Below are positions 1 to 64,000 of a stretch of DNA of 64,000 nucleotides, in pieces. The notes under the pieces were generated by a model. The model was not told the DNA's origin and searched no databases. It saw only the letters and a program-made list of their open reading frames with translations. A program made the translations under genes and the position numbers. The DNA comes from Planctomycetales bacterium (GTDB lineage: Bacteria > Planctomycetota > Phycisphaerae > SM23-33), in the NCBI GenBank assembly GCA_030612725.1, contig JAUWNJ010000003.1, positions 62,001-126,000 of the forward strand, read 5' to 3'. The stretch's first letter is position 1. The number at the start of each line of letters is the position of its first letter.

Positions 1-2
1 AA

Positions 3-1673
3 TTGGGTAAGGAGCCTATCCTCACGACTTATAGTCAGGGTGTGATGTTATTGGATTTTCTGGCGACGGTCTTCCTTGTCTGCACCGCCAGGCTGGGAGC
101 GAGGTTCTATCGCGAGGAGTTGCGACCGGCTTCAGCAGACGGCATCCAGCGGGTCCTTATCGTCGGGGCTGGAAATGCCGCCGAATCGCTTCTGCGGGAA
201 ATTCATCGAATGAAGGCAGAACGTTACCGCGTAGTCGGACTGGTCGATGACGACCCCGCAAAAAAAGGTATTTTCATCCACGGTGTGCCTGTTCGAGGAA
301 CTGTTGCCGACATAAAGCAAATCTGCGAAGAAGAAGAGAACATAGACGAGATTCTCATCGCCGTTCCCTCTGCCAACCAGAAAGAATTGCGACGGATTAT
401 CAAGGTCTGCCAGGGAACGAAACTGAAATTCCAGACCCTCCCGTCAATGGATGCGTTGATTGACGGGCGATTCATCGTCAGCCAGTTCCGCAAAGTCCAG
501 ATCGACGACCTGCTCGGACGAAAGGCGGTCAAACTGGACACCGAGGCAGTGGCCACCTTCATCAACGGACGCAGAGTCCTCGTTACCGGAGCCGGTGGAA
601 GCATCGGTTCGGAAATGTGCCGGCAAATCTGCCTGTACGCACCGTCCAAATTAATCCTTCTGGAGCAGACCGAAAACGTTATCTTCGACATCGGAAACGA
701 ACTTCGGCGTGATTTCCCCGACATCAACATCGCCTCGATTATCTGCGACATCTACGACCGTCAACGGGTAATGGGTGTATTCGAAGCCGAAAAACCCGAA
801 GTCGTCGTCCATGCCGCTGCGCACAAGCACGTCCCGCTGATGGAAACCAATCCGTGCGAAGCCATAAAAAATAACATATTCGGAACCAAAAATGTGGCCG
901 ACGCCGCCTGTGAATTCGGAGTAAAGGAATTCGTCCAGATATCGACCGACAAAGCCGTCAATCCGTCCTCGATAATGGGCGCATCCAAACGAGTGGCGGA
1001 GATTTATACCCAGTCGCTCAACGGACGGGACGGATGCCCCACGCAGTTCAAGTCGGTGCGATTCGGAAACGTCCTTGGCTCATCCGGATCGGTCGTTCCA
1101 ACCTTCGAGCGCCAGATACGGCAAGGTGGACCTATTACAGTAACTCACCCGGAGATGACACGGTACTTCATGACCATTCCCGAAGCCTCTCAACTGGTCC
1201 TCCAAGCCGCCGCTACAGGGTCCGGCGGGGAGATTTTCCTGCTGGATATGGGTGAACCGGTAAAGATCGTCGATCTCGCACGCGATATGATAACGCTCAG
1301 CGGAATGAAGGTCGGCGAGGACATCGACATCGCCTTCTCCGGAATCAGGCCTGGCGAGAAACTTTTCGAGGAACTCCGCACCGCCGGAGAAGACATCGCG
1401 CCAACCGTCCACTCAAAAGTCAAAATCTGGAAGCACCGAATCGTCGATTGGGAATTAATCCGGAAGGTTCTGGAAGAACTTCAAACGCTGACAAACTGCC
1501 CCGACCGGGAAAAAATCATCGCGACGATAAAACGACTCGTACCGGAATACGACCCGCAAAATCCACCCTCGGACAAAGCCCACGGACTGCCGGGCCACGA
1601 CAGGCTCCCCGACTCGGTCACCGTGACGAACGGTCGCCCTGACGAGCGTTCCGCGGGTTCGGTAAAGACTTAA
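3..1673 (+). CDS. FlaA1/CapD-type nucleoside-diphosphate-sugar 4,6-dehydratase (5' truncated)
   Basis: NAD(P)-dependent UDP-sugar 4,6-dehydratase/epimerase for surface polysaccharide or glycan precursors, membrane-anchored in this family. A first Rossmann segment (VLIVGAGNAA, residues 51-60) is followed by the catalytic extended-SDR domain with VLVTGAGGSIGSEM at about 192-205. The active site carries MGASK at 325-329, the Met-x-x-x-Lys form typical of the FlaA1/PglF/WbpM group in place of Tyr-x-x-x-Lys. Full-length relatives have four N-terminal membrane helices; only about one is visible here, and the reading frame is open at the left edge, so the true start lies outside the window. It converges on the PEP-CTERM gene with about 20 bp between them. 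WecB and WecA relatives nearby support an exopolysaccharide role; the exact sugar cannot be told. Confidence 0.9.
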   Translation: MGKEPILTTYSQGVMLLDFLATVFLVCTARLGARFYREELRPASADGIQRVLIVGAGNAAESLLREIHRMKAERYRVVGLVDDDPAKKGIFIHGVPVRGTVADIKQICEEEENIDEILIAVPSANQKELRRIIKVCQGTKLKFQTLPSMDALIDGRFIVSQFRKVQIDDLLGRKAVKLDTEAVATFINGRRVLVTGAGGSIGSEMCRQICLYAPSKLILLEQTENVIFDIGNELRRDFPDINIASIICDIYDRQRVMGVFEAEKPEVVVHAAAHKHVPLMETNPCEAIKNNIFGTKNVADAACEFGVKEFVQISTDKAVNPSSIMGASKRVAEIYTQSLNGRDGCPTQFKSVRFGNVLGSSGSVVPTFERQIRQGGPITVTHPEMTRYFMTIPEASQLVLQAAATGSGGEIFLLDMGEPVKIVDLARDMITLSGMKVGEDIDIAFSGIRPGEKLFEELRTAGEDIAPTVHSKVKIWKHRIVDWELIRKVLEELQTLTNCPDREKIIATIKRLVPEYDPQNPPSDKAHGLPGHDRLPDSVTVTNGRPDERSAGSVKT

Positions 1674-1694
1674 AGGATTATGGGCAAATTTCCG

Positions 1695-2456
1695 CTAACT
1701 TGCGGGGGCAGGTCGGTTTCGGCGACGACGGCGTTTGGTGAGCAGGCTAATTGCGCCAACGGTCAGTAGTATAAGGCTACCCGGTTCGGGGGCATCTGCC
1801 TCAATAATCAAAGTCGGACGGTCTGACACATTCGCCGCACCGCTACCGTAAAAATAAGGAACCGAAGTTCTGTTGCTCTCCAGCCTCAGCCCGTTATTAG
1901 GCGTCGCACCGGCGATCCAGTCCTGGACCCCGGCGGTATTGAGTGAAACCTCCAGCGTTTCCCCATCCCAGCTGCTTCCGCTTCCGCCAAGCCAGTAATC
2001 CGCATTCTCAATAGTATCGGCCTGACCTGAGCTGTTCTTCCAGGGGATATCGTCGTCGCCACGGGTATCGTAGTATTGCCAAAGCCCTGTGGCGTTCTGT
2101 GGGGCAAGATACCAATCCGTGTTGTCGTCGTAAAATCCGTAAGCATAGACGGTGTATGGGCTTGGGTTTTGTCCGCCGGATTTGGTAAGGCGCATCTTGG
2201 CGCCGAAGACGATTGTATGGTTCGGCCAGCCTGTAAAATCGAACCGGACAAGCATGTAATCTGTCTGAGAATCAGTAGGGGGACTGGTTATAGTGCAAGG
2301 CTGGCTTGGGGTAAAAGTGTTGTCGGAATCAAATTTTGCGCCCACGCTCACGTCAGCGCAGAGAATATACGTTTCGGCTGAAGCCAGCTGCGAACAAGCC
2401 GTCCAGATCAGCAAGCCGAATATAAATACCCTTCGTACAATTCCCGACCCCGACAC
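1695..2456 (-). CDS. PEP-CTERM sorted exported protein with DNRLRE-like domain
   Basis: Exported protein with a C-terminal sorting tail: PEPGS, a hydrophobic stretch, then an Arg cluster (TKRRRRRNR). In this system an exosortase cleaves the tail and the product stays at the cell surface or in exopolysaccharide; no exosortase lies in the window. The start is set at a GTG with AAGGGAG nine bases upstream, which puts a clean signal peptide (IFGLLIWTACSQLASA) at the N-terminus; an upstream TTG would add 21 odd residues. The middle (DYMLVRFDFTGWPNHTI) resembles the DNRLRE beta-sandwich of wall proteins. Divergent from wecB. Function beyond surface display is unknown. Confidence 0.8.
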   Translation of the reverse strand: MSGSGIVRRVFIFGLLIWTACSQLASAETYILCADVSVGAKFDSDNTFTPSQPCTITSPPTDSQTDYMLVRFDFTGWPNHTIVFGAKMRLTKSGGQNPSPYTVYAYGFYDDNTDWYLAPQNATGLWQYYDTRGDDDIPWKNSSGQADTIENADYWLGGSGSSWDGETLEVSLNTAGVQDWIAGATPNNGLRLESNRTSVPYFYGSGAANVSDRPTLIIEADAPEPGSLILLTVGAISLLTKRRRRRNRPAPAS

Positions 2457-2606
2457 TGGTTCCGCCTCTCCCTTGAGAGTCGATATGGATGAGCAGGAGC
2501 ACTTGTAAGCGTATCGCAACTTTCCCGCCTACCAAAGAGAAATCTTTACAGATGGACCGATAATGACGATATAGAGCCATGTCCTAACGGACAGGAAGGA
2601 AAAAAT

Positions 2607-3698
2607 ATGAAGATAATCAACGTAGTCGGCGCTCGTCCTAATTTTATGAAGATTGCCCCGCTGATGGCGGCCTACAAGAACGCATCCGGCATTGAGCCTA
2701 TGCTGGTCCACACGGGTCAGCATTACGATGAGCGGATGAGCGACCTGTTCTTCCGGCAGTTGGGTATCCCCGAGCCGGACATCAACCTCGGCGTGGGCTC
2801 CGCCAGCCACGCCGTCCAGACTGCCGAGATTATGAAGTCCTTCGAGCCGGTCGTCCTCGAACACAAGCCCGACGCCGTCCTCGTCGTCGGCGACGTCAAC
2901 AGCACCATCGCCTGCGGGCTGGTGGCCGTCAAACTCGGCGTCAAACTCATTCACGTCGAAGCCGGTCTGCGAAGCGGCGACCGGACCATGCCCGAAGAAA
3001 TAAACCGCGTCCTTACCGACTCGATAAGCGACCTGTTGTTCTGCACGGAGACCAGCGGCGTCGATAACCTCAAACGCGAAGGCGTCTCCGCTGAAAAGAT
3101 ATTCCTCGTCGGAAATGTAATGATCGACACGCTGCTGAAGAACAAGGAAAAAGCGAACGCATCGAAAATACTGGATGAATCGAACCTTTCAGCCGGTGCT
3201 TATGCCGTCCTGACATTGCACCGACCGGCCAACGTGGATGACCCGGTTGTGCTCGGGCGAATACTCGACGCACTGGAGGTGATTCAGCAGGACTTGCCGA
3301 TTGTCTTTCCAATCCATCCGCGAACGCGGAAGAATATCGCAGGTTCATCCCTGGCTGGACGTGTCAAAACAATGACAGACCTGCGTTTGATTGACCCGGT
3401 GGGATACCTGGACTTCCTGAAACTTACTTCTTCGGCTAGGCTGGTGTTGACGGATTCCGGCGGGATTCAGGAAGAGACCACCATCCTGAAGGTTCCGTGT
3501 ATCACGTTGCGGGAAAATACCGAGCGTCCTGTAACGGCCGAGATCGGCTCCAATCAAATCGTCGGGACGGACCCGGAGAAGATAATCTCCGCTTATCGAG
3601 AGGTTATTGACGGGCATTGGCGCGAGTCGCGGATTCCCGACCTTTGGGACGGGCACGCCGCCGAGCGGATAGTCGAGATACTCACCGAGCGATTGTAG
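2607..3698 (+). CDS. wecB: UDP-N-acetylglucosamine 2-epimerase (non-hydrolysing)
   Basis: Cytosolic enzyme interconverting UDP-GlcNAc and UDP-ManNAc for polysaccharide synthesis. At 363 residues it has normal length. Family signatures run in order: GARPNFMK near the N-terminus, HTGQHYD, VVGDVNST, HVEAGLRSGDRTMPEEINR, TLHRPANVD, HPRTRKN, DSGGIQEE and RENTERPVT. A strong AGGAAGGA site precedes the ATG. It ends 7 bp from the convergent WecA/TagO-type gene; both belong to the same pathway, so this is a small polysaccharide locus with the dehydratase at the left edge. Confidence 0.95.
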   Translation: MKIINVVGARPNFMKIAPLMAAYKNASGIEPMLVHTGQHYDERMSDLFFRQLGIPEPDINLGVGSASHAVQTAEIMKSFEPVVLEHKPDAVLVVGDVNSTIACGLVAVKLGVKLIHVEAGLRSGDRTMPEEINRVLTDSISDLLFCTETSGVDNLKREGVSAEKIFLVGNVMIDTLLKNKEKANASKILDESNLSAGAYAVLTLHRPANVDDPVVLGRILDALEVIQQDLPIVFPIHPRTRKNIAGSSLAGRVKTMTDLRLIDPVGYLDFLKLTSSARLVLTDSGGIQEETTILKVPCITLRENTERPVTAEIGSNQIVGTDPEKIISAYREVIDGHWRESRIPDLWDGHAAERIVEILTERL

Positions 3699-3705
3699 AA
3701 AGGGA

Positions 3706-4863
3706 TTATTCCTGTTCGGACCCGTTCTTGTCGGTGGTGTGATGTGTATTGTGTCGGTTGGGGCGGAACATACCCATCCTGACGAAGATAATTGCGATGA
3801 CGGTCAGGATACCCATGTCCATCAGCAAAGCGTACCTTCCCCGCATAAATATCGCCTGGGCGACACCCAGCGCCGCTGCGAACACCGCCAGTGCATAGAA
3901 CAGCACGACGACTTTCTTGACGCTCATACCTCGATCGACCAGTTGGTCGTAGAGGTGGCTTCGGTCGCCGGCGAAGATGTTCATACCGGAAATGACCCGC
4001 CGCACCACCGCCAGGGCAGTGTCTATAATCGGAAGTCCGAATATCACGCAGGCGGCAAGGAACCATCGCCCCGTACCTTCCAGCCCGAACAGCATAATCA
4101 TCGTCGCGACGAAGAACCCCAGCAACATCGAACCGGCGTCACCGAGAAAGATGCTCGCCGGAGGAGCGTTATACGGAAGGAAGCCCAGCACAGCCCCTGC
4201 CATTGCCAGGCAGAGAATCACGCGGAACTCGTCCGGACCCTGGTGATGTCCGTAACAGGCAAGGTACACCGTCAGACCTACGAACCCCAATGCGATGATG
4301 CCCGTAACTCCCCCAGCCAATCCGTCCAGTCCGTCCAGCAGATTCGTCGCGTTGCAGGCAGCGATCACTACGACCACCGTCAGTCCGGCAGAGAACAGCG
4401 CAGCCAACCACCCCGGCGCTTCGAATCCCAGTGGTAACAGGAACATCCTTGCAGCCGAAACGTGAATCCCCGCCGACCACAACCCGACGAACAGTATCCC
4501 CGCCGCGATTACCTGACCGACCACCTTGTATAGAGGTTTCAAGTCCAGCAGGTCGTCCAGTAGGCCCGTCAGCGTGATTGCGACGGTGGCTATACCGATG
4601 GTCGTAGCCAAAAAGTGAAGATCGGGACGATTGAAAACGCCCACAATCAGCGCCGTCAGAAAACCGATACATACAGCCAATCCGCCCAGATACGCGATAG
4701 GCCGACTGTGAGGCTTGAGCAGATCATCAGGCCTGTCAACTATTTTCGACTTATAGGCAATCCATCGCACTATCGGCGTAAGCAGTACGCTGACGACATA
4801 GGCAAGTATCGCCAGAGGCCAGAGGCCTTCCAGAACTTCCATTGGTGAATACATAACAGCCAT
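3706..4863 (-). CDS. WecA/TagO-type undecaprenyl-phosphate GlcNAc-1-phosphate transferase
   Basis: Polytopic inner-membrane enzyme of the MraY/WecA family that moves a sugar-1-phosphate from UDP-sugar to undecaprenyl phosphate, starting a lipid-linked glycan. Family motifs are SRPIAYLGG (cytoplasmic loop 1), DDLLDLKP, NATNLLDGLDGLAGG with the catalytic Asp, FLGDAGSMLLGF, and DRSHLYDQLVDRG near the C-terminal His loop. About eleven hydrophobic segments; 385 residues. AGGGAAA lies seven bases before the ATG. The sugar is most likely GlcNAc-1-P, judging from WecA/TagO-like motifs and the adjacent wecB. Confidence 0.9.
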   Translation of the reverse strand: MAVMYSPMEVLEGLWPLAILAYVVSVLLTPIVRWIAYKSKIVDRPDDLLKPHSRPIAYLGGLAVCIGFLTALIVGVFNRPDLHFLATTIGIATVAITLTGLLDDLLDLKPLYKVVGQVIAAGILFVGLWSAGIHVSAARMFLLPLGFEAPGWLAALFSAGLTVVVVIAACNATNLLDGLDGLAGGVTGIIALGFVGLTVYLACYGHHQGPDEFRVILCLAMAGAVLGFLPYNAPPASIFLGDAGSMLLGFFVATMIMLFGLEGTGRWFLAACVIFGLPIIDTALAVVRRVISGMNIFAGDRSHLYDQLVDRGMSVKKVVVLFYALAVFAAALGVAQAIFMRGRYALLMDMGILTVIAIIFVRMGMFRPNRHNTHHTTDKNGSEQE

Positions 4864-4974
4864 ATGATGTTTCCCTGATACTGTGATGTGGCAAGGTCTT
4901 CCGCCCGGTATTCTATCGTCGTACCTACGAGATTTCTACTATGTTTTTTCGGTAATGCCGAGGCAGTTGCGTTG

Positions 4975-7900
4975 TTACTCATACAACGAATCGACGTGTT
5001 TGGCGTGCTCTTCTTCAGGCTTTTCAAGCCCGCCCAGACCGAAATGAGCGGCTGCACGGTAAAGCGTTACATACAACGTCGGTACAACAATCAACGTCAG
5101 CACCGTTGCAAACCCAAGCCCGAAAATCACCGCGATTGCCATGCTCGCCCACCACTGGCTTGACTCGCTGCTGGTCGATAAGGCCATCTTGTGGAAATCG
5201 ACGCTTACTCCCGTCGCCATAGGCAGCAGTCCGAGGATTGTGGTAACTGCCGTCAGCAGCACCGGTCGCAGGCGGGTAGCGCCGGCCTCCAGAGCGGCTG
5301 CGACGACGTCCATGCCGCGCTTTTGCAACTGTCGGGTGTAGTCCAGCAGGACGATGGCGTTGTTGACGACAACCCCGGCCAGGCTGATAACGCCGACGCC
5401 CGTCATGATAATCCCGAACGGCATCCGGCAGATTAAAAGCCCGCTCAATACGCCGATCATCGAGAGGATAACCGTCGTCATAATGATAAGCGGGGCAGAC
5501 AGCGTGTTGAACTGTCCCACCAAAATCAGCACTATCAGCAGCAGCGCGAAGCCGAAGGCCTTGGTCAGGAAGGTCATTGCCTTGTCCTGTTCTTCTTTCT
5601 GTCCGGCATATCGGATGTAGTATCCCTGCGGCATTTCGAGTTTTTTCAGCCTGTCCTGTGCGTCCTTGAGAACGTCGGTATCGAGCCGGCCTTCGGCATC
5701 GCCCGTCAGCGTAACAACCCGCTTGCGGTCCACGCGGTTAATCGTTCCGAACCCGCCGTGATACTTGAACTCGCCCAGCGAACTGATCGGCACGGGCTGA
5801 CCGGCCTCGTTGGGGATGTGCAGTCGGAAGATGTCTCGGATGTCCTTCCGCTGCGATTCCGGAAGGCGGATGGTAATGTCGTATTCGTCGTTGAACCGGC
5901 GATACGTGCTGACCTTCCATCCGAAAATGCAGGCCTTGAGGAAGTTTCCGATTGTCGAGGCATTGACGCCCAGCAGCATTGTCCGCCGCCGGTCGGTGTC
6001 GAATTTCAGTTCCGGGCGTGTCGCCTCCAGGTCGGATCGCAGGTTCACCAGGCCGGGCACGTCTTCAATCATCGCCTTGGCGCGCTCGGATAGTTCCTCG
6101 AGCGTCTCATACTTCTCGCCGATAACGCGAACGGTAACTGCCGCTCCGGTGGGCGGGCCTTCTTTATCCTTCTCGACCTTTATCTCGGCTCCGGGTATAT
6201 CTGCCAGCGATTTGCGGATTTCATCGACAGCGTCGGAGGATTTGCGCGGGCGGTCGTCGAAATCGTAAAAAAGCAGCGTTATATTTCCGACGTGAGGTCC
6301 GGACCCGCCGCCGACGTTGCTGATTATGTGCTTCAGGTCGCCTCGCTTCCGCCAAGGTTCCAGGCGCTGCTCAACGAGCCTCGTCAGACGGTCGGTCTCC
6401 TTGATATTCGTTCCCTGCGGGCAGCGGATGTTAATCAACGCCCGACGCGGATCGAAGGCGGGGAATAACTCTATCCCGTGTCCTCGCTTCCAGTAGTAAG
6501 TCCCAACGCCGGCCAACATCAGGAACACCAGACCCAGCGTAAGGGCCCAGTGATGCACCGCTTTATCGAGCAGTCCGTGGTAGGCGTGGATGAATGGATG
6601 CCGCTCGTGGACTTTTCGGACGTGGCCTGATAGTACCGCGCACAGCGTCGGACTGATTACCAGGGCTACGAACAGCGAACTCGATAGAGTAACAATCAGT
6701 GTAGCGGGCAGATATTTCATGAACTCGCCCATAAGCCCAGGCCAGGCGAGCATCGGCGAGAAAGCGGCGATGGTCGTAGCGGTTGATGCTATCACGGGCC
6801 AGGCGACCCCGGCGGCGCCTTTCATCGACGCCTCGATCCGGCCATAGCCCATCTGACGGTGGCGGAAGATGTTCTCGACGATGACGATCGCGTTATCGAC
6901 CAGCATCCCAAGCGCGAGTATCAGGCTGAACAGCACGATCATGTTCAGCGTGTATCCGAGCAACTGGAGAACGGCGAAACTAATCAGCATGCTCATCGGA
7001 ATTGCTATGGCGACGATAATACTGGACCGCCATCCCATAAACGCCATCAGAACGAGCACGACGAGAATCAGTCCCGTAACGACGTTGTTTTCCAGGTCGG
7101 CGACCATCAGGCGGATGTCTTTGGACTTATCCAGTATCGTTTCGAGCCGGATGCCGGCGGGGATTTGTTTGCGTGCTTCGGTCAGAACGGCTTTAACGTT
7201 GTCGGCGACCTCGACGATGTTGGCGCCGGTGGTTTTGCGGACGTTGATGGTGATGCTGCTCGTTCCGTCCAGACGGGCGAGACTCTCGCGGTCCTTGAAA
7301 GTGTCCCGCACTGTTACCACGTCGGTCAGGTAAATTATCTTTCCGTTCCGTTTCGTCAGCGGCAGGCCGAAGATGTCATCGACCTTGTCGAACTCCGCCT
7401 GGAGGCGGACGTTGAATTTCGTTCCGTGTGTTTCAAGCCCGCCGGCGGAGATATTGACGTTTTCGGCTCTGAGGTGCGTCAGAAGTTCCGGGATGGTCAG
7501 ACCATAGGCCGCTACGCGGTCAGGGTCGATCTCAAGGCGTATCTCACGCTCCAATGCGCCCAGAATGTCTGCCTCCAGAACGCCGGGAACCTGCTCGATA
7601 GCGTCTTCAAGTTCATCGGCAATGCCTTTGAGGCGCACCGGCGAAATGTCCCCGCTCATGCTGATAATCAAGATCGGAAAATCGGCAACGTTGATTTCCT
7701 TGATTATCGGTTCGTCGGCCTCGTCGGGCAATTCCGCCTTTGCCAGATCGACCTTGTCGCGGACGTACTGGAGGGCGTCCTCGATGCGGATTTCAGGTTG
7801 AAACTCCATCATTACGACAGAGGACCCCTCGGCGCTGGATGAGGTCATTTCCTTGACGCCTTTGATACCCGTCAGTTCGTTTTCGATTTTAATCGTTACC

Positions 7901-8085
7901 TGCGATTCGACGTCCTTGGGCGAGACGCCTTCATAACCGGTAGTAACGAGCACGAAAGGTATCTGCACGTCCGGCTCGGACTCGCGAGGCAGCGTAGCGT
8001 AACTGTATATGCCCGCTACGGCGATTAACGCCATAAGCACGAATACCGTCGTGCGATTCTTGATTGCCGTATTGGAAATCAGCAT
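4975..8085 (-). CDS. RND-family efflux permease
   Basis: Inner-membrane proton-driven pump of the AcrB/HAE1 class, 1036 residues with two repeated halves, each a membrane helix, a large periplasmic loop and five or six further helices. GMLVDNAIVIVENI carries the TM4 Asp of the proton relay, and the second half has the matching VVVNNAIVLLDY. I place the start at the ATG at 8085, 8 bp after the membrane fusion protein stop, because the product then begins MLISNTAIKNRTTVF, a normal RND N-terminus; an upstream start at 8154 would overlap the previous gene. Third gene of the tetR-MFP-RND operon. No outer-membrane channel gene is nearby, so it must use one encoded elsewhere. Substrate unknown. Confidence 0.95.
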   Translation of the reverse strand: MLISNTAIKNRTTVFVLMALIAVAGIYSYATLPRESEPDVQIPFVLVTTGYEGVSPKDVESQVTIKIENELTGIKGVKEMTSSSAEGSSVVMMEFQPEIRIEDALQYVRDKVDLAKAELPDEADEPIIKEINVADFPILIISMSGDISPVRLKGIADELEDAIEQVPGVLEADILGALEREIRLEIDPDRVAAYGLTIPELLTHLRAENVNISAGGLETHGTKFNVRLQAEFDKVDDIFGLPLTKRNGKIIYLTDVVTVRDTFKDRESLARLDGTSSITINVRKTTGANIVEVADNVKAVLTEARKQIPAGIRLETILDKSKDIRLMVADLENNVVTGLILVVLVLMAFMGWRSSIIVAIAIPMSMLISFAVLQLLGYTLNMIVLFSLILALGMLVDNAIVIVENIFRHRQMGYGRIEASMKGAAGVAWPVIASTATTIAAFSPMLAWPGLMGEFMKYLPATLIVTLSSSLFVALVISPTLCAVLSGHVRKVHERHPFIHAYHGLLDKAVHHWALTLGLVFLMLAGVGTYYWKRGHGIELFPAFDPRRALINIRCPQGTNIKETDRLTRLVEQRLEPWRKRGDLKHIISNVGGGSGPHVGNITLLFYDFDDRPRKSSDAVDEIRKSLADIPGAEIKVEKDKEGPPTGAAVTVRVIGEKYETLEELSERAKAMIEDVPGLVNLRSDLEATRPELKFDTDRRRTMLLGVNASTIGNFLKACIFGWKVSTYRRFNDEYDITIRLPESQRKDIRDIFRLHIPNEAGQPVPISSLGEFKYHGGFGTINRVDRKRVVTLTGDAEGRLDTDVLKDAQDRLKKLEMPQGYYIRYAGQKEEQDKAMTFLTKAFGFALLLIVLILVGQFNTLSAPLIIMTTVILSMIGVLSGLLICRMPFGIIMTGVGVISLAGVVVNNAIVLLDYTRQLQKRGMDVVAAALEAGATRLRPVLLTAVTTILGLLPMATGVSVDFHKMALSTSSESSQWWASMAIAVIFGLGFATVLTLIVVPTLYVTLYRAAAHFGLGGLEKPEEEHAKHVDSLYE

Positions 8086-8093
8086 TGGATTAC

Positions 8094-9233
8094 CTATCTC
8101 GGCTGTGTCGCCGCCTGCGATGTTGCCGGTTGACTCGCCGGACCGTTGCGACATTTTTCTCTTACCGTTCGCCCCGGTGATACGAAGCGCAGACCCTTGA
8201 CGATTAACTTATCGCCTGCTTTCAGTCCGCTGCGGATGCAGACACACTGCTTCGACGAAAGGTTAAGTTCTATTTCCACCTCCCGACGGACCGCTTTCCC
8301 GTCCTCGACGACATATACAGCCTTTTTGCCCTCTTCCATCGGGATAACCGCTTCGAGCGGGACCAGGATAATGTCCTTGAGCACTCGCCGAAGCAGGTGA
8401 ACGTCAACTATCTGCCCGCTCCACAGCAGGTCGGCGCGGTTATCGACGCTTATCTCCACACGGGTGGTGTTCGCCACCCGGTCGATGAGTTTGCTGATGT
8501 AGGTTATCTCTCCGACGAGATTTTCCGCCCGGCCCTTGATGAAGATTTTCCCTTCCTCGCCGATTTTCAGGAACGACACATCACCTTCCGGCACATCGAC
8601 GACAACCTTGGCAGGGTCCATATCGACGATGACAGCCACCACGTCGCCGCAGTTGAGATATGTTCCGATCTCCGGGGCTACGTCGTCCAGCGTCCCGTCG
8701 AACGGCGCGACGATGGTCGCCCGCTCAAGCCTGGTCTTGGCTATATCGAACGCCGCCTTGCTGACCGCTGCCCTCGTCCGAAACTGGTTCTCTTCGGTCG
8801 CTGTGGCTGCGCCTTTCTTGTGAAGATCGGCGATATGTTTGTATTCGCCGGCGTCGAATTGGGCCTGGGCCTGGGCGCGGTCGAACTCGGCCTGGAGTAT
8901 GTCCGTATTCAACCGGACTATCGGCTGACCCTTACGCACAGCCTTGCCTTTCAGACAGAGTACTTCTTCGACTCTGCCGTCCACCTCGGCGGCGACCTTC
9001 ACTACGCGGTCGGCTTCGACCCTTCCGACAATCTCGAACGTGTCGAGGACGCTCGCTTCGGGGCGGATAACCTTCGTTACAACGTTCACCGGCGGACGCT
9101 CGGAGGGAGGTTTCTCGTCGCTGCGTTTCTTGAGAAACAGCGCAATCGCCACCACGCCGAGAAAGACCGCAACAACAATCAATCCCGGAATCGACTTGCG
9201 AACCAGCCGGACCCATTTCGCCTGTTCACTCAT
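8094..9233 (-). CDS. RND efflux membrane fusion protein (HlyD/AcrA family)
   Basis: Periplasmic adaptor joining the RND pump to an outer-membrane channel. One N-terminal membrane helix (GLIVVAVFLGVVAIALF, about residues 16-32) is followed by the split lipoyl domain (EVDGRVEEVLCLKGKAVRKG and IVAPFDGTLDDVAPEIGTYL), a short alpha-hairpin (about 110-165) and beta-barrel parts. It lacks a lipobox, so it is helix-anchored. Its ATG overlaps the stop of the regulator gene (ATGA), and an AGAGGTGA site precedes it, pointing to coupled translation in one transcript with the regulator and pump. Confidence 0.93.
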   Translation of the reverse strand: MSEQAKWVRLVRKSIPGLIVVAVFLGVVAIALFLKKRSDEKPPSERPPVNVVTKVIRPEASVLDTFEIVGRVEADRVVKVAAEVDGRVEEVLCLKGKAVRKGQPIVRLNTDILQAEFDRAQAQAQFDAGEYKHIADLHKKGAATATEENQFRTRAAVSKAAFDIAKTRLERATIVAPFDGTLDDVAPEIGTYLNCGDVVAVIVDMDPAKVVVDVPEGDVSFLKIGEEGKIFIKGRAENLVGEITYISKLIDRVANTTRVEISVDNRADLLWSGQIVDVHLLRRVLKDIILVPLEAVIPMEEGKKAVYVVEDGKAVRREVEIELNLSSKQCVCIRSGLKAGDKLIVKGLRFVSPGRTVREKCRNGPASQPATSQAATQPR

Positions 9234-9904
9234 AATTCACCTCTGCCTGATTGGTCTTTCGTGCCTGCCTGCCGTAGCCCTGGCGAAGGCAGGTCCGCCC
9301 ATGCCGATAGCCCGGCCAAAAGTCCTTTCTTCAGCCCCTCCAGCGAACGCGGACTGAATTTCGCTCCGACGTCCAGGAGCGACTGGACGATAATCCCGTC
9401 CACAACAGCCACTATCAGCGAAGCCGCCACTTCCGGGTCTATCTCCGCGCGGAACAGGCCGGACTCGATACCCTGTGTAACGATTGCGCCTATTCGCCGG
9501 CGCCATCGGCTGAACATCTGCTCAAACATCTCTGCCAGTTCGCCCTGGTGCTTCTGACGCGCCGCCGTCGCCCAGAACTCCAGAACCAACCCGCCGATGG
9601 CTGTGTATCGCTCCAACTGGGCGAAGACGTTGTCTATCAGTTTCTGGAGTTTCTCGTCGGCGGGAATATCCTCTGCCACCAGTTGCTCGGTCTCGGCTTC
9701 GTCTCCGGCGATTATCTCGGCGAATAATTGCGTGAAAAGGTCCTGCTTGTTGCGGAAATAGTTGTAGAGACTACCCTTGGCAACACCGGCGGAGGAGGCG
9801 ATGGTTTCCATCGTCGTAGCGGTATAGCCGTGGGCGCGAAAAACCTTCCCCGCTGCCGACAGAATCGCGCCACGCCTGTCAATTGTCCCTTTGACGCTAC
9901 ACAT
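9230..9904 (-). CDS. TetR-family repressor of the RND operon
   Basis: DNA-binding repressor of 224 residues. The N-terminal TetR helix-turn-helix reads GAILSAAGKVF through TTMETIASSAGVAKGSLY, ending YFRNKQDLF; the C-terminal helical part would bind the inducer and dimerise. The start at 9904 is preceded by AAGGGCGA; longer reading frames have no such site. It is the first gene of the efflux operon. A perfect palindrome over the promoter start site (10072-10089) is its obvious candidate operator, so the operon is probably self-repressed and induced by a pump substrate. Confidence 0.92.
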   Translation of the reverse strand: MCSVKGTIDRRGAILSAAGKVFRAHGYTATTMETIASSAGVAKGSLYNYFRNKQDLFTQLFAEIIAGDEAETEQLVAEDIPADEKLQKLIDNVFAQLERYTAIGGLVLEFWATAARQKHQGELAEMFEQMFSRWRRRIGAIVTQGIESGLFRAEIDPEVAASLIVAVVDGIIVQSLLDVGAKFSPRSLEGLKKGLLAGLSAWADLPSPGLRQAGTKDQSGRGEL

Positions 9905-10071
9905 CGCTTCGCCCTTATTCCCAGTTCTCCCGCATACGATAAAACCATGCCTCGCTGAAGTGAGGTATGCCTTCGTCGCGTGCAACTTCTTTTGCAATAA
10001 GTAGTTCCGCAGTCTCCCATCGGGGCGGCGAACGGACGCCTGTAATTAAATCCGGATTAATGCAATTCGCC

Positions 10072-10089
10072 TGACTGACCGGTCAGTCA
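10072..10089. promoter_or_regulatory. Perfect 18-bp palindromic operator, candidate TetR site
   Basis: The sequence TGACTGACCGGTCAGTCA is identical to its own reverse complement. It sits directly downstream of the -10 box of the leftward promoter and covers the expected start site. TetR-family repressors typically bind palindromes of this size and position. The regulator it would serve is the first gene of the transcript. Confidence 0.8.
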
Positions 10090-10122
10090 TATTATTATAG
10101 ACCTGCACACCGGTTATGACAA
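10090..10122 (-). promoter_or_regulatory. Sigma70-type promoter of the tetR-MFP-RND operon
   Basis: Read on the minus strand: -35 TTGTCA (10117-10122), a 17-base spacer, and -10 TATAAT (10094-10099). Both boxes are near consensus and the spacer is ideal. Transcription should begin about 10087, inside the palindrome, and leave a leader of roughly 180 bases before the regulator ATG at 9904. Confidence 0.75.
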
Positions 10123-10147
10123 GTGGTTTTTGGGGGAAATTCCCGGA

Positions 10148-10810
10148 TTATTCAAATGTCAGTGTCCCGAAGAATTCGGGCTTGTGGTAGTCCGGTTCAG
10201 GCCAGTCGATCCGGTTCCATGCTGCGTATTGCGGGTCGGTCTTTCCGCCGCAACGGTAGAAATTCACCCGCCAGGTGTCGCCCGATTTCGGAGCGACGTC
10301 GGAACCGACCATTTTGGAAATCGCCTCAAACGGTATCTTCGCCGCCAGCCACCATCCGTCGTCGGTCAGGAATTCTTCCTTCGTCGGCATGGGGATGGAG
10401 GTCTTTACCTCAACGGTATCAAGCACTTCCGGCGCAGCGTGCGACCGGACTTCGCGCCACGCGCCAAAGCCCAGGTGAATCGTCCCGCAACAATTGGCTT
10501 CGAAATTCAGGTATTTTATGACGCCTTCGGATTCAAACGCGATGAAAAACTCCACGCAACTGTCTTTGCACACCCAGCCGTTGGGGTGGGTCTCGACGGC
10601 GGAGATGTGCTTATCGTCGCAGACAAACAGGAGATAGACTGCCCTCTCGTCGTACAGCATCGCTACGGTCGTATCCTGCTTCAGCCCGGCTGTGTACCAG
10701 GGATACTCATCTATCGAGAGCACATCGGCCCGACTCCAGACCTGATCATCACATGCCAGTCGCACGGTTCGGTCGGCCCGGCGAGCGAGATAATTCTTCG
10801 GTTGATTCAT
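10148..10810 (-). CDS. Carbohydrate-binding family 9-like protein
   Basis: Protein of 220 residues resembling the CBM9-like/DOMON-type beta-sandwich domain found alone in many environmental bacteria. Landmarks are RLACDDQVWSRADVLSI at the N-terminus, VAMLYDERAVYLLFVCDD, KDSCVEFFIAFE and WWLAAKIPFEAI. No signal peptide is evident, so a sugar-binding role outside the cell is not shown. The ATG at 10810 has CAGGAAA at a good distance; an upstream in-frame start would overlap apt. It follows apt by 22 bp on the same strand and is probably cotranscribed. Function in vivo unknown. Confidence 0.75.
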   Translation of the reverse strand: MNQPKNYLARRADRTVRLACDDQVWSRADVLSIDEYPWYTAGLKQDTTVAMLYDERAVYLLFVCDDKHISAVETHPNGWVCKDSCVEFFIAFESEGVIKYLNFEANCCGTIHLGFGAWREVRSHAAPEVLDTVEVKTSIPMPTKEEFLTDDGWWLAAKIPFEAISKMVGSDVAPKSGDTWRVNFYRCGGKTDPQYAAWNRIDWPEPDYHKPEFFGTLTFE

Positions 10811-10832
10811 ATACACATTTCCTGATTGAAGT

Positions 10833-11354
10833 TTATTTTTCCACGCGGATGAGTGAATGGATTTCATAATCGGTGAGTTTCTCGCGCCCGTTCAGGAAAC
10901 ACAGTTCAATCAGGAACGCTATGCCGACAATATCGCCGCCGAGGTCTTTGACCATTTCGCAGGCAGCCGCCATTGTCCCTCCGGTTGCCAACAGGTCGTC
11001 CAGCATGAGGACTTTCATCCCGTCAGCGATTGCGTCGGCATGCATCTCGATTGTGTCTGTGCCGTATTCGAGGGCGTATTCCCGGCTGACGGTTTTGTGG
11101 GGTAGTTTCCCGGGCTTGCGAACTGGCACGAATCCTGCTCCGATTTCGCGTGCTACCGCCGGGCCGAAGATAAACCCGCGAGATTCGATACCGACTACAA
11201 TCTCGATACCGACGTCCCTGTAAGGTTCCGCCAGTTGACCTATGGCTTCGTCCAGCGCCACCGGATCGAGCAGCAGCGGCGTGATGTCCTTGAAAATGAT
11301 GCCCTTCCTGGGAAAGTCCGGTATATCTCGAATGAAATCACCAAGGTCAATCAT
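10833..11354 (-). CDS. apt: Adenine phosphoribosyltransferase
   Basis: Purine salvage enzyme converting adenine and PRPP to AMP in the cytosol. It is 173 residues, the normal length, with IRDIPDFPRKGIIFKDITPL at the N-terminus, VGIESRGFIFGPAVA, and the PRPP-binding loop VLMLDDLLATGGTMAA. The ATG at 11354 follows AGGAG; an upstream frame extension has no support. First gene of a likely pair with the CBM9-like gene. Confidence 0.95.
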   Translation of the reverse strand: MIDLGDFIRDIPDFPRKGIIFKDITPLLLDPVALDEAIGQLAEPYRDVGIEIVVGIESRGFIFGPAVAREIGAGFVPVRKPGKLPHKTVSREYALEYGTDTIEMHADAIADGMKVLMLDDLLATGGTMAAACEMVKDLGGDIVGIAFLIELCFLNGREKLTDYEIHSLIRVEK

Positions 11355-11470
11355 GCATCGCAACTCCTGAAAAATGGTTTCACTAATGGACGAATGAGTG
11401 TAGCGTCGCAACAGCCGGAAACAAGGATAAGTTAATCGCGGATAGAAGAAAAAGGCGGGACTCCGCTTGC

Positions 11471-11530
11471 TACTCTCGAAGAGTCCTACGGACTGCGAAG
11501 TAGTTCGCTACGTAGCACGAGTCGCCTCGT
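11471..11530. repeat. Cluster of small hairpins, REP-like
   Basis: In the gap between apt and the nitroreductase gene, short inverted repeats follow one another: AGTCC/GGACT (11482-11494), GCGAA/TTCGC (11495-11508) and, starting with GTAGCAC, ACGAG/CTCGT (11517-11530). The last shares the layout of the other GGCAC/AGCAC hairpins in this window. No open frame or RNA family is recognised in the gap. Confidence 0.5.
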
Positions 11531-11611
11531 TCGGAGCCTGCCTACTATGCAAAGCGCAGTAATTAATCCCAAGCGGTATTACACACAATTAGTTGCACCG
11601 CCCGGATCGGG

Positions 11612-12160
11612 TTATTTCGGCGCGGGGGCGTATTTTTCCCAGGAGACGAATTTTTCCAGCGGGGCGCGGTCGGCCTTCTTCTGGGGCTTGGCGGGATGAC
11701 CCACGGGAATCATCGCCACAGGCCTGACGCCGGCGGGAAAACCGACGGCCTTGGCCACGTCGCCCTCGTTGAACGAACCGATCCAGCATGTACCCAAACC
11801 CATCTGAACTGCTGTCAGCATCAGGTTCTGAATGGCAGCGGCAGTGTCCTGAATGTAGAAAAGCCCCCTGAACTTGTAGGCGTCCCACCTGTACCATACC
11901 GAGCCTTTCTCGGCGAAGACCTCGGTGTCGGCCCCGACGACGATGATGACCGGAGCGGTGGCGATAAAATCCTGCCGGGCCGCCTTCGCCAGCAGGTCCT
12001 TACCGTCGGCTTCGGTAACAGCTACGAACCGCCAACATTCCGAGGCATACGGCGCCCACCGCGCCATGTCCAGCAACTTGACAACAGCCTCCTTCGATAC
12101 GGGCTTATCGGTATAACTCCGCACCGAACGCCTGGTGGTTATAATCTCTTCGAGTGTCAT
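11612..12160 (-). CDS. Nitroreductase-family FMN oxidoreductase
   Basis: Small flavoprotein of 182 residues. RRSVRSYTDKPVS is the N-terminal FMN phosphate-binding segment, ARWAPYASECWRFVAV is the conserved region contacting flavin, and MGLGTCWIGSFNE lies near the C-terminal FMN loop. Such enzymes reduce nitro groups, quinones or flavin with NAD(P)H; the substrate cannot be predicted. AAGGAGAT precedes the ATG. It lies downstream of the XRE-cupin regulator on the same strand but is separated by an inverted pair of heptamer repeats, so cotranscription is uncertain. Confidence 0.88.
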   Translation of the reverse strand: MTLEEIITTRRSVRSYTDKPVSKEAVVKLLDMARWAPYASECWRFVAVTEADGKDLLAKAARQDFIATAPVIIVVGADTEVFAEKGSVWYRWDAYKFRGLFYIQDTAAAIQNLMLTAVQMGLGTCWIGSFNEGDVAKAVGFPAGVRPVAMIPVGHPAKPQKKADRAPLEKFVSWEKYAPAPK

Positions 12161-12199
12161 GTTCTGATCTCCTTTCTAAAAAATAATGGGCCGCTTTGT

Positions 12200-12294
12200 A
12201 ATTGCCAATTGTCAATTTCCAATTGCCAATTGAAAGAACATTCGGCGGCTCGTCTGATCAATTGAAAATTGGCAATTGGAAATCGGCAATTGCT
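12200..12294. repeat. Inverted pair of degenerate heptamer repeats
   Basis: Five exact-length 7-mers based on AATTGCC run from 12200 to 12234, and five related 7-mers based on AATTGGC run from 12260 to 12294. The second block is the approximate reverse complement of the first, so the region can fold as a long stem. It ends at the stop codon of the XRE-cupin gene. Confidence 0.8.
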
Positions 12295-12893
12295 CACTCG
12301 CTTCTGTATCGGACTATCATGTACGCCTCGGCGGGTCCTTTGCCGGTGTTGCTGAGTGTGTGGGGGATGTCCACGCGATAATGGATCGAATCGCCCTTCT
12401 TGATCACAGCGGTCTGGTCGCCGCTGGTTATATCCAATCGGCCTCTGGTCAGGTGGAGAAACTCCTCGGTTCCGGGAAAGTGCGGCTCGGATCGCAGTTC
12501 TCCGCCGGCTTCGAGTTTGAGGTGATAGAACTCGATGCTCTTTTCCAGGCTCAGCGGGCTGAGCGTGCGGATCGTGCAAAGCGAGTCGGACCGGAATGTG
12601 TAGCGGTCGTCGGAAGCGGGAATGATGCGAAAGATATTCTCGACGGCGGGCGAGTCTATCAGTTCTCCGATGTTCAACTGAAGCGCGGCGGCGATTTTCA
12701 GCATGACGGCGACGGTAGGATTGACCTTGTCCTGTTCGATTTGCGAGAGCATCGCTTTCGAGACGCCGGCCATACGGGAGAGTTGTTCGAGCGTCAGATC
12801 CCTGGCGGACCTGAGCGACTTGAGCCGGCCGCCGTGTCGGGCAACGTTGCGGAGGGAAGATTTTTTTTCAGAATGTTTATTGACTTTCGCCAT
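12294..12893 (-). CDS. XRE-family regulator with C-terminal cupin domain
   Basis: Transcription factor of 199 residues. The N-terminal helix-turn-helix (LKSLRSARDLTLEQLSRMAG through SKAMLSQIEQDKVNPTVAV, about 24-62) is joined to a RmlC-type cupin (about 120-197, with EPHFPGTEEFLHLTRGRLDI and YRVDIPHTLSNTG) that would sense a small metabolite. The architecture is that of PuuR-like regulators. It diverges from tdh across 67 bp that hold a matching inverted repeat, so it probably controls itself and threonine catabolism. Its ATG lies six bases after a TATAAT box and has no ribosome-binding site, suggesting a leaderless message. Confidence 0.9.
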   Translation of the reverse strand: MAKVNKHSEKKSSLRNVARHGGRLKSLRSARDLTLEQLSRMAGVSKAMLSQIEQDKVNPTVAVMLKIAAALQLNIGELIDSPAVENIFRIIPASDDRYTFRSDSLCTIRTLSPLSLEKSIEFYHLKLEAGGELRSEPHFPGTEEFLHLTRGRLDITSGDQTAVIKKGDSIHYRVDIPHTLSNTGKGPAEAYMIVRYRSE

Positions 12894-12928
12894 TTGTTCA
12901 TTATATTGGATTTTAGTATAGTGAACGT
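12894..12928. promoter_or_regulatory. Overlapping divergent promoters with inverted-repeat operator (xre / tdh)
   Basis: Inverted arms GTTCATTATAT (12896-12906) and GTATAGTGAAC (12916-12926) match in 9 of 11 positions around a 9-base spacer. The half-site ATATAATGAAC resembles the box bound by E. coli PuuR, an XRE-cupin protein. Toward tdh, TTGTTC (12894-12899) and TATAGT (12917-12922) are 17 bases apart. Toward the regulator, TATAAT occupies 12905-12900. Both promoters therefore lie inside the operator. Confidence 0.65.
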
Positions 12929-12960
12929 TACTATTTTATATTACACAAGGAAGCGAAATC

Positions 12961-13995
12961 ATGCAAGCAATCATTAAAGCCCGTCCGGAAGTGGGACTTG
13001 AACTGGCCGATGTACCTCGCCCGGTTCCGGGCCCGCGAGATGTGCTGGTTCGCGTCTCAAAGACCGGTATCTGCGGGACGGACCGGCACATTTACGAGTG
13101 GGACGCCTGGTCGGCGGGGCGAATCAAGCCCCCGCTGGTAACCGGACACGAATTCGTCGGGATCGTCGAGGACACCGGCGTAGCCGTCCGGTCCGTCCGC
13201 CCCGGCGACCGCGTCAGCGGCGAAGGACACATCGGATGCGGATACTGCTACGCCTGCCGGACCGGACAGACGCATATCTGCGAAAATGTTGACATTCTCG
13301 GCGTCGATATCACAGGCTGCTTCGCGCCGTACGTGGTCCTGCCTGAGTCTAATATATGGAAGGTGGACCCTGCCATCCCCGACGACCAGGCGTGTCTGTT
13401 CGACCCGTTTGGCAACGCGATGCACACAGTAATGGCCCAACCTATTTCCGGCAGGCAGGTTCTCGTCGTCGGATGCGGGACGATCGGTCTGATGGCCGTC
13501 GGTATCCTGCGCGTCGGCGGGGCCAATCTTGTTATTGCCGTCGAGCCTAATCCCAAGAAGCGCGAACTGGCCAAGGTCATGGGCGCTGACATCGTACTGG
13601 AGCGAGTGGACGCAAAAACCATCAAGGACGCCACAGATCGCGGCGGGGCCGACGTAGTGCTGGAAATGAGCGGGCATCCCGGCGCTATCGTCAAAGCCTT
13701 CGACTGCGTGCGCAACGCCGGAGACATAGCCCTGCTTGGTATCCCGCCGGGAGAGGTGTCTATAACATGGGCCGAGCAGATCATCTTCAAGGGCCTGACC
13801 CTCCGCGGTATCAACGGGCGGCGAATGTTCCAAACGTGGTACCAGTGTGACAGGTTTTTCCGCCAGCATCCGACACTAATCGAGCCGCTGATTACCCATC
13901 GCCTGCCGTTCGATGAGTTCGAAAAGGGCATCAAGGCGATGCAGGACGGAAGCGCGTGCAAGGTCGTACTCGACTGGACAGATGCAAAAACGTAA
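12961..13995 (+). CDS. tdh: L-threonine 3-dehydrogenase
   Basis: Zinc-dependent medium-chain dehydrogenase oxidising L-threonine to 2-amino-3-ketobutyrate with NAD. At 344 residues it is of normal size. Catalytic zinc ligands are C38 (KTGICGTD) and H63-E64 (TGHEFVG); the structural zinc cysteines are in CGYCYACRTGQTHIC; the Rossmann motif is VVGCGTIGLMAVG. AAGGAAG precedes the ATG. The downstream gene encodes the partner ligase Kbl, which fixes the assignment as threonine rather than a general polyol. Likely controlled by the divergent XRE-cupin regulator. Confidence 0.95.
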   Translation: MQAIIKARPEVGLELADVPRPVPGPRDVLVRVSKTGICGTDRHIYEWDAWSAGRIKPPLVTGHEFVGIVEDTGVAVRSVRPGDRVSGEGHIGCGYCYACRTGQTHICENVDILGVDITGCFAPYVVLPESNIWKVDPAIPDDQACLFDPFGNAMHTVMAQPISGRQVLVVGCGTIGLMAVGILRVGGANLVIAVEPNPKKRELAKVMGADIVLERVDAKTIKDATDRGGADVVLEMSGHPGAIVKAFDCVRNAGDIALLGIPPGEVSITWAEQIIFKGLTLRGINGRRMFQTWYQCDRFFRQHPTLIEPLITHRLPFDEFEKGIKAMQDGSACKVVLDWTDAKT

Positions 13996-14011
13996 AAAAG
14001 AAAGATAGACC

Positions 14012-14062
14012 GGGTACCATGCCTTCACGCGCAGCAAAGCGGAGCGGGTAGGCATGGCACCC
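14012..14062. repeat. Inverted repeat between tdh and kbl
   Basis: Arms GGGTACCATGCC (14012-14023) and GGCATGGCACCC (14051-14062) pair with one mismatch around a 27-base loop. No T-run follows, so it is unlikely to be a simple terminator. Its GGTGCC/GGCACC ends match the scattered palindromic element family of this window. Confidence 0.6.
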
Positions 14063-14110
14063 ATCCAAAGTGTTTATGACTACGTTTTTACCAAAATAAA
14101 GGATTTTACA

Positions 14111-15283
14111 ATGAGCAACACAATCGACGAAATTCGCGGTGAAATTGACGCACTGCACGAAGCAGGCACTTATAAAACCGAGCCGGTGCTGTCAGGTCCG
14201 ATGGGTCCGACGGTGAAACTGGTGGGCGGGGCAGAAGTCATTAACTTATGCAGTAACAACTACCTCGGCCTGGCAAACCATCCCGACGTCGTGGCCGGGG
14301 CGAAAAAGGCGATGGACAAATACGGTAACGGCACCGCGTCGGTGCGATTTATCTGCGGGACTTTCAGCATACACCTGGAACTGGAGAAGGTTATTGCGGA
14401 ATTCTGCGGTACGGAAAAGGCCACTACTTACGTCTCGTGCTGGAACGCCAACGAAGCGTTCGTGCCTTCGCTGATTGGTCCCGGCGACGCTGTTATCAGT
14501 GATGAATTGAACCACGCCAGCATCATCGACGCATGCCGGCTTTGCAGCAAAAAGGCCCAGCGCCTCATATACAAGCACAGCGATATGGACGACCTTGCCC
14601 GGTGTCTGGATGAAGCCAAAGGCGCCCGACGGAAACTGGTTTTTACCGACGGCGTCTTCAGTATGGAGGGGGATCTCGCCGACCTTCCGGGAATAGTAAA
14701 GGCCGCGAAGGCCCACGACGCGCTGGTGGCGGTGGATGATTCACACGCTCACGGCGTGGTCGGCAGGACGGGAAAAGGTACGCCGGAGCATTTCGGCGTT
14801 ACTGTCGATATCGTTACCGGAACGATTGGAAAAGCCCTTGGCGGAGCGGCAGGCGGGTTCATCGCAGCGGCCTCGCCGATTATCGAACTGATGGTTCAGC
14901 GGTCGCGCCCGCAGTTGTTCAGCAACGCACTTCCTCCCGCGGTGGCGGGCGGGGCTTTGGCGGCGTTGGCCCTGCTGAAACGCGAACCGAACCGCGTCGC
15001 ACACCTTCAGGAAAACGTCGCTTACCTCCGCGACGGATTGACGAAACTGGGTTACGAGGTTCTTCAGTCACCGACGGCCATCTTGCCGATTATCGTCGGC
15101 GACACTGCTAAAGCCTTGCGGCTGGCCGACGCGATGCTTGAAAATGGCGTGCTGATTACGGGGTTTGGATTCCCCGTTGTACCTGAGGGAACGGCTCGTC
15201 TGCGAGCGCAGGTCTCGTCGGTGCATACACGAAACCATTTGGATCAGGCGTTGAAGGCTTTTGGCGCGATTCGCGATAAATAA
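14111..15283 (+). CDS. kbl: Glycine C-acetyltransferase (2-amino-3-ketobutyrate CoA ligase)
   Basis: PLP enzyme of the alpha-oxoamine synthase family that cleaves 2-amino-3-ketobutyrate with CoA to glycine and acetyl-CoA, finishing threonine breakdown. The PLP lysine is K241 in TGTIGKALGGAAGGF; DDSHAHGVVGRTGKGTPEHF holds the cofactor-contacting Asp and His; NLCSNNYLGL is the usual N-terminal motif. The start at 14111 follows AAAGGA; an in-frame start 57 bases upstream lies within the inverted repeat region and gives an atypical extension. 390 residues. Same operon as tdh, with a strong terminator after it. Confidence 0.95.
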   Translation: MSNTIDEIRGEIDALHEAGTYKTEPVLSGPMGPTVKLVGGAEVINLCSNNYLGLANHPDVVAGAKKAMDKYGNGTASVRFICGTFSIHLELEKVIAEFCGTEKATTYVSCWNANEAFVPSLIGPGDAVISDELNHASIIDACRLCSKKAQRLIYKHSDMDDLARCLDEAKGARRKLVFTDGVFSMEGDLADLPGIVKAAKAHDALVAVDDSHAHGVVGRTGKGTPEHFGVTVDIVTGTIGKALGGAAGGFIAAASPIIELMVQRSRPQLFSNALPPAVAGGALAALALLKREPNRVAHLQENVAYLRDGLTKLGYEVLQSPTAILPIIVGDTAKALRLADAMLENGVLITGFGFPVVPEGTARLRAQVSSVHTRNHLDQALKAFGAIRDK

Positions 15284-15294
15284 CCGATAAAATG

Positions 15295-15328
15295 AAAACG
15301 CCGAACAGCAATTGCCGTTCGGCGTTTT
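15295..15328. terminator. Bidirectional intrinsic terminator between kbl and rpsA
   Basis: AAAACGCCGAAC (15295-15306) pairs perfectly with GTTCGGCGTTTT (15317-15328) around a 10-base loop. The stem ends in T-runs on both strands, and it lies between the convergent kbl and rpsA genes, so it can stop both. Confidence 0.9.
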
Positions 15329-15354
15329 CGTATCGCGGCGATTATGTTTTTACC

Positions 15355-17367
15355 TTATTCCGTTTTCTCGCCTTCCGGTTCCGACTCTGCTTCCGCTTCT
15401 GCTTCCGCTTCTGCTTCCGCTTCTGTTTCCGGTTCCGCTTCTGTTTCCGGTTCAGATGTCTCTGGAGTTTTTTCTTCTGCTTCCACCGTTGCTTCCGGTT
15501 CTGTTTCTGTCGGTTCGGCGGGGGTTGGCTCCGGGTCGGTTTCGGTGACGGCCGGTTGCTCTTCTACTTGCTCTTCGGCCTGGGTTTCTCCATTGGTCTT
15601 GGCCGTTGCTATAAGCGTCTTACCCTCAATGGTTCCGAACAGGCCTGTTTCTGCGCCGAGTCCGCCTCTGCGACGGACGGGCGTTTCGGGCGGAGCCTCG
15701 CCGGGTACGCCGTCTTCGGCTGCCCATTGTGCCCGCTTAAGCGACAGTCCTATCTTCCGGTCTTCGCTGTCCACCCGCAGAATCTTGACTTCGACTTCAT
15801 CGCCGACCTTGACGACATCTTCGGGGTTTTCGACCTTGTGGTCCGCCAGTTCGGATATATGCAGCAGACCTTCCAGGCCGTCTTCCAGTTCAATAAAGAC
15901 GCCGAAGTTCGTTACCTTGATAACCGCGCCTTTTACGATCTGCCCGGCGATGTAATGTTCGGGAATCTGTCGCAACCAGGGGTCTTCGGTGAGTTGCTTG
16001 AGTCCCAGTGCGACCCGGCTTTTGTCTTCATCCACTGCCAGGACGACACACTGCACTTCTTCGCCTTTTTTGAGCATCTCGGCGGGATGCGTGATTTTGC
16101 GTGTCCAGGAGAAGTCTGAGACGTGCAGCAACCCGTCTATTCCTTCTTCGATTTGAATGAACGCGCCGTAGTTGGTCAGGTTCCGCACCTGCCCGGTGAT
16201 AACCGTGCCCGGAGGATACTTCTCTTTCACCAGCATCCACGGATTAGGCTCGATCTGCTTGATACCGAGTGAGATTTCCTGTTTGTCCTTGTTGATTTCG
16301 AGTACAACCACATCGATTTCGTCGCCGAGGTTGACTATCTCGGACGGATGATTTATCCGTTTTGTCCAGGACATTTCCGAAATGTGCACCAGACCCTCGA
16401 TACCTTCCTGAAGTTTCACGAATATACCGTACGGAACCATATTCACTACTTTTCCGCGTATCCGCGAATCAACCGGATACCTCTGTTCAATCCCTTCCCA
16501 CGGCGACGGCGTCTTCTGCTTGAGACCGAGAGCGATCTTTTCCTTTTCGTAATCGACGTTTAAGACCATGACCTCGATTTCCTCATCGACCTTGACTACT
16601 TCGGTGGGATGTTCAATTCGTCCCCAGGACATGTCGGTGATGTGCACCAGGCCGTCTATCCCGCCAAGATCGACGAACGCGCCGAACTCGGCGATATTCT
16701 TGACCACGCCCTTGCGAATCTGACCAACCTCGATCTCGGCAAAGAGGGCGTCCTTGGCCTCGCCGCGACGCTCCTCAATGAGTTTGCGACGGGAAACAAC
16801 AATGTTCCGGGCGTCCTGATCTATCTTGAGTATCTTGGCTTCGACTTTTTTACCGACGTATTCGCCGATGTCGAAAGGTCTGCGGATATCGACCTGACTG
16901 GCAGGAAGGAACACGGGAACGCCGATATCAACAAGCAGCCCGCCTTTGATCTTCCGTGTTACGACGCCTTCGACGATGTCGTCTTCGGATTTCGTGGAGA
17001 TGATGCGTTCCCAGGCCTGGATGCGGTCGGCTTTACGCTTGGAGAGCACCACCAGCCCGCTGTCGGATTCCACCGCCTCCAGGAGGACTTTTATTTCGCC
17101 ACCGGCTTCAGCCGCGCTTCGGTCGGCGAACTCGCCCAAATCGACCACGCCTTCACTCTTGAGGCCAACCTCGACAAATACGTCGTTTCCGATGACGCTG
17201 ACAATCTGACCGGTCAGGATGCTCCCGACCTTGAACCGCGACGACGCTTCCTGCATCGCGTCGGTAAGGTTCTGTGAGAGTTCCTCGCTATCCAGAACAC
17301 CGCCTATTTGTTCCTGGACTTGCTCGTCCGTGATACCCAGTGAGTTAATTAGATTTCGATCTACCAT
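15355..17367 (-). CDS. rpsA: 30S ribosomal protein S1, six S1 domains, acidic tail
   Basis: RNA-binding ribosomal protein needed for mRNA docking. Six S1/OB domains follow in order: [85 protein letters not shown] and [15 protein letters not shown]. After the sixth comes a low-complexity tail of more than 90 residues rich in Glu, Ala, Pro and Thr, encoded by short tandem DNA repeats. The start [11 protein letters not shown] at 17367 is preferred as a usual planctomycete-like beginning; a TTG ten codons upstream behind GGCGGG is possible. Confidence 0.95.
15362..15470. repeat. Tandem 6/12-bp repeats encoding the S1 acidic tail
   Basis: The plus strand reads runs of CTTCCGCTTCTG and close variants. 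On the coding strand these give alternating Glu-Ala, Glu-Pro and Glu-Thr. Such slippage-prone DNA explains the regular tail and predicts length differences among relatives. Confidence 0.7.
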
Positions 17368-17570
17368 TTGTTTTCTTAACCAGCCTGTGGTTGTCAAATT
17401 CCCGCCGGGATTGTTTTGAAATTTACTCCCCAGCCCAATCGGACCATCCGATTGTTATTCGGCGCGATACCCCAGGCACAAAAAAGACACCACACCGGCG
17501 AACCCATAACTCTAGTCGATATATTGACATTCCTCAAGGGGAAATCACGATAAAATCAGAAGCCCGATTA

Positions 17571-19082
17571 TCACTTCGAGGGCTTCGGCTTAAGCATCTC
17601 GCCCAACAGGTCGAGCAGCGGGCCGGCGGGTTTTGTAGTTGGTTGGGTGACAGGTCTGGTCTTTGGTTTCAGAAGCGGGTCCAGGATGGGAGGCGGGCCG
17701 AACTTCGGCTCCTGCCGCGTGCCGATGATGCGGACACGCCGAATGGCGGCTATGATGTCAAGGCCTCCCGATAGCGGGTTGAGTTTGCCCAGGTCGATGC
17801 CGGAACGAAGTTTCTTCAGCGTCATGATACCGGCGAGTTGCTTAAATTGCTTCAGGACGACCGGCAGCGTAACGATCATGTCCAGCGTATCGTCGAAGCC
17901 CACCGAGCCGGAGAATGTCATGTCGAGCGTGCCGGCGGATGTTACCACCAGGTCGTCGTAGTAAAACCGCCCGTCCCTTATCTCAAAGACCAGGTCGCTG
18001 ATTGTCAGGCTGGTCAGGTCGTTCGGCGGCGCCAAGCCGCCCAGGTTGGTCAGGTCGGTCATAAGCCCGTTGGAAAGGATTTTCACATCCTTCAAAATCA
18101 ACCTTCCGCGCCCGCTGCCGGTGTGATTGATACTCTTGCCAAGAGGAACGTCCATGTCTTCAATTGTCAGCGAAATATGTCCGGTAAGTTCCTTAGGTTC
18201 ATAGAAGATAGCCACGAGTCGGCTGAGGACGTCGCTGCCGAATTCACGGTTGACTGGGATATTTTCAGCGACTTTCAGTTCTTTCGATATTCGCAGCACG
18301 GGTTCATCGCCTGAGAAATCCATCTCGCATCCGATGCGCAGGAAGCCGGGCGGCGCGTCCTTTCGCGGCGGAACGGTTGAAACCGGAATCGTCACGACGG
18401 GAAGGTCGAGGCGTTCGTTGCGAAAGGTCGGCTTGAATTCCGCTTTATCCAGCACCATTTCGTACATTTCGAACGAATCCCACGAGAACTCGCCCGCGAT
18501 GTCCTTGAGCGTGTTCAGATCGAACTGAGCGTTAAGCCCCGACAAGTTGCCCTCAGTCCCGCTGGCGAGGATTAATTTTACGCTTCCGTCGCGGACTGTG
18601 ATTTGCCCGAAAAGTTCCGGCAGGGGTTCTTCGGAAGGTTTCCGGGGTTTCAGCGCCTCGGCGAGTGAAATTTTCCCGTCAGGCCCGACGATAAGTGTCG
18701 GCTTGGGCTTGATGACCTTGACGTGTCCGAAATTTTCCACGCCCGTAATCCCGCGCCACGCACCGTGCTCCCAGATAATCTGTTCGACGTGCAGAACTTT
18801 CCGGCCTGAGGTGTCGGTTACGCCAAGCCCCCTGACTTTGCAGGGACCCATCCACGACAGCGAAAGATCGTCAATCTGAACCGTGCCGTGGATGCGGGAA
18901 TTAATGGCAGAGACTATCAAAGCCTTTACCGGTCCTGTCGATGCGATGTAAGGCCCAGCCGCTACAATCACCACCAGCAAAAGCAGTATGACAATCACCG
19001 CCCGACGGAATCTGCCCCGGCGACGCGGCTTCGGATTGTCCCGATGGGTATCCTGTTCCTTGTTGCTCATTATGTCAGGCAT
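17571..19082 (-). CDS. AsmA/TamB-like inner-membrane anchored protein
   Basis: Protein of 503 residues with a basic cytoplasmic start (PRRRGRFRR), one membrane helix (VIVILLLLVVIVAAGPYIA) and a large periplasmic part. TVQIDDLSLSWMGPCKVRGL and repeated beta-rich segments such as GRFYYDDLVVTSAGTLDMTF and GSVGFDDTLDMIVTLPV match the AsmA/DUF748 style, proteins thought to shuttle or organise envelope lipids. The tail is Pro/Lys-rich. Start uncertain between 19082 and 19070, as neither has a good ribosome-binding site. Divergent from tsaB. Confidence 0.65.
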   Translation of the reverse strand: MPDIMSNKEQDTHRDNPKPRRRGRFRRAVIVILLLLVVIVAAGPYIASTGPVKALIVSAINSRIHGTVQIDDLSLSWMGPCKVRGLGVTDTSGRKVLHVEQIIWEHGAWRGITGVENFGHVKVIKPKPTLIVGPDGKISLAEALKPRKPSEEPLPELFGQITVRDGSVKLILASGTEGNLSGLNAQFDLNTLKDIAGEFSWDSFEMYEMVLDKAEFKPTFRNERLDLPVVTIPVSTVPPRKDAPPGFLRIGCEMDFSGDEPVLRISKELKVAENIPVNREFGSDVLSRLVAIFYEPKELTGHISLTIEDMDVPLGKSINHTGSGRGRLILKDVKILSNGLMTDLTNLGGLAPPNDLTSLTISDLVFEIRDGRFYYDDLVVTSAGTLDMTFSGSVGFDDTLDMIVTLPVVLKQFKQLAGIMTLKKLRSGIDLGKLNPLSGGLDIIAAIRRVRIIGTRQEPKFGPPPILDPLLKPKTRPVTQPTTKPAGPLLDLLGEMLKPKPSK

Positions 19083-19155
19083 TCTAAACTATTATGCGCG
19101 ATTTCTCATCAATTGTTTGCCAGCCCTTGTCTCGAACGCATAGAATCACCTCATT

Positions 19156-19833
19156 GTGGACAAACCAATCTCCATTGCGATAGAGACTTCCTGCCGGTAC
19201 GGGGGTGTGGCGCTGGGCGCGGGCGACGAACTTATCGAGTGCGTCGCCTTTGAATCTGCTCGCCGACACGCCGTCCAACTCGTCGCCAGGCTGGATGAAC
19301 TTCTGCGTCGGCACAAACTGGAGGCGAAAGACCTGGATGAAGTGTATGTTTCAGCCGGTCCGGGAAGTTTCACCGGGCTGCGGATAGGCATCACCGTTGC
19401 CGGCGTACTTACTCAAACCGTTGCGGACCTTCGCTGCGTGGTCGTTCCGACAGTCGATGCCGTCGCCGAAAACGCATTCGACGCCGGTCTTGACGGGCAT
19501 ATCGGCGTAATCATGGACGCCGGGGATTCGATATACGCCGCCATATTTACAAATACAAATAAGGCAAATAAGGGGACAGTTACTGCCGAAAAGTTTCTCG
19601 CTGATGCTCCCAGGCCTATTACGCTTCTGGGTGAGGGTTTGGGTTATCACCAAATTACCGGCGAGGGCGTAACTCTTGCCGATGCGAGTTTATGGTTTCC
19701 GAGGCCTGAAGGCGTCTGGCGGGTCGGGCGACGATTGGCTTCGAGAGGCAAATTCGCCCGGACTGATCAAATTCGCCCTTTTTACTTACGCAGACCCGCT
19801 GCCGAAGATGCTTTTGGCTCGCAGTTAGCCTGA
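19156..19833 (+). CDS. tsaB: tRNA N6-threonylcarbamoyladenosine biosynthesis protein TsaB
   Basis: Partner of TsaD and TsaE in making t6A37 on tRNAs that read ANN codons. ISIAIETSCRYGGVAL is the degenerate N-terminal ASKHA phosphate loop, and VYVSAGPGSFTGLRIGIT is the hallmark TsaB/TsaD segment. 225 residues, normal length. It begins with GTG; no strong ribosome-binding site is visible. Its end overlaps the convergent RicT-like gene by 9 bp. Confidence 0.92.
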   Translation: MDKPISIAIETSCRYGGVALGAGDELIECVAFESARRHAVQLVARLDELLRRHKLEAKDLDEVYVSAGPGSFTGLRIGITVAGVLTQTVADLRCVVVPTVDAVAENAFDAGLDGHIGVIMDAGDSIYAAIFTNTNKANKGTVTAEKFLADAPRPITLLGEGLGYHQITGEGVTLADASLWFPRPEGVWRVGRRLASRGKFARTDQIRPFYLRRPAAEDAFGSQLA

Positions 19834-21072
19834 AGGGTTGTTTTTGGGAGGTTGTTGCCGGTCTTTCCCGTCGCGTACCTGCGGTGGTGCGCTGAGCGCG
19901 CCGGGATGTTTTGACTTTTTTCTTCGCCGGCGTGATTTTCCTCGGCGTTTTCCGGCGTCTTGAGTCTTTTTTTGCGATTGCTCCTGGGCGGTTTTATCGG
20001 AAGGTGCTCCTCCTTCGGGGGCCGGTTTGGGTTGGCGCGGTGGACGAGGCGTTTTGACCGGTTTTTTGCGTTCCGGCGGAGGGGCGGGTTTCGGCGGGGC
20101 GGTCATGTCTCGCTCAACGATTTCATCGTTGGATACTGCCACTTGCCTCTTGTCGATTAGTTCCAGGCGGACCAGTTGCGTGATAATTTGCGTACCCAGC
20201 ACCTTCCCGACCACACCGTCTTCGGTGCGGACCCAGGTGCTTCTATGGGGGAGTTTCCGGCGCAGTTCTTCGTATTCCTTGTCCTCGTATCTCAGGCAGC
20301 ACATCAGCCTTCCGCATCGTCCTGAAATTTTGGCGGGGTCCAGCGTCGCTTTCTGCACCTTGGCCATTCGCATCGAGACCGGCTTGAGCAGTTTGAGGTA
20401 TTCCCGACAGCAGCACTGTCGTCCGCATCGCTCGTAATCGCCCATTAATCTGGCTTCGTCGCGTGCGCCGATCTGACGCATCTCGATCCGCGTGTGGTAT
20501 TGCCCGGCGAGACGCTTGACCAATTCGCGGAAATCAACGCGGTCCTCAGACATGAAGTAAAACACCGCCCGCTCACCACCGAGGATATGCTCAACAGCCA
20601 CAATCTTCATATCTATCGCAAGCGCCTTGATTTGCTCCCGACAGAAAGAGGCCTCGTCTTTGGCGGACTTATCGAGGTGCTGCTGGTCGTTGATGTCCTG
20701 CGGGTTGGCCCGACGTTGAACCTTCCCGCCACGGGTGAACGGGTATCCCTTTCCGCTGGCGGCGATGTATTTCCTGAGCGACTCGTCTTCTATGTTCCAC
20801 GGCGGGTCGCCGGAAACATTTATCACCACCGTACCGATTTCCGTTCCACGTTCAGTATTGACAACCAATTTTGTGCCGGGCGCAGGCCTGGACTTCAGTT
20901 TGTGTCCAAACAAACCAATTTGCATCATCCGACCGTAACGGACGACAACCTGCCCACCTGCCTGCCCGGAAAGACGCTTCGTTTTGCCCGATTCAGCAGG
21001 CGATTCGGAGGATTTATTCGTTTGCTCTATCATAAGCCCGGTCATTATATCGCAAACAGTCCGCAGATGCAC
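19825..21072 (-). CDS. PSP1-domain protein, RicT/YaaT family
   Basis: Related to Bacillus RicT (YaaT), part of an Fe-S-containing complex affecting RNA maturation and development. The core holds the family Cys cluster: CGRQCCCREYLKLLKPVSMR and CGRLMCCLRY, with the PSP1 beginning at GQVVVRYGRMMQIGLFG. The C-terminal third is a basic, Pro/Lys/Arg-rich disordered tail (RRGKSRRRRKKSKH), longer than usual. The start could be 21072, 21045 or 21033; no clear ribosome-binding site settles it. No RicA/RicF partner is seen in the window. Confidence 0.85.
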   Translation of the reverse strand: MHLRTVCDIMTGLMIEQTNKSSESPAESGKTKRLSGQAGGQVVVRYGRMMQIGLFGHKLKSRPAPGTKLVVNTERGTEIGTVVINVSGDPPWNIEDESLRKYIAASGKGYPFTRGGKVQRRANPQDINDQQHLDKSAKDEASFCREQIKALAIDMKIVAVEHILGGERAVFYFMSEDRVDFRELVKRLAGQYHTRIEMRQIGARDEARLMGDYERCGRQCCCREYLKLLKPVSMRMAKVQKATLDPAKISGRCGRLMCCLRYEDKEYEELRRKLPHRSTWVRTEDGVVGKVLGTQIITQLVRLELIDKRQVAVSNDEIVERDMTAPPKPAPPPERKKPVKTPRPPRQPKPAPEGGAPSDKTAQEQSQKKTQDAGKRRGKSRRRRKKSKHPGALSAPPQVRDGKDRQQPPKNNPSG

Positions 21073-21161
21073 GAATTCGTCGCGGCATGCTGCCGGCGCA
21101 AATGCAAAAGAATTTCTGGCCTACAGAACGATATATACTTTAGAATCCCTAGTAAGAAAAA

Positions 21162-21217
21162 ACCTGGGCCACAGTCCCATAAGGATGCCTGTGGGACTAC
21201 AGTCCGTTTTACCAGGT
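21162..21217. repeat. Palindromic element upstream of the amidase gene
   Basis: An inner stem AGTCCCA/TGGGACT (21173-21198) sits inside an outer stem ACCTGG/CCAGGT (21162-21217). There is no T-run after it. It ends 32 bases before the amidase start and so lies in its leader, where it could affect expression. The layout resembles the other hairpin elements here. Confidence 0.5.
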
Positions 21218-21248
21218 GTTTTAGAATAGTGCATCGGAAGGAGCAGCG

Positions 21249-21974
21249 ATGTCCGGGAAAATTACATTACCGTCCGAAGCGAAGCCTTCAGTTAATGTCC
21301 TTCGTATTCTGGGCCTGGCGATTCTGACCTTGGCCGTTGCGGGTTGCAACACCCCGCCGAAAGTGGTCGTCGCCGACCTGCCGAGGGATTCCGCCATTGA
21401 AACCTTCCCGGCTCCGGCTCCGATTCACGATACCGGCGGCGTAAAACCGCCTGTCAAGCCGGACAAACGGGTTGCTGTCAATGTGCCGCGTGGATGGATT
21501 CCGACAGTTCACGAACGGCCCTGGCGATGGATCGTGCTCCACCACAGTGCAACCGACGGCGGATCGGCTGCGATTTTCGACCGGGCACACCGAAAACGGG
21601 GATGGGACGAACTGGGATACCATTTCGTCATCACAAACGGCCGCCACGGACCGGACGGACAGGTGCAAATCGGAAGCCGATGGCCCAAACAGAAATGGGG
21701 CGCACACTGCGGAAAAACACCGAACAACGCCTACAACAACTACGGTATCGGTATTTGCCTGGTGGGGAAATGTTCCAAAAAACTACCTTCCGCCAGGCAA
21801 TTGGCAAGCCTGAAAAAACTGCTGCGGTTCCTGATGAAGCGATACGAAATCGCCCCTTCCGACGTAATCGGACACCGCGACGCGCCCAACACTGCCACCA
21901 AATGCCCCGGCGACGCAATGCACCGATACCTCAACAACACACTGCGACCGGAACTCAAAAACAGTAGCCGGTAG
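21249..21974 (+). CDS. N-acetylmuramoyl-L-alanine amidase, lipoprotein (Amidase_2/PGRP)
   Basis: Zinc peptidoglycan amidase of the T7 lysozyme type, 241 residues. A lipoprotein signal ends in LAVAGC (Cys about 33), so it should be anchored facing the periplasm. Zinc ligands fit WIVLHHSATDG, GHRDAPN and TKCPGD, and YHFVITNGRHGPDGQVQIG is the usual core. It would cut the amide between MurNAc and L-Ala in wall recycling or remodelling. Its last codons and stop lie inside a heptamer repeat cluster, so the extreme C-terminus is repeat-derived. Confidence 0.9.
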   Translation: MSGKITLPSEAKPSVNVLRILGLAILTLAVAGCNTPPKVVVADLPRDSAIETFPAPAPIHDTGGVKPPVKPDKRVAVNVPRGWIPTVHERPWRWIVLHHSATDGGSAAIFDRAHRKRGWDELGYHFVITNGRHGPDGQVQIGSRWPKQKWGAHCGKTPNNAYNNYGIGICLVGKCSKKLPSARQLASLKKLLRFLMKRYEIAPSDVIGHRDAPNTATKCPGDAMHRYLNNTLRPELKNSSR

Positions 21975-21996
21975 TCAGTAACCAGTAGTCAGAAAA
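21962..21996. repeat. Heptamer repeat cluster at the amidase stop codon
   Basis: Five consecutive 7-mers based on CAGTAGT occupy 21962-21996. The amidase stop TAG (21972-21974) is within the second unit. The 18-base core CAGTAGCCGGTAGTCAGT is repeated exactly at 46379-46396, and inverted units lie at 22926-22946 on the far side of the next gene. Confidence 0.8.
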
Positions 21997-22046
21997 GGTC
22001 CCTGTTCGGATGCCGCCTGATGAAGAAATACGAAGGGGAAATCGAG

Positions 22047-22874
22047 ATGTCTATACAAAGATTCTCTGTGAATATGAAGAAGATCGTTGCGGGCGCGTTG
22101 ATGCTGATATCCTTTGTTTCAGTTACTGGATGCGTAAAAGGTATCCGTAATCTAGCCAAGATAGATGCCTCCGCTCCGGTCCCTTTGCCAATAATAGATT
22201 CGTACACGCCCAGGAACATCCGTCTCGGTACTATGAAAATGGTTCGAGCCCCGCACGGCTGGCAGATACGTGAGGTGAAACGCGGGAAAGGCAGCGAAGA
22301 AATACGAACGGTCAGATTTAAGGTGGCCGAAGCGGATGGATTGGGACTCGTCCAGTGTTTAGTTATACCCAACCGCACCCACGTTGAAAATGAAATTATA
22401 CAGTCTGACATAAATCTCATTTTTCTATGCGAGTCAGAGTTGACGGTGGAGGGTTTCCGTAAGCAGTATCCAACAGATAGAGACATCGCCCTCGCTTGCA
22501 GCCATTTGTTGCCGGGGGATCCCGCAAAGGAAGAGAAATGGTTGAGCAAGACCGAACAGGAAACGTATCTCTTGGCGTGTATCTCCCGGGGTCTTTTTGG
22601 CCGCGCGATACCAGCCCGATTAACAAATGAGCATTTCGATTTCTTTCTGGGGAGGGGGGAGTCGGGGTTTAAGACAGTAACATCCTCAGGCATTATAGAT
22701 GAAACTAATTGCACGATGTTGATATTCGAGAAAGGTGCGGAGAAAGGAACGCTTGTTGTGTTCAGGGTTGAGGTTACGGAGGAGGAGGCAGAGAAATACG
22801 GGCGTTCCTTAGCGAGGAAACTTACGAAATTTGCCGTTACTTTCGCGGCTTGTTTAGAACCAATTGGAAAGTAG
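22047..22874 (+). CDS. Unrecognised lipoprotein
   Basis: Exported lipoprotein of about 275 residues with a signal sequence (KKIVAGALMLISFVS) ending in the lipobox VTGC. I do not recognise the family. The mature part alternates beta-prone and charged segments. Start chosen at 22047 because AAGGGGA is correctly placed; an upstream ATG at 22020 lacks support. It stands alone between heptamer clusters of opposite orientation (21962-21996 and 22926-22946), which makes it look like a discrete insert between the amidase and SH3 genes. An antisense frame covers the same span but is considered a shadow. Confidence 0.75.
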   Translation: MSIQRFSVNMKKIVAGALMLISFVSVTGCVKGIRNLAKIDASAPVPLPIIDSYTPRNIRLGTMKMVRAPHGWQIREVKRGKGSEEIRTVRFKVAEADGLGLVQCLVIPNRTHVENEIIQSDINLIFLCESELTVEGFRKQYPTDRDIALACSHLLPGDPAKEEKWLSKTEQETYLLACISRGLFGRAIPARLTNEHFDFFLGRGESGFKTVTSSGIIDETNCTMLIFEKGAEKGTLVVFRVEVTEEEAEKYGRSLARKLTKFAVTFAACLEPIGK

Positions 22875-22925
22875 TTTGCAGGATGTGCAGATTCTGTTTC
22901 CTGCACACGCTACGCCTCTTTTCCT

Positions 22926-22946
22926 GGCTACCGACCACTGACTACT
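22926..22946. repeat. Inverted heptamer cluster downstream of the SH3 protein gene
   Basis: Three 7-mers, GGCTACC, GACCACT and GACTACT, are the reverse complement of the CAGTAGT-type units at 21962-21996. They lie 5 bp beyond the SH3 gene stop and complete an inverted pair around the lipoprotein gene. Confidence 0.7.
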
Positions 22947-22951
22947 ATCCC

Positions 22952-24835
22952 CTACTTATATTCCTCTGGATTGACCTCGGTATCTGAATCCGGCTGTGTC
23001 GTTGGTTTGACAACGGGCAGGCCCGTATCGGGTAGAGGTTCTTCAGCCGGTTGGGTTGTCGGTTGGGTTGTCGGTTCAGGTTTAGGTTCGGGCTTCGGTT
23101 CAGGTTCGGGCTTCGGCTCTGGTTCAGGTTCAGGCTTAGGCTCGGGTTTCGGTTCCGGTTTAGGCTCGGGTTTGGGTTCTTCCCTTTCTGTTATCATCCA
23201 AGGCCCAAGTGTGCCGCTTTGCTTGAAGTTGTAGCGTCCGCCCTGACTTTGATATTCCTTACCCAGTTTTTCAATCTGTATGACGTATTCGGCAATGGCG
23301 GTTCGCGTTTTCGCCGATTCGAGGTTCTTGAAACCCCGCAAATCCTTGACCATGTACTTATCAATATGCTTCATTCGATGAATCGTCGAACTGACGCCCT
23401 TGGAGTGCAGAAACCGCTTGATGTCCCCGGCCTCCTGCATCTTCTGTATGACACCCTGAATAACCAGGTAACTGTAACCTATCTTTCTGACCACCGGCTG
23501 GGTTGTCGGTTCCGGTTCAGGTTCGGGCTTTGGTTCGGGTTTAGGCTCAGGCTTTGGTTCGGGCTTAGGCTCGGGCTTGAGTTCGGGTTTCGGCTCAGGC
23601 TTGAGTTCGGGTTTGAGTTCGGGCTTGAGTTCGGGTTTCGGTTCGGGCTCGAGTTCGGGTTTAGGCTCGGGTTTGAGTTCGGGTTTCGGTTCGGGTTTCG
23701 GTTCGGGTTTGGGTAGAGGTTTTGGTTTTGGCGGTGCGGGTTTGATTACTACGATTCTCTCGGCCTCGATTATGTACAACTTCATCACCTTGTCGTATTT
23801 CGGCGTTCCGATTACGCCTACGGTTGCTCCTACATGCCCGTCGAGTTCGACCGTTCCGGTCGTGCACTGTACGTATGCGGTAATCAGGTGTGCGTTGGCG
23901 TCTCTGATGATGTACCGTTTCGGTCCGGTCGCCCCACCTGTGAAAAGTTCGCTGGCGGCGATGACGCCCTCTGCCGCGTATTTTTCAGTCGATCTGGTCG
24001 GCGGCGAGATTACCTTGATTCGATCAAGTTCAGCGGCAAGTTTTGCCTGCCTGGCCTCGCTGCTGCGGATGAGGTCGGCAACCTTCCGCATGTCTCTGGC
24101 AAGGTCCAGACGCCCCCGGATAAACGCTATTCTCAACTTGACATGTGGCGCAAGCGGACTATCGGGGGCGAGTTTGATGGCCCGATATTTCGCCATAACC
24201 GTCGAGAGGTTTCTCGTCTCGCGCGGTTTGGCTAGTTCGTCCCGGAGCAATTTGTCAGCGGCTTCGAACGCCGAGAGTTCATCTTTAACCACACCCGGCT
24301 GGGTCGTGGGAACTACGTCCGGCTGGGTCGTGGCTGTCGGGGTCATTTTGCTTCCGGGCGGAAGAGGTCTGACGTACTTTGCCAATATCCACAGCCTCAC
24401 GTCGGGCGGAGGTGTGATATGATAAAATCCTTCCTGCTCGCCGATGATTGTTACCTTATCGCCGGTGTTGAGTCGTGTCTGCTTGACGTCGATACGATCG
24501 CGATGTCCTTCCAGGCTGCTGCCTGCTCGGACGTTCACCCTGTCGCCGGTTACTGTTCCGACGTTTCCCGTAACGCTGGTGAATTCTTTCGAGATCAGGC
24601 TGAAGGCGCCTTTCGGCGGGATGATTTCAAGCCAACCTTTTCGCTTCCCGACGACGCGGACTCTGGCGGGTCGGGACAGTTTGATACACGGGTAATTTCC
24701 GGGCTTGCTTCGGACATACACGTTCATTTTGGTTACGACGCCGATAACCTGTTTTTCCGCAGGTCTGGTCGTCTGGGCCGATGCGACCGTTACCGTCAGT
24801 ACCGACAACGTAAAGACCATTATTCTGGAAAGCAT
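22952..24835 (-). CDS. Exported SH3-domain protein with long Pro-Lys-Glu repeats
   Basis: Periplasmic protein of 627 residues. A signal peptide ([15 protein letters not shown]) is followed by two bacterial SH3-like domains (about 25-75, and 88-155 with [19 protein letters not shown]), a helical segment and a small beta domain (about 280-370). A proline-rich stretch of EPKP/ELKP repeats spans roughly 375-445. A SPOR-like domain ([20 protein letters not shown]) follows, then a second EPKP block and an acidic end. The parts suggest wall binding with a stiff spacer crossing the periplasm. Exact role unknown. Confidence 0.8.
23066..23182. repeat. 12-bp tandem repeats encoding EPKP (C-terminal block)
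   Basis: Runs of GGTTCAGGTTCGGGCTTC and variants on the plus strand encode Glu-Pro-Lys-Pro units on the minus strand. The 12-base periodicity with third-position drift suggests expansion by slippage. Confidence 0.7.
23506..23715. repeat. 12-bp tandem repeats encoding EPKP/ELKP (central block)
   Basis: A longer array of the same 12-base unit, with GTT-to-TTG changes giving ELKP units. It lies between the SH3 part and the SPOR-like domain of the exported protein. Confidence 0.7.
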
Positions 24836-24974
24836 GATTTGCTCCTTAATCCCGATTACAGTTAGTTAAAACCGTAGCACTCGTTGTAAGGATTGTCAAT
24901 AATTCCGGATAGCGCATAAATCAACCATCGGTTTCTTGCCTACCCGCCGATTAAACAGATATAGTAACCATAAT

Positions 24975-25532
24975 ATGACAGGAAATAAACGATTGAATGA
25001 ACAATTCCATAATTCGGACCGCAAAACCAACCTCCACGCACCGTGGCGAATCGAATATATCAATATGCTAAACAACGCCGACGAAGGCTGCTTCCTCTGC
25101 CGGGCGCGCGATGAAACAGACCGCGACACTGAAAATCTCCTGCTGTGGCGGACCGAAAACTGCATCGTAGTGATGAACCGCTTTCCGTATTCGGCCGGGC
25201 ATCTGCTGATAGCACCGGCTGGGCATATCGGCGATATGACCGACCTGGACGACGATACCCTTCTGGAAATGATGCAACTCGCGCGCGATACGCAGAAATT
25301 ATTGGCCCATTCGATCGGGGCAGATGGTTTTAATATCGGTATCAATTCCGGGCGGTGCGCCGGAGCGGGGCTTCCGGGGCATCTGCACATGCACGTCGTA
25401 CCGCGATGGAACGGCGACACAAACTTCATGGCCGTCCTCGGCGACGTCCGCGTCGTCTCGCAATCGCTGAGCGAACTGTACGAACAATTGCGCGAAGCCT
25501 CAGCCAAACTGAAACTACCCGGTGTCGGATGA
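24975..25532 (+). CDS. HIT-family nucleotide hydrolase/phosphorylase
   Basis: Histidine-triad protein of 185 residues. GHLHMHVVPRW is the catalytic triad motif, and CFLC near residue 40 fits the N-terminal zinc site of the Ap4A phosphorylase-like HIT subgroup. Likely acts on dinucleoside polyphosphates or AMP adducts. ATG at 24975 chosen because the product then begins MTGNKRLNEQF just before the conserved domain. Its stop overlaps the next ATG (ATGA at 25529-25532), so it is translationally coupled to the dGTPase-like gene. Confidence 0.88.
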   Translation: MTGNKRLNEQFHNSDRKTNLHAPWRIEYINMLNNADEGCFLCRARDETDRDTENLLLWRTENCIVVMNRFPYSAGHLLIAPAGHIGDMTDLDDDTLLEMMQLARDTQKLLAHSIGADGFNIGINSGRCAGAGLPGHLHMHVVPRWNGDTNFMAVLGDVRVVSQSLSELYEQLREASAKLKLPGVG

Positions 25533-26647
25533 ACGACGAAAGACCAGCATCGCCTGCTCCTTACGCTCTTCGCGTCTCCGACAGCGGCGGGCGTCTGCAC
25601 GCCGAAAGCGAACACGCCTACCGCTCCTGCTACCAGCGCGACCGCGACCGGATAATCCATTGTTCAGCCTTCCGGCGGCTCGACTACAAGACGCAGGTTT
25701 TCGTCCCGCACGAGCAGGACCACTACCGCACACGCATGACGCATACGCTCGAAGTCGCCCAGGTAGCCAGAACGCTGGCGAGGGCGTTGCGGGTCAATGA
25801 GGATGTGGCCGAAGCCGTCGCACTGGCGCACGACCTGGGACACTCGCCATTCGGACACGCCGGCGAAGAGGCGCTCAACGAACTGATGGCTGACGCCGGC
25901 GGATTCGAACACAACCGCCAAAGCCTCCGCGTCGTCGATTACCTCGAACATCCATATCCCGATTTTCGCGGGCTTAACCTTACAAACGTCGTCCGGCAGT
26001 GCCTCGCCAAGCACGAAACGCGATACGATAAACCGCAAAAAAATGGGCAGGGGTCTTTTTTACCGCTCGAAGGGCAGATCGTCGATCTCTCCGACGAAAT
26101 CGCCTACACCTCCGCCGACCTTTCCGACGCACTGTCAGCCGGGTGGATAACCGTCGAACAACTTTGTGATTTGGAACTATGGCGGCGTGCGTGGGACAAT
26201 GCCGAAGACGTCATGCCCGAAGCGCGCCCCATTCACAAGCGCATCAGCGCCTGCCGGGGCGTAATGGGCATCCTCACAGACGACGCCCTGGTCGAAACCG
26301 CTCGAAGGATAGAGCAATTAGCGCCGACCCGCCCAGCCGACGTGCAAAAGGCATCGCAACGGTGTGCCGCCTTCAGCAGCGAAACGGCCGATATGCTCGA
26401 AAAAATGCAGGGGTTTCTCATGGAAAGTGTTTATCTCCACGCCGAGTCTCGACAGCGCCACACCGACGCCCTGCTGGTGATAACCGGACTTTTCCGGGCA
26501 TACGAAGCCGAGCCGTCGCTGCTTCCAAAACGATATGCCGGAAGGATTGCCGACAACGGCCTTCATCGTGTCATCTGCGACTACATCGCCGGAATGACCG
26601 ACCGCTTCTGCCGACAGGAATATCAAAAAACGCGACGGGTCGTCTGA
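25529..26647 (+). CDS. dGTP triphosphohydrolase-like HD-domain protein
   Basis: HD-superfamily metal enzyme of 372 residues, close to the Dgt type 2 group that removes triphosphate from dNTPs. Motifs are SAFRRLDYKTQVF, RMTHTLEVAQVAR, and HDLGHSPFGHAGE with the metal His-Asp pair, then FEHNRQSLRV. The start overlaps the HIT stop by four bases. Two nucleotide-cleaning enzymes in one coupled pair suggest a role in nucleotide pool control. The last codons also form part of a hairpin that terminates the opposite-strand membrane protein gene. Confidence 0.9.
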   Translation: MNDERPASPAPYALRVSDSGGRLHAESEHAYRSCYQRDRDRIIHCSAFRRLDYKTQVFVPHEQDHYRTRMTHTLEVAQVARTLARALRVNEDVAEAVALAHDLGHSPFGHAGEEALNELMADAGGFEHNRQSLRVVDYLEHPYPDFRGLNLTNVVRQCLAKHETRYDKPQKNGQGSFLPLEGQIVDLSDEIAYTSADLSDALSAGWITVEQLCDLELWRRAWDNAEDVMPEARPIHKRISACRGVMGILTDDALVETARRIEQLAPTRPADVQKASQRCAAFSSETADMLEKMQGFLMESVYLHAESRQRHTDALLVITGLFRAYEAEPSLLPKRYAGRIADNGLHRVICDYIAGMTDRFCRQEYQKTRRVV

Positions 26648-26656
26648 CCCGCCGCG
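26625..26656 (-). terminator. Intrinsic terminator for the minus-strand membrane protein gene
   Basis: On the minus strand an 11-bp GC-rich stem (CGCGGCGGGTC pairing with GACCCGTCGCG, one mismatch) is followed by six T residues. It lies 30 bases beyond the membrane protein stop and overlaps the last codons of the convergent dGTPase gene. Confidence 0.8.
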
Positions 26657-26685
26657 TAATATTACTCGGAAAAACTTTCGATTAT

Positions 26686-28476
26686 TTATTCGGCTTTTTC
26701 TTCGCCGGACTCGTCCTCGCCTTCGTCAGCAGAAGGTTTTTCCTCTACCGGCGCTTCTTCAGCGGGCTGGATATCATCATCAGGTGCGAACGGTACTTCT
26801 TCTGCCTCTTCTATGTACACGTCGTCTAAGTCTGTCGCGTCGATTTTCCGTCTCAGGAGGCAGTAGATATTCGTAGCGGCCGAGAAGAGGAAGCAGATTC
26901 CGAACGCCGCTACTACTCCGATAACGAGGTACACCCACAGCGACATCACAACGGCAGCGCCGGCTTCGGAACCGCTCATCGCCTCGAAGTGGAACGGAGC
27001 GTGGAACGATTCAAACGTAGGTTTCGCCCACATCACGTCGAGTTTGCCGGCCCCTGGGGCATACTCGGGACGGTCTGCGATGCCCATCCACCATCCGACC
27101 CAGGAGTGCACCGCCAGCAACGTTATAAACGCAAATAACCTGACAAACAGGTAGCAGATGGTTCCGTAGATAGCGGCTATCACCCAGTACAGGCCGTATC
27201 GGAACGGGCGGGTAAAGGTGTAGCTGAACGACCTGCTGATGGCGTCGAAGGAGTCGGAACCTTCCACGGCGATTGTAGGCCACATCAGCGGCGCCCCGCC
27301 GATAAGCCCGACCGTCAGGAACGCGATTACCGCGCCGAGTATCAGCGCCAGGAAGAACAGTATGGCGACGATCCATTCGCCGATGACCGGAATCGTCCCG
27401 ATCAGCCCACCCAGCGCCAGGAATATCCCGAGAAGAACAATTATTCCCAGAGGAAGCAACGGGGCGGTGAAGAAACCGATGAACTTCGACAGCGAGAATG
27501 ACACCGCCGTTTTGATTGAAATTTTCTCCTCACGGGCTGCGTGCAGCGCGGCGATGCGACAAATCGCCCCGCCAAGCACCGACCAGATCGCAAGGGCGAC
27601 GACAATATAGATAATTGAATAAACCGGATACGTCGAGATTATCCACCACAACCCCCACAGCATCAGCACGATCCAGGCAATGACGCCGTATCCTTCGGGG
27701 TCGTTCGTAGAGGCGTCGAACTGGGTTCGGTTCTGCACCGCCGGAGCCGACGGAGCCATCGAACCTCGTTGATTCAGGAGGTTGGAGATACCCGTGGCAA
27801 CGTTACCGCGACGCACCGAACCGATGGCGTTGGAGACGCATCGACCCTGCCAGTCCATAAAACCAGCGAATATCCCGCTACCCTTTAACTTCTTCAGATT
27901 ATTCGACCCGGCGATGTACGCCTGCAGCGCTCCGCGCTTCGCATTCAGACGGGCCTTTTTGGCGACTTTAGTATCCTGCTTTCGCTCCTTCTTGGACGAG
28001 AGGCCATCGATGCGTTTCTCCTCCTTGTCCCATGCGTCATCGGCGGCATCCTTGGCCTTCTTGTATGACCGCTCCAATGCCTCATCAAGCCTTTTGACTG
28101 CTTTGCCAAAATCATCCTTGGCGAGTTTGGTTGCCGCTGTCAAGTCCGTATCGGCGCTGGGCGTACGGGCCAGCGTCTCCGCTACACCGGCAACGCGGGT
28201 CTTTTCGAGCCACGTCTCTTTGGCTTCGCCGAAAGAGGTCCGGCTTGGAGACCTCCAGTATCCCCAGGTCTCACCCTCCATAACGACAGATGAATCACTT
28301 ACGCCCGACCACATCTTGTCCATCACAAGACCCAGCGCGCAGGTAAGAATAATTGCAAGCAAAGCCAGAAAAATCTTGCTGGGATGAATGGCCATCTTGA
28401 AAGACTTGAGGATGTGCGAAAAACTGAATACCTCGTTCCAACTGACGCCCCTGATGACATTGTGTTCGTCGGCCAT
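26686..28476 (-). CDS. Large polytopic membrane protein, function unknown
   Basis: 596 residues. One helix follows the N-terminus (KIFLALLAIILTCALGLVM), then an extracytoplasmic, Lys/Ala-rich helical segment (about 75-230), then six or more membrane helices (about 265-560) and an acidic Glu/Asp tail. No catalytic motif recognised. AGGAG precedes the ATG at 28476; an upstream start is less likely. Arrangement of a permease-like core with a soluble insertion may indicate an envelope assembly or transport component, but I assign no function. Confidence 0.75.
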   Translation of the reverse strand: MADEHNVIRGVSWNEVFSFSHILKSFKMAIHPSKIFLALLAIILTCALGLVMDKMWSGVSDSSVVMEGETWGYWRSPSRTSFGEAKETWLEKTRVAGVAETLARTPSADTDLTAATKLAKDDFGKAVKRLDEALERSYKKAKDAADDAWDKEEKRIDGLSSKKERKQDTKVAKKARLNAKRGALQAYIAGSNNLKKLKGSGIFAGFMDWQGRCVSNAIGSVRRGNVATGISNLLNQRGSMAPSAPAVQNRTQFDASTNDPEGYGVIAWIVLMLWGLWWIISTYPVYSIIYIVVALAIWSVLGGAICRIAALHAAREEKISIKTAVSFSLSKFIGFFTAPLLPLGIIVLLGIFLALGGLIGTIPVIGEWIVAILFFLALILGAVIAFLTVGLIGGAPLMWPTIAVEGSDSFDAISRSFSYTFTRPFRYGLYWVIAAIYGTICYLFVRLFAFITLLAVHSWVGWWMGIADRPEYAPGAGKLDVMWAKPTFESFHAPFHFEAMSGSEAGAAVVMSLWVYLVIGVVAAFGICFLFSAATNIYCLLRRKIDATDLDDVYIEEAEEVPFAPDDDIQPAEEAPVEEKPSADEGEDESGEEKAE

Positions 28477-28609
28477 AACTGCTCCTTTCGATAGATTGGA
28501 TTTGTTCCAAACGGTACTACTGTTGCGAATTATATCCCGCACTATACACGGTTCAACGAATTTTTAGCGGTAAATACAGATAATCTTATTCAGTGTCGAT
28601 ATTCGAATT

Positions 28610-29911
28610 TTAGCCCTCGGCTGAACCGGCGGCGATAACGACACGCAGATGTGTGATTTTTCGAGCGTCAGCCGCCAGCACCGTGAAGGTGACCCCGTTG
28701 GCGCTCAAGGTCTGACCCACCGGCGGAATGAAACCCAATTCAGAAAAGACAAACCCCGCCACCGTTTCGTAATCGGCCTCCTCCGGAAGGTTCAGTCCCA
28801 TCGCGTCGTTGAGGTCTTCGATGTCCATCCGCCCGTCAACCTCTGCCGTCCGCTCGTCGATACGCTTAATCAGAGGCGATTCGGCATGGTCGTACTCGTC
28901 GGAAATCTCCCCGACAATCTCCTCAAGCAGATCCTCAATCGTTACCAGCCCCGCCGTCCCGCCATACTCGTCCAGCACGACCGCCATGTGCATCTTGCGG
29001 GCCTTGAACTCCCGCAAAAGATCGTCCAGCAATTTCGTTTCCGGTACGAAAAACGGTTTCCGCATGATAGACCGCAAATCGGCTCGGTCAGGACCTTCGA
29101 TCGCCAGCAAGTCCTTGGCGTAAAGGATACCGATGATATTGTCGATGTCGCCGGTGTAAACGGGGATTCTCGTATGCCCCGCCTCAACAACCGTCCGTCG
29201 AACCTTCTCCAGCGTGGAATCGGACGGCAAGGCGACGATGTCGGTCCGGGGCGTGATTATCTCGCCGGCTTGACGATCGCCGAACTCGATTACCGATTCG
29301 ATCATCTCCATCTCTTCGGCATCGACCGCCCCTTCTGCCTTCCCGTCGGAGGCGACCTGCAATATCTCGGCCTTGACTGCCGTCCCAAGACGCGACATAT
29401 CAACATCAGTCGCGCCGTTTCCGGAGCGATCCTGTTGAGGGTCGGGTACGCCGCTGAGTCGGCGAACCGGCACGTCGAAAGCAACCATTACCGTTATAAC
29501 AGGCCACAGCGCCCTGCGAAGGGTCAACAACACACCGGCCGTTACCGACAGAACCTTCTCGCCGGTATAACTTGCCCATGCGTGTGGAATCGCCACGACG
29601 AAGATGCCGATGAGACCAACAGCCACAGCAACAGCCACGCCGATAGCGACCGCCCTGTTTTCAAAACCGGAATCGAACGCGAATAGAAGCAGCACCAGAA
29701 TCGCCAGATTGCATACTGACCGGAGCAGGGCACAGACCATTCGCAACTCAGAGAGGTGCTTGAGGAGTTCGTCCAGGCGACGACGATCCCTGCCGAGAAA
29801 GGCCGACTCAAGACCGCGACGGGACGGGTCGCGAAGAGCGCAGGCATTCAGCGAAAAAAAACCTGACAGGGCAACTGTAAAAACAGCAGCCCCAAATAAC
29901 AGCGGTTCCAC
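28610..29911 (-). CDS. CNNM/CorC-family membrane protein with CBS pair
   Basis: Hemolysin-C/CorC type protein of 433 residues: four membrane helices (1-145), then tandem CBS domains (MTPR-like EIITPRTDIVALP, ARIPVYTGDIDNIIGILYAKDLL and MAVVLDEYGGTAGLVTIEDL), and the C-terminal transporter-associated domain (VDGRMDIEDLNDAMG). Associated with Mg2+/Co2+ transport or its regulation. Lies 90 bp after ybeY on the same strand, echoing the widespread ybeY-corC order. The membrane part is less conserved than the CBS part. Confidence 0.88.
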   Translation of the reverse strand: MEPLLFGAAVFTVALSGFFSLNACALRDPSRRGLESAFLGRDRRRLDELLKHLSELRMVCALLRSVCNLAILVLLLFAFDSGFENRAVAIGVAVAVAVGLIGIFVVAIPHAWASYTGEKVLSVTAGVLLTLRRALWPVITVMVAFDVPVRRLSGVPDPQQDRSGNGATDVDMSRLGTAVKAEILQVASDGKAEGAVDAEEMEMIESVIEFGDRQAGEIITPRTDIVALPSDSTLEKVRRTVVEAGHTRIPVYTGDIDNIIGILYAKDLLAIEGPDRADLRSIMRKPFFVPETKLLDDLLREFKARKMHMAVVLDEYGGTAGLVTIEDLLEEIVGEISDEYDHAESPLIKRIDERTAEVDGRMDIEDLNDAMGLNLPEEADYETVAGFVFSELGFIPPVGQTLSANGVTFTVLAADARKITHLRVVIAAGSAEG

Positions 29912-30001
29912 CTTTCAGAATCGCTCCACTAATACGCATCCACTTTCACTAGCCGTGCGGAACGCTGAACACGGGGGCAAGCATCCTGACCCGCAATTAT
30001 T

Positions 30002-30436
30002 CTATCCTGACGGCGCAAACTTCGCCAGTAATTCTTCCTGGCGGGTTCTCATCCGTTCCGCCTGTCCGACCTCGGCGTCGTCATAACCCATCAGGTGCAA
30101 CAGGCCGTGAATTATGTAGAGCATTAGTTCGTCGTCGCCCGACAAATCGTGGCGGGGACCGACTTCGGCAGCCACGTCGCCGCAAACAACTATCTGGGCG
30201 ATGATGCCGGGCGAGTTCGCCTCGGAAATGTCGAAACTCAATACATCCGTTACCTCGTCCTTACCGAGGTAGCGGCTATTCAATGATGCGATTTCATCGG
30301 TATCGACAATCGCTACGTCGATGGAATCTATTTCGCGGACCTCCGCTTCGGCTACGAATTTCACCAGGCGGCGTAACGACGCCTCGGAAATATCGATGGC
30401 CTTCTGGCAATTGGAGATGGTTATTTTCGGTTTCAT
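30002..30436 (-). CDS. ybeY: Endoribonuclease YbeY
   Basis: Single-strand endoribonuclease for 16S rRNA 3' maturation and ribosome quality control, 144 residues. SLNSRYLGKDEVTDVLSFD is conserved, and the metal motif reads HGLLHLMGYDD. The expected third His is Asp here (HxxxHxxxxxD), an altered zinc ligand. The start at 30436 gives a normal N-terminus. Context with the CorC-type gene supports the call. Divergent from xseA. Confidence 0.9.
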   Translation of the reverse strand: MKPKITISNCQKAIDISEASLRRLVKFVAEAEVREIDSIDVAIVDTDEIASLNSRYLGKDEVTDVLSFDISEANSPGIIAQIVVCGDVAAEVGPRHDLSGDDELMLYIIHGLLHLMGYDDAEVGQAERMRTRQEELLAKFAPSG

Positions 30437-30512
30437 ACCAATACGATATTTCGTCGGAAGCGTTTTGTCGAGCGTGCATCGTTCCGACGAGAATGGTACA
30501 CTTTCAACCGAT

Positions 30513-31955
30513 ATGACCGATTCGCAATTACCATTTGACGCCGGCGCGAAAAAACCCGCAACGCTGACCGTCTCGGACCTGGTGTCGCGGATTAAAGATT
30601 CGCTGCTGGAGGCATTCCCGAAACGCATCTCGGTTGTCGGGCAGATCAGCAATTTCAAGCGCCACTCGTCGGGTCATTTGTACTTTTCACTCAAGGACGC
30701 CGACGCATCCATTGACGCGGTGATGTTCCGCTCTGCCGCCGATAAGGTTCGCTTCGATATCGAAAACGGGCTGGAAGTCGTCGCCGGCGGCAGGGTCGAT
30801 GTGTATGAACGACAAGGCAGGCTGCAATTCTACGTCGAGCGCCTCGCGCCGCAGGGGGTCGGTTCGCTGGAACTGGCGTTCAGGCAACTGAAAGAACGCC
30901 TCGAACGCGAAGGCCTGTTCGACCCCGCTCGCAAGAAGCCGCTCGTTCGTTTTCCGCGTGCGGTCGGCGTGATTACTTCTCCGACCGGAGCGGCTGTCCG
31001 CGACATCGCCCAAACGCTGTCGCGTCGCTGGCCCGCAGCGAAAGTGTTCCTCGTTCCCGTTCGCGTCCAGGGCGACGAATCCGCCGGCGAAATCGCCCAG
31101 GCCATCCGCCTGATGGATTCCGCCGCCGGAAAATATCAAATCGACACGATAATCGTCGCTCGCGGCGGCGGAAGCCTCGAAGACCTCTGGGCGTTCAATG
31201 AGGAAATCGTAGCCCGCGCCATTTACGCGGCGAAATCGCCGATTATCTCCGGCGTGGGACACGAGGTGGACTTCACCATCGCCGATTTCGTAGCCGACGT
31301 CCGAGCCGCCACGCCGACCGCAGCGGCGGAACTGGCTGCGCCAGACGGTACCGAACTGGGCCGACATTGCAACGTCCTTGCCGGAAGACTCGCCCGAAGA
31401 GTCAAAGACCTGCTCCAAAACGCCCGAATTTCGCTGGCGTCGGTGCAGCGAAGCGCCGTCTTCCGCGACCCGGCTGGACGAACCCGGGCAGGCCAGCAGA
31501 TGCTCGACGACCTCACCAGCCGGATGCGCCAAGGCCTCCAGGACCAGCGAACCACCAGCGAGCGACGATTCGCCAATGTCCGGCGGGACCTGGCGTGGGT
31601 GTTGGGACACCGCGCAAAGAAGGCCTCCGGCGACCTGGCAAGGGTGGAAAAACGATTCGCCGCTGTGCATCCCCGTCATCGCATCGTCCTGGCCCGACAG
31701 CAATTGACAGCCCTCGGCAGGCAACTTGATGCGATGAGTTACAAAGCCGTCATTAAACGCGGATACTCCGTTACGCGAATCAAAGGAAAGCAAATCCTCC
31801 GCAGCGTCAGCGAGGTTTCGCCAGGCGACCGGCTTGAGACGGAACTTTCCGACGGTAAAATCACCTCGCGCGTGGCCGGAGAAAAAACCACGCCAACAAA
31901 ACAAAACGCCAAACGGGAAAACACACCGAACCTCTTTGAACAATTGGAGCAATAA
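30513..31955 (+). CDS. xseA: Exodeoxyribonuclease VII large subunit
   Basis: Nuclease subunit degrading single-stranded DNA to oligonucleotides. The N-terminal OB fold shows ISVVGQISNFKRHSSGHLYF and DVYERQGRLQFYV; the catalytic domain shows VGVITSPTGAAVRDI, ARGGGSLEDLWAFNEE and ISGVGHEVDFTIADFVAD; the C-terminus has RGYSVTR. 480 residues. Start chosen at 30513 so the protein begins MTDSQLPFD before the OB fold. xseB follows after 2 bp. Confidence 0.95.
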   Translation: MTDSQLPFDAGAKKPATLTVSDLVSRIKDSLLEAFPKRISVVGQISNFKRHSSGHLYFSLKDADASIDAVMFRSAADKVRFDIENGLEVVAGGRVDVYERQGRLQFYVERLAPQGVGSLELAFRQLKERLEREGLFDPARKKPLVRFPRAVGVITSPTGAAVRDIAQTLSRRWPAAKVFLVPVRVQGDESAGEIAQAIRLMDSAAGKYQIDTIIVARGGGSLEDLWAFNEEIVARAIYAAKSPIISGVGHEVDFTIADFVADVRAATPTAAAELAAPDGTELGRHCNVLAGRLARRVKDLLQNARISLASVQRSAVFRDPAGRTRAGQQMLDDLTSRMRQGLQDQRTTSERRFANVRRDLAWVLGHRAKKASGDLARVEKRFAAVHPRHRIVLARQQLTALGRQLDAMSYKAVIKRGYSVTRIKGKQILRSVSEVSPGDRLETELSDGKITSRVAGEKTTPTKQNAKRENTPNLFEQLEQ

Positions 31956-31957
31956 TA

Positions 31958-32197
31958 ATGGCAAAGGAAAAACCGACATTCGAGCAGGCGATGGAAAAAC
32001 TCGAAGGGATCGTTGAGCAGATAGAATCCGGACAAATCGGACTTGCTGAGTCCATCGCCGAATACGAAAAAGGCGTAAAACTCATCAAGCAATGCCGGAC
32101 AATACTCGACGCCGCAGAGAAAAAAATCCAACTACTCGCGCGCGGCGAGGACGACAAACTCGTCCCGGACGGTGAACTGAAAGAAGAAACAGATTAG
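31958..32197 (+). CDS. xseB: Exodeoxyribonuclease VII small subunit
   Basis: 79-residue helical subunit that binds XseA. TFEQAMEKLEGIVEQIESG and LAESIAEYEKGVKLIKQC are family-typical. Two bases separate it from xseA, indicating coupled production, and the glycosyltransferase gene starts 19 bp after it. Confidence 0.95.
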   Translation: MAKEKPTFEQAMEKLEGIVEQIESGQIGLAESIAEYEKGVKLIKQCRTILDAAEKKIQLLARGEDDKLVPDGELKEETD

Positions 32198-32216
32198 GAT
32201 TACTGATTACGAACCA

Positions 32217-33410
32217 ATGAAAATCGTTCACGTTATAACCCGATTAATCCTGGGCGGAGCGCAGGAGAATACGATCCTGACCTGCGAAGGTCTGTCCGCT
32301 CGCGGGCATGAGGTAACGCTGATTACAGGCCCGGCGATCGGGCCCGAAGGCGAACTGCTCACTCGCGCGCAAGCGGGAAATTACAAGGTTATCGTCCTCA
32401 ACTCCCTCCGACGTGCAATCAATCCGCTTCTGGATGCAACCGCTTATCACGCGTTGGCGAAACTGCTCGGCAACCTGAAAACCGACGTGGTACACACGCA
32501 TTCATCCAAAGCCGGTATCCTCGCACGACGAGCAGCGGCGAAACTGCGAAAGGATTCCGCACTACCGAAAATTGTTCATACAATCCACGGCCTGCCCTTC
32601 CATCCTTACGGCAATCGGTTTGCGAACCGCCTTTACATCGCACTGGAAAAGAAAGCCGCCCGACGAACAGACGCGATTATCTCCGTTGCTGACGCAATGA
32701 CCGTCCAGGCGCTCGCCGCCGGAGTAGGCCAACCCGAACAGTACACCACAATCTACAGCGGCATGGAGGTTTCAGCCTTCCTCAATCGCCCCGACAATAC
32801 CGACGAGTTCCGCCAATCACTTGGCCTGACAGACGACGACGTGCTGGTTACGCAGGTCTCACGCTTGGCCGAATTGAAGGGGCATGAGTTCATACTGGCG
32901 GCGGCTGAACGAATCGGCGACAGGCGGATACACCTCTGCTTCGTCGGCGACGGACACAAACGCCACGCCATCGAACGGACGATACGGGCATCGGCCAGCC
33001 TGACCGGGCGAGTGCATCTGACGGGACTTCTGCCGCCCGAACAGATGCCGGTCGTCATGCACGCTGCCGATATTGTCGTACACTGCTCACTCCGCGAAGG
33101 ACTGGCAAGGACGCTCCCGCAAGCGATGCTGGCGGGTAAGCCGGTAATCAGTTTCGACATCGACGGCACCCGCGAAGTCGTCGATTCCGACACCGGCATA
33201 CTGCTGGAGCCGGGCGACACAACAGGCCTGAAGACCGCCATCGAAACACTGGCTGCAGCACCGCAAACCCGCACCCATCTCGGCGAAGAAGGACAACGCC
33301 GCGCCGTCGAAAAATTCGACCATCGAGTCATGGTTGAAAAGATTGAGGCGCTGTATGAGCGGGTTATGGAAGCCCACCTTCTTTCCGATAAAGAGAATAT
33401 TGAATATTGA
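32217..33410 (+). CDS. Family 4 glycosyltransferase
   Basis: GT-B fold transferase of 397 residues moving a sugar from a nucleotide donor. The N-terminus has VITRLILGGAQENTIL; VHTHSSKAGILARRAA fits the acceptor side; the donor site has SRLAELKGHEFILAAAERI and the E-x7-E region SLREGLARTLPQAMLAGKPV. Acceptor unknown; cell-surface glycan is likely. The final residues NIEY and stop lie inside a heptamer repeat block. It follows xseB closely and may share its transcript. Confidence 0.88.
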   Translation: MKIVHVITRLILGGAQENTILTCEGLSARGHEVTLITGPAIGPEGELLTRAQAGNYKVIVLNSLRRAINPLLDATAYHALAKLLGNLKTDVVHTHSSKAGILARRAAAKLRKDSALPKIVHTIHGLPFHPYGNRFANRLYIALEKKAARRTDAIISVADAMTVQALAAGVGQPEQYTTIYSGMEVSAFLNRPDNTDEFRQSLGLTDDDVLVTQVSRLAELKGHEFILAAAERIGDRRIHLCFVGDGHKRHAIERTIRASASLTGRVHLTGLLPPEQMPVVMHAADIVVHCSLREGLARTLPQAMLAGKPVISFDIDGTREVVDSDTGILLEPGDTTGLKTAIETLAAAPQTRTHLGEEGQRRAVEKFDHRVMVEKIEALYERVMEAHLLSDKENIEY

Positions 33411-33566
33411 ATGGAGAATTTTGAATGACGAAGTAAAAAAATATCCCTCATAAGCGTGTTGTTTCTTTTTGTTTCTTCTACTTCGAAATTCGACATTCTT
33501 TGTTCCACGTAGTGGTACGTAGTACCGCTACGCGGTGCTATGCACAATATTCAATATTCATTTTTT
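33395..33566. repeat. Nested heptamer-hairpin composite element between convergent genes
   Basis: Six 7-mers based on GAATATT/GAATGAC (33395-33436) are answered by reverse-complement units at 33478-33498 (CTACTTC, GAAATTC, GACATTC) and 33546-33566 (AATATTC twice). Between the last two lies a hairpin TAGTGGTAC/GTACCGCTA (about 33510-33530). The element supplies the stop codon of the glycosyltransferase and, on the other strand, of the SPASM radical SAM gene. Confidence 0.8.
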
Positions 33567-35032
33567 CCATGGATAAGGTGGGCTTCTTCATTGACTACGC
33601 CTGAAGCGACAAGTTCGTCCCAGTATTGTTGATTGAGGACGCATCCCGGGTCGCCGGCATCAAGCCTTCCGAAGTATGCGTCCGACCGCGCCCTGCATCC
33701 ACCGCAGTAATCGGAGAATTCGCACACTTTGCAATGATGGATGCGGTCGGAGCGGTCATTGAGAAGATCGTAGTAACCGTTGCGGAATATCTCGACGATG
33801 TTAGCGTCCCGAAGGTTGCCCATGACGCGATGGGGCAGATAGACGCATGGCGTAACGTCGCCGTTCGGCTCGACGCAGATGTACGTGCGACCGGCTCCGC
33901 ATCCGCCGAGGTATTTAGCGACAACTCGCGCCTTTGTTCCGCTGCCGCTACCGGCGTGCGAGCACGCGGTTTTTCCCGTGTCAATCGGAGCGCCCATCAA
34001 ACAGACTCGACCCAATTGCGGAGCCGTTGAAATTATCCCGATTTTACCGGACTGCATGTATTCGTTCAGCAGCCCCAGCAATTCCTCCCGCTGGGTCGGC
34101 GTTATGTCGCCGGAGACCATTTTGCTCCCGCGCCCGACGGGGATGAAGTTGAAGTGCGCGAAGCAGCCGGCTCCGATGGAAATGGCAAACTCTATCATAT
34201 CGCGGACTTCCGTGTAATTTTCGCGATGGACGCACATTGCTATTCCCAGGCGCAGGCCTTCGGTGGCTACGACTATCTTCGCGCCGCGGACTGCCTTTTC
34301 CCACATTCCCGGAACGCCTCGGAAGGCGTCGTGGCGGGCAGGATCGGTCGAATCCAGCGAGATTTCGACGTATCGCAAACCGGCATCGAGAAGTTCGCCG
34401 GCGAACTTTTCCGTTATCATCGTACCGTTGGTGGCGATGGTCGTGTGCATTTTGTACTGCTTCGCCCGCCTGATGACCGGCAGCAGGTCGGGGCTTATTG
34501 TCGGTTCGCCGCCGGACAGCGCCAGCATCGGCATGTGGGCTGAACCCATCTGGTCAACGACGGCGAGTTTCTCGTCCAGCGTCAGTTCATCGACCAGTGC
34601 GTTCTTGTCGCTGCTCTGGTAGCAGTGTTGACACCGGAGGTTGCAGCGGTTCGTGAGGTTCCAGACGGCGAACAGCGGGGCTGAGAATTTCTGCGGGGTC
34701 GTCAGTCCGAACTCGGATACGCTGCGAGCGACGATTACCAGCCCGCGAACGGTCGGGGCATGAGAGGCGAGGCGCTCGCGGAAGGTCTCGGCTGGGACGC
34801 TCCCGCGCATCCGGTCGATAAACAAATGTATCGGCCAGTATTTCAGGCGTTGGATGAACGAGGCCTTTGGGTCACGGTAAGTGGAGATAATTCGTTCGAG
34901 CGCGGTCCCGTTTTTGCCTTCCCTGGAGAGCCATCGCAGCAACCGGCGGAATGGCCAGGTGCCAAGGTAATCTTCCAGCGGATGATGATAATTCATCTCC
35001 GCCGGAGCGGGTGCATGCGTCGGGCGGTCCAT
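33551..35032 (-). CDS. Radical SAM protein with SPASM-type C-terminus
   Basis: 493 residues. The radical SAM cluster motif is CNLRCQHC, followed by LALSGGEPTISPDLLPVI and TTIATNGTMI. The C-terminal part has a SPASM-like Cys set (CGAGRTYICVEPNGDVTPC, CKVCEFSDYCGGC and a last Cys) for extra Fe-S clusters. The N-terminal 110 residues precede a normal core. Relatives act on peptides, haem precursors or cofactors; substrate here unknown. Last gene of the leftward block with the activase, dehydratase-like and Tes-like genes, 10 bp after the lipoprotein gene. Its C-terminal KNEY comes from the repeat element. Confidence 0.88.
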   Translation of the reverse strand: MDRPTHAPAPAEMNYHHPLEDYLGTWPFRRLLRWLSREGKNGTALERIISTYRDPKASFIQRLKYWPIHLFIDRMRGSVPAETFRERLASHAPTVRGLVIVARSVSEFGLTTPQKFSAPLFAVWNLTNRCNLRCQHCYQSSDKNALVDELTLDEKLAVVDQMGSAHMPMLALSGGEPTISPDLLPVIRRAKQYKMHTTIATNGTMITEKFAGELLDAGLRYVEISLDSTDPARHDAFRGVPGMWEKAVRGAKIVVATEGLRLGIAMCVHRENYTEVRDMIEFAISIGAGCFAHFNFIPVGRGSKMVSGDITPTQREELLGLLNEYMQSGKIGIISTAPQLGRVCLMGAPIDTGKTACSHAGSGSGTKARVVAKYLGGCGAGRTYICVEPNGDVTPCVYLPHRVMGNLRDANIVEIFRNGYYDLLNDRSDRIHHCKVCEFSDYCGGCRARSDAYFGRLDAGDPGCVLNQQYWDELVASGVVNEEAHLIHGKNEY

Positions 35033-35042
35033 AATGAGGCCG

Positions 35043-35540
35043 TTAATCCTTCAGCGCCTCATTGTAGTTAGCCTGTGTGGCGAAGACCTGGATCAGGCCG
35101 CCTGGAGCGAGGTCGCTGCGCCCGTTCAGTTCGACGGTCAGTTTGAGCGGTTCGCCGGTAGGCCAATCCGGTTCGACCGGAAGGTTCAGCGTGCATTTGT
35201 AGGTTTTCCGGGCAGCGAGTTTCCACGGCGCTGCGACCATCACAGCCGACTGGGGATAGCGTTTGACCTGTTCCCATCCGATCGTGGTTTTGCGCCACAG
35301 TGTCGCATAGACCAGCGCGCCGCTGTCAGCGCCGATAGCAATGTCGTCTCCCGATACGTTGCTCACTTCCACCGACACCGTTACCGTACCGCCCCGAATG
35401 TAATTTCGCTGAGGAACACCGGCGGCAACGACAAGACCGTCGTCGGCCTGGGCGCGCCAGAGAATCTCGTCGGGCTTCTGACAACCAGCCGACGAAACCA
35501 ATCCCGCAACCAGGAGCATAATTGCAATTTTCTTCATCAT
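35043..35540 (-). CDS. Small lipoprotein of unknown function
   Basis: 165 residues with a lipoprotein signal (KKIAIMLLVAGLVSSAGC), then a beta-rich Ig-like domain: GTVTVSVEVSNVSGDDIAIG, CTLNLPVEPDWPTGEPLKL and LKLTVELNGRSDLAPGG. The shape recalls BsuPI-like proteinase-inhibitor folds, but this is a weak resemblance. GGAGAAT precedes the ATG at 35540. It sits 13 bp after the Tes-like gene and 10 bp before the SPASM radical SAM gene, so it belongs to the same transcript. Confidence 0.75.
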   Translation of the reverse strand: MMKKIAIMLLVAGLVSSAGCQKPDEILWRAQADDGLVVAAGVPQRNYIRGGTVTVSVEVSNVSGDDIAIGADSGALVYATLWRKTTIGWEQVKRYPQSAVMVAAPWKLAARKTYKCTLNLPVEPDWPTGEPLKLTVELNGRSDLAPGGLIQVFATQANYNEALKD

Positions 35541-35553
35541 AAGATTCTCCATT

Positions 35554-37410
35554 TCAGATATTTTCATCCGACTTTGCATGTTTCTTTTCGACGAACGCGC
35601 GGTATTCGGGTCCGCAGTTATACGCACAGAACGGGAAAATCCCTTCCGGCGTCGAGTACAGTATGACACAGCGTTTGACTCGTTGCACGTCGTAATTATA
35701 TCGGTCCTGAAAGTGCATCCCGGCACAAAGCAGCGTCTTGTAGGTATGCTTCTCGCCTTCGCCCCGACCAAGGTTTTTATCGACCAGACCCCGGAGGCTT
35801 CGGACGAATTTTTTCACGTCAAGCCCCGGCGGAGCGGATTCGGCGTGAAAATGCCGCTTGAACATCCTGAATACAGCCATTTTATCCAGCCAGGACATTC
35901 GTCCTTTTTTCTCGATTCGCCGCGCGAGACGGTTCATGTCGCTGAACATTCCCTCGACATCGACGACCTGCGGGAAGGGAAACGCCTTCCCGTCCGGCGA
36001 GATCATAAGGTATGTTCCGAAGGCGCAGTCCGGGTGGCAGGAGGGGCGAATCTTGGCCTGGCCCGTTATCGCCTGGAGGAATTGGCCCAGCGGCGCGACG
36101 ATCGAAAGCGGGTACATGTCGCGTAGCGGTTCGGCTCCGGCCGCGTCGGCGATGTCATGCGCCAGGTCGCCGAGTGTGTAGCGTTTTTCGGCCACTTCGG
36201 ACGGATCGGCCCGACCTGAAAAACTTACAGGCTGATAACTGATACCGCTGACAACGTCTATATTCGCCACGGCGAAGCGGAAAACCTCACCTACCTGCTC
36301 GTCGTTGACGCCTTTGAGGATGGTCGGGACGAGGCAGACCTTCAGGCCGATCTTCCGGCAATTTTCGATGCAGGCGAGTTTCTTTTCCCATATTCCGGGG
36401 TAGTTTCGCGTGTAGCGGTGCGGTTCTTCGCCTACGCCGTCGAACTGGAGGTAGAGCGTGTGGATGCCGGCATCGGCGGCGGCACGGGCGAATTCGATAT
36501 CGGCGAAGGTCAGGCCGTTGGTCGCTAGTTGGATGTGCGAAAAGCCCATATCGCGCGCTGCCGAGATAATCCGCAGAAAATCGGGATGTATCGTCGGTTC
36601 GCCGCCGGTGAACTGAATGGCCGTCGCCGGCGTCGGGTCCATTTCACGCAAGGCTCGCAACTGCTTGAGCACCTGCTCGAAGGTCGGTTCGCAGACGTAT
36701 CCGTTCGCGCCGGAATTGGCGAAGCAGACCGGGCAACGCATGTTGCAGCGATTGGTCAGGTCGATCTGCGCCAGGCATGAGGCTGAGGTGTGCTGCCCGC
36801 ACAACCCGCACTCGGAAGGGCATCTACCGGCCTTGTGGGCAGGATGCCGCTGACCCGGAGCGTCCTCGAACGTCCACCAGGAAGCCTTTGAGTACAACAG
36901 CACGTCGCTGCTGATGCAATCGCGGAAATACCCGTGCTCCGGGCAGGTCTTTTCGATGAAGACAGCCCCATCGGCGACGAAATATCGTCCTAGTATCACC
37001 GCGCAACATTCGGGGCAGAGCGTCTCGACGGTTCGCGGCAGTCGGCGAAGAATCGGCTGGATCGGCGAACCGGAAAGCGTAGCACGGGCGTCTCGCCCGT
37101 GACTGGTAGCATGGTCGTCTCGGCCATGAACTTTCACGGGCGAGACGCCCGTGTTACTCGACCATATCGTATCGGCGTGGACTTCGGCGTTTTCTCCGCA
37201 ATCGTCGCAGTGGTATGTCAGGACGATTTGCTCGCCTTTCCGGTCGAATTCGGCGTCGATTACATTTTGGCAGATTGGGCAGGTCGCGCGGGTCGCCACG
37301 GGCAGCGAAGAGTACGTATCCTCAAGCCGTCCGATTGATCGGCGAAATTGCGCGAGTTTATCGCTAGTCGTATCGACGGATTCGTGTCGGTCTATCGCAA
37401 TCTGCGTCAT
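35554..37410 (-). CDS. Tes/MJ0619-like radical SAM protein with in-frame palindromic insertion
   Basis: 618 residues. N-terminal zinc-type cysteines (CPIC, CDDCG, CPECC, CPEHG, CPSECGLCG) precede the radical SAM motif CNMRCPVC (C222, C226, C229) in LAQIDLTNRCNMRCPVCFAN, then IQFTGGEPTIHPDFLRII. The order of cysteines and the IDLTNRCNMRCP-type sequence match the family holding tetraether lipid synthase Tes and MJ0619; bacterial relatives include membrane-spanning lipid synthases. Residues about 86-111 (including HGRDARAT) are encoded by a 78-bp palindromic element. The ATG directly abuts the stop of the dehydratase-like gene. Substrate is inferred, not shown. Confidence 0.85.
   Translation of the reverse strand: MTQIAIDRHESVDTTSDKLAQFRRSIGRLEDTYSSLPVATRATCPICQNVIDAEFDRKGEQIVLTYHCDDCGENAEVHADTIWSSNTGVSPVKVHGRDDHATSHGRDARATLSGSPIQPILRRLPRTVETLCPECCAVILGRYFVADGAVFIEKTCPEHGYFRDCISSDVLLYSKASWWTFEDAPGQRHPAHKAGRCPSECGLCGQHTSASCLAQIDLTNRCNMRCPVCFANSGANGYVCEPTFEQVLKQLRALREMDPTPATAIQFTGGEPTIHPDFLRIISAARDMGFSHIQLATNGLTFADIEFARAAADAGIHTLYLQFDGVGEEPHRYTRNYPGIWEKKLACIENCRKIGLKVCLVPTILKGVNDEQVGEVFRFAVANIDVVSGISYQPVSFSGRADPSEVAEKRYTLGDLAHDIADAAGAEPLRDMYPLSIVAPLGQFLQAITGQAKIRPSCHPDCAFGTYLMISPDGKAFPFPQVVDVEGMFSDMNRLARRIEKKGRMSWLDKMAVFRMFKRHFHAESAPPGLDVKKFVRSLRGLVDKNLGRGEGEKHTYKTLLCAGMHFQDRYNYDVQRVKRCVILYSTPEGIFPFCAYNCGPEYRAFVEKKHAKSDENI
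37079..37156. repeat. Triple-hairpin palindromic element inside the Tes-like gene
   Basis: Outer 23-base arms (37079-37101 and 37134-37156) pair with one mismatch; each arm is itself a hairpin CACGGGCG/CGCCCGTG. A third hairpin CATGGTCG/CGGCCATG lies between. The element adds about 26 residues in frame without a stop. It resembles Rickettsia palindromic elements in behaviour, not in sequence. Confidence 0.85.
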
Positions 37411-38730
37411 CTACTTAAACCATCGCGGATAGCGCCTTGGGCGTTTTTTTCGTCGGCAGTAGGAAAGAGCCAGTTCCATGAATATATCCAGGTCGCGCTC
37501 CATGTTGGAAGTGCTCGCATCGAAATAAAAGTTTCTGATGGGGATTCCGTCGTGATCGCGTGAGACCGAATGATAAACGGCCTCGGATACGATCCCGTTC
37601 ATGCACGAGAATGGGCTGATGTCGATGATTCCGTCGGCGCCTTTCTCGTAGAGATAGACACTTTTCCCGATTGACAGGGCCATTTCGCCCAGCGCGCCGT
37701 CGGCGGGAAGGTAAGGCCAACCCGGTTCGAGCACGTCTTTGTACACATCGTGCGGTTCCTCGTATCCGACGAAGTCCTCGGCGAACGGCGCGTATAGTTT
37801 GTGCTCATATCTTTTTTGGAAGCGGTTTTTAATAATGGCAGCGAGCATCGTGCGGCTGAAGGCTTTTCCTTCGCGCTTCAGGATGGTCTTTTGCGACCAG
37901 TTTGTGTACCAGACCCACTCGCCAACGTCTGACATCCATGCCTCTCCGCCGTGGGCCTCAATCCGCCGGATAGCGTCGCGATTACTGAACGTATTAAGCC
38001 GGCAGAATATCTCGCCGACGACGCCTATCAATGGTCGGTCCTTCGTGTATGTAGCAGGGACGGCCCGGAATGCGTCGCGCATATTGACAAGCGCCGTTAA
38101 TACCTTTTCGAGTCGCTGCTTGCCAGTCAGCGCCGGGTCCGAAACCACCTCTTCGACGGCGTCCAGCGAGTTTTCGAAAACTTCGTCGGCGTCGCCGGGG
38201 GTGTCTTCGTACGGGCGGGTCTTAAGCTGCATTTTCACGAGGATGTCCGCCGATACCATGCCCCACCATGCCCGTTTCATGAAGTCGGGCGCGTGGGCTG
38301 TGAAATCGTCGTAACTGTTCTTCGACGTCGGCGAGATGACCGGAACGTCGTCGTGGCCCAGTTCGCCGAGGACCTGTTTGAGATACGGTGCGTATTGACC
38401 GAAGCGGCAGGGTCCTTCCGCCGTCGGCATCAGGAACGCCGTTTTGTCCGGGTCGAAGTCGTCGGCATGGATAATCCGCAGGAAGTCGCCGATTGTAACC
38501 TTTTCCGGGTAGCATTCTTCGCCGCTGGTGTAGAGTCCGCCAAGTTCGAGCGTTTGCTCATCGGATTCAGGCGTAACTGCCGAATCGATACCGATTGAGC
38601 GGAACACTGCCGCCATCATCCTCGCACCGGCATAAGTCATTCGCGGTATCCAAAGCGTCCGCCCGGTAAGACTGACCCGCCGGGAATGACCCGCCGCAGG
38701 TTCCGTCATCGTTTGTGTCTGTGAAATCAT
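37411..38730 (-). CDS. 2-hydroxyacyl-CoA dehydratase/BCR-type component, PlsR-like
   Basis: 439 residues related to the D-component/DUF2229-side proteins of 2-hydroxyglutaryl-CoA dehydratase systems. Landmarks: TLWIPRMTYAGARMMAAVF, LYTSGEECYPEKVTIGDF, FLMPTAEGPCRFGQYAPY, and late cysteines for Fe-S binding (ISPFSCMNGI). In clostridia a protein of this type partners the multidomain PlsA in plasmalogen synthesis. It starts 51 bp after the activase gene and its stop touches the next ATG. Reaction inferred only. Confidence 0.78.
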   Translation of the reverse strand: MISQTQTMTEPAAGHSRRVSLTGRTLWIPRMTYAGARMMAAVFRSIGIDSAVTPESDEQTLELGGLYTSGEECYPEKVTIGDFLRIIHADDFDPDKTAFLMPTAEGPCRFGQYAPYLKQVLGELGHDDVPVISPTSKNSYDDFTAHAPDFMKRAWWGMVSADILVKMQLKTRPYEDTPGDADEVFENSLDAVEEVVSDPALTGKQRLEKVLTALVNMRDAFRAVPATYTKDRPLIGVVGEIFCRLNTFSNRDAIRRIEAHGGEAWMSDVGEWVWYTNWSQKTILKREGKAFSRTMLAAIIKNRFQKRYEHKLYAPFAEDFVGYEEPHDVYKDVLEPGWPYLPADGALGEMALSIGKSVYLYEKGADGIIDISPFSCMNGIVSEAVYHSVSRDHDGIPIRNFYFDASTSNMERDLDIFMELALSYCRRKKRPRRYPRWFK

Positions 38731-38781
38731 ATTCGTCCGTCCGTTTTCGTTTAGCCGTCGCCGGTACGGCGACGAATAAGG

Positions 38782-41700
38782 TTAAACCTGCGCCATTACG
38801 TCTTCTTCGGCGGCGTGCTTCTTCCAGGGTCTGAGGATTCCTTTGCTGTCGAGGTATGCCTCGCAGCGAGTCATCATTCCGGCGTCGTTGCTGTGCCCGT
38901 CAAATTGCAGCGACAGGAAGGGTTTTCCTGCCGATGCTGTTCGGATAAAGTGCCTGATGAACGAATCAGGCCCGCACTTGAAGTTGGTAATGTGGATAAT
39001 GTGCAGGTTGTCGCGCTCGCCGGTGATCTTCGCCGCTGCAATTAATTTCCGGCCATACTCCCAGTACATATTCTCGTTAACGTCGCGGATGTCCACGTCG
39101 TCGGTATCGAGGCAGTCGATGGGGATGCAGTTGACGCCGTAATAATCGCGCAGTTTCTTGGGAATATTGAGGTTAACGCCGGCGTCGTGAACGTTATAAG
39201 GTCTGCCTATAATAACAATCCCTGATTTGCGAAGTCTTTCGAGCGTCGCCAGCGCTTCGCGTCCAGCCTCAATCAGACGACGACGGAAATGCTTCTGGGT
39301 CTCGTAGGCTTTCGACAGGGCCGAATCGACCGTTTTGTTCTTGATGCCCAACTGGTTGCCTAGTTGTCGCATTATTTTGCTGACGGGTTTGAAGCCGTCG
39401 CGGAAGCGGACGCACGGGCAGAGGAATTTGTCGTAATGGGTTTCGAATGCAGGTGAGCGGCGGATGACGAACGGGAGCGTCTGCCCCCACGGGCAGATAT
39501 GCGACTCGGTCTGCATCCACTTCGTCTCGGTCGATACGGTATTCGGCAGGAAGATGTAATCGACTCCGGTTTCGAGAAGTTCTGCTACGTGCCCGTGGGC
39601 GACGATTACGGGAAAGCAAGGTTCGGCTACGACGTTGCTCAACCCCGAAGCCGCTGTTTTCCGGTTCGTCGGTTCGCTGACGACCACCTCGAAACCACAA
39701 TGCCTCCAGAACGCCCTCCAGAACGGAAGGTAATCCATCGCGAACATCGCTCGCGGGATACCGATCTTCGGCGCGCCGTCTGGGACGTCGGGCAAGCCGG
39801 ACTCATCATTAAACAACTGCTCGCGGAAGGCGAAAAGGTCTTTGATTACCGGTTTTATTGCGCTTTTGCTGCGTTTGCGGTATCGGTCGGAACACTTATC
39901 GCCCCAGTAAGTCTTTTCGCCCTCGACGGTGAATTCCTGGACGATGCAGTGGTTTGAGCAACCGTTGCAGGTGAACTCGCGCAGGCTGTAATCAATCTTG
40001 GAAAGGTCATATCCACGGAACCGACTGGAAGCAGCGCCCACAGGGACATATTGACCGTCCTGCTCCGAGGTTTCCTCGCCCGCCCCGGCGGATCTTTGAC
40101 CGGTGGCCATTGTCATTTTGTCTCTTGCCAGAAGCGCTGCCCCGATAGCACCCATAACGCCGTTGTACGGAGGGACGATAATCTCCTTGTCCAGCACTGC
40201 CGACATTGCGGCGACTACCGCGTCGTTATAAGCGGTCCCGCCCTGAAAGAAGAGGCAATCGCCGATATGCCGACCTCGAATGACACGATTGATGTAATTA
40301 TGAATCACTGAATACGCCAGGCCCGCCACGATGTCAGCCTTTTTGGCTCCGCGCTGCATGTAATCGGCAACGTCCCGCTCCATAAAGACTGTGCATCGCT
40401 CGCCCAATCGGATGGGCGCGTCGCTGGAAAGAGCCAGTTCGGCGAATTCATCAATGATGGATATTTCCAGTTCTTCCGCCCGTTCTTCCAGGAACGAGCC
40501 TGTCCCTGCCGCACATGCGTCGTTCATGGTGAAATCGACTACCACGCCGTCCTGGAGTGATATGAATTTGGAATCCTGCCCGCCGATCTCGAAGATAGTG
40601 TCGGGGACTTTTCCGTTTAGCATCGTCTGTCCGATAAAGGTCGCGCCGGTTTTATGCGCGGTGATTTCGTCGTTGATGGTGTCGGCTCCGACGAGTTGAC
40701 CTATCAGTTCGCGTCCGCTTCCGGTGGTTCCTACGCCGCGAATGATTACGTTGTCGCCAATTTCCTCGGCGATTTCGGTCAGCCCCGCCGAAACGACCTC
40801 GATAGGTCGGCCCTGTGTGCGAGTGTATATTTCCTTGATTACCCCGCCGGCAGAGTCGATTACGACGAGGTTCGTGGAGACTGATCCGATGTCGATTCCG
40901 AGGTATGCGTCGATTTTCTCGTTGCCGTAGGGTAGTTCGACCAGTTCGACCTGGTCCCGCAGGAGCACGAGTCGATGAGTGCTGAGCGGTTCTGATGTGG
41001 GGAAGTTACCACCGGTTGCGTCTGAGGCAGAGCGAATCTGCTCCATTTGCACCGCGAGGTTCCAGTCTGTTCGGGGGCCTTCCCTGCGAGCCGCCGCCAC
41101 CGCACCGACCGCCGGGACGTGCGCGTAAGCGTCCGGGACGATAAAATCGCCCTCGCCCAGATCGAACACTTCCCGCATCGTGCGATCAACAGCGGCATTG
41201 GCCGCCAGACCTCCGATAAATACCACGGGCGCTTCGACCGGATGCGACCGGACGACGGCCATGTGGAAATTTCTCGCCACTGCCTGGCACAGACCGGCGA
41301 GAACCTCGCCCGGCGAGTAACCCTTCTGCTGGGCGTGGATCATGTCGCTCTTGGCGAAGACGCTGCACCGCCCGGCAATCTGGGCCGTCCGTTCGGACTC
41401 CAGGGCAATCCTGCCGACATCCTCAACGGCAAATTGGAGACGACCTGCCTGCTGGTCTATGAACGCGCCCGTCCCGGCGGCACAATCGCCGTTCGTGGCA
41501 TAATCGACGATGGCGTAGGGTGGCACAGCCTTTCCAGGCTGTGTGCTTTCCTGCACAGGCTGAAAGCCTGTGCCACCACCACCATCCAACAGCAGGTATT
41601 TACTGGTCTGCCCGCCCATCTCAAAGACAGTGCGAGCGCGAATACCCATTGCCGATAAACCGAGGGCAACTGCCTTGAACTCGTTGACCGTGAAGACCTG

Positions 41701-41979
41701 GAGTTTATCGGCTACCAGTTGTCCCGCCGAACCCGTCAGGCACACGCCGACGACGTTCTCAACGCCGACGACAGCGACAACCTGCTCCAGAATCTCGGTA
41801 GCCACCGCAATAGGCCGGCCTCGAGTCCGACGGTATGCACTGAGGTAAAGGTCCGCACCATTGACATTCCTCGAACGCGTGAACTGCCCATCGGGAAAAG
41901 ACAAATCCCCAGCCTCTTCAATCAGCACAGCCGACGTTATGCTGATTGCACCAATGTCTATTCCTATATAGCATTTCAT
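38782..41979 (-). CDS. Double BcrAD/BadFG ATPase-DUF2229 protein, PlsA-like
   Basis: 1065 residues. ATPase domain 1 (1-300; YIGIDIGAISITSAV, GDCAAGTGAF with C166, GRCSVFAKSD with C205) and ATPase domain 2 (about 358-650; YLGIDIGSVSTNLVVID, FEIGGQDSKFISLQDG, ACAAGTGSF, GERCTVFMERD) each keep the Cys pair used for a bridging [4Fe-4S]. Then comes the DUF2229/HGD-D part (CNGCSNHCIVQEF, GDKCSDRY, AEPCFPVIVAHGH, SHICPWGQT, CPCVRFRDG). This layout matches activases that drive ATP-dependent low-potential electron transfer, including clostridial PlsA. Residues 135-154 come from an inserted palindromic element. Requires anaerobic conditions in known relatives. Confidence 0.85.
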   Translation of the reverse strand: MKCYIGIDIGAISITSAVLIEEAGDLSFPDGQFTRSRNVNGADLYLSAYRRTRGRPIAVATEILEQVVAVVGVENVVGVCLTGSAGQLVADKLQVFTVNEFKAVALGLSAMGIRARTVFEMGGQTSKYLLLDGGGGTGFQPVQESTQPGKAVPPYAIVDYATNGDCAAGTGAFIDQQAGRLQFAVEDVGRIALESERTAQIAGRCSVFAKSDMIHAQQKGYSPGEVLAGLCQAVARNFHMAVVRSHPVEAPVVFIGGLAANAAVDRTMREVFDLGEGDFIVPDAYAHVPAVGAVAAARREGPRTDWNLAVQMEQIRSASDATGGNFPTSEPLSTHRLVLLRDQVELVELPYGNEKIDAYLGIDIGSVSTNLVVIDSAGGVIKEIYTRTQGRPIEVVSAGLTEIAEEIGDNVIIRGVGTTGSGRELIGQLVGADTINDEITAHKTGATFIGQTMLNGKVPDTIFEIGGQDSKFISLQDGVVVDFTMNDACAAGTGSFLEERAEELEISIIDEFAELALSSDAPIRLGERCTVFMERDVADYMQRGAKKADIVAGLAYSVIHNYINRVIRGRHIGDCLFFQGGTAYNDAVVAAMSAVLDKEIIVPPYNGVMGAIGAALLARDKMTMATGQRSAGAGEETSEQDGQYVPVGAASSRFRGYDLSKIDYSLREFTCNGCSNHCIVQEFTVEGEKTYWGDKCSDRYRKRSKSAIKPVIKDLFAFREQLFNDESGLPDVPDGAPKIGIPRAMFAMDYLPFWRAFWRHCGFEVVVSEPTNRKTAASGLSNVVAEPCFPVIVAHGHVAELLETGVDYIFLPNTVSTETKWMQTESHICPWGQTLPFVIRRSPAFETHYDKFLCPCVRFRDGFKPVSKIMRQLGNQLGIKNKTVDSALSKAYETQKHFRRRLIEAGREALATLERLRKSGIVIIGRPYNVHDAGVNLNIPKKLRDYYGVNCIPIDCLDTDDVDIRDVNENMYWEYGRKLIAAAKITGERDNLHIIHITNFKCGPDSFIRHFIRTASAGKPFLSLQFDGHSNDAGMMTRCEAYLDSKGILRPWKKHAAEEDVMAQV
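41519..41577. repeat. Palindromic element inside the PlsA-like gene
   Basis: Arms GGTGGCACAG and CTGTGCCACC bound a 59-bp stretch with internal hairpins AGCC/GGCT and GCACAGGCT/AGCCTGTGC. It encodes about 20 residues (GGTGFQPVQ through AVPP) with no stop, placed between strand LLLDGG and IVDYATNGDCAAGTG of ATPase domain 1, where homologous domain 2 has no such insertion. Confidence 0.85.
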
Positions 41980-42082
41980 ACGTTTGCTATCCCATAATCA
42001 GCGTTCATGTTTAAATCGACACCACTGCGATATTATGACTGTTTAAGGCCTCTAATTTCAAGAACTCCCCCAATGTCGTTTT

Positions 42083-43051
42083 TCAGGTTTGCCGAGAAGA
42101 TTCGTACTCGATTACCTGCTGGAGCGTTTCGTCCAGCGAAAATTTTGGTTTATAACCTATTAATCTCTCGATTTTCGCCAGGTCAGGCTTGCGTGTGAGC
42201 ATGTCGTCGAAAGGACGACCGTATGCCTGCTCGTATGTGAGCGAGCGGATTTCACTGGATGAACCGGTCATCTCGATAACTTTTTCCGCCAGCGCGGTAA
42301 TTGTTATAGGCTCGTCCGAACCGATGTTGACGACCTGTCCGACGGCCTGTGGGCAATCCATCAATTTTACCAAAGCGCCGACCACGTCGGCGACGTTTGT
42401 GAAGCACCGGCTTTGTTGACCCGTACCGTACACCTCCAGCGGTTCGCCCCGCAATGCCGCCTTTACAAATCTCGGTACGACCATACCGTAAGCGCCCGTT
42501 TGTCGCGGACCAATGGTATTGAAGAGTCGGCCTATAACGGCCCCAAGCCCGTACTGGTCGTGATAGGCCAGGGCGAGGAACTCGTCAACCATCTTGCTGC
42601 ACGCATATGACCACCGCGTGAACCGCGTCGGTCCCAGCACCGACTCGTCATCCTCATTAAACGGTATCTTTTCGCTTTTTCCGTAAACCTCCGAAGTGCT
42701 TGCTACGAAGATTTTCCGCCCGAATTTGTTGGCAAGGTTCAGAACGACCTCCGAGCCGTGAATGTTGGTCTCGATAGTGTGAACGGGCCTATCGACGATA
42801 AGTTGGACGCCGACAGCGGCGGCCAGATGAAATATCATGTCGCACCGGTCAACCACCACTGCCATCGTGTCGCTGTTGCGGACGGACTCGCGGACGAATT
42901 GGAAACCTTCCCGATCCGCCAGGTGCCGGATGTTCTCCAATGAACCTGTCGATAGGTCATCGACGACGGTAACGCCGTGCCCGGCCTCCATCATCGCCCC
43001 TGACAGATGCGAACCGATGAAACCTGCTCCGCCTGTAATCAATACGTTCAT
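42083..43051 (-). CDS. NAD-dependent nucleotide-sugar epimerase/dehydratase
   Basis: Extended SDR enzyme of 322 residues. NVLITGGAGFIGSHL is the NAD site, STSEVYG supplies the catalytic Ser/Thr, and YACSK the Tyr-Lys pair; GRLFNTIGPRQTGAYGMVVP is typical of UDP-glucose epimerase/UDP-glucuronate decarboxylase relatives. Product sugar uncertain. Same strand as the asparagine synthase above and about 100 bp above the activase gene, so shared transcription is possible. Confidence 0.88.
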   Translation of the reverse strand: MNVLITGGAGFIGSHLSGAMMEAGHGVTVVDDLSTGSLENIRHLADREGFQFVRESVRNSDTMAVVVDRCDMIFHLAAAVGVQLIVDRPVHTIETNIHGSEVVLNLANKFGRKIFVASTSEVYGKSEKIPFNEDDESVLGPTRFTRWSYACSKMVDEFLALAYHDQYGLGAVIGRLFNTIGPRQTGAYGMVVPRFVKAALRGEPLEVYGTGQQSRCFTNVADVVGALVKLMDCPQAVGQVVNIGSDEPITITALAEKVIEMTGSSSEIRSLTYEQAYGRPFDDMLTRKPDLAKIERLIGYKPKFSLDETLQQVIEYESSRQT

Positions 43052-43159
43052 ATCGAATTATCCTTATACCGAGAAATTACGAGCCTCCACAAGAGCCTAC
43101 ATCTCCGTCGCTTCGCTGACAAGCGCCAAATTCGCCCCGCATGAGCCGACGCGCTCTCT

Positions 43160-43240
43160 TTACTTCGAAGTTCGGAATTCTCTACCGTCAGACCACGGCA
43201 TGCCAATGCCGTGCCAGGGTTCATTATTCGATATTCTCTT
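43160..43240. repeat. Heptamer-hairpin composite element at the asparagine synthase stop
   Basis: Units TTACTTC, GAAGTTC, GGAATTC (43160-43180), a hairpin CACGGCAT/ATGCCGTG (43194-43213), then ATTATTC and GATATTC (43223-43236). Layout and sequence parallel 33478-33566, so these are two copies of one composite element. It supplies the final codons and stop of the asparagine synthase. Confidence 0.7.
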
Positions 43241-45122
43241 TCCCCATCCATCTTCCCAACCAAAGCAGCGCCCAGAGTCGATGGCGATGGTCGGCCTTAC
43301 CAGTCAGGTGCTCGTCGATTATCCGTTCCATCGGTATCCGTGCCAGCCATCCTCGACCAACCAGCGGACCTTCGAGCAGTGTTTCACGCAAAGTTCCCCG
43401 CAGTTCGTTCTGAAGCCAATCGTGAACCGGAACGCCGAAACCGCGCTTACGACGGGTAAAAACTCCTTCCGGCAACAGGTCGCCAAAGGCGTCGCGGAGG
43501 ATTACTTTTCCCCGCCGACCTCGGATTTTGCAATCGGTCGGCAGCGACAGACCCAACGAGACCACCTCGTGATCAAGCATCGGGCTTCGCAATTCCAGCG
43601 AACAGGCCATTGAGGCGATGTCAGCCTTTACCAGCAGGTCGTCCGGCAGGTAGGTCAAAAGGTCGTGCCGCTGAGCGTAGGCGATTTCATCGGAAAATTC
43701 GCCCTGTTCGTAGAGGCTACAGAACCACTCTGAAGGACTGTTCACGTCGGCCGAGGCTGCGAAATCCCGCTCCATGACGAATTGCAACTGCTCCGGCGAG
43801 AATAATCGGCGGTAGGTGAAATACTGTTTTGCCGGCGGCTTATCCAGTCCTTCGGCGAATCGCACCAGTCGTCGAAGGCGCGACCGCTCGTCGTGCGGCG
43901 CTATAATCGCAGACAGACCCGCCGCGCCCCTGGTCAAAAGCCAGATAGTCGGACCCATCGTTTCGGCAAGGCGCATCGCGCGATAGCGGTCGTATCCGCC
44001 GAAGGTTTCGTCGCCTCCGTCGCCGGTCAGCGCAACGGTTACGTGCTCGCGGGCTGCCTGACAAATCAGGTACGTCGGAATGGCCGACGAATCGGCGAAC
44101 GGTTCGTCGTACTGCGCTACCAGTTTATCCAGAAGCGTCGGAATATCGAATTGCGACGGGCTGATGAGAAGTTCGTGATGATCCGTACCGAGATGCTTTG
44201 CGACCTGGGCTGCGAACGGTCGCTCGTCGAAGTCGCTTTGGGCGAATCCGGCGGTAAAGGTTTTGACGCTCCCCGCCGACCCTGCCGCCAGGCACATCAG
44301 GGCGACGATGATGGATGAGTCCACGCCGCCCGAAAGCAGCGCGCCGAGCGGAACATCGGCAACCATTCGACGCTCAACCGACGCGGTCAGCGCTTCTCGG
44401 ACGCGCTCGACGGCATCGCTACCGGAAATATCCGCCGGCCTGTCCGGCAGCGACCAGTACCGCCGAGGTTCCGGCGACGAATCCGAAACCGTCATGCAAT
44501 GTGCCGGCGGGAGTTTGGCGATCCCGCGCCAGATGCTCATCGGCGACGGAACGTACCCAAGCGTCAGATAGAACGCCACCGCTTGCGGGTCAATCTCGCG
44601 CCCTACAGACGGATGCGCAAGCAATGCCTTGGCTTCGGAGGCAAAAACTATCCGGCCCGGAAGCGTCGCGTACCACAACGGTTTCTGCCCGAGTCGATCC
44701 CGAGCCAGGAATAGGCGCCTTTTGCGGGCATCGTAAATGGCGAAGGCGAACATACCGGTAAGTTTTTCCGGCATCGCCTCGCCGTATCGCTGCCACAGAG
44801 CGAGCAGGACTTCCGTATCGCCGCGGGTTCTGAAGGTATATCCCCCGGCTGAAAGTTCGTCCCGCAGCGTGTGGAAGTTGTATATTTCGCCGTTGAACGC
44901 GACCACGGTCAATCCGTCGGGCGAGACCATTGGCTGGTGCGAAAGCGGGGGGTCGATGACGGACAATCGGCGAAAACCGATGGCGCACTTGCCGTCATCG
45001 CTCATAAAGTTACCGGCATCGTCGGGTCCGCGATGGTCAAGACGCTCGACTATCGTCTCAACTATCGCGGGATCGGCCCGTTCTGTTCCGGTAAAAACAT
45101 ATTCACCTGCAAACCCACACAT
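43224..45122 (-). CDS. asnB: Glutamine-hydrolysing asparagine synthase (AsnB type)
   Basis: 632 residues. Cys2 (MCGFAGEY) is the glutaminase nucleophile, with RLSVIDPPLSHQPM, FNGEIYNF and RGDTEVLL completing the N-terminal amidotransferase. The C-terminal synthase has the PP-loop LGALLSGGVDSSIIVALM and TGDGGDETFGGYDRY. In polysaccharide and PEP-CTERM loci, AsnB-type enzymes often amidate sugars instead of aspartate; the neighbouring epimerase makes that possible here. Its last residues KENIE lie in a repeat element. Confidence 0.9.
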   Translation of the reverse strand: MCGFAGEYVFTGTERADPAIVETIVERLDHRGPDDAGNFMSDDGKCAIGFRRLSVIDPPLSHQPMVSPDGLTVVAFNGEIYNFHTLRDELSAGGYTFRTRGDTEVLLALWQRYGEAMPEKLTGMFAFAIYDARKRRLFLARDRLGQKPLWYATLPGRIVFASEAKALLAHPSVGREIDPQAVAFYLTLGYVPSPMSIWRGIAKLPPAHCMTVSDSSPEPRRYWSLPDRPADISGSDAVERVREALTASVERRMVADVPLGALLSGGVDSSIIVALMCLAAGSAGSVKTFTAGFAQSDFDERPFAAQVAKHLGTDHHELLISPSQFDIPTLLDKLVAQYDEPFADSSAIPTYLICQAAREHVTVALTGDGGDETFGGYDRYRAMRLAETMGPTIWLLTRGAAGLSAIIAPHDERSRLRRLVRFAEGLDKPPAKQYFTYRRLFSPEQLQFVMERDFAASADVNSPSEWFCSLYEQGEFSDEIAYAQRHDLLTYLPDDLLVKADIASMACSLELRSPMLDHEVVSLGLSLPTDCKIRGRRGKVILRDAFGDLLPEGVFTRRKRGFGVPVHDWLQNELRGTLRETLLEGPLVGRGWLARIPMERIIDEHLTGKADHRHRLWALLWLGRWMGKENIE

Positions 45123-45146
45123 TCAGCGGTATTGTATCGCAGGTGG

Positions 45147-45165
45147 CACAGGTTTGTAACCTGTG
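45147..45165. repeat. Short GGCAC-type hairpin between two minus-strand genes
   Basis: CACAGGTT and AACCTGTG (45147-45154 and 45158-45165) form a perfect 8-bp stem with a 3-base loop, preceded by GTGG. The same GTGGCACAGG lead-in occurs in the element inside the activase gene, with which I group it. Confidence 0.65.
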
Positions 45166-45168
45166 TTT

Positions 45169-45615
45169 CTACAAACAGCGAATTTCGGCGATCCTCCCGA
45201 CAAATACGGCGTCGTCCATAATGGCTTCGACTATAATCTCGCAGGCAGGGCGAATCCGACCGTTACCGTCAGGCCACGAAACGTCCAGTTCATTATCGTC
45301 GGCCAGGGCTTGGACAGCCTCCATCCACGTCCGCTGAGTAACTCGCAATTGCTCCAGTAACGACTCGTCCTCGGGCATCGGGGGCGGGGCTGCCTGCGAA
45401 GAGTCTCCGAACGCCGCCAGCAGGCGAGTCCGCTTGAGCCGCAGGGCGATTTTCAGCAACTCTTGCAGGGATCGCTCCGCGCGGGTATGCGCGTCGCGGT
45501 CGCTGCATATATTTTCGGCTTCTGATTCAGCGGCCTCGACCAATCGGCGAAAGGCCCGTCCTGCCCAATCATCAAGAAAGCGCAGTAACCAACGTCCGTT
45601 GTTGGCGGAGGCCAT
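45169..45615 (-). CDS. Small helical protein of unknown function
   Basis: 148 residues, mostly alpha-helical and charged (RLVEAAESEAENICSDRD, RAERSLQELLKIALRLKRTR), with an acidic linker and a short C-terminal domain (ACEIIVEAIMDDAVFVGRI). I do not recognise the family. Start fixed at 45615 by a strong AGGAGGGAA. It lies 46 bp before the asparagine synthase gene on the same strand, separated by the hairpin at 45147, and may open the leftward block. Confidence 0.7.
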   Translation of the reverse strand: MASANNGRWLLRFLDDWAGRAFRRLVEAAESEAENICSDRDAHTRAERSLQELLKIALRLKRTRLLAAFGDSSQAAPPPMPEDESLLEQLRVTQRTWMEAVQALADDNELDVSWPDGNGRIRPACEIIVEAIMDDAVFVGRIAEIRCL

Positions 45616-45912
45616 GAATTTCCCTCCTTTCACACTCTCGCTGACTGGGTGCGGCAACGCCGGGTCCATTGACCTTACCCTCAGCCGGAATTTTTCCAAC
45701 GTCAGCGAGACCGGCAGAAGGTTCCCGAAATGCGGGGAGCGACGTAACTTGGCGAATATCGCGGCAAAAAGCCGTGCCGCCTTCCTTTTCTATATGTAAT
45801 ATACGATTAAACCGCCCCCGTCGGCAAACGTCCTTGCCCAAACGACGAAATCCGCTATGATGCTCCTTATCGATACGCGACACAAACACCCACCAAACGA
45901 CGGAGATAGTTC

Positions 45913-46371
45913 ATGGATAAACAGACCATCAATTCACTGGAAGACATCTGGCCGATGCAGGCAGCCCTCAACGCCCGGACCGGTTTCGATACCGACGCGA
46001 TGGGAAAATCGCTGGCCGGGGACGAAAACAACGCCGAATTGAGGCTTAAGGTCGGAAAGGCGCTGAAAAATTACATCGACGCCCTGGCCGATGAATGCCG
46101 CGAACTGCAACACTGTCTTGCGTGGAAGCACTGGTACAAGGAGGCCAAGGAAGGCCGGCAGTACGAATTGCAGGATTTGCAGAACGCCCGCGTCGAAGCC
46201 ACCGACATGCTGTTCTTCTGGATAAGCATCTGCCAGTTGCTAGGCCTGGCCCCTGCCGACGTGTACCGCCTCTACGAATCCAAACTAGGCATCAACCATA
46301 AGCGCCAGGACGAAGACCGCTCACAAGCGGAACACAACCAGCACGAAGATGAAAATCGAAACGTCGTGTGA
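45913..46371 (+). CDS. Dimeric dUTPase-like all-alpha NTP pyrophosphatase
   Basis: 152 residues of the MazG/dimeric dUTPase fold. DECRELQHCLAWKHWYKEAK and ARVEATDMLFFWISICQLL carry the two acidic metal-binding helices. Likely converts dUTP to dUMP and diphosphate, keeping uracil out of DNA; a different NTP is possible. The C-terminus is polar and His/Asp-rich. A heptamer cluster begins one base after its stop. Confidence 0.82.
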   Translation: MDKQTINSLEDIWPMQAALNARTGFDTDAMGKSLAGDENNAELRLKVGKALKNYIDALADECRELQHCLAWKHWYKEAKEGRQYELQDLQNARVEATDMLFFWISICQLLGLAPADVYRLYESKLGINHKRQDEDRSQAEHNQHEDENRNVV

Positions 46372-46406
46372 CAGTAGTCAGTAGCCGGTAGTCAGTGGTC
46401 AGTAAA
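46372..46406. repeat. Heptamer repeat cluster after the dUTPase stop
   Basis: Five 7-mers based on CAGTAGT run immediately from the stop codon. Its 18-base core CAGTAGCCGGTAGTCAGT equals that at 21962-21979, though the two sites are 24 kb apart. No inverted partner was seen nearby. Confidence 0.8.
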
Positions 46407-46445
46407 AAATGACGACGACAGACTTAACTGAAAGGGACGAAACTT

Positions 46446-48134
46446 ATGAAGCATATCCACTGGAAGAATCTCTTTTGTGTATCATCTTTGTCGATTTATT
46501 TACTGACCGCTCCGGTTGCGGGTCAAAAACCCGCATCCCAACCTGCCTCCAGGCCCGCCAAGGTCAGGATCACAATTTCCCGCAAGACCACCTATGTCCT
46601 TGGGCCTCTAAACGCTGATGGGACGGTCAACTATGTGGCTGCGATTAACAAGATGTCCAGCAAAGGCGTAACGCCCAAAAACAACGCCGCAATCCCGCTG
46701 ATAAAAGCCCTTGGCCCGGAAGTGCTGGATAAGAAATTTCGCAGCCGAATCCTCAAAGCCCTGAAAATGCCGCCCCTGCCCGAAAAAGGCGATTATTTCG
46801 TCCCGTTCTGGAAATATCAGGAGGACCATGAGCCAAGGGACGGAACGGACGAGCAGATTGACGCCTTCTACAAAAAGACTGACGCAAACCGGGACAAGGC
46901 CTTGGCAGCGCCTTTCTCGCCCAAGGATTTCCCCTTCGTCGCAGCCTGGTTAAAGGTCAATGAAAAACCGCTTAATGCCGTCGTAGCCGCAACGAAGCGC
47001 CCGCGATATTTTGTGCCGTGGATGTCCGATTCGGTTCCGCCGAAACTGGAAGACGGCTTGATGCGTGTGTCATGGGGTAAATTGAAATACACGGCGAAGG
47101 CGCTGATTTGCAGGGCAATGCTCAAGTCCGCCAAAGGCCAGGCGGCTTCGGCGCGTTCGGACCTGCTGGCAGTACACCGTCTGGCGCGCCTGGTTGGGCA
47201 GGGACCAACGCTGATTGATCGGCTGGTTGCAATGAGCATTGAGGCGTTTGCCTGCGGTGGCGATACAGAATTGGCCACAAGCGGCGAACTCACCGCCGAC
47301 CAGGCCAAGGCCCACCTTGCCGACCTTCAGGCCCTGCCGCCACTGCCCAGCATGGCTGACACATTTGAGAGGGGAGAACATTTCTTTGCGCTTGATGCGA
47401 TTATGTCATGTGCCCGCGTGGGTATTCGTGAAGCCTTCGCAGAAGTATGTCTCGAGTTTTATAAAATTCCAAAGCATACGATTCCCAACATTCCGGTGGA
47501 CTGGGACGAAACTATGCTCAGGTACAACCGCTGGAACGATAGAAACGTCGCAGCATTCAGCAAGGCAACCTTCGCCGAGAGAAAGTCGGCACTGGCGGCA
47601 TTCGGACGTGATCTTGAAAATTTGTCGAAACAATTAGACAAGAAATACGGACCGGTCCAGACCACTCAACCTTCCCTTCTCGCAGGAATGAAATTGTTGG
47701 TAGAGCGGATGAAAAGGTTGGAGGCAAAGAAGAACGTATCGACCGACGAACTCCGCCGGGAGAGCGTCGAAATAATGGTCGCCTATCTGGTACCCAACCT
47801 CGGTCGCGCTTCGGAACTGTACGACAAAGTAATTATGCAGCGGCGGATGGCGGAGGTTGCTTTGGCACTGGCGGCGTGTAAGGGTGATATAGGCCGGTAC
47901 CCGGTAATACTGGCGGTGCTGAAGCCGCACTATCTCAAAAAAATCCCAAACGACCTGTTCATCGAGAAGCCGCTGCATTACAAGCGAACGGGCGAAGGCT
48001 ATCTGCTTTACAGCGTCGGGCCTGATATGAAAGACGACGGCGGAAAGGGTATAGGCGACGGCAAGGGCTGCGACGACATCGTTGTTAAAACAAAGCGCGA
48101 CACAGAGACACAGAGGTTCAGAGAAAAAAAGTAG
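46446..48134 (+). CDS. Exported protein of unknown function
   Basis: 562 residues. A signal peptide (LFCVSSLSIYLLTAPVAG) leads a Pro/Ser-rich linker (SQPASRPAK), then a long, mainly helical body with YVLGPLNADGTVNYVAAIN near the start and LALAACKGDIGRYPVILAVL near the end. The closing segment GEGYLLYSVGPDMKDDGGKG resembles pseudopilin-like secreted planctomycete proteins, but I do not assign a family. AAAGGGA precedes the ATG. The last eight or so residues (DTETQRFREKK) come from an octamer repeat. Confidence 0.72.
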   Translation: MKHIHWKNLFCVSSLSIYLLTAPVAGQKPASQPASRPAKVRITISRKTTYVLGPLNADGTVNYVAAINKMSSKGVTPKNNAAIPLIKALGPEVLDKKFRSRILKALKMPPLPEKGDYFVPFWKYQEDHEPRDGTDEQIDAFYKKTDANRDKALAAPFSPKDFPFVAAWLKVNEKPLNAVVAATKRPRYFVPWMSDSVPPKLEDGLMRVSWGKLKYTAKALICRAMLKSAKGQAASARSDLLAVHRLARLVGQGPTLIDRLVAMSIEAFACGGDTELATSGELTADQAKAHLADLQALPPLPSMADTFERGEHFFALDAIMSCARVGIREAFAEVCLEFYKIPKHTIPNIPVDWDETMLRYNRWNDRNVAAFSKATFAERKSALAAFGRDLENLSKQLDKKYGPVQTTQPSLLAGMKLLVERMKRLEAKKNVSTDELRRESVEIMVAYLVPNLGRASELYDKVIMQRRMAEVALALAACKGDIGRYPVILAVLKPHYLKKIPNDLFIEKPLHYKRTGEGYLLYSVGPDMKDDGGKGIGDGKGCDDIVVKTKRDTETQRFREKK

Positions 48135-48164
48135 ATGTTTTTATATCTCTGCGTCTCTGTGTCG
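48098..48164. repeat. Octamer-type inverted repeat spanning a stop codon
   Basis: CGACACAGAGACACAGAG (48098-48115) pairs with CTCTGCGTCTCTGTGTCG (48147-48164) with one mismatch. Within the arms the spacing is 8 bases (CACAGAGA, CACAGAGG, TTCAGAGA). The stop of the exported protein gene lies in the loop, and the glycoside hydrolase-like gene starts 25 bases after the second arm. Confidence 0.75.
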
Positions 48165-48188
48165 AAAAGTTTTTCACAAGGAATAACT

Positions 48189-50375
48189 ATGGAACTCAAA
48201 TGGTGGCAAAAGCCTGTCCGGATGATGCGACGGGATTTCCTCGGCGACTTCAGCAGGTACAAAGACCTGGACCTGGAAACCTTCGCCCGCGAAGCGAAGC
48301 ATCGCTGGCACATTAATTGCGAATGGATCATGGCCACACCCGGCTGTGCACCGGGCCTGGCCTATATGACAACCTTCAACAGCGCCGAATTTGAAAAAGC
48401 GCCCGGCCTGGGCGACTTCGACATTCTGCGGGAATATCTGCCCCACGCCCGGAAGCATGGAATCCGCGTCGTTCCATATATCAACGCGCACTGGTACTCC
48501 TACGAGTTCGCCGAATCACACCCCGGCTGGGAGCAACTGCTCGAGGATGGAACGTCCTATGGGCGGAAGCATCCGCTCTACGGCGGCGGGACAACCTTCT
48601 GTTTGAACTCGCCATGGCGAGACTGGATTTTCCGCCTCATCCGCGAGGTGATTGCCATCGGGGTGGACGGCTGTTTTCTCGACGGTCCGTCAATCTGCCC
48701 AAACGCATGTTACTGCGAGCACTGCCGGCGTCTTTATGAAAAAGCGACCGGCCAGAAGCGGCTGCCGAAGTACATGGACTGGGCCGATCCGGACTGGAAG
48801 CGATTCGCACAATTCCGGCGCGACTCCCGGGCGAACTTCATACGGGACGCCCGCACCGAGGTCGAAAGTGTCAATCCAGACGCAGTAATTTTTCTCAATG
48901 GCGGCGGATTCTCTTCCGCAAATATCGGCGGCGGCGGAGATGTCTACAAATTCCAGGAGCACCAGCATTTCACAGGCGCAGAGGAGTTCTATCACGTTTC
49001 CGAGGAATATCGCTCGCCCTTCCGTTCGCTCAATCTCGGACGGTTTCTCTCTGCCGGCGACAATCCGTCGGTGGTCTTCACGCACCACACCATGAGCGCG
49101 TGGCATTACATACCGCTTTGCAAGAGCGAGATGCAACTTGCCCTGTCGGAAACCGTCGCATCCGGCGCGAATGTTTGGTTTGCGATCTTCGAAGAGGCGA
49201 TGAAACACCGCGCAGAAGAGGCCTATGCCGCCACAGAAAAGATGTGCGAGTTTCTGGAAAAACATGAGCAGTTCTACACGGACACCGAATCGGCGGCCGA
49301 GACCGCCGCACTGCTGTCCAACAGCACGCTCTATTACTACATATCGGCCCAGAACGCCCTCTACAAAGACGTCGGCAGCGGCAAGGAGGAGAATCTGACG
49401 GTCGATATGGGCACCGGTAAAGAAGCGGAGCACATCGCCGAGCGCCGCAGCACCTCGGCGGCCATCCTCGACAGGGAATACTCCGGCTGCCTCGACGCTC
49501 TGACCCGGTCGCACGTCCCGGTAAAAGTCCTGTGGGATGAGCACCTGATGGAAGAGAAGTTGAAGGGAGTCAAAATTCTCGTCCTTCCGAACACCGCCTG
49601 TCTTTCTCAAAAGCAACTTACGCGCATAGAGCAATTCGTTACCGACGGAGGCAGCCTGATCGCCACCTTCGAAAGCGGTTTCTACGACGAACTCGGCGAC
49701 GCGCGCCGGCGGGCGCGATGGAAAAAATTCCTCGGTATCGCAAAGGTCGAAGGGGCTTTCGCTCCATCGGCGGTCGAGGACTACATGGCGATAACAGGCG
49801 GAAAAATAGACGGTTTCCGGGACGGTACGATCCTTCCGCGAACGTACAACGCACTTAAGGTCAAACCGGCAGCCGGGAGTGAAACGCTTATAAGGTTTAT
49901 GAACCCGATCGGAAAGTCATACCTCCCGATGGCGGGGGACTCTCCGTACCCGGCAGTGCTGCTTTCCCGGCGAGGTAAGGGGCGGGTGGTCTATGTGGCC
50001 GCTCCGTTGTTCGAAAGCGTTCACCGCTTCGGTCTTGAGGATCACCTCCGGCTGGCGCAATCGCTTGTCCGGCTTGCATCCGGAAGGCGGGGTCTGCAAG
50101 TTCAGACCGACGGACCCGGAAGCCTCGCGGTCGAGATGCGAAAAAACGCAAAGGGCGTCCTTCTGCACCTTGTTAACGCCACGGGGGACATGAAGCGGCC
50201 AATTGAAAAATTTGTGGCGCTCCACAACGTCTCCTTTTCCGTCAGGGCCGGTCGCATCAAGCGAATCAGGGCGCTTGTAGCCGGGAAGAACGTCCGCTTC
50301 AAAACCGATAAGGGCCGGGTCGCCTTTTCCATCCCTCGCATCGACGACTACGAGGTCTTGGTACTGGAGCGTTGA
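48189..50375 (+). CDS. Glycoside hydrolase-like protein (TIM barrel plus GATase-like domain)
   Basis: 728 residues. The N-terminal barrel has GIRVVPYINAHWYSYEF, GVDGCFLDGPSICPNACYC with a Cys set (CPNACYCEHC) like the zinc site of some family 42 enzymes, and late acidic residues. The middle domain (VPVKVLWDEHLMEEKLKGVK, LIATFESGFYDELGD) looks like a beta-galactosidase trimerisation/GATase-like fold; the C-terminus is a beta-sandwich. No signal peptide. AAGGA precedes the ATG at 48189. Catalytic residues and substrate are unassigned. Confidence 0.7.
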   Translation: MELKWWQKPVRMMRRDFLGDFSRYKDLDLETFAREAKHRWHINCEWIMATPGCAPGLAYMTTFNSAEFEKAPGLGDFDILREYLPHARKHGIRVVPYINAHWYSYEFAESHPGWEQLLEDGTSYGRKHPLYGGGTTFCLNSPWRDWIFRLIREVIAIGVDGCFLDGPSICPNACYCEHCRRLYEKATGQKRLPKYMDWADPDWKRFAQFRRDSRANFIRDARTEVESVNPDAVIFLNGGGFSSANIGGGGDVYKFQEHQHFTGAEEFYHVSEEYRSPFRSLNLGRFLSAGDNPSVVFTHHTMSAWHYIPLCKSEMQLALSETVASGANVWFAIFEEAMKHRAEEAYAATEKMCEFLEKHEQFYTDTESAAETAALLSNSTLYYYISAQNALYKDVGSGKEENLTVDMGTGKEAEHIAERRSTSAAILDREYSGCLDALTRSHVPVKVLWDEHLMEEKLKGVKILVLPNTACLSQKQLTRIEQFVTDGGSLIATFESGFYDELGDARRRARWKKFLGIAKVEGAFAPSAVEDYMAITGGKIDGFRDGTILPRTYNALKVKPAAGSETLIRFMNPIGKSYLPMAGDSPYPAVLLSRRGKGRVVYVAAPLFESVHRFGLEDHLRLAQSLVRLASGRRGLQVQTDGPGSLAVEMRKNAKGVLLHLVNATGDMKRPIEKFVALHNVSFSVRAGRIKRIRALVAGKNVRFKTDKGRVAFSIPRIDDYEVLVLER

Positions 50376-50411
50376 ACCCGGGCAGAGCGGGGCGATATAC
50401 TGTCTCATAAC

Positions 50412-50957
50412 ATGGCAGAATGCGACATGAACACTGAAAACTCCACAGGCCGACGCGAATCCACGCTCGCCGGAAAACTTTTTCGCAATCTTCCGTATAA
50501 AATTGTGATCTTATTGGGGGCGGGGATTTTCCTGGCCGGGCTGGGCGCGTCGATGTGGGGGTTCATCGCAGCGGGGCTTTACATACTCTACGGCCTCGTC
50601 GGGTCGCTGTGGATTATCCTGTTTCTGTGCCCCTATTGTCGCCGTTACGGCTCACGGTCGTGTCCCTCCGGCTACGGGTTGATTTCCGCCAGGCTGCGAA
50701 AGCGCCGGGACTTCGGCCGCTTCGCCGAAAAATTCAAGAAGCACATCCCCGTAATCGTGCCGTTATGGTTCATTCCGCCTATAGCGGGAATTATCATCGA
50801 AATCATCCACTTCGACTGGCTGCTGCTGGTGCTGCTGGTGGTCTTTGCGATTGACGCCTTCATCATCCTGCCGATGTCGTCAAAAAAACACAGCTGCAAA
50901 ACCTGCCCCCAACGAAACGAATGCCCGTGGATGAAAGACAAAAAAGAGGTTACTTAA
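50412..50957 (+). CDS. Four-helix membrane protein with two Cys clusters
   Basis: 181 residues. Hydrophobic segments lie at about 27-47, 48-72, 112-132 and 134-152. Cysteines occur in LFLCPYCRRYGSRSCPSGYG between helices and in the tail CKTCPQRNECPWM, a pattern that may bind Fe-S or zinc. Family not recognised. Start could also be the second Met at 50427. Its end overlaps the convergent pyrE gene by 8 bp. Confidence 0.7.
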   Translation: MAECDMNTENSTGRRESTLAGKLFRNLPYKIVILLGAGIFLAGLGASMWGFIAAGLYILYGLVGSLWIILFLCPYCRRYGSRSCPSGYGLISARLRKRRDFGRFAEKFKKHIPVIVPLWFIPPIAGIIIEIIHFDWLLLVLLVVFAIDAFIILPMSSKKHSCKTCPQRNECPWMKDKKEVT

Positions 50958-51474
50958 TTCCCAAATCTTTGGCTGTCAGTATGGCGTTGAATTCGTATCC
51001 GGCGGATTCCACGTTTTCGCGCGCGCCTTCCATGCGGTCGATTGCGAAGACCAGGCGGGTGATTTTCGCGCCGGCGGCGGTGAGGGTTTCGGCGGCTTCC
51101 AGGGCTGCACCTGCCGTCGTTCCAATATCCTCGACAAGCACAACTTTTTTACCCTCGACCGGCGTGCCCTCGATGAGTTTTCCCGTAGCATAATCTTTTT
51201 TCGCTTTTCTGACGATGGCGAAGGGTTTTCCGGTGGCCATGCTCGCCGCTGCCGCCAGTGCGACTGCGCCGAGTTCCGGGCCGGCGATTACATCGGCATC
51301 GTCGGCGAATTCGCCCATACGCCTGCCCATCTCTGCCAGAATGTCGGGAGCAGTCTCGAAGAGGTACTTATCGAGGTAGAACTTGCTCCGCCTGCCGCTT
51401 CGGAGGAGGAAGTCGCCTTCGAGGTAAGCGGTTTCCTTTACCCGCGCCGCCAGTTGCTCTTTTGTCATAGCCAT
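50950..51474 (-). CDS. pyrE: Orotate phosphoribosyltransferase
   Basis: Pyrimidine synthesis enzyme making OMP from orotate and PRPP, 174 residues. LRSGRRSKFYLDKYLF, FAIVRKAKKDYATGKLIEG (with the mobile-loop lysines) and the PRPP motif VVLVEDIGTTAGAALEA are diagnostic. The start has AAGGAGCGACT upstream. Standing alone, it is convergent with the Cys-rich membrane protein gene and divergent from lepB. Confidence 0.94.
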   Translation of the reverse strand: MAMTKEQLAARVKETAYLEGDFLLRSGRRSKFYLDKYLFETAPDILAEMGRRMGEFADDADVIAGPELGAVALAAAASMATGKPFAIVRKAKKDYATGKLIEGTPVEGKKVVLVEDIGTTAGAALEAAETLTAAGAKITRLVFAIDRMEGARENVESAGYEFNAILTAKDLGIK

Positions 51475-51557
51475 TCAGTCGCTCCTTCGGATACGGAGTT
51501 ATCATACCCGCGCTTCGACGTCAAGCCATTGCAGATTGGTGTGTGTAATTTCCCCGA

Positions 51558-51587
51558 AGCCCAGCCATTCGAATGGCTGGGCTTTTT
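51558..51587 (+). terminator. Perfect palindrome with T-run upstream of lepB
   Basis: AGCCCAGCCATT pairs with AATGGCTGGGCT (51558-51583, perfect, centre CG) and is followed by TTTTT on the plus strand. It lies between the divergent pyrE and lepB genes, where no plus-strand gene ends, so it would stop either read-through from 50957 or a short leader transcript of lepB. Confidence 0.65.
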
Positions 51588-51690
51588 ACTGTACCTTGCG
51601 TGTCGATTGTGTGCGATGATAATTACTTTGCTGTTTGCACAATTGCTCACGAACCGATAATGTATTGAACCTTGTAGAAGGTGCAGATAC

Positions 51691-53364
51691 ATGGCCCGTA
51701 ACGATAATCAAAGCAGTGAGCAATCCGCATCGGTCCGCGAGACGGTCGAGAGCGTCTGGATCGCGGTGGTGCTGGCGTTTGTGCTGCGCGCGTTTGTGCT
51801 GGAGGCGTTTGTTATACCCACCGGTTCGATGGCGCCGCGGCTGATGGGGCAGCACTGGCAGTTCGACTGCCCCGCCTGCAAATATCATTACGCTTTCGGC
51901 ATCCCCCAGGCGCCGGGCTCGCCTTCGCCCAATATCGCGCTGCCGTTACCCCCCAGCGGACGAAGGGGCAAAGACGGAGGCGCTCCGGCAATCTGCCCCA
52001 ACTGCGGACACCAGCACCGCTTCGGACAGGAGTTCGCTTACGGCGGCGACCGCGTGCTGGTGTTGAAATATCTCTATCGCTTCGGCGAGCCGAGGCCTTG
52101 GGACGTGGTCGTCTTCAAAAACCCCCAAGACAACGAGCAAAATTATATCAAGCGATTAATCGGCTTGCCGGGACAGATGATCGAGATCGTCCACGGCGAC
52201 GTGTTTGTCCGCGACGGGAAGGATTTCAATAACGACGGCGTCATCGATAAAAAAGATTTCGCCGACCCGCGAGCCGAAAAAGAATGCCCCTGGCACATCC
52301 TGCAGAAAAAGTCGCCACGGACCCAGCAGGTCATGTGGCAGGTGATTTTCGATAATGATTATCAACCGGATCAGGTCGTTTGGCAAAAAAGAACCGGGAA
52401 GGAATGGAAATCTCCCTGGCAGCCACATTCAGGTCCGGACATATGGGAAATGCGCCACGGCGGGCGGGTCTTCGCCTTCGACGGGTCCGAAGCGACATCG
52501 GAGTTGCGATTCGCCAACTCCACCAAGGCCGACCGCGAACGGTTCTGCCCGGTATATGCCTACAACCAATCCAGCCAATACAGAGGGAAAGGTTACGATT
52601 CGAACGTCGATGTCTGCTACGACCTGAAACTATCGTTCATGTTCGCCCCAAAAAAGGATAGTAACGCTCGCGTGGGAATGCGCATAAGCAGTTTTTCGGA
52701 CCACTTCCGCGTATGGGTGAGCATGGACGGAAATTGCACGCTGGAGCACGGACTCGCCGACAAAGACGGTAACGTAAGGTGGGACAAGAAACCCTGGGGT
52801 TCATGCCAACTGGACAGGCCTGCAACAGGACGGGCGTACGAATTGTCGCTGACACACGTGGACCGGCAGGTAACGTTGTGGGTGGACGGCCAGGCGGTAC
52901 TGTCCAGCACCGAGGACCAATACTACGCCGGAAGGGAGCGGATCATCCGGGACGCCGCCGCCGGAGCGCCGACGCCGACCGTCTCGATCCTGGCAAGCGG
53001 AGGACCGGCAGAACTGTGGCACATAAGTCTCATGCGAGATGTATATTACACCTGCCTGCGCATCGCGGACGACAAACCCGGAAGAGCAACGACCGGAAAC
53101 CCATTTGTCCTGCGCAAATTCAACAATAAACCGGATACGGACGAGTTCTTCGTGCTCGGCGACAACTCACCGGCAAGTCAGGATTCACGCCTCTGGGACC
53201 ACCACGCTCCATCACTCAGACCCGGATACAGAGATGGGACCGTACCGCGATACAATATGATCGGAAGAGCGTTCTTCGTGTACTGGCCCGGAGGTTTCCG
53301 CCTGCCGATGCTCAAACGCCTGCCGATCGTACCCAACGTCGGTAGGATGAGGCTGATACGGTAG
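51691..53364 (+). CDS. lepB: Signal peptidase I with zinc-ribbon and large beta-sandwich insertion
   Basis: 557 residues, about twice the usual size. The N-terminal helix (SVWIAVVLAFVLRAFVL) leads to the catalytic Ser46 (IPTGSMAPRLMG). A double Cys pair (CPACKYHY, CPNCGHQH) forms a zinc ribbon before the catalytic Lys154 (NYIKRLIGLPG). Residues about 170-489 are inserted: an EF-hand-like loop (DFNNDGVIDKKDF) then a LamG-like sandwich (GRAYELSLTHVDRQVTLWVD). The closing box GDNSPASQDSR starts at 490. AAGGTG precedes the ATG. Removes signal peptides outside the inner membrane; the insert may hold extra partners. Confidence 0.92.
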   Translation: MARNDNQSSEQSASVRETVESVWIAVVLAFVLRAFVLEAFVIPTGSMAPRLMGQHWQFDCPACKYHYAFGIPQAPGSPSPNIALPLPPSGRRGKDGGAPAICPNCGHQHRFGQEFAYGGDRVLVLKYLYRFGEPRPWDVVVFKNPQDNEQNYIKRLIGLPGQMIEIVHGDVFVRDGKDFNNDGVIDKKDFADPRAEKECPWHILQKKSPRTQQVMWQVIFDNDYQPDQVVWQKRTGKEWKSPWQPHSGPDIWEMRHGGRVFAFDGSEATSELRFANSTKADRERFCPVYAYNQSSQYRGKGYDSNVDVCYDLKLSFMFAPKKDSNARVGMRISSFSDHFRVWVSMDGNCTLEHGLADKDGNVRWDKKPWGSCQLDRPATGRAYELSLTHVDRQVTLWVDGQAVLSSTEDQYYAGRERIIRDAAAGAPTPTVSILASGGPAELWHISLMRDVYYTCLRIADDKPGRATTGNPFVLRKFNNKPDTDEFFVLGDNSPASQDSRLWDHHAPSLRPGYRDGTVPRYNMIGRAFFVYWPGGFRLPMLKRLPIVPNVGRMRLIR

Positions 53365-53426
53365 GTAAAATACAGGAGTTCAGCCATATGCTTCAGGGAA
53401 AGACCAGGTTACGCCGGAAGCATCGG

Positions 53427-53581
53427 GCAGTAGGCATTCGGCAGTAGGCATTAGTGGTCGAGGGTTGTTGTGCGTTTTGTCTTTATAATTCTGCTATTTT
53501 ATTGAATGGTGGAATAAAACAGGAAAAACCTTCACAAGCCCAGTACCACCAATGCCCAATGCCAAATGCCAAATGCCTTAT
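53427..53581. repeat. Inverted pair of heptamer repeats downstream of lepB
   Basis: GCAGTAG/GCATTAG-type 7-mers (53427-53454, four units) face CCAATGC/CAAATGC-type units (53540-53581, six units) that are their approximate reverse complement. The 273-bp gap between lepB and the next gene holds nothing else recognised. Confidence 0.78.
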
Positions 53582-53638
53582 ACCTGACTTGCTCTTTTCA
53601 TTTTCGGTCATTGCGGACAGGCGAACAGGTACGAGAAA

Positions 53639-54496
53639 ATGAACAAAATCTACTTCGGCGACAATCTTCCGATCCTGCGGGAATTACCCGCCGGTAGCGT
53701 CCAGATGGTCTATACCGACCCGCCATTCAATACCGGAAAGGCCCAAAAGCGCACACCCCTGCAAACCGTCCGCGACGATACCGGCGACCGCACAGGCTTC
53801 GGGGGAAAGCGATACCGCTCGATCCGCCTGGCTGGGAAGTACTTCGACGACTCGTTCGACGATTATCTTGGGTTCCTCGAACCGCGCCTGGTAGAACTGC
53901 ACAGAATCCTCGCGCTCGACGGCTCGCTCTTTCTGCATCTGGATTACAGAGAGGCCCATTACGCAAAGGTTCTCCTGGACGGTATCTTCGGGCGGGAGTG
54001 CTTTATGAACGAGATTATCTGGGCATACGATTACGGCGCAAGGTCGAAGAAAAAATGGTCGGCCAAGCACGACAACATCTTGTGGTATGTGAAGGACCCG
54101 AAAAACTACATATTCAACTTCGAGCAGATGGACAGGATTCCGTACATGGCCCCGGGTCTGGTAGGTAAGGAAAAGGCTTCGCGCGGAAAGACCCCGACGG
54201 ACGTCTGGTGGCATACGATTGTCGCGACCAACGGACGGGAAAAGACAGGCTACCCTACGCAGAAACCTTTGGGTATAATACGCCGACTGATTCGTGTACA
54301 CTCTCGCCCCGGCGATACGTTGCTGGATTGCTTCGCCGGAAGCGGAACGCTCGGCGCGTGTGCGGCTGAGGAAGGACGAAACTTTATACTGATAGACAAC
54401 AACCCGCAGGCGATGGAAGTTATGGTCCGTCGACTGGACTTCGCCAAGCCGGAGTTTTCGGATTTTGGCGCCTTGAGCGATGTAAGGGCAGGGTAA
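53639..54496 (+). CDS. Solitary DNA methyltransferase (DPPF type)
   Basis: 285 residues of the DNA amino-methyltransferase class, with motif IV DPPFNTGKA near residue 27 and the AdoMet motif DCFAGSGTLGACA near 225, i.e. the beta order. KTGYPTQKPLGIIRR is the usual segment between them. It likely methylates adenine N6. No endonuclease partner is adjacent; the restriction pair 1.2 kb on has its own methylase. Could be a regulatory orphan. The start has only a weak GAGAAA upstream. Confidence 0.85.
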   Translation: MNKIYFGDNLPILRELPAGSVQMVYTDPPFNTGKAQKRTPLQTVRDDTGDRTGFGGKRYRSIRLAGKYFDDSFDDYLGFLEPRLVELHRILALDGSLFLHLDYREAHYAKVLLDGIFGRECFMNEIIWAYDYGARSKKKWSAKHDNILWYVKDPKNYIFNFEQMDRIPYMAPGLVGKEKASRGKTPTDVWWHTIVATNGREKTGYPTQKPLGIIRRLIRVHSRPGDTLLDCFAGSGTLGACAAEEGRNFILIDNNPQAMEVMVRRLDFAKPEFSDFGALSDVRAG

Positions 54497-54837
54497 CGGA
54501 TGTCCCTGTAATGACTTGTTTTACCGCAAAGTGCGCGAATAGTTATCAACATTAGCGAAGAGGGATCGGCAAGGGTCAATCGATCCGGTGCGTCGGCACA
54601 GACGGGGTAAATCTTTAGTAAAACTTAAAGATAGTGAAAAGAATTTGCTAATTGTCAATCTGTCGGTAACAGGTTATAAAAAAGGAACTTACTGCAAGCA
54701 GTACACAAAAATCCGGTCTGCTGACCCCTTGGGGCGATAATTTGGTAGAATAGCGGGAAAAACACGCCTTCTATATCGGCAAGGCGGCGAGATGTAGTTT
54801 TGCACAAGTTATCCACAAACGGAAAGACGGCGAATTT
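54497..54837. other. Gene-free stretch before lptB
   Basis: A 341-bp gap without a supported gene. It holds a weak inverted repeat ATCTTTA/TAAAGAT (54611-54632) and is AT-richer than the surrounding genes. I see no repeat cluster, RNA family or clear promoter, though a promoter for lptB is expected here. Confidence 0.5.
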
Positions 54838-55596
54838 ATGGTACTTCTGGAAACAAAAAACCTGGTAAAGAGGTATTCGGGGCGAGCCGTGGTGAATCAG
54901 GTGGGTTTGTATGTCGCCCAAGGCGAAATCGTCGGGCTTCTGGGGCGAAACGGAGCCGGGAAAACCACAACCTTCCGAATGGTTATCGGTATGATCTCTC
55001 CCAACGAAGGAAGAGTCATCTTTAACAACGTGGACGTAACCGAGATGCCGATGTACCAGCGTGCCCGTCTTGGTATGGGATACCTTTCGCAGGAACCGAG
55101 CATTTTTCAGCGTCTGACGGTCCAGCAGAACCTCCTGGCCGTTCTGGACACAATGCACCTCACCAAACAGATGCGTCTCGAACGGGCGGAGCAATTACTG
55201 GAGCAGTTCGGTCTGTCGGCGCTGTCCGATCACGAAGCCCGTACGCTCTCGGGCGGTGAGCGGAGGAAACTGGAGATCGCTCGCGCCCTGGTTACCAACC
55301 CGACGATGATCCTGCTGGATGAGCCTTTCAGCGGCGTGGACCCCATCGCCGTGGAGGAACTCCAGCGAGAAATCAGCGGACTCAAGGATCGCGGTATCAG
55401 CCTCCTGCTGACCGACCACAACGTCCGCGAAACGCTAAACGTTACGGACCGTTCCTACATCATCGACAATGGAAAGGTCCTTCGGGAAGGCGCACCCAGA
55501 GACCTGATTAACGATCCGCTGGTCCGCAAAACCTATCTCGGCCGGACATTCCGGGGCGACGAGTTCGACGAAGACGGACACTTCGGCCAACGGTGA
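54838..55596 (+). CDS. lptB: LPS-export ABC transporter ATPase LptB
   Basis: 252 residues. Walker A is GRNGAGKTT, the Q-loop is YLSQEPSIF, the signature LSGGERRKLEIARAL, Walker B MILLDEPFSGVDP, and the H-loop LLTDHN. These exact forms are typical of LptB, which drives lipopolysaccharide extraction from the inner membrane with LptFG. Other lpt genes are not in the window. The region around it was entered by restriction-modification genes just downstream. Confidence 0.93.
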   Translation: MVLLETKNLVKRYSGRAVVNQVGLYVAQGEIVGLLGRNGAGKTTTFRMVIGMISPNEGRVIFNNVDVTEMPMYQRARLGMGYLSQEPSIFQRLTVQQNLLAVLDTMHLTKQMRLERAEQLLEQFGLSALSDHEARTLSGGERRKLEIARALVTNPTMILLDEPFSGVDPIAVEELQREISGLKDRGISLLLTDHNVRETLNVTDRSYIIDNGKVLREGAPRDLINDPLVRKTYLGRTFRGDEFDEDGHFGQR

Positions 55597-55718
55597 AGGA
55601 AAAAGAGAATGTCCCCTTTTTCCTTCTTTACTCAGTTATCTCAACAGGCTATTCTCGCAGTATCGTCAGAGTGGCACCTCTGGTGTTTGGGGCTTATCGG
55701 AACAGGAAAAGACGGTCC

Positions 55719-56375
55719 ATGAAAAAAGCGGCGTTAACAATCCTTGTTCTCTGTGATGAGGCCCGCACATTTGCGGAAGTCGAATCGGCACATCCCGAGC
55801 CGTCTCTCTACGGTGTTACCGACGGCAAAGCGGTAGGCACCTATTTTGAGCATAAATTTCAAGCATATCTGAAGAAAAAGTACGTGTACGAGAAGGGATC
55901 TTCTGCAAAAGGGATTGATTTTCCGGGTCTTGGTGTTGACATGAAGGTTACCAGCATCAAGCAGCCCCAATCATCCTGTCCCTTCAAATCGGCAGGCCAA
56001 AAGATATGCGGATTGGGTTACTCTCTCTTGGTCTTTATGTATGACAAAAAAGATAATCGAGCCACGCAAACAGGAACTTTAAACATTCTGCACACTATTT
56101 TTGTGCAGGCAGATCGAACCGCTGACTACCAGACCACAACGGGCATTCGTCAAATAATTAAAAACGATGGGAACATAGAAGATATTATGGCATTCATGTC
56201 GGATCGCAATCTTCCTCTTGATGACATTGCGGCCAAGAAACTCGCCGAGCGTCTTCTAAAGCGTCCTCCAAAGGTGGGGTATTTAACAATTTCCAATGCA
56301 CTGCAATGGCGATTGCAATATGCGAGAATCATCAAGAAAGCCGGCAGCGTCGGCGGCATCATTAAGGTGCTGTAA
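55719..56375 (+). CDS. Probable type II restriction endonuclease
   Basis: 218 residues. The core GKAVGTYFEHKFQAYLKKKY and GIDFPGLGVDMKVTSI place an acidic pair and Lys in a PD-(D/E)xK-like order (D in GID, D and K in VDMK). The family is not recognised beyond that; the main support is the adjacent methylase gene 5 bp later. Start at 55719 is behind AGGAAAAG; a GTG overlapping the lptB stop would add 42 residues of unlikely sequence. AT-richer than neighbours, as expected of an acquired pair. Confidence 0.7.
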   Translation: MKKAALTILVLCDEARTFAEVESAHPEPSLYGVTDGKAVGTYFEHKFQAYLKKKYVYEKGSSAKGIDFPGLGVDMKVTSIKQPQSSCPFKSAGQKICGLGYSLLVFMYDKKDNRATQTGTLNILHTIFVQADRTADYQTTTGIRQIIKNDGNIEDIMAFMSDRNLPLDDIAAKKLAERLLKRPPKVGYLTISNALQWRLQYARIIKKAGSVGGIIKVL

Positions 56376-56380
56376 CAGCC

Positions 56381-57916
56381 ATGATAACGAAGCGTAAGAC
56401 AAAGCAAATCATTGAGTTGGGCGATTTTCAGACTCCACCTCAACTGGCTGGCGAGATTTGCCGTTTGCTGGCGGAGAAAGGTATTAGCCCGGCAAGCATT
56501 CTTGAGCCAACGTGCGGCAAGGGGAATTTCCTTTTTGCCGCGCTCTCGCAATTTCCGAGGACAAGAAAGGCCTTTGGCATTGAATTGAACCCGGAACATT
56601 ACAGGGCAGCCAAGCAGGAACTATTACGGAAGCCATTCGCCGGGAAGGCGCATATCATTAATGGCAGTTTCTTTTACATGGACTGGAAAACCATAATCGC
56701 AGGTTTTCCGGAACCCATTTTGGTTGTAGGTAATCCTCCCTGGGTTACAAACTCGGAACTTGAATCACTGGGCAGCTCAAATCTTCCAGACAAGGAGAAC
56801 TTCCAGGGGCACAATGGCCTGGACGCCATTACCGGAAAAAGCAACTTCGACATCTCCGAATGGATGATGTTAAAAATGGTTGACTCGCTGAATGGATACG
56901 GCGCAACAATAGCCTTGCTCTGCAAGACGAGTGTTGCCAGGAAAGTGCTCCTGCACGCATGGAAAACCCGCATCGGCCTGCAACGTGGGGAAATGTATAT
57001 CATTGATGCGATGAAACACTTTAACGCCGCTGTCGAAGCGTGCCTCCTTGTCCTGCAATTTGGCGAGGTGGACGCAGGCATGACTTGCTCCATTTTCCGC
57101 GATCTGCACGATACTGAACCAGAAACAACTATTACATATCGCAGCGGTACCCTGATTTCCGATCTCAAAACCTATAATCGATGGAAACATTTGGAAGGGA
57201 CATCTCCATTTAAATGGCGTTCCGGTGTTAAGCATGACTGCTCTAAAGTCATGGAACTTCGTAAAGAGACGGGGGGATATCGCAATGGGTTGGGCGAGGT
57301 CGTGGATATAGAAGACACCTTCGTGTACCCAATGATGAAAAGCTCAGACCTCGCCAGCAGGAATAAAATCATTCCAAGACGTTGGATGATCGTTACTCAA
57401 AAACGTGTGGGAGATGATACTGACATAATACGCGAGCAGGCTCCAAAAACATGGGACTATCTTGAATCGCACGCCGCATTATTAGACCGCCGGGGCAGCT
57501 CTATTTATCAAAAACGGCCTCGCTTTGCTGTTTTCGGAATTGGCCCGTACACATTCGCTCCCCATAAAGTGGCTATTTCCGGCTTTTACAAAAATCTATC
57601 ATTCAAAAAGATTGGGAGTTACGAAGGCAAACCTATTGTGCTCGATGACACCTGTTACTTCCTTCCCTGCCGGAACCAGCATCAAGCAGATTGCCTCTGG
57701 ACTCTTCTGAATTCCGGGCCTGCAAGGGAGTTTTTCTCGGCTTATGTATTCTGGGATTCCAAGAGGCCCATAACCGTTACTCTATTACAGCGGCTTGATA
57801 TTGTCGCGCTTGCCGCCGAACTTGGGTTAGAACAAGACATTGTGCAATATATCCCAGAAAATGTCCGGCGCAAGCAAGCCAGCCCCACAAAAACGCTTTT
57901 CAGCGCACTGAAGTGA
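56381..57916 (+). CDS. Type II N6-adenine DNA methyltransferase
   Basis: 511 residues of the gamma-type methylase class. Motif I is ILEPTCGKGNFL near residue 42, the acidic motif follows in FGIELNPEHY, and motif IV is VVGNPPWVTN near 115. The rest should be the target recognition domain. Five bases separate it from the presumed endonuclease, making a compact restriction-modification operon. Recognition sequence unknown. Confidence 0.9.
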   Translation: MITKRKTKQIIELGDFQTPPQLAGEICRLLAEKGISPASILEPTCGKGNFLFAALSQFPRTRKAFGIELNPEHYRAAKQELLRKPFAGKAHIINGSFFYMDWKTIIAGFPEPILVVGNPPWVTNSELESLGSSNLPDKENFQGHNGLDAITGKSNFDISEWMMLKMVDSLNGYGATIALLCKTSVARKVLLHAWKTRIGLQRGEMYIIDAMKHFNAAVEACLLVLQFGEVDAGMTCSIFRDLHDTEPETTITYRSGTLISDLKTYNRWKHLEGTSPFKWRSGVKHDCSKVMELRKETGGYRNGLGEVVDIEDTFVYPMMKSSDLASRNKIIPRRWMIVTQKRVGDDTDIIREQAPKTWDYLESHAALLDRRGSSIYQKRPRFAVFGIGPYTFAPHKVAISGFYKNLSFKKIGSYEGKPIVLDDTCYFLPCRNQHQADCLWTLLNSGPAREFFSAYVFWDSKRPITVTLLQRLDIVALAAELGLEQDIVQYIPENVRRKQASPTKTLFSALK

Positions 57917-58081
57917 CGGATGCAACGCGGCTTACCTGCCCGCCGCGGTATTGGCGTCGGCTGTAAGCCGCCGTCTTCGCCGTTTGCTTCTTCGTCCTGC
58001 CGCTACCCCGGTCCGGTCGGCGAGCCTTCAAGGCAAACGAGATCATCAGAAATTTCTTCAGCCACAACAAGTCTCCCTATG

Positions 58082-58987
58082 TCAAAACCTGATAGTCAAA
58101 GCCAGTACCCCTATGACGGCTGCCGCGAATCCGACCAGTCCCCATTTCCCGACTTTCTCCCGCCAGATTGCCGCTCCGGCGATCTGGACCAGTATCATCA
58201 CGCTGACGGTTGTAACGGGAAAGACGACTATTCCATCCAGTTCCCGAATCGCCCAGACTCGTGAACCCGACGCGACAAGACCGCAAACGCCGAGCAGCGA
58301 GCCGTAAAGCAACTCCTTTCGCCCCAGGCGCGCCTTTACTGCAACCATCACCGGAAGAGTTATAAGGAACGCGCCCATGAAAACCATCGTTATAAAGAAG
58401 AATCGGCTTTGGTCGTCCGGGAGCGTGCGCGTGGATCTCAGCATGATTTCCCATCCGCCCTGTCCGAAGAATGCAGCCGCCAGCCAGAATGCCCACACCT
58501 TCGAGCCGCCCTTGCCTGAGCCGCCGGACGCCAGAGCTCGCTTGTTTCTCGCGTGGTCCAGTCCCAGTAACACAACTGCCAGAGTAACCACCGCGATCCC
58601 GCCGAGCCTCATGATGAGCGTCCGGCTCGCCGGGCAAAGCGGGACCTCGTGCCAGTAGAACAGCGACGCGAGCGTCGGCAGGACCATCGAGCATCGCAGG
58701 ATAGTCCAACTTATGCCCAAGTGACCATGCTGCACCGCCTTAATCGCCGCGAAGCCGGCCCAGAAGAAGAACATCGCCGCAATCACGCCCCACCAGCCGA
58801 CAAGACCCCAAATCTGCCGGAGCCTCGACAGGTCCATCGTAAAGGACGCCGCCACCAGCATCAACACTGCCGACGTTCCGCGAAAGACGGTGTTCATGCC
58901 CAAAGCCCCTGCCCCGCTGCGCGTACCCATCCGAAGAAGCACGGCCAGCATCGTCATGAAGATTATGGAAATTATCAGGTAAATCAT
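58082..58987 (-). CDS. EamA/DMT-family transporter
   Basis: 301 residues with ten hydrophobic segments in two repeats of five, the drug/metabolite transporter layout. The first segment starts the protein (MIYLIISIIFMTMLAVLL) and the last ends it (GLVGFAAAVIGVLALTI). The substrate cannot be predicted. No gene is seen in the 165 bp between it and the methylase gene. Confidence 0.85.
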   Translation of the reverse strand: MIYLIISIIFMTMLAVLLRMGTRSGAGALGMNTVFRGTSAVLMLVAASFTMDLSRLRQIWGLVGWWGVIAAMFFFWAGFAAIKAVQHGHLGISWTILRCSMVLPTLASLFYWHEVPLCPASRTLIMRLGGIAVVTLAVVLLGLDHARNKRALASGGSGKGGSKVWAFWLAAAFFGQGGWEIMLRSTRTLPDDQSRFFFITMVFMGAFLITLPVMVAVKARLGRKELLYGSLLGVCGLVASGSRVWAIRELDGIVVFPVTTVSVMILVQIAGAAIWREKVGKWGLVGFAAAVIGVLALTIRF

Positions 58988-59148
58988 TCGGCATTTTCCG
59001 TAGAAACCGCTCTTCAGCCATGTGCAAGACGGTCATTGTGCCAGATGATGTTGTTGTTGGACACAATATTACACTGACGTAATGGAACTTTTTATCTCTT
59101 CCGGCGTCAAAGTAGATAGGGGGGGCAAGGCGAAAGGAGACTAAAATC

Positions 59149-60294
59149 ATGCGTACGACGGTTTATATCCTGTTGTCGTTGTGTCTGTTGCTTTCTACCG
59201 GCGAGGCCGGACCCGCCGAAAACCGGACCGAACAAAAGGCTGTTGCGGTCAGACCGACGGTCAATGTCCTGACGCGCTACCTCGACCGGGCAGACATACA
59301 TCCGCCAGCCAAACTCGGACGACTGACTATCTTTCCGATAAGCCTGAGCCGAACCAATCGCCTTGACAATGTCCTGACGATGACCCAGGCGCTGGACAAA
59401 AAGTTGCTGGTAATCGAGGAAATGAAATCGGCCCAGGTACCCAAGGCCAGATTCGTCAACAAGTCGGGAAAGATGATTTTCCTGATGGCCGGCGAAATCA
59501 TCACGGGCGGAAAGCAGAACCGGACGTTGACCACCGACGCGCTGCTTGGTCCTGATTCGGTTACGGTGTTACCGGTCTATTGCGTCCAACGCGGGCGATG
59601 GAGTGGCAGGAAGGGATTTAATAAAGCGGCGACGGTCGCGCCACAGGGCGTTCGGGAAAGGGCCTCTCAAAAGGCCGGACAGGGCGAAGTCTGGGCCGAG
59701 GTCGCCCGCGCCAACGAGCGCCTCAAATCCACCGACGCCAGCGGCGACCTGGCAGTAGCAATGGTTAAACCGGAAAACGTCAAACGCATGAAGAAACTTC
59801 GCAACAAGATCGTTCCGAAACTACCGAAAAATTGTGTCGGAATTGTCGTAGCGAAGGACAAACGCATCATCGGCGCCGACCTGTTCAACTCGCCCGCACT
59901 GTTCGCAGCCATGCGCGAGAAGGTCCTCGACGCCTACCTCAGCCAGTACAGCCCGAAGGAACTGGCGGCGGGGGCAAAGAGCGGTTCACGCATCACCCGT
60001 CCGAATCAAAATGACATCCGCAAATACCTCCAGACCTGCTACAGCGCCCGCTTCACACCGGGGAAACTGCGCGGCGTCGGACGAATCTATAATATCCAAG
60101 GCCCGCGCTTCGGCCAGACGCTCGCCTACCAGAAGCACTTTGTCACCATGGTGCCAACAGTAGCTCCGGGTCAACGGATGCCGGAAGACAAAACAATAAG
60201 AAAATACATGGTCCACACGGCGCTGATGCAGAAGATCGTACCGGTTAAACCAAAGGTGTCGCACCCACCGCTCAGACCCCAAGGCCGACGGTGA
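59149..60294 (+). CDS. Exported ARPP-1 domain protein
   Basis: 381 residues with a signal peptide (VYILLSLCLLLSTGEA). The ARPP-1 domain covers most of the rest: GRLTIFPISLSR, KLLVIEEM, MIFLMAGEIITGGKQNR and VTVLPVYCVQRGRW are its usual blocks. In other genomes this domain accompanies ADP-ribosylation-linked and phosphatase-associated proteins; its reaction is unknown. AAAGGAGA precedes the ATG. Confidence 0.8.
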   Translation: MRTTVYILLSLCLLLSTGEAGPAENRTEQKAVAVRPTVNVLTRYLDRADIHPPAKLGRLTIFPISLSRTNRLDNVLTMTQALDKKLLVIEEMKSAQVPKARFVNKSGKMIFLMAGEIITGGKQNRTLTTDALLGPDSVTVLPVYCVQRGRWSGRKGFNKAATVAPQGVRERASQKAGQGEVWAEVARANERLKSTDASGDLAVAMVKPENVKRMKKLRNKIVPKLPKNCVGIVVAKDKRIIGADLFNSPALFAAMREKVLDAYLSQYSPKELAAGAKSGSRITRPNQNDIRKYLQTCYSARFTPGKLRGVGRIYNIQGPRFGQTLAYQKHFVTMVPTVAPGQRMPEDKTIRKYMVHTALMQKIVPVKPKVSHPPLRPQGRR

Positions 60295-60419
60295 GAATTT
60301 GCATTCCCGAACCCAAACCTGCGCACTGTGCTGCGCCGGCGAAGCCGCAAGCGGATACGGAACCTTTTTGACGCTCACTGCTGACAAGGGCGACGTGAGC
60401 TGTTACCTTATCGGGTTCT

Positions 60420-61649
60420 ATGTCCAACCAGAACGGATATTCCAAGCCTGATGAGGTGGTTTCGACGACGTGGATAACCGGAACTGTGCTGGCGGTCAGT
60501 CTGGCCGCCGGCGCCGGTGGTGCGCCGCTGGTGGGGGCATTGCGCGAGGGCGTTCAGGAGCAGTTCGCCCTGCCTTTCTGGGTAACAGGAGCGGGCGTGG
60601 GGGTTCTGGGGTTGGCGGCGGGGATACTGGGGCTGATCCTTACCCGTCGGCTGCCCGGTGTCAGGAGGACGGGGTTATTTCGCGTCGGGCTGATTTTGTC
60701 GTTCCTGGCATTCGGGTTGTACTGCTTCCTCCAGCAGAGCAGTTGGTGGGCGATCGCGGGTCTGGCGGCTGGGTGGTTCGTTTTGTCCCTTGGCGTGAGT
60801 TTCACGGGCACCTCCAACGCCATCTTTGCCGACCTGTGGCATCATTCGCCTCACACCGGCGTCATCCTGCTTCACACGACCAATTCTATCGGCAAGGTCG
60901 TCGCGCCGGTGATGGTGCTGGTCGTAGGCGCCGGATTGAGCGGAAACGCGCGCGTGTACGCGGTAATCTGGCTGATGCTGACGCTGGTTGTATTCACCTG
61001 GCCAAGGAAGGCGATCGCCCATCTGGACCGGACCGAGCAACACCAGCACGCCGAGTCGCGCAAGGGCGCTTCGGTTTTCCACAGCCCGCTGTTCTGGCTG
61101 GTGTGTCTCCAGTTCGCATTCATCGCCGGTAGCGAGGCCGGTGTAACCAGCACGCTGCCTTCGTTCATTGAAAGACACCGCCAGGGCATCTGGGGCTTCT
61201 CGGCTCGCGGCTTCTCGCAAGTGGTATTGGTGGTGATGTTGCTGGGAATTGTCGCAGGTCGGTTCATGGCCTTAATCGCCTCCCGCCGGGTCGGAGAGCG
61301 GGGTATCATCAAGGTCTGTCTGGTATCCGCAGCCGCAGCGGTCCCGGCGGTTTTTCATCCCGCCCCGGTGGTGTTCCTGCCGTGCTTCTTCATACTGGGG
61401 ATCACATTTTCGGCGACCTGGCCGGCCTTTTTCGCTCTGGCCGCCAGGCGCTTTCCAAACGATAAGACGATTTTAAGCATGGTCGCGACCATGTGCACGA
61501 TAGCAGGGATCAGTGGATTCATGCTCACCGCCAGCCTCATCGGAAACAATCCCGCCAATCTACCGTGGGCGGTGCTGACGTCTGCCGGGAGCATCGTCGT
61601 TTTCGCCGTATGCTTCTTCGCCCTTCCGATGCGCCGGTCTAACCTCTGA
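60420..61649 (+). CDS. MFS transporter
   Basis: 409 residues, about twelve membrane helices in two halves separated by a charged loop (DRTEQHQHAESRKG, about 205-218). RRLPGVRRTGLFR after helix 2-3 and RRVGERG in the second half resemble the MFS A-motif loops. Substrate unknown. Convergent with the second PEP-CTERM gene, 4 bp apart. Confidence 0.85.
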   Translation: MSNQNGYSKPDEVVSTTWITGTVLAVSLAAGAGGAPLVGALREGVQEQFALPFWVTGAGVGVLGLAAGILGLILTRRLPGVRRTGLFRVGLILSFLAFGLYCFLQQSSWWAIAGLAAGWFVLSLGVSFTGTSNAIFADLWHHSPHTGVILLHTTNSIGKVVAPVMVLVVGAGLSGNARVYAVIWLMLTLVVFTWPRKAIAHLDRTEQHQHAESRKGASVFHSPLFWLVCLQFAFIAGSEAGVTSTLPSFIERHRQGIWGFSARGFSQVVLVVMLLGIVAGRFMALIASRRVGERGIIKVCLVSAAAAVPAVFHPAPVVFLPCFFILGITFSATWPAFFALAARRFPNDKTILSMVATMCTIAGISGFMLTASLIGNNPANLPWAVLTSAGSIVVFAVCFFALPMRRSNL

Positions 61650-61653
61650 TTGA

Positions 61654-62301
61654 TTACCGCCGCCTGCGCTTCAGAATCGCCAGCCCACCGAAGGCCAGCA
61701 GCAAAAGCGTTGCCGGTTCGGGAACATCGGGAATCCCAGTAATCCAACCGCTGTCTTCTCCCGTTTCCCCGATGTTCTGAACGTGCGCGGCGATGAAGAA
61801 GGGACCGTGGTCCGCGGGTGTGCAGAGGAAACTGAAGGACCCGGCTCTCAGCGAGTCGGCCCCAGTGATGGCGTACTCGACGGCTTCGCCGGCGCCGAAG
61901 CGTGCGTTCAGCCCGCCGCCGGTAGAAAAATCCATCTTGATGTCGAAGTAACCGGCCCCGTCGGCCTTGAAAGCATCAATGCTGGTACTGATAGCAGGAT
62001 CATCGAAACTGCCGGTCTTGATCGGTGAAGAGAACTGAAGGTCCGCCGGCGCCAGACCGGGGTCCAGATTGAACTCCCACTCTGAGACGAACTCCGCGCC
62101 GGTCAGGTTGGTAGCCGTAAGCGTCATCATCACCGAGCCGGGCGAGTCTTCGTCGTCAAAGGTCGCGTTCAGCCACGGCGCCGCTCCATCCGGAGGTGTT
62201 GCCCCGCTGAACTCAACGCTCAAATCGAAAGACACTATCGCACCCGATGCCACAGACGAAAGAGCCAACAGCACGCATACAACAACGGTTCGCGTTCCCA
62301 T
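61654..62301 (-). CDS. PEP-CTERM sorted exported protein
   Basis: 215 residues. A signal peptide (VVVCVLLALSSVASG) is followed by a beta-rich body and the sorting tail VPEPATLLLLAFGG with a terminal Arg cluster (KRRRR). GGAGGG precedes the ATG. Second exosortase substrate in the window, so the host must encode an exosortase elsewhere. Body unrecognised. Confidence 0.85.
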   Translation of the reverse strand: MGTRTVVVCVLLALSSVASGAIVSFDLSVEFSGATPPDGAAPWLNATFDDEDSPGSVMMTLTATNLTGAEFVSEWEFNLDPGLAPADLQFSSPIKTGSFDDPAISTSIDAFKADGAGYFDIKMDFSTGGGLNARFGAGEAVEYAITGADSLRAGSFSFLCTPADHGPFFIAAHVQNIGETGEDSGWITGIPDVPEPATLLLLAFGGLAILKRRRR

Positions 62302-62706
62302 GATTTACCCTCCAAATTTTCAGGTTAAATGAGCCTTCCGTGGTGGTATTTCTCCCAAGCAAAGCAATCCGGAACCCTCGCAAGCAGACTTGTCCCTGGC
62401 CTTACCTCCAAACAACTATTATACCGCATGTTGCGAATTGCGCCTACCCGGATTCTGGAACATTTTTACCTTTCTGAAGCGAAATGTGCGTTTAAAACTA
62501 TACGGATAATACCTTCTTTCACATTCGGCCGCCGTAACGCACGCCGCGCTCGCCGTTTCGATATTTCACTTTCGCACGACAAACGCCGGTAGTGTACAAT
62601 GCCGGAGACCGGCACACCCCGAAAAGCGGGATTGTTCGGGGAATATTCCGTCGCGGACGCGTTCGCGCGGAGGTTTATTGGACTCTGAAATACACCGGCG
62701 GCACAA
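62302..62706. other. Gene-free stretch with two tandem hairpins
   Basis: A 405-bp gap between the divergent PEP-CTERM and methyltransferase genes. Hairpins GCCGG/CCGGC (62601-62613) and CCCCGAA/TTCGGGG (62617-62641) lie about 70-100 bases before the methyltransferase start. No T-run follows. I see no open frame worth naming. Confidence 0.5.
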
Positions 62707-63267
62707 ATGACGGACAAGATAGACAAGTGGCTTCGAAGCGGGCCTGAGGCGGTTCTGCGAAAAGCGGGTCTGCGCGAGGGGAATCGCGTTCTGGACCTCG
62801 GCTGCGGGCAGGGGCGATATGCGATACCGGCTGCACGTATCGTGGGCGATACCGGATGGGTCCATGCGGTCGATAAGGACAGGCAGAACCTCCGTGAAGT
62901 AAAACGCCGGGCCGCGAAAGAAGGGCTTCGCAACATTGACACGGTCCACGTTCACGTCGCCCGGCACAGTGCGATTCCAATACAGCCCGGTACGATTGAC
63001 GTGATCCTGATTTATGACGTGCTGCATGGATTCCCCGAAAAGGCGGAGCGAGACAATCTTCTTCGGCAGGTTCACAGGTTGCTCAGGCCCGGAGGTTTTC
63101 TTTCGTGCTGCCTGACACACTTGAGAGAGTTCGGGTGGACCTATAAAAAGACACTGGCGGAGATAGCAGACGCCGGTTTCCGGCTTCGCCGCCAGTTCAG
63201 GCCTACGCTCGTTCACGCAGGCAAACTCGTCAGGGTGCGCATCTTCCAATTCGCAAAACCCGGATAA
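62707..63267 (+). CDS. Class I SAM-dependent methyltransferase
   Basis: 186 residues of UbiE/COQ5-like Rossmann fold. VLDLGCGQGRYAIPAA is motif I, VHAVDKD motif II, DVILIYDVLHGF motif IV, and RLLRPGGFLSCC the post-IV strand. Substrate unknown; it stands alone. Confidence 0.88.
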   Translation: MTDKIDKWLRSGPEAVLRKAGLREGNRVLDLGCGQGRYAIPAARIVGDTGWVHAVDKDRQNLREVKRRAAKEGLRNIDTVHVHVARHSAIPIQPGTIDVILIYDVLHGFPEKAERDNLLRQVHRLLRPGGFLSCCLTHLREFGWTYKKTLAEIADAGFRLRRQFRPTLVHAGKLVRVRIFQFAKPG

Positions 63268-63286
63268 CGTCCCTGGGTATCCCGGA

Positions 63287-64000
63287 CTATTCCACCGGTT
63301 TGATTTTCGCCAGGAGCACCTTTGCTTCTTTGGCGGCTTTGGTGGCGGGGTAATCTTCGAGTATTCCCTTCAGGATAACAACGGCCTTATCGTTCATTTT
63401 GTGTCGGAGATAGAGTCTTGCCAGTTTGAGTCGTTGCTCTGCCTGGGTTTCCGGGTCTCGCGGTGCAGCAGGTCTGGTCGAGATGGGAAAGTGCTCCGCC
63501 TCGGGCGTAAAGACGCCATCGACTGCCGGCGGGTCCCAACGGAAAATCCTGTCGGCCCCACCCTTCAAGCCTCGCATCTGCCGCTTCAGTTGATCGAGTC
63601 GGGTCTCCTTGTCTTTCAGTTCGACCAGTAGGGCGTTTGACTGACTTCGGATGCGTCTGCGTTCGGACTTGAGCCTTGCGAGGGCTTGTTCTTCCTGGTT
63701 AATGCGATCGTACAGGTCGTCGCGATACCTCCGGCTGTGGCGGCGAGAGACAAGCCTCCCATTGACATCGCGATGCACCACGCCGGTTCGCAGTTCGCGC
63801 CAGAGTTCGTCAATGGTCCGTTTGCAACGGTCGATTTCGTTGTTTATTTCGCGCACTTGCGAGTCGAGTTCCCTCCCCGCTTTCCGCACCGGCAGGACCT
63901 CTGCTTCGATGACGGAAACTTTTTTTTCCAATTGTTTCATCAACGACGCCTGTCGGGCGCAGACGGACTTAATCTCCTCGTAGGCCGACGAATACGGCTT
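63287..64000 (-). CDS. Coiled-coil protein with C-terminal helical repeat (truncated by window edge)
   Basis: The frame is open to the right edge, so the true start is outside the window; at least 237 residues are visible. A long heptad-rich coiled coil (REINNEIDRCKRTIDELWRE; LVELKDKETRLDQLKRQMRG) is followed by a linker and a TPR-like tail (RLKLARLYLRHKMNDKAVVI, GILEDYPATKAAKEAKVLL). Likely exported or envelope-linked if a signal lies upstream, but this is not seen. Family not recognised. Confidence 0.75.
   Translation of the reverse strand, partial: KPYSSAYEEIKSVCARQASLMKQLEKKVSVIEAEVLPVRKAGRELDSQVREINNEIDRCKRTIDELWRELRTGVVHRDVNGRLVSRRHSRRYRDDLYDRINQEEQALARLKSERRRIRSQSNALLVELKDKETRLDQLKRQMRGLKGGADRIFRWDPPAVDGVFTPEAEHFPISTRPAAPRDPETQAEQRLKLARLYLRHKMNDKAVVILKGILEDYPATKAAKEAKVLLAKIKPVE

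Follow-up and report, generated by a model that had tools for sequence, protein, structure and literature searches.

A conserved five-gene operon in a planctomycete, predicted to make ether-linked, membrane-spanning and probably bridged bacterial lipids

Within the window (the whole stretch of 64,000 nucleotides that was analysed), five genes lie closely packed on one strand. A sequence-only reading of this DNA had placed five one-strand genes at 33551-41979 with gaps of 0-51 bp, and the open reading frames bear this out: in the order gA-gB-tes-lipoprotein-gms-like the intergenic gaps are 51, 0, 13 and 10 bp, with the stop codon of gB abutting the tes ATG. The protein types that it had listed stand as well, namely a double BcrAD/BadFG ATPase-DUF2229 protein, a dehydratase-type partner (with conserved cysteines) whose stop touches the next ATG, a Tes/MJ0619-like radical SAM protein, a lipoprotein (lipobox SSAGC) and a SPASM radical SAM protein, which it left unnamed and for which a reciprocal best hit and a tree now point to homology with Gms. 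A plus-strand glycosyltransferase flanks the genes on one side; on the other side the neighbours, encoded on the operon's strand, are an epimerase/dehydratase and an asparagine synthase. A possible promoter lies some 50 bp ahead of the start of gA (TTGAAA-18-CATAAT, 10/12 positions); sigma-70-type matches in the region (2 found vs 3.9 expected) are not above chance. The Rfam search of the window gave no matches, and two further large open reading frames (the last rows of Table 1) have no Pfam match.

Table 1. Features located in the window (positions count from its first letter).
Feature	Coordinates	Strand	Length	Description
gA	38782-41979	minus	1065 aa	activase 1, activase 2 and dehydratase-type half 1; PlsA/Ger-type large part
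gB	37411-38730	minus	439 aa	dehydratase-type half 2, PlsR-type
tes	35554-37410	minus	618 aa	tetraether/membrane-spanning lipid synthase homologue
lipoprotein gene	35043-35540	minus	165 aa	lipobox SSAGC, secreted, Ig-like beta sandwich
gms-like	33551-35032	minus	493 aa	radical SAM/SPASM protein
possible promoter	42032-42061	minus		sigma-70-type
palindromic element in gA	41519-41577	minus		in frame, in activase 1; fold -40 kcal/mol
palindromic repeat in tes	37079-37157	minus		in frame; peptide NTGVSPVKVHGRDDHATSHGRDARAT
large ORF	46446-48134		562 aa	no Pfam match
large ORF	26686-28542		618 aa	no Pfam match

The complete gA-gB-tes-lipoprotein-gms order, as in the host, recurs within the host's family (several genomes) and in one genome from a second family of the same taxonomic order, and gene order is kept across many genera. 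Conservation had been proposed as a check on the operon, and since the order recurs in many related genomes we do not regard it as a product of chance. Rearrangements are seen as well: gA lies elsewhere in several genomes of the host family and the gms-like gene in others, and where gA has been relocated gB and tes are still adjacent. Four additional families of the host class have tes and gms paired without the lipoprotein gene. Among 298 genomes of this class, strong matches to Tes and to the Gms-like protein co-occur almost perfectly (both in 57, Tes alone in 8, Gms-like alone in 2, neither in 231), and outside the host family the counts are 31, 4, 1 and 227; the boundary between strong and weak matches (about 40% identity, with fragments allowed for) was of our own choosing, and as these genomes are related the Fisher values overstate their independence. 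Ger-type genes without Tes were recorded in 30 genomes.

By homology, gA and gB are the split halves of a putative enzyme of the plasmalogen-synthase/glycerol-ester-reductase type (PlsA/PlsR, Ger). Two BcrAD_BadFG domains (PF01869) and a DUF2229 domain (PF09989) were detected in gA, which can be aligned over its whole length with PlsA-type proteins and shares with them cysteines 166/205, 489/529, 671/674/678/696 (four cysteines in a motif that lies between activase 2 and DUF2229) and 788/829/1002. The DUF2229 match of gB is weak (21.1 bits, below the 29.4 cut-off); its cysteines 73/108/376 are kept in PlsA-type proteins, and fused relatives (1457-1513 aa) have a co-linear counterpart of it in their C-terminal third. 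In one family (f10) the gA-gB order is fused into a single ORF (1483-1513 aa) that immediately precedes tes. Plasmalogen synthases follow an Act1-Act2-Red1-Red2 plan (PMC12838417), and the two activases and two reductase/dehydratase halves of gA/gB resemble both the split plsA-plsR pair of Clostridium perfringens and the single-ORF PlsA of Enterococcus; unlike in PlsA/PlsR, gA is 27-28% identical to the plasmalogen-type homologues, falls in a clade of its own and has tes as partner. Plasmid records of Listeria, Collinsella, Haliovirga and Fusobacterium also carry full-length homologues of gA/gB, in the last case as a pair of two genes. The double activase (architecture BB) has been associated with alkyl-ether-forming Ger (PMC13274423), and gA/gB have this architecture in common with Ger of Thermotoga and Desulfatibacillum as published (the comparison is with the description in PMC13274423 only). 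The alignment places both activases in the plasmalogen-type homologues too, so we did not use this trait to discriminate between the types; PlsA and Ger are indistinguishable by sequence (PMC13274423).

The activase 1 loop of gA that holds a palindromic element carries different, partly tandem-expanded inserts in relatives (loci L122 and L125), and it appears to be an insertion hot spot. In two other genomes (L128, L137) a distant PlsA-type homologue (27-28% identical to gA) adjoins tes, with no close gA there, and may represent an ester reductase replacement. The neighbours of the f10 Ger-Tes loci are Maf, DUF192 and an upstream TetR, with no further lipid gene; the TetR-type regulator directly upstream of one fused Ger-type gene and tes (L132:3007-3639) is a candidate regulator of the pathway.

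The third gene encodes a true Tes homologue, as judged from its family score, ligands and tree position, and its tail-joining activity is predicted. The protein (Pfam Radical_SAM) scores 498.7 bits against the NCBIfam equivalog for tetraether lipid synthase (NF045702, cut-off 450) vs 315 bits against the related TrsS model (cut-off 490); it groups with the Tes of the host class in a tree that includes archaeal Tes and more distant relatives, and its nearest solved structure is the GDGT-MAS of M. jannaschii (MJ0619; PDB 7tol, E 1.2e-113), with which it is homologous over its full length. In that structure the rubredoxin site is formed by C9, C12, C33 and H36, the N cluster by C73, C77, C80 and a histidine, which we take to be H83, and the RS CX3CX2C motif by C98, C102 and C105; the labile M439 belongs to the C-terminal cluster, and Y459 is named as well (PMC9433317); C338, C455 and C470 as C-cluster cysteines are our own reading of the conserved cysteines. 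The whole cofactor set is conserved in the window Tes (rubredoxin C132, C135, C156, H159; N cluster C197, C201, C204, H207; RS C222, C226, C229; C cluster C462, M565, C581, C595, and also Y585), and the metal ligands are kept in 56-58 of 58 bacterial ORFs (alignment, duplicates included). Unlike GDGT-MAS, the window Tes is bacterial, has about 120 aa extra at the N-terminus and lies in an operon with ester-reductase genes. Relatives in the same genus lack the in-frame palindromic repeat of tes. Its 22-base core occurs 43 times in the genome (<=2 mismatches), and the reversed control 0 times.

A reciprocal best hit, a shared domain plan and separation from heme-type paralogues identify the SPASM protein as homologous to archaeal Gms. 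Archaeal genomes for this comparison were reached by a scan with the GDGT-MAS sequence, and 10 of 36 Methanococci genomes hold full-length homologues (E 2e-71 to 5.8e-82, 36-38% identity), while the remaining 26 hold none at 1e-20. Eight of the ten carry C123, C127, F326, S334, N351, C370, C372 and C438 at exactly the residue numbers reported for Gms of M. okinawensis (METOK_RS04425; PMC11186832), which ties these homologues to Gms; 8 of 9 published positions are matched, E346 being the sole miss. Against the thresholds published for Gms (E < 1e-50, identity > 30%, length > 420 aa; PMC11186832) the window protein has E 5.8e-82, 38% identity and 493 aa. The reverse search in the window's genome returned the operon gene as best hit (E 5.8e-81; the next at 6.6e-16). 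Paralogous SPASM proteins of the same class score lower and mostly lack the N-terminal domain, and the Gms-like clade is split from AhbC/AhbD/NirJ-like paralogues with support of 100/98 in a tree from which long branches were removed (62/69, with long-branch warnings, in the first tree, where the long rows were kept).

Pfam finds Radical_SAM and SPASM domains in this protein, and its AlphaFold2 model (pLDDT 87.6) has an N-terminal helical domain, the RS domain, two helices with a short hairpin, and SPASM, a plan that it has in common with M. okinawensis Gms together with the RS cysteines, C370 and C438. It differs from that enzyme in its bacterial operon, its 36-38% identity, an Ala in place of C372 (the second AuxI cysteine) and changed hairpin contacts (F326, S334, N351). 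In 28 of 28 host-class relatives position C372 is Ala and position N351 is His, whereas the seven other SPASM cysteines, C370 included, are invariant. As C372 is lost while the seven canonical cysteines stay, an open site at AuxI seems possible, and the protein is called Gms-like rather than Gms on account of this Ala. Archaeal Gms bridges two GDGT chains to give H-shaped GMGT (PMC11186832); the reaction of the Gms-like clade may differ from it.

Orthologues of the lipoprotein (27-88% identity) occupy the same place in other genomes. The sequence search assigned it to no family, and its structure model has an Ig-like fold (pLDDT 86); naming it by fold was rejected, the matches being generic, weak Ig-like ones (Spo0M, GH3 beta-glucosidases, NPC2). 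We guess that it might handle new lipids at the outer face of the membrane.

The host genome (96% complete) encodes PlsY and no heme-copper oxidase, and its sole match to PF13685, the G1P dehydrogenase model, reads by eye as dehydroquinate synthase (AroB). Since PlsY is present and neither G1P dehydrogenase nor heme-copper oxidase was found in it, the genome is consistent with an anaerobic organism whose lipids are of the bacterial G3P type. Archaeal-type G1P isoprenoid lipids were considered and set aside, as AroB was the only match; if G1P dehydrogenase is truly absent, the substrate of this Tes, unlike that of archaeal Tes, would not be an isoprenoid G1P ether.

We reason that the operon carries out ester-to-ether reduction, tail-to-tail coupling and probably inter-chain bridging of bacterial lipids in an anaerobe, a reading that draws on sequence comparison and to which we assign a probability of roughly 0.62. 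In the proposed order of reactions, the ATP-driven activases of gA/gB would feed a two-part dehydratase-type iron-sulfur reductase, which would convert the ester bonds of the fatty-acyl chains in ready-made glycerophospholipids into ether bonds; the substrates would be bacterial G3P lipids with fatty-acid tails, probably iso-branched. Tes would abstract hydrogen atoms at the ends of two tails and link these by a C-C bond, giving membrane-spanning tetraether/ester lipids, and the Gms-like protein would probably bridge the chains of the spanning lipid towards branched GDGT/GMGT-like products. The lipoprotein, outside the inner membrane, would perhaps place or stabilise the spanning lipids. The sequence-only reading had proposed an ether or chain-linked lipid operon; the comparisons support this and sharpen it to ether-linked, chain-linked and probably cross-bridged. 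More tentatively, and rather less likely than not, the operon could be a self-contained bacterial route from diacyl phospholipid to H-shaped brGMGT, in which AuxI has an open iron site and bridging may proceed via a cluster-bound intermediate, as in Tes.

Other readings of gA/gB have to be weighed against this. That they form vinyl-ether plasmalogens, with Tes and the Gms-like protein making spanning plasmalogen or ester lipids rather than saturated alkyl ethers, appears rather unlikely to us: architecture and cysteines common to the Listeria, Fusobacterium and Collinsella homologues favour it, as do the ester/vinyl-ether brGDGT analogues known in Bacillota (PMC13274423), but gA/gB form a clade apart from these homologues (in a quick tree with long branches, which covered plasmid-borne homologues of Listeria, Fusobacterium and others). 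Placement of the activase in benzoyl-CoA systems, or of the radical SAM protein outside Tes, had been named as findings that would tell against a lipid operon; the latter protein lies inside Tes by NF045702 and tree. As for the former, the superfamily is shared and the PDB matches are HgdC, HadI and MbdQ, yet gA scores far below the benzoyl-CoA reductase equivalog cut-offs (TIGR02259, 143 of 578 bits; TIGR03192, 96 of 380; TIGR02261, 83 of 313), its two activases are fused to DUF2229, it is collinear with PlsA-type proteins and Tes is its partner across families. The identity of gA/gB as a 2-hydroxyacyl-CoA dehydratase or aryl-CoA reductase was rejected on these scores and this collinearity, and an operon for fermentative or aromatic metabolism is very improbable.

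With the lipid pathway as proposed, the Gms-like protein could act on the spanning lipid by a different radical reaction (an intra-chain ring, an extra coupling completing the second chain, or a desaturation), so that no H-shaped lipid is made. The uniform Ala and His replacements, the altered hairpin contacts and the long branch that divides the archaeal clade from that of the host class argue for this; the retained Gms plan with its N-terminal helices and bridging hairpin, the invariant cysteines and the near-perfect co-occurrence with Tes argue against it, and on balance we find it unlikely. A role in the heme pathway (AhbC/AhbD/NirJ-like) or as a RiPP enzyme with the lipoprotein as substrate is extremely improbable. 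The best NCBIfam scores of the protein are indeed NirJ2/AhbD-type, but they reach 207 bits vs a cut-off of 500, and an archaeal Gms homologue has the same score profile; with the tree, these led us to reject a heme-pathway identity, and the domain plan and the Tes-SPASM pairs without lipoprotein likewise oppose this role.

The pieces of the bridged-lipid pathway favoured here have previously been proposed gene by gene (PMC10087280, PMC13274423, PMC11868695, PMC11186832). The brGDGT pathway proposed for Solibacter usitatus (PlsAR, Tes, Grs; PMC10087280) has its first two activities in common with the operon and differs in its separate homologues and in Grs in place of Gms, with no operon reported in the part of that source considered here. 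A bacterial spanning-lipid pathway of Ger and Mss (PMC13274423) is like ours, by description, in overall product type, with Mss in place of Tes. Bacterial Tes has been proposed (PMC8941075), and Planctomycetota were proposed to carry Tes, Ger and Gms homologues, the last linked with brGMGT in the Black Sea (PMC11868695). None of the bacterial Tes homologues has been assayed (PMC11868695), and our literature search found no assayed bacterial Gms homologue. The sequence-only reading had not known the combination as described, and in the open-access literature searched we too met with no paper that describes the genes as a single operon; what is new is the linkage of the genes, the identity of the second radical SAM protein, the conserved loss of C372 and the lipoprotein.

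Branched GDGTs and their H-shaped forms serve as palaeoenvironment proxies, yet few of the organisms and genes that produce them have been identified. With candidates for all three activities in one compact and conserved operon, this question becomes testable. Membrane-spanning and bridged ether lipid chemistry has long been credited mainly to archaea, and the presence in one bacterial locus of homologues of Tes and Gms, enzymes whose first characterised members are archaeal, is relevant to the 'lipid divide'.
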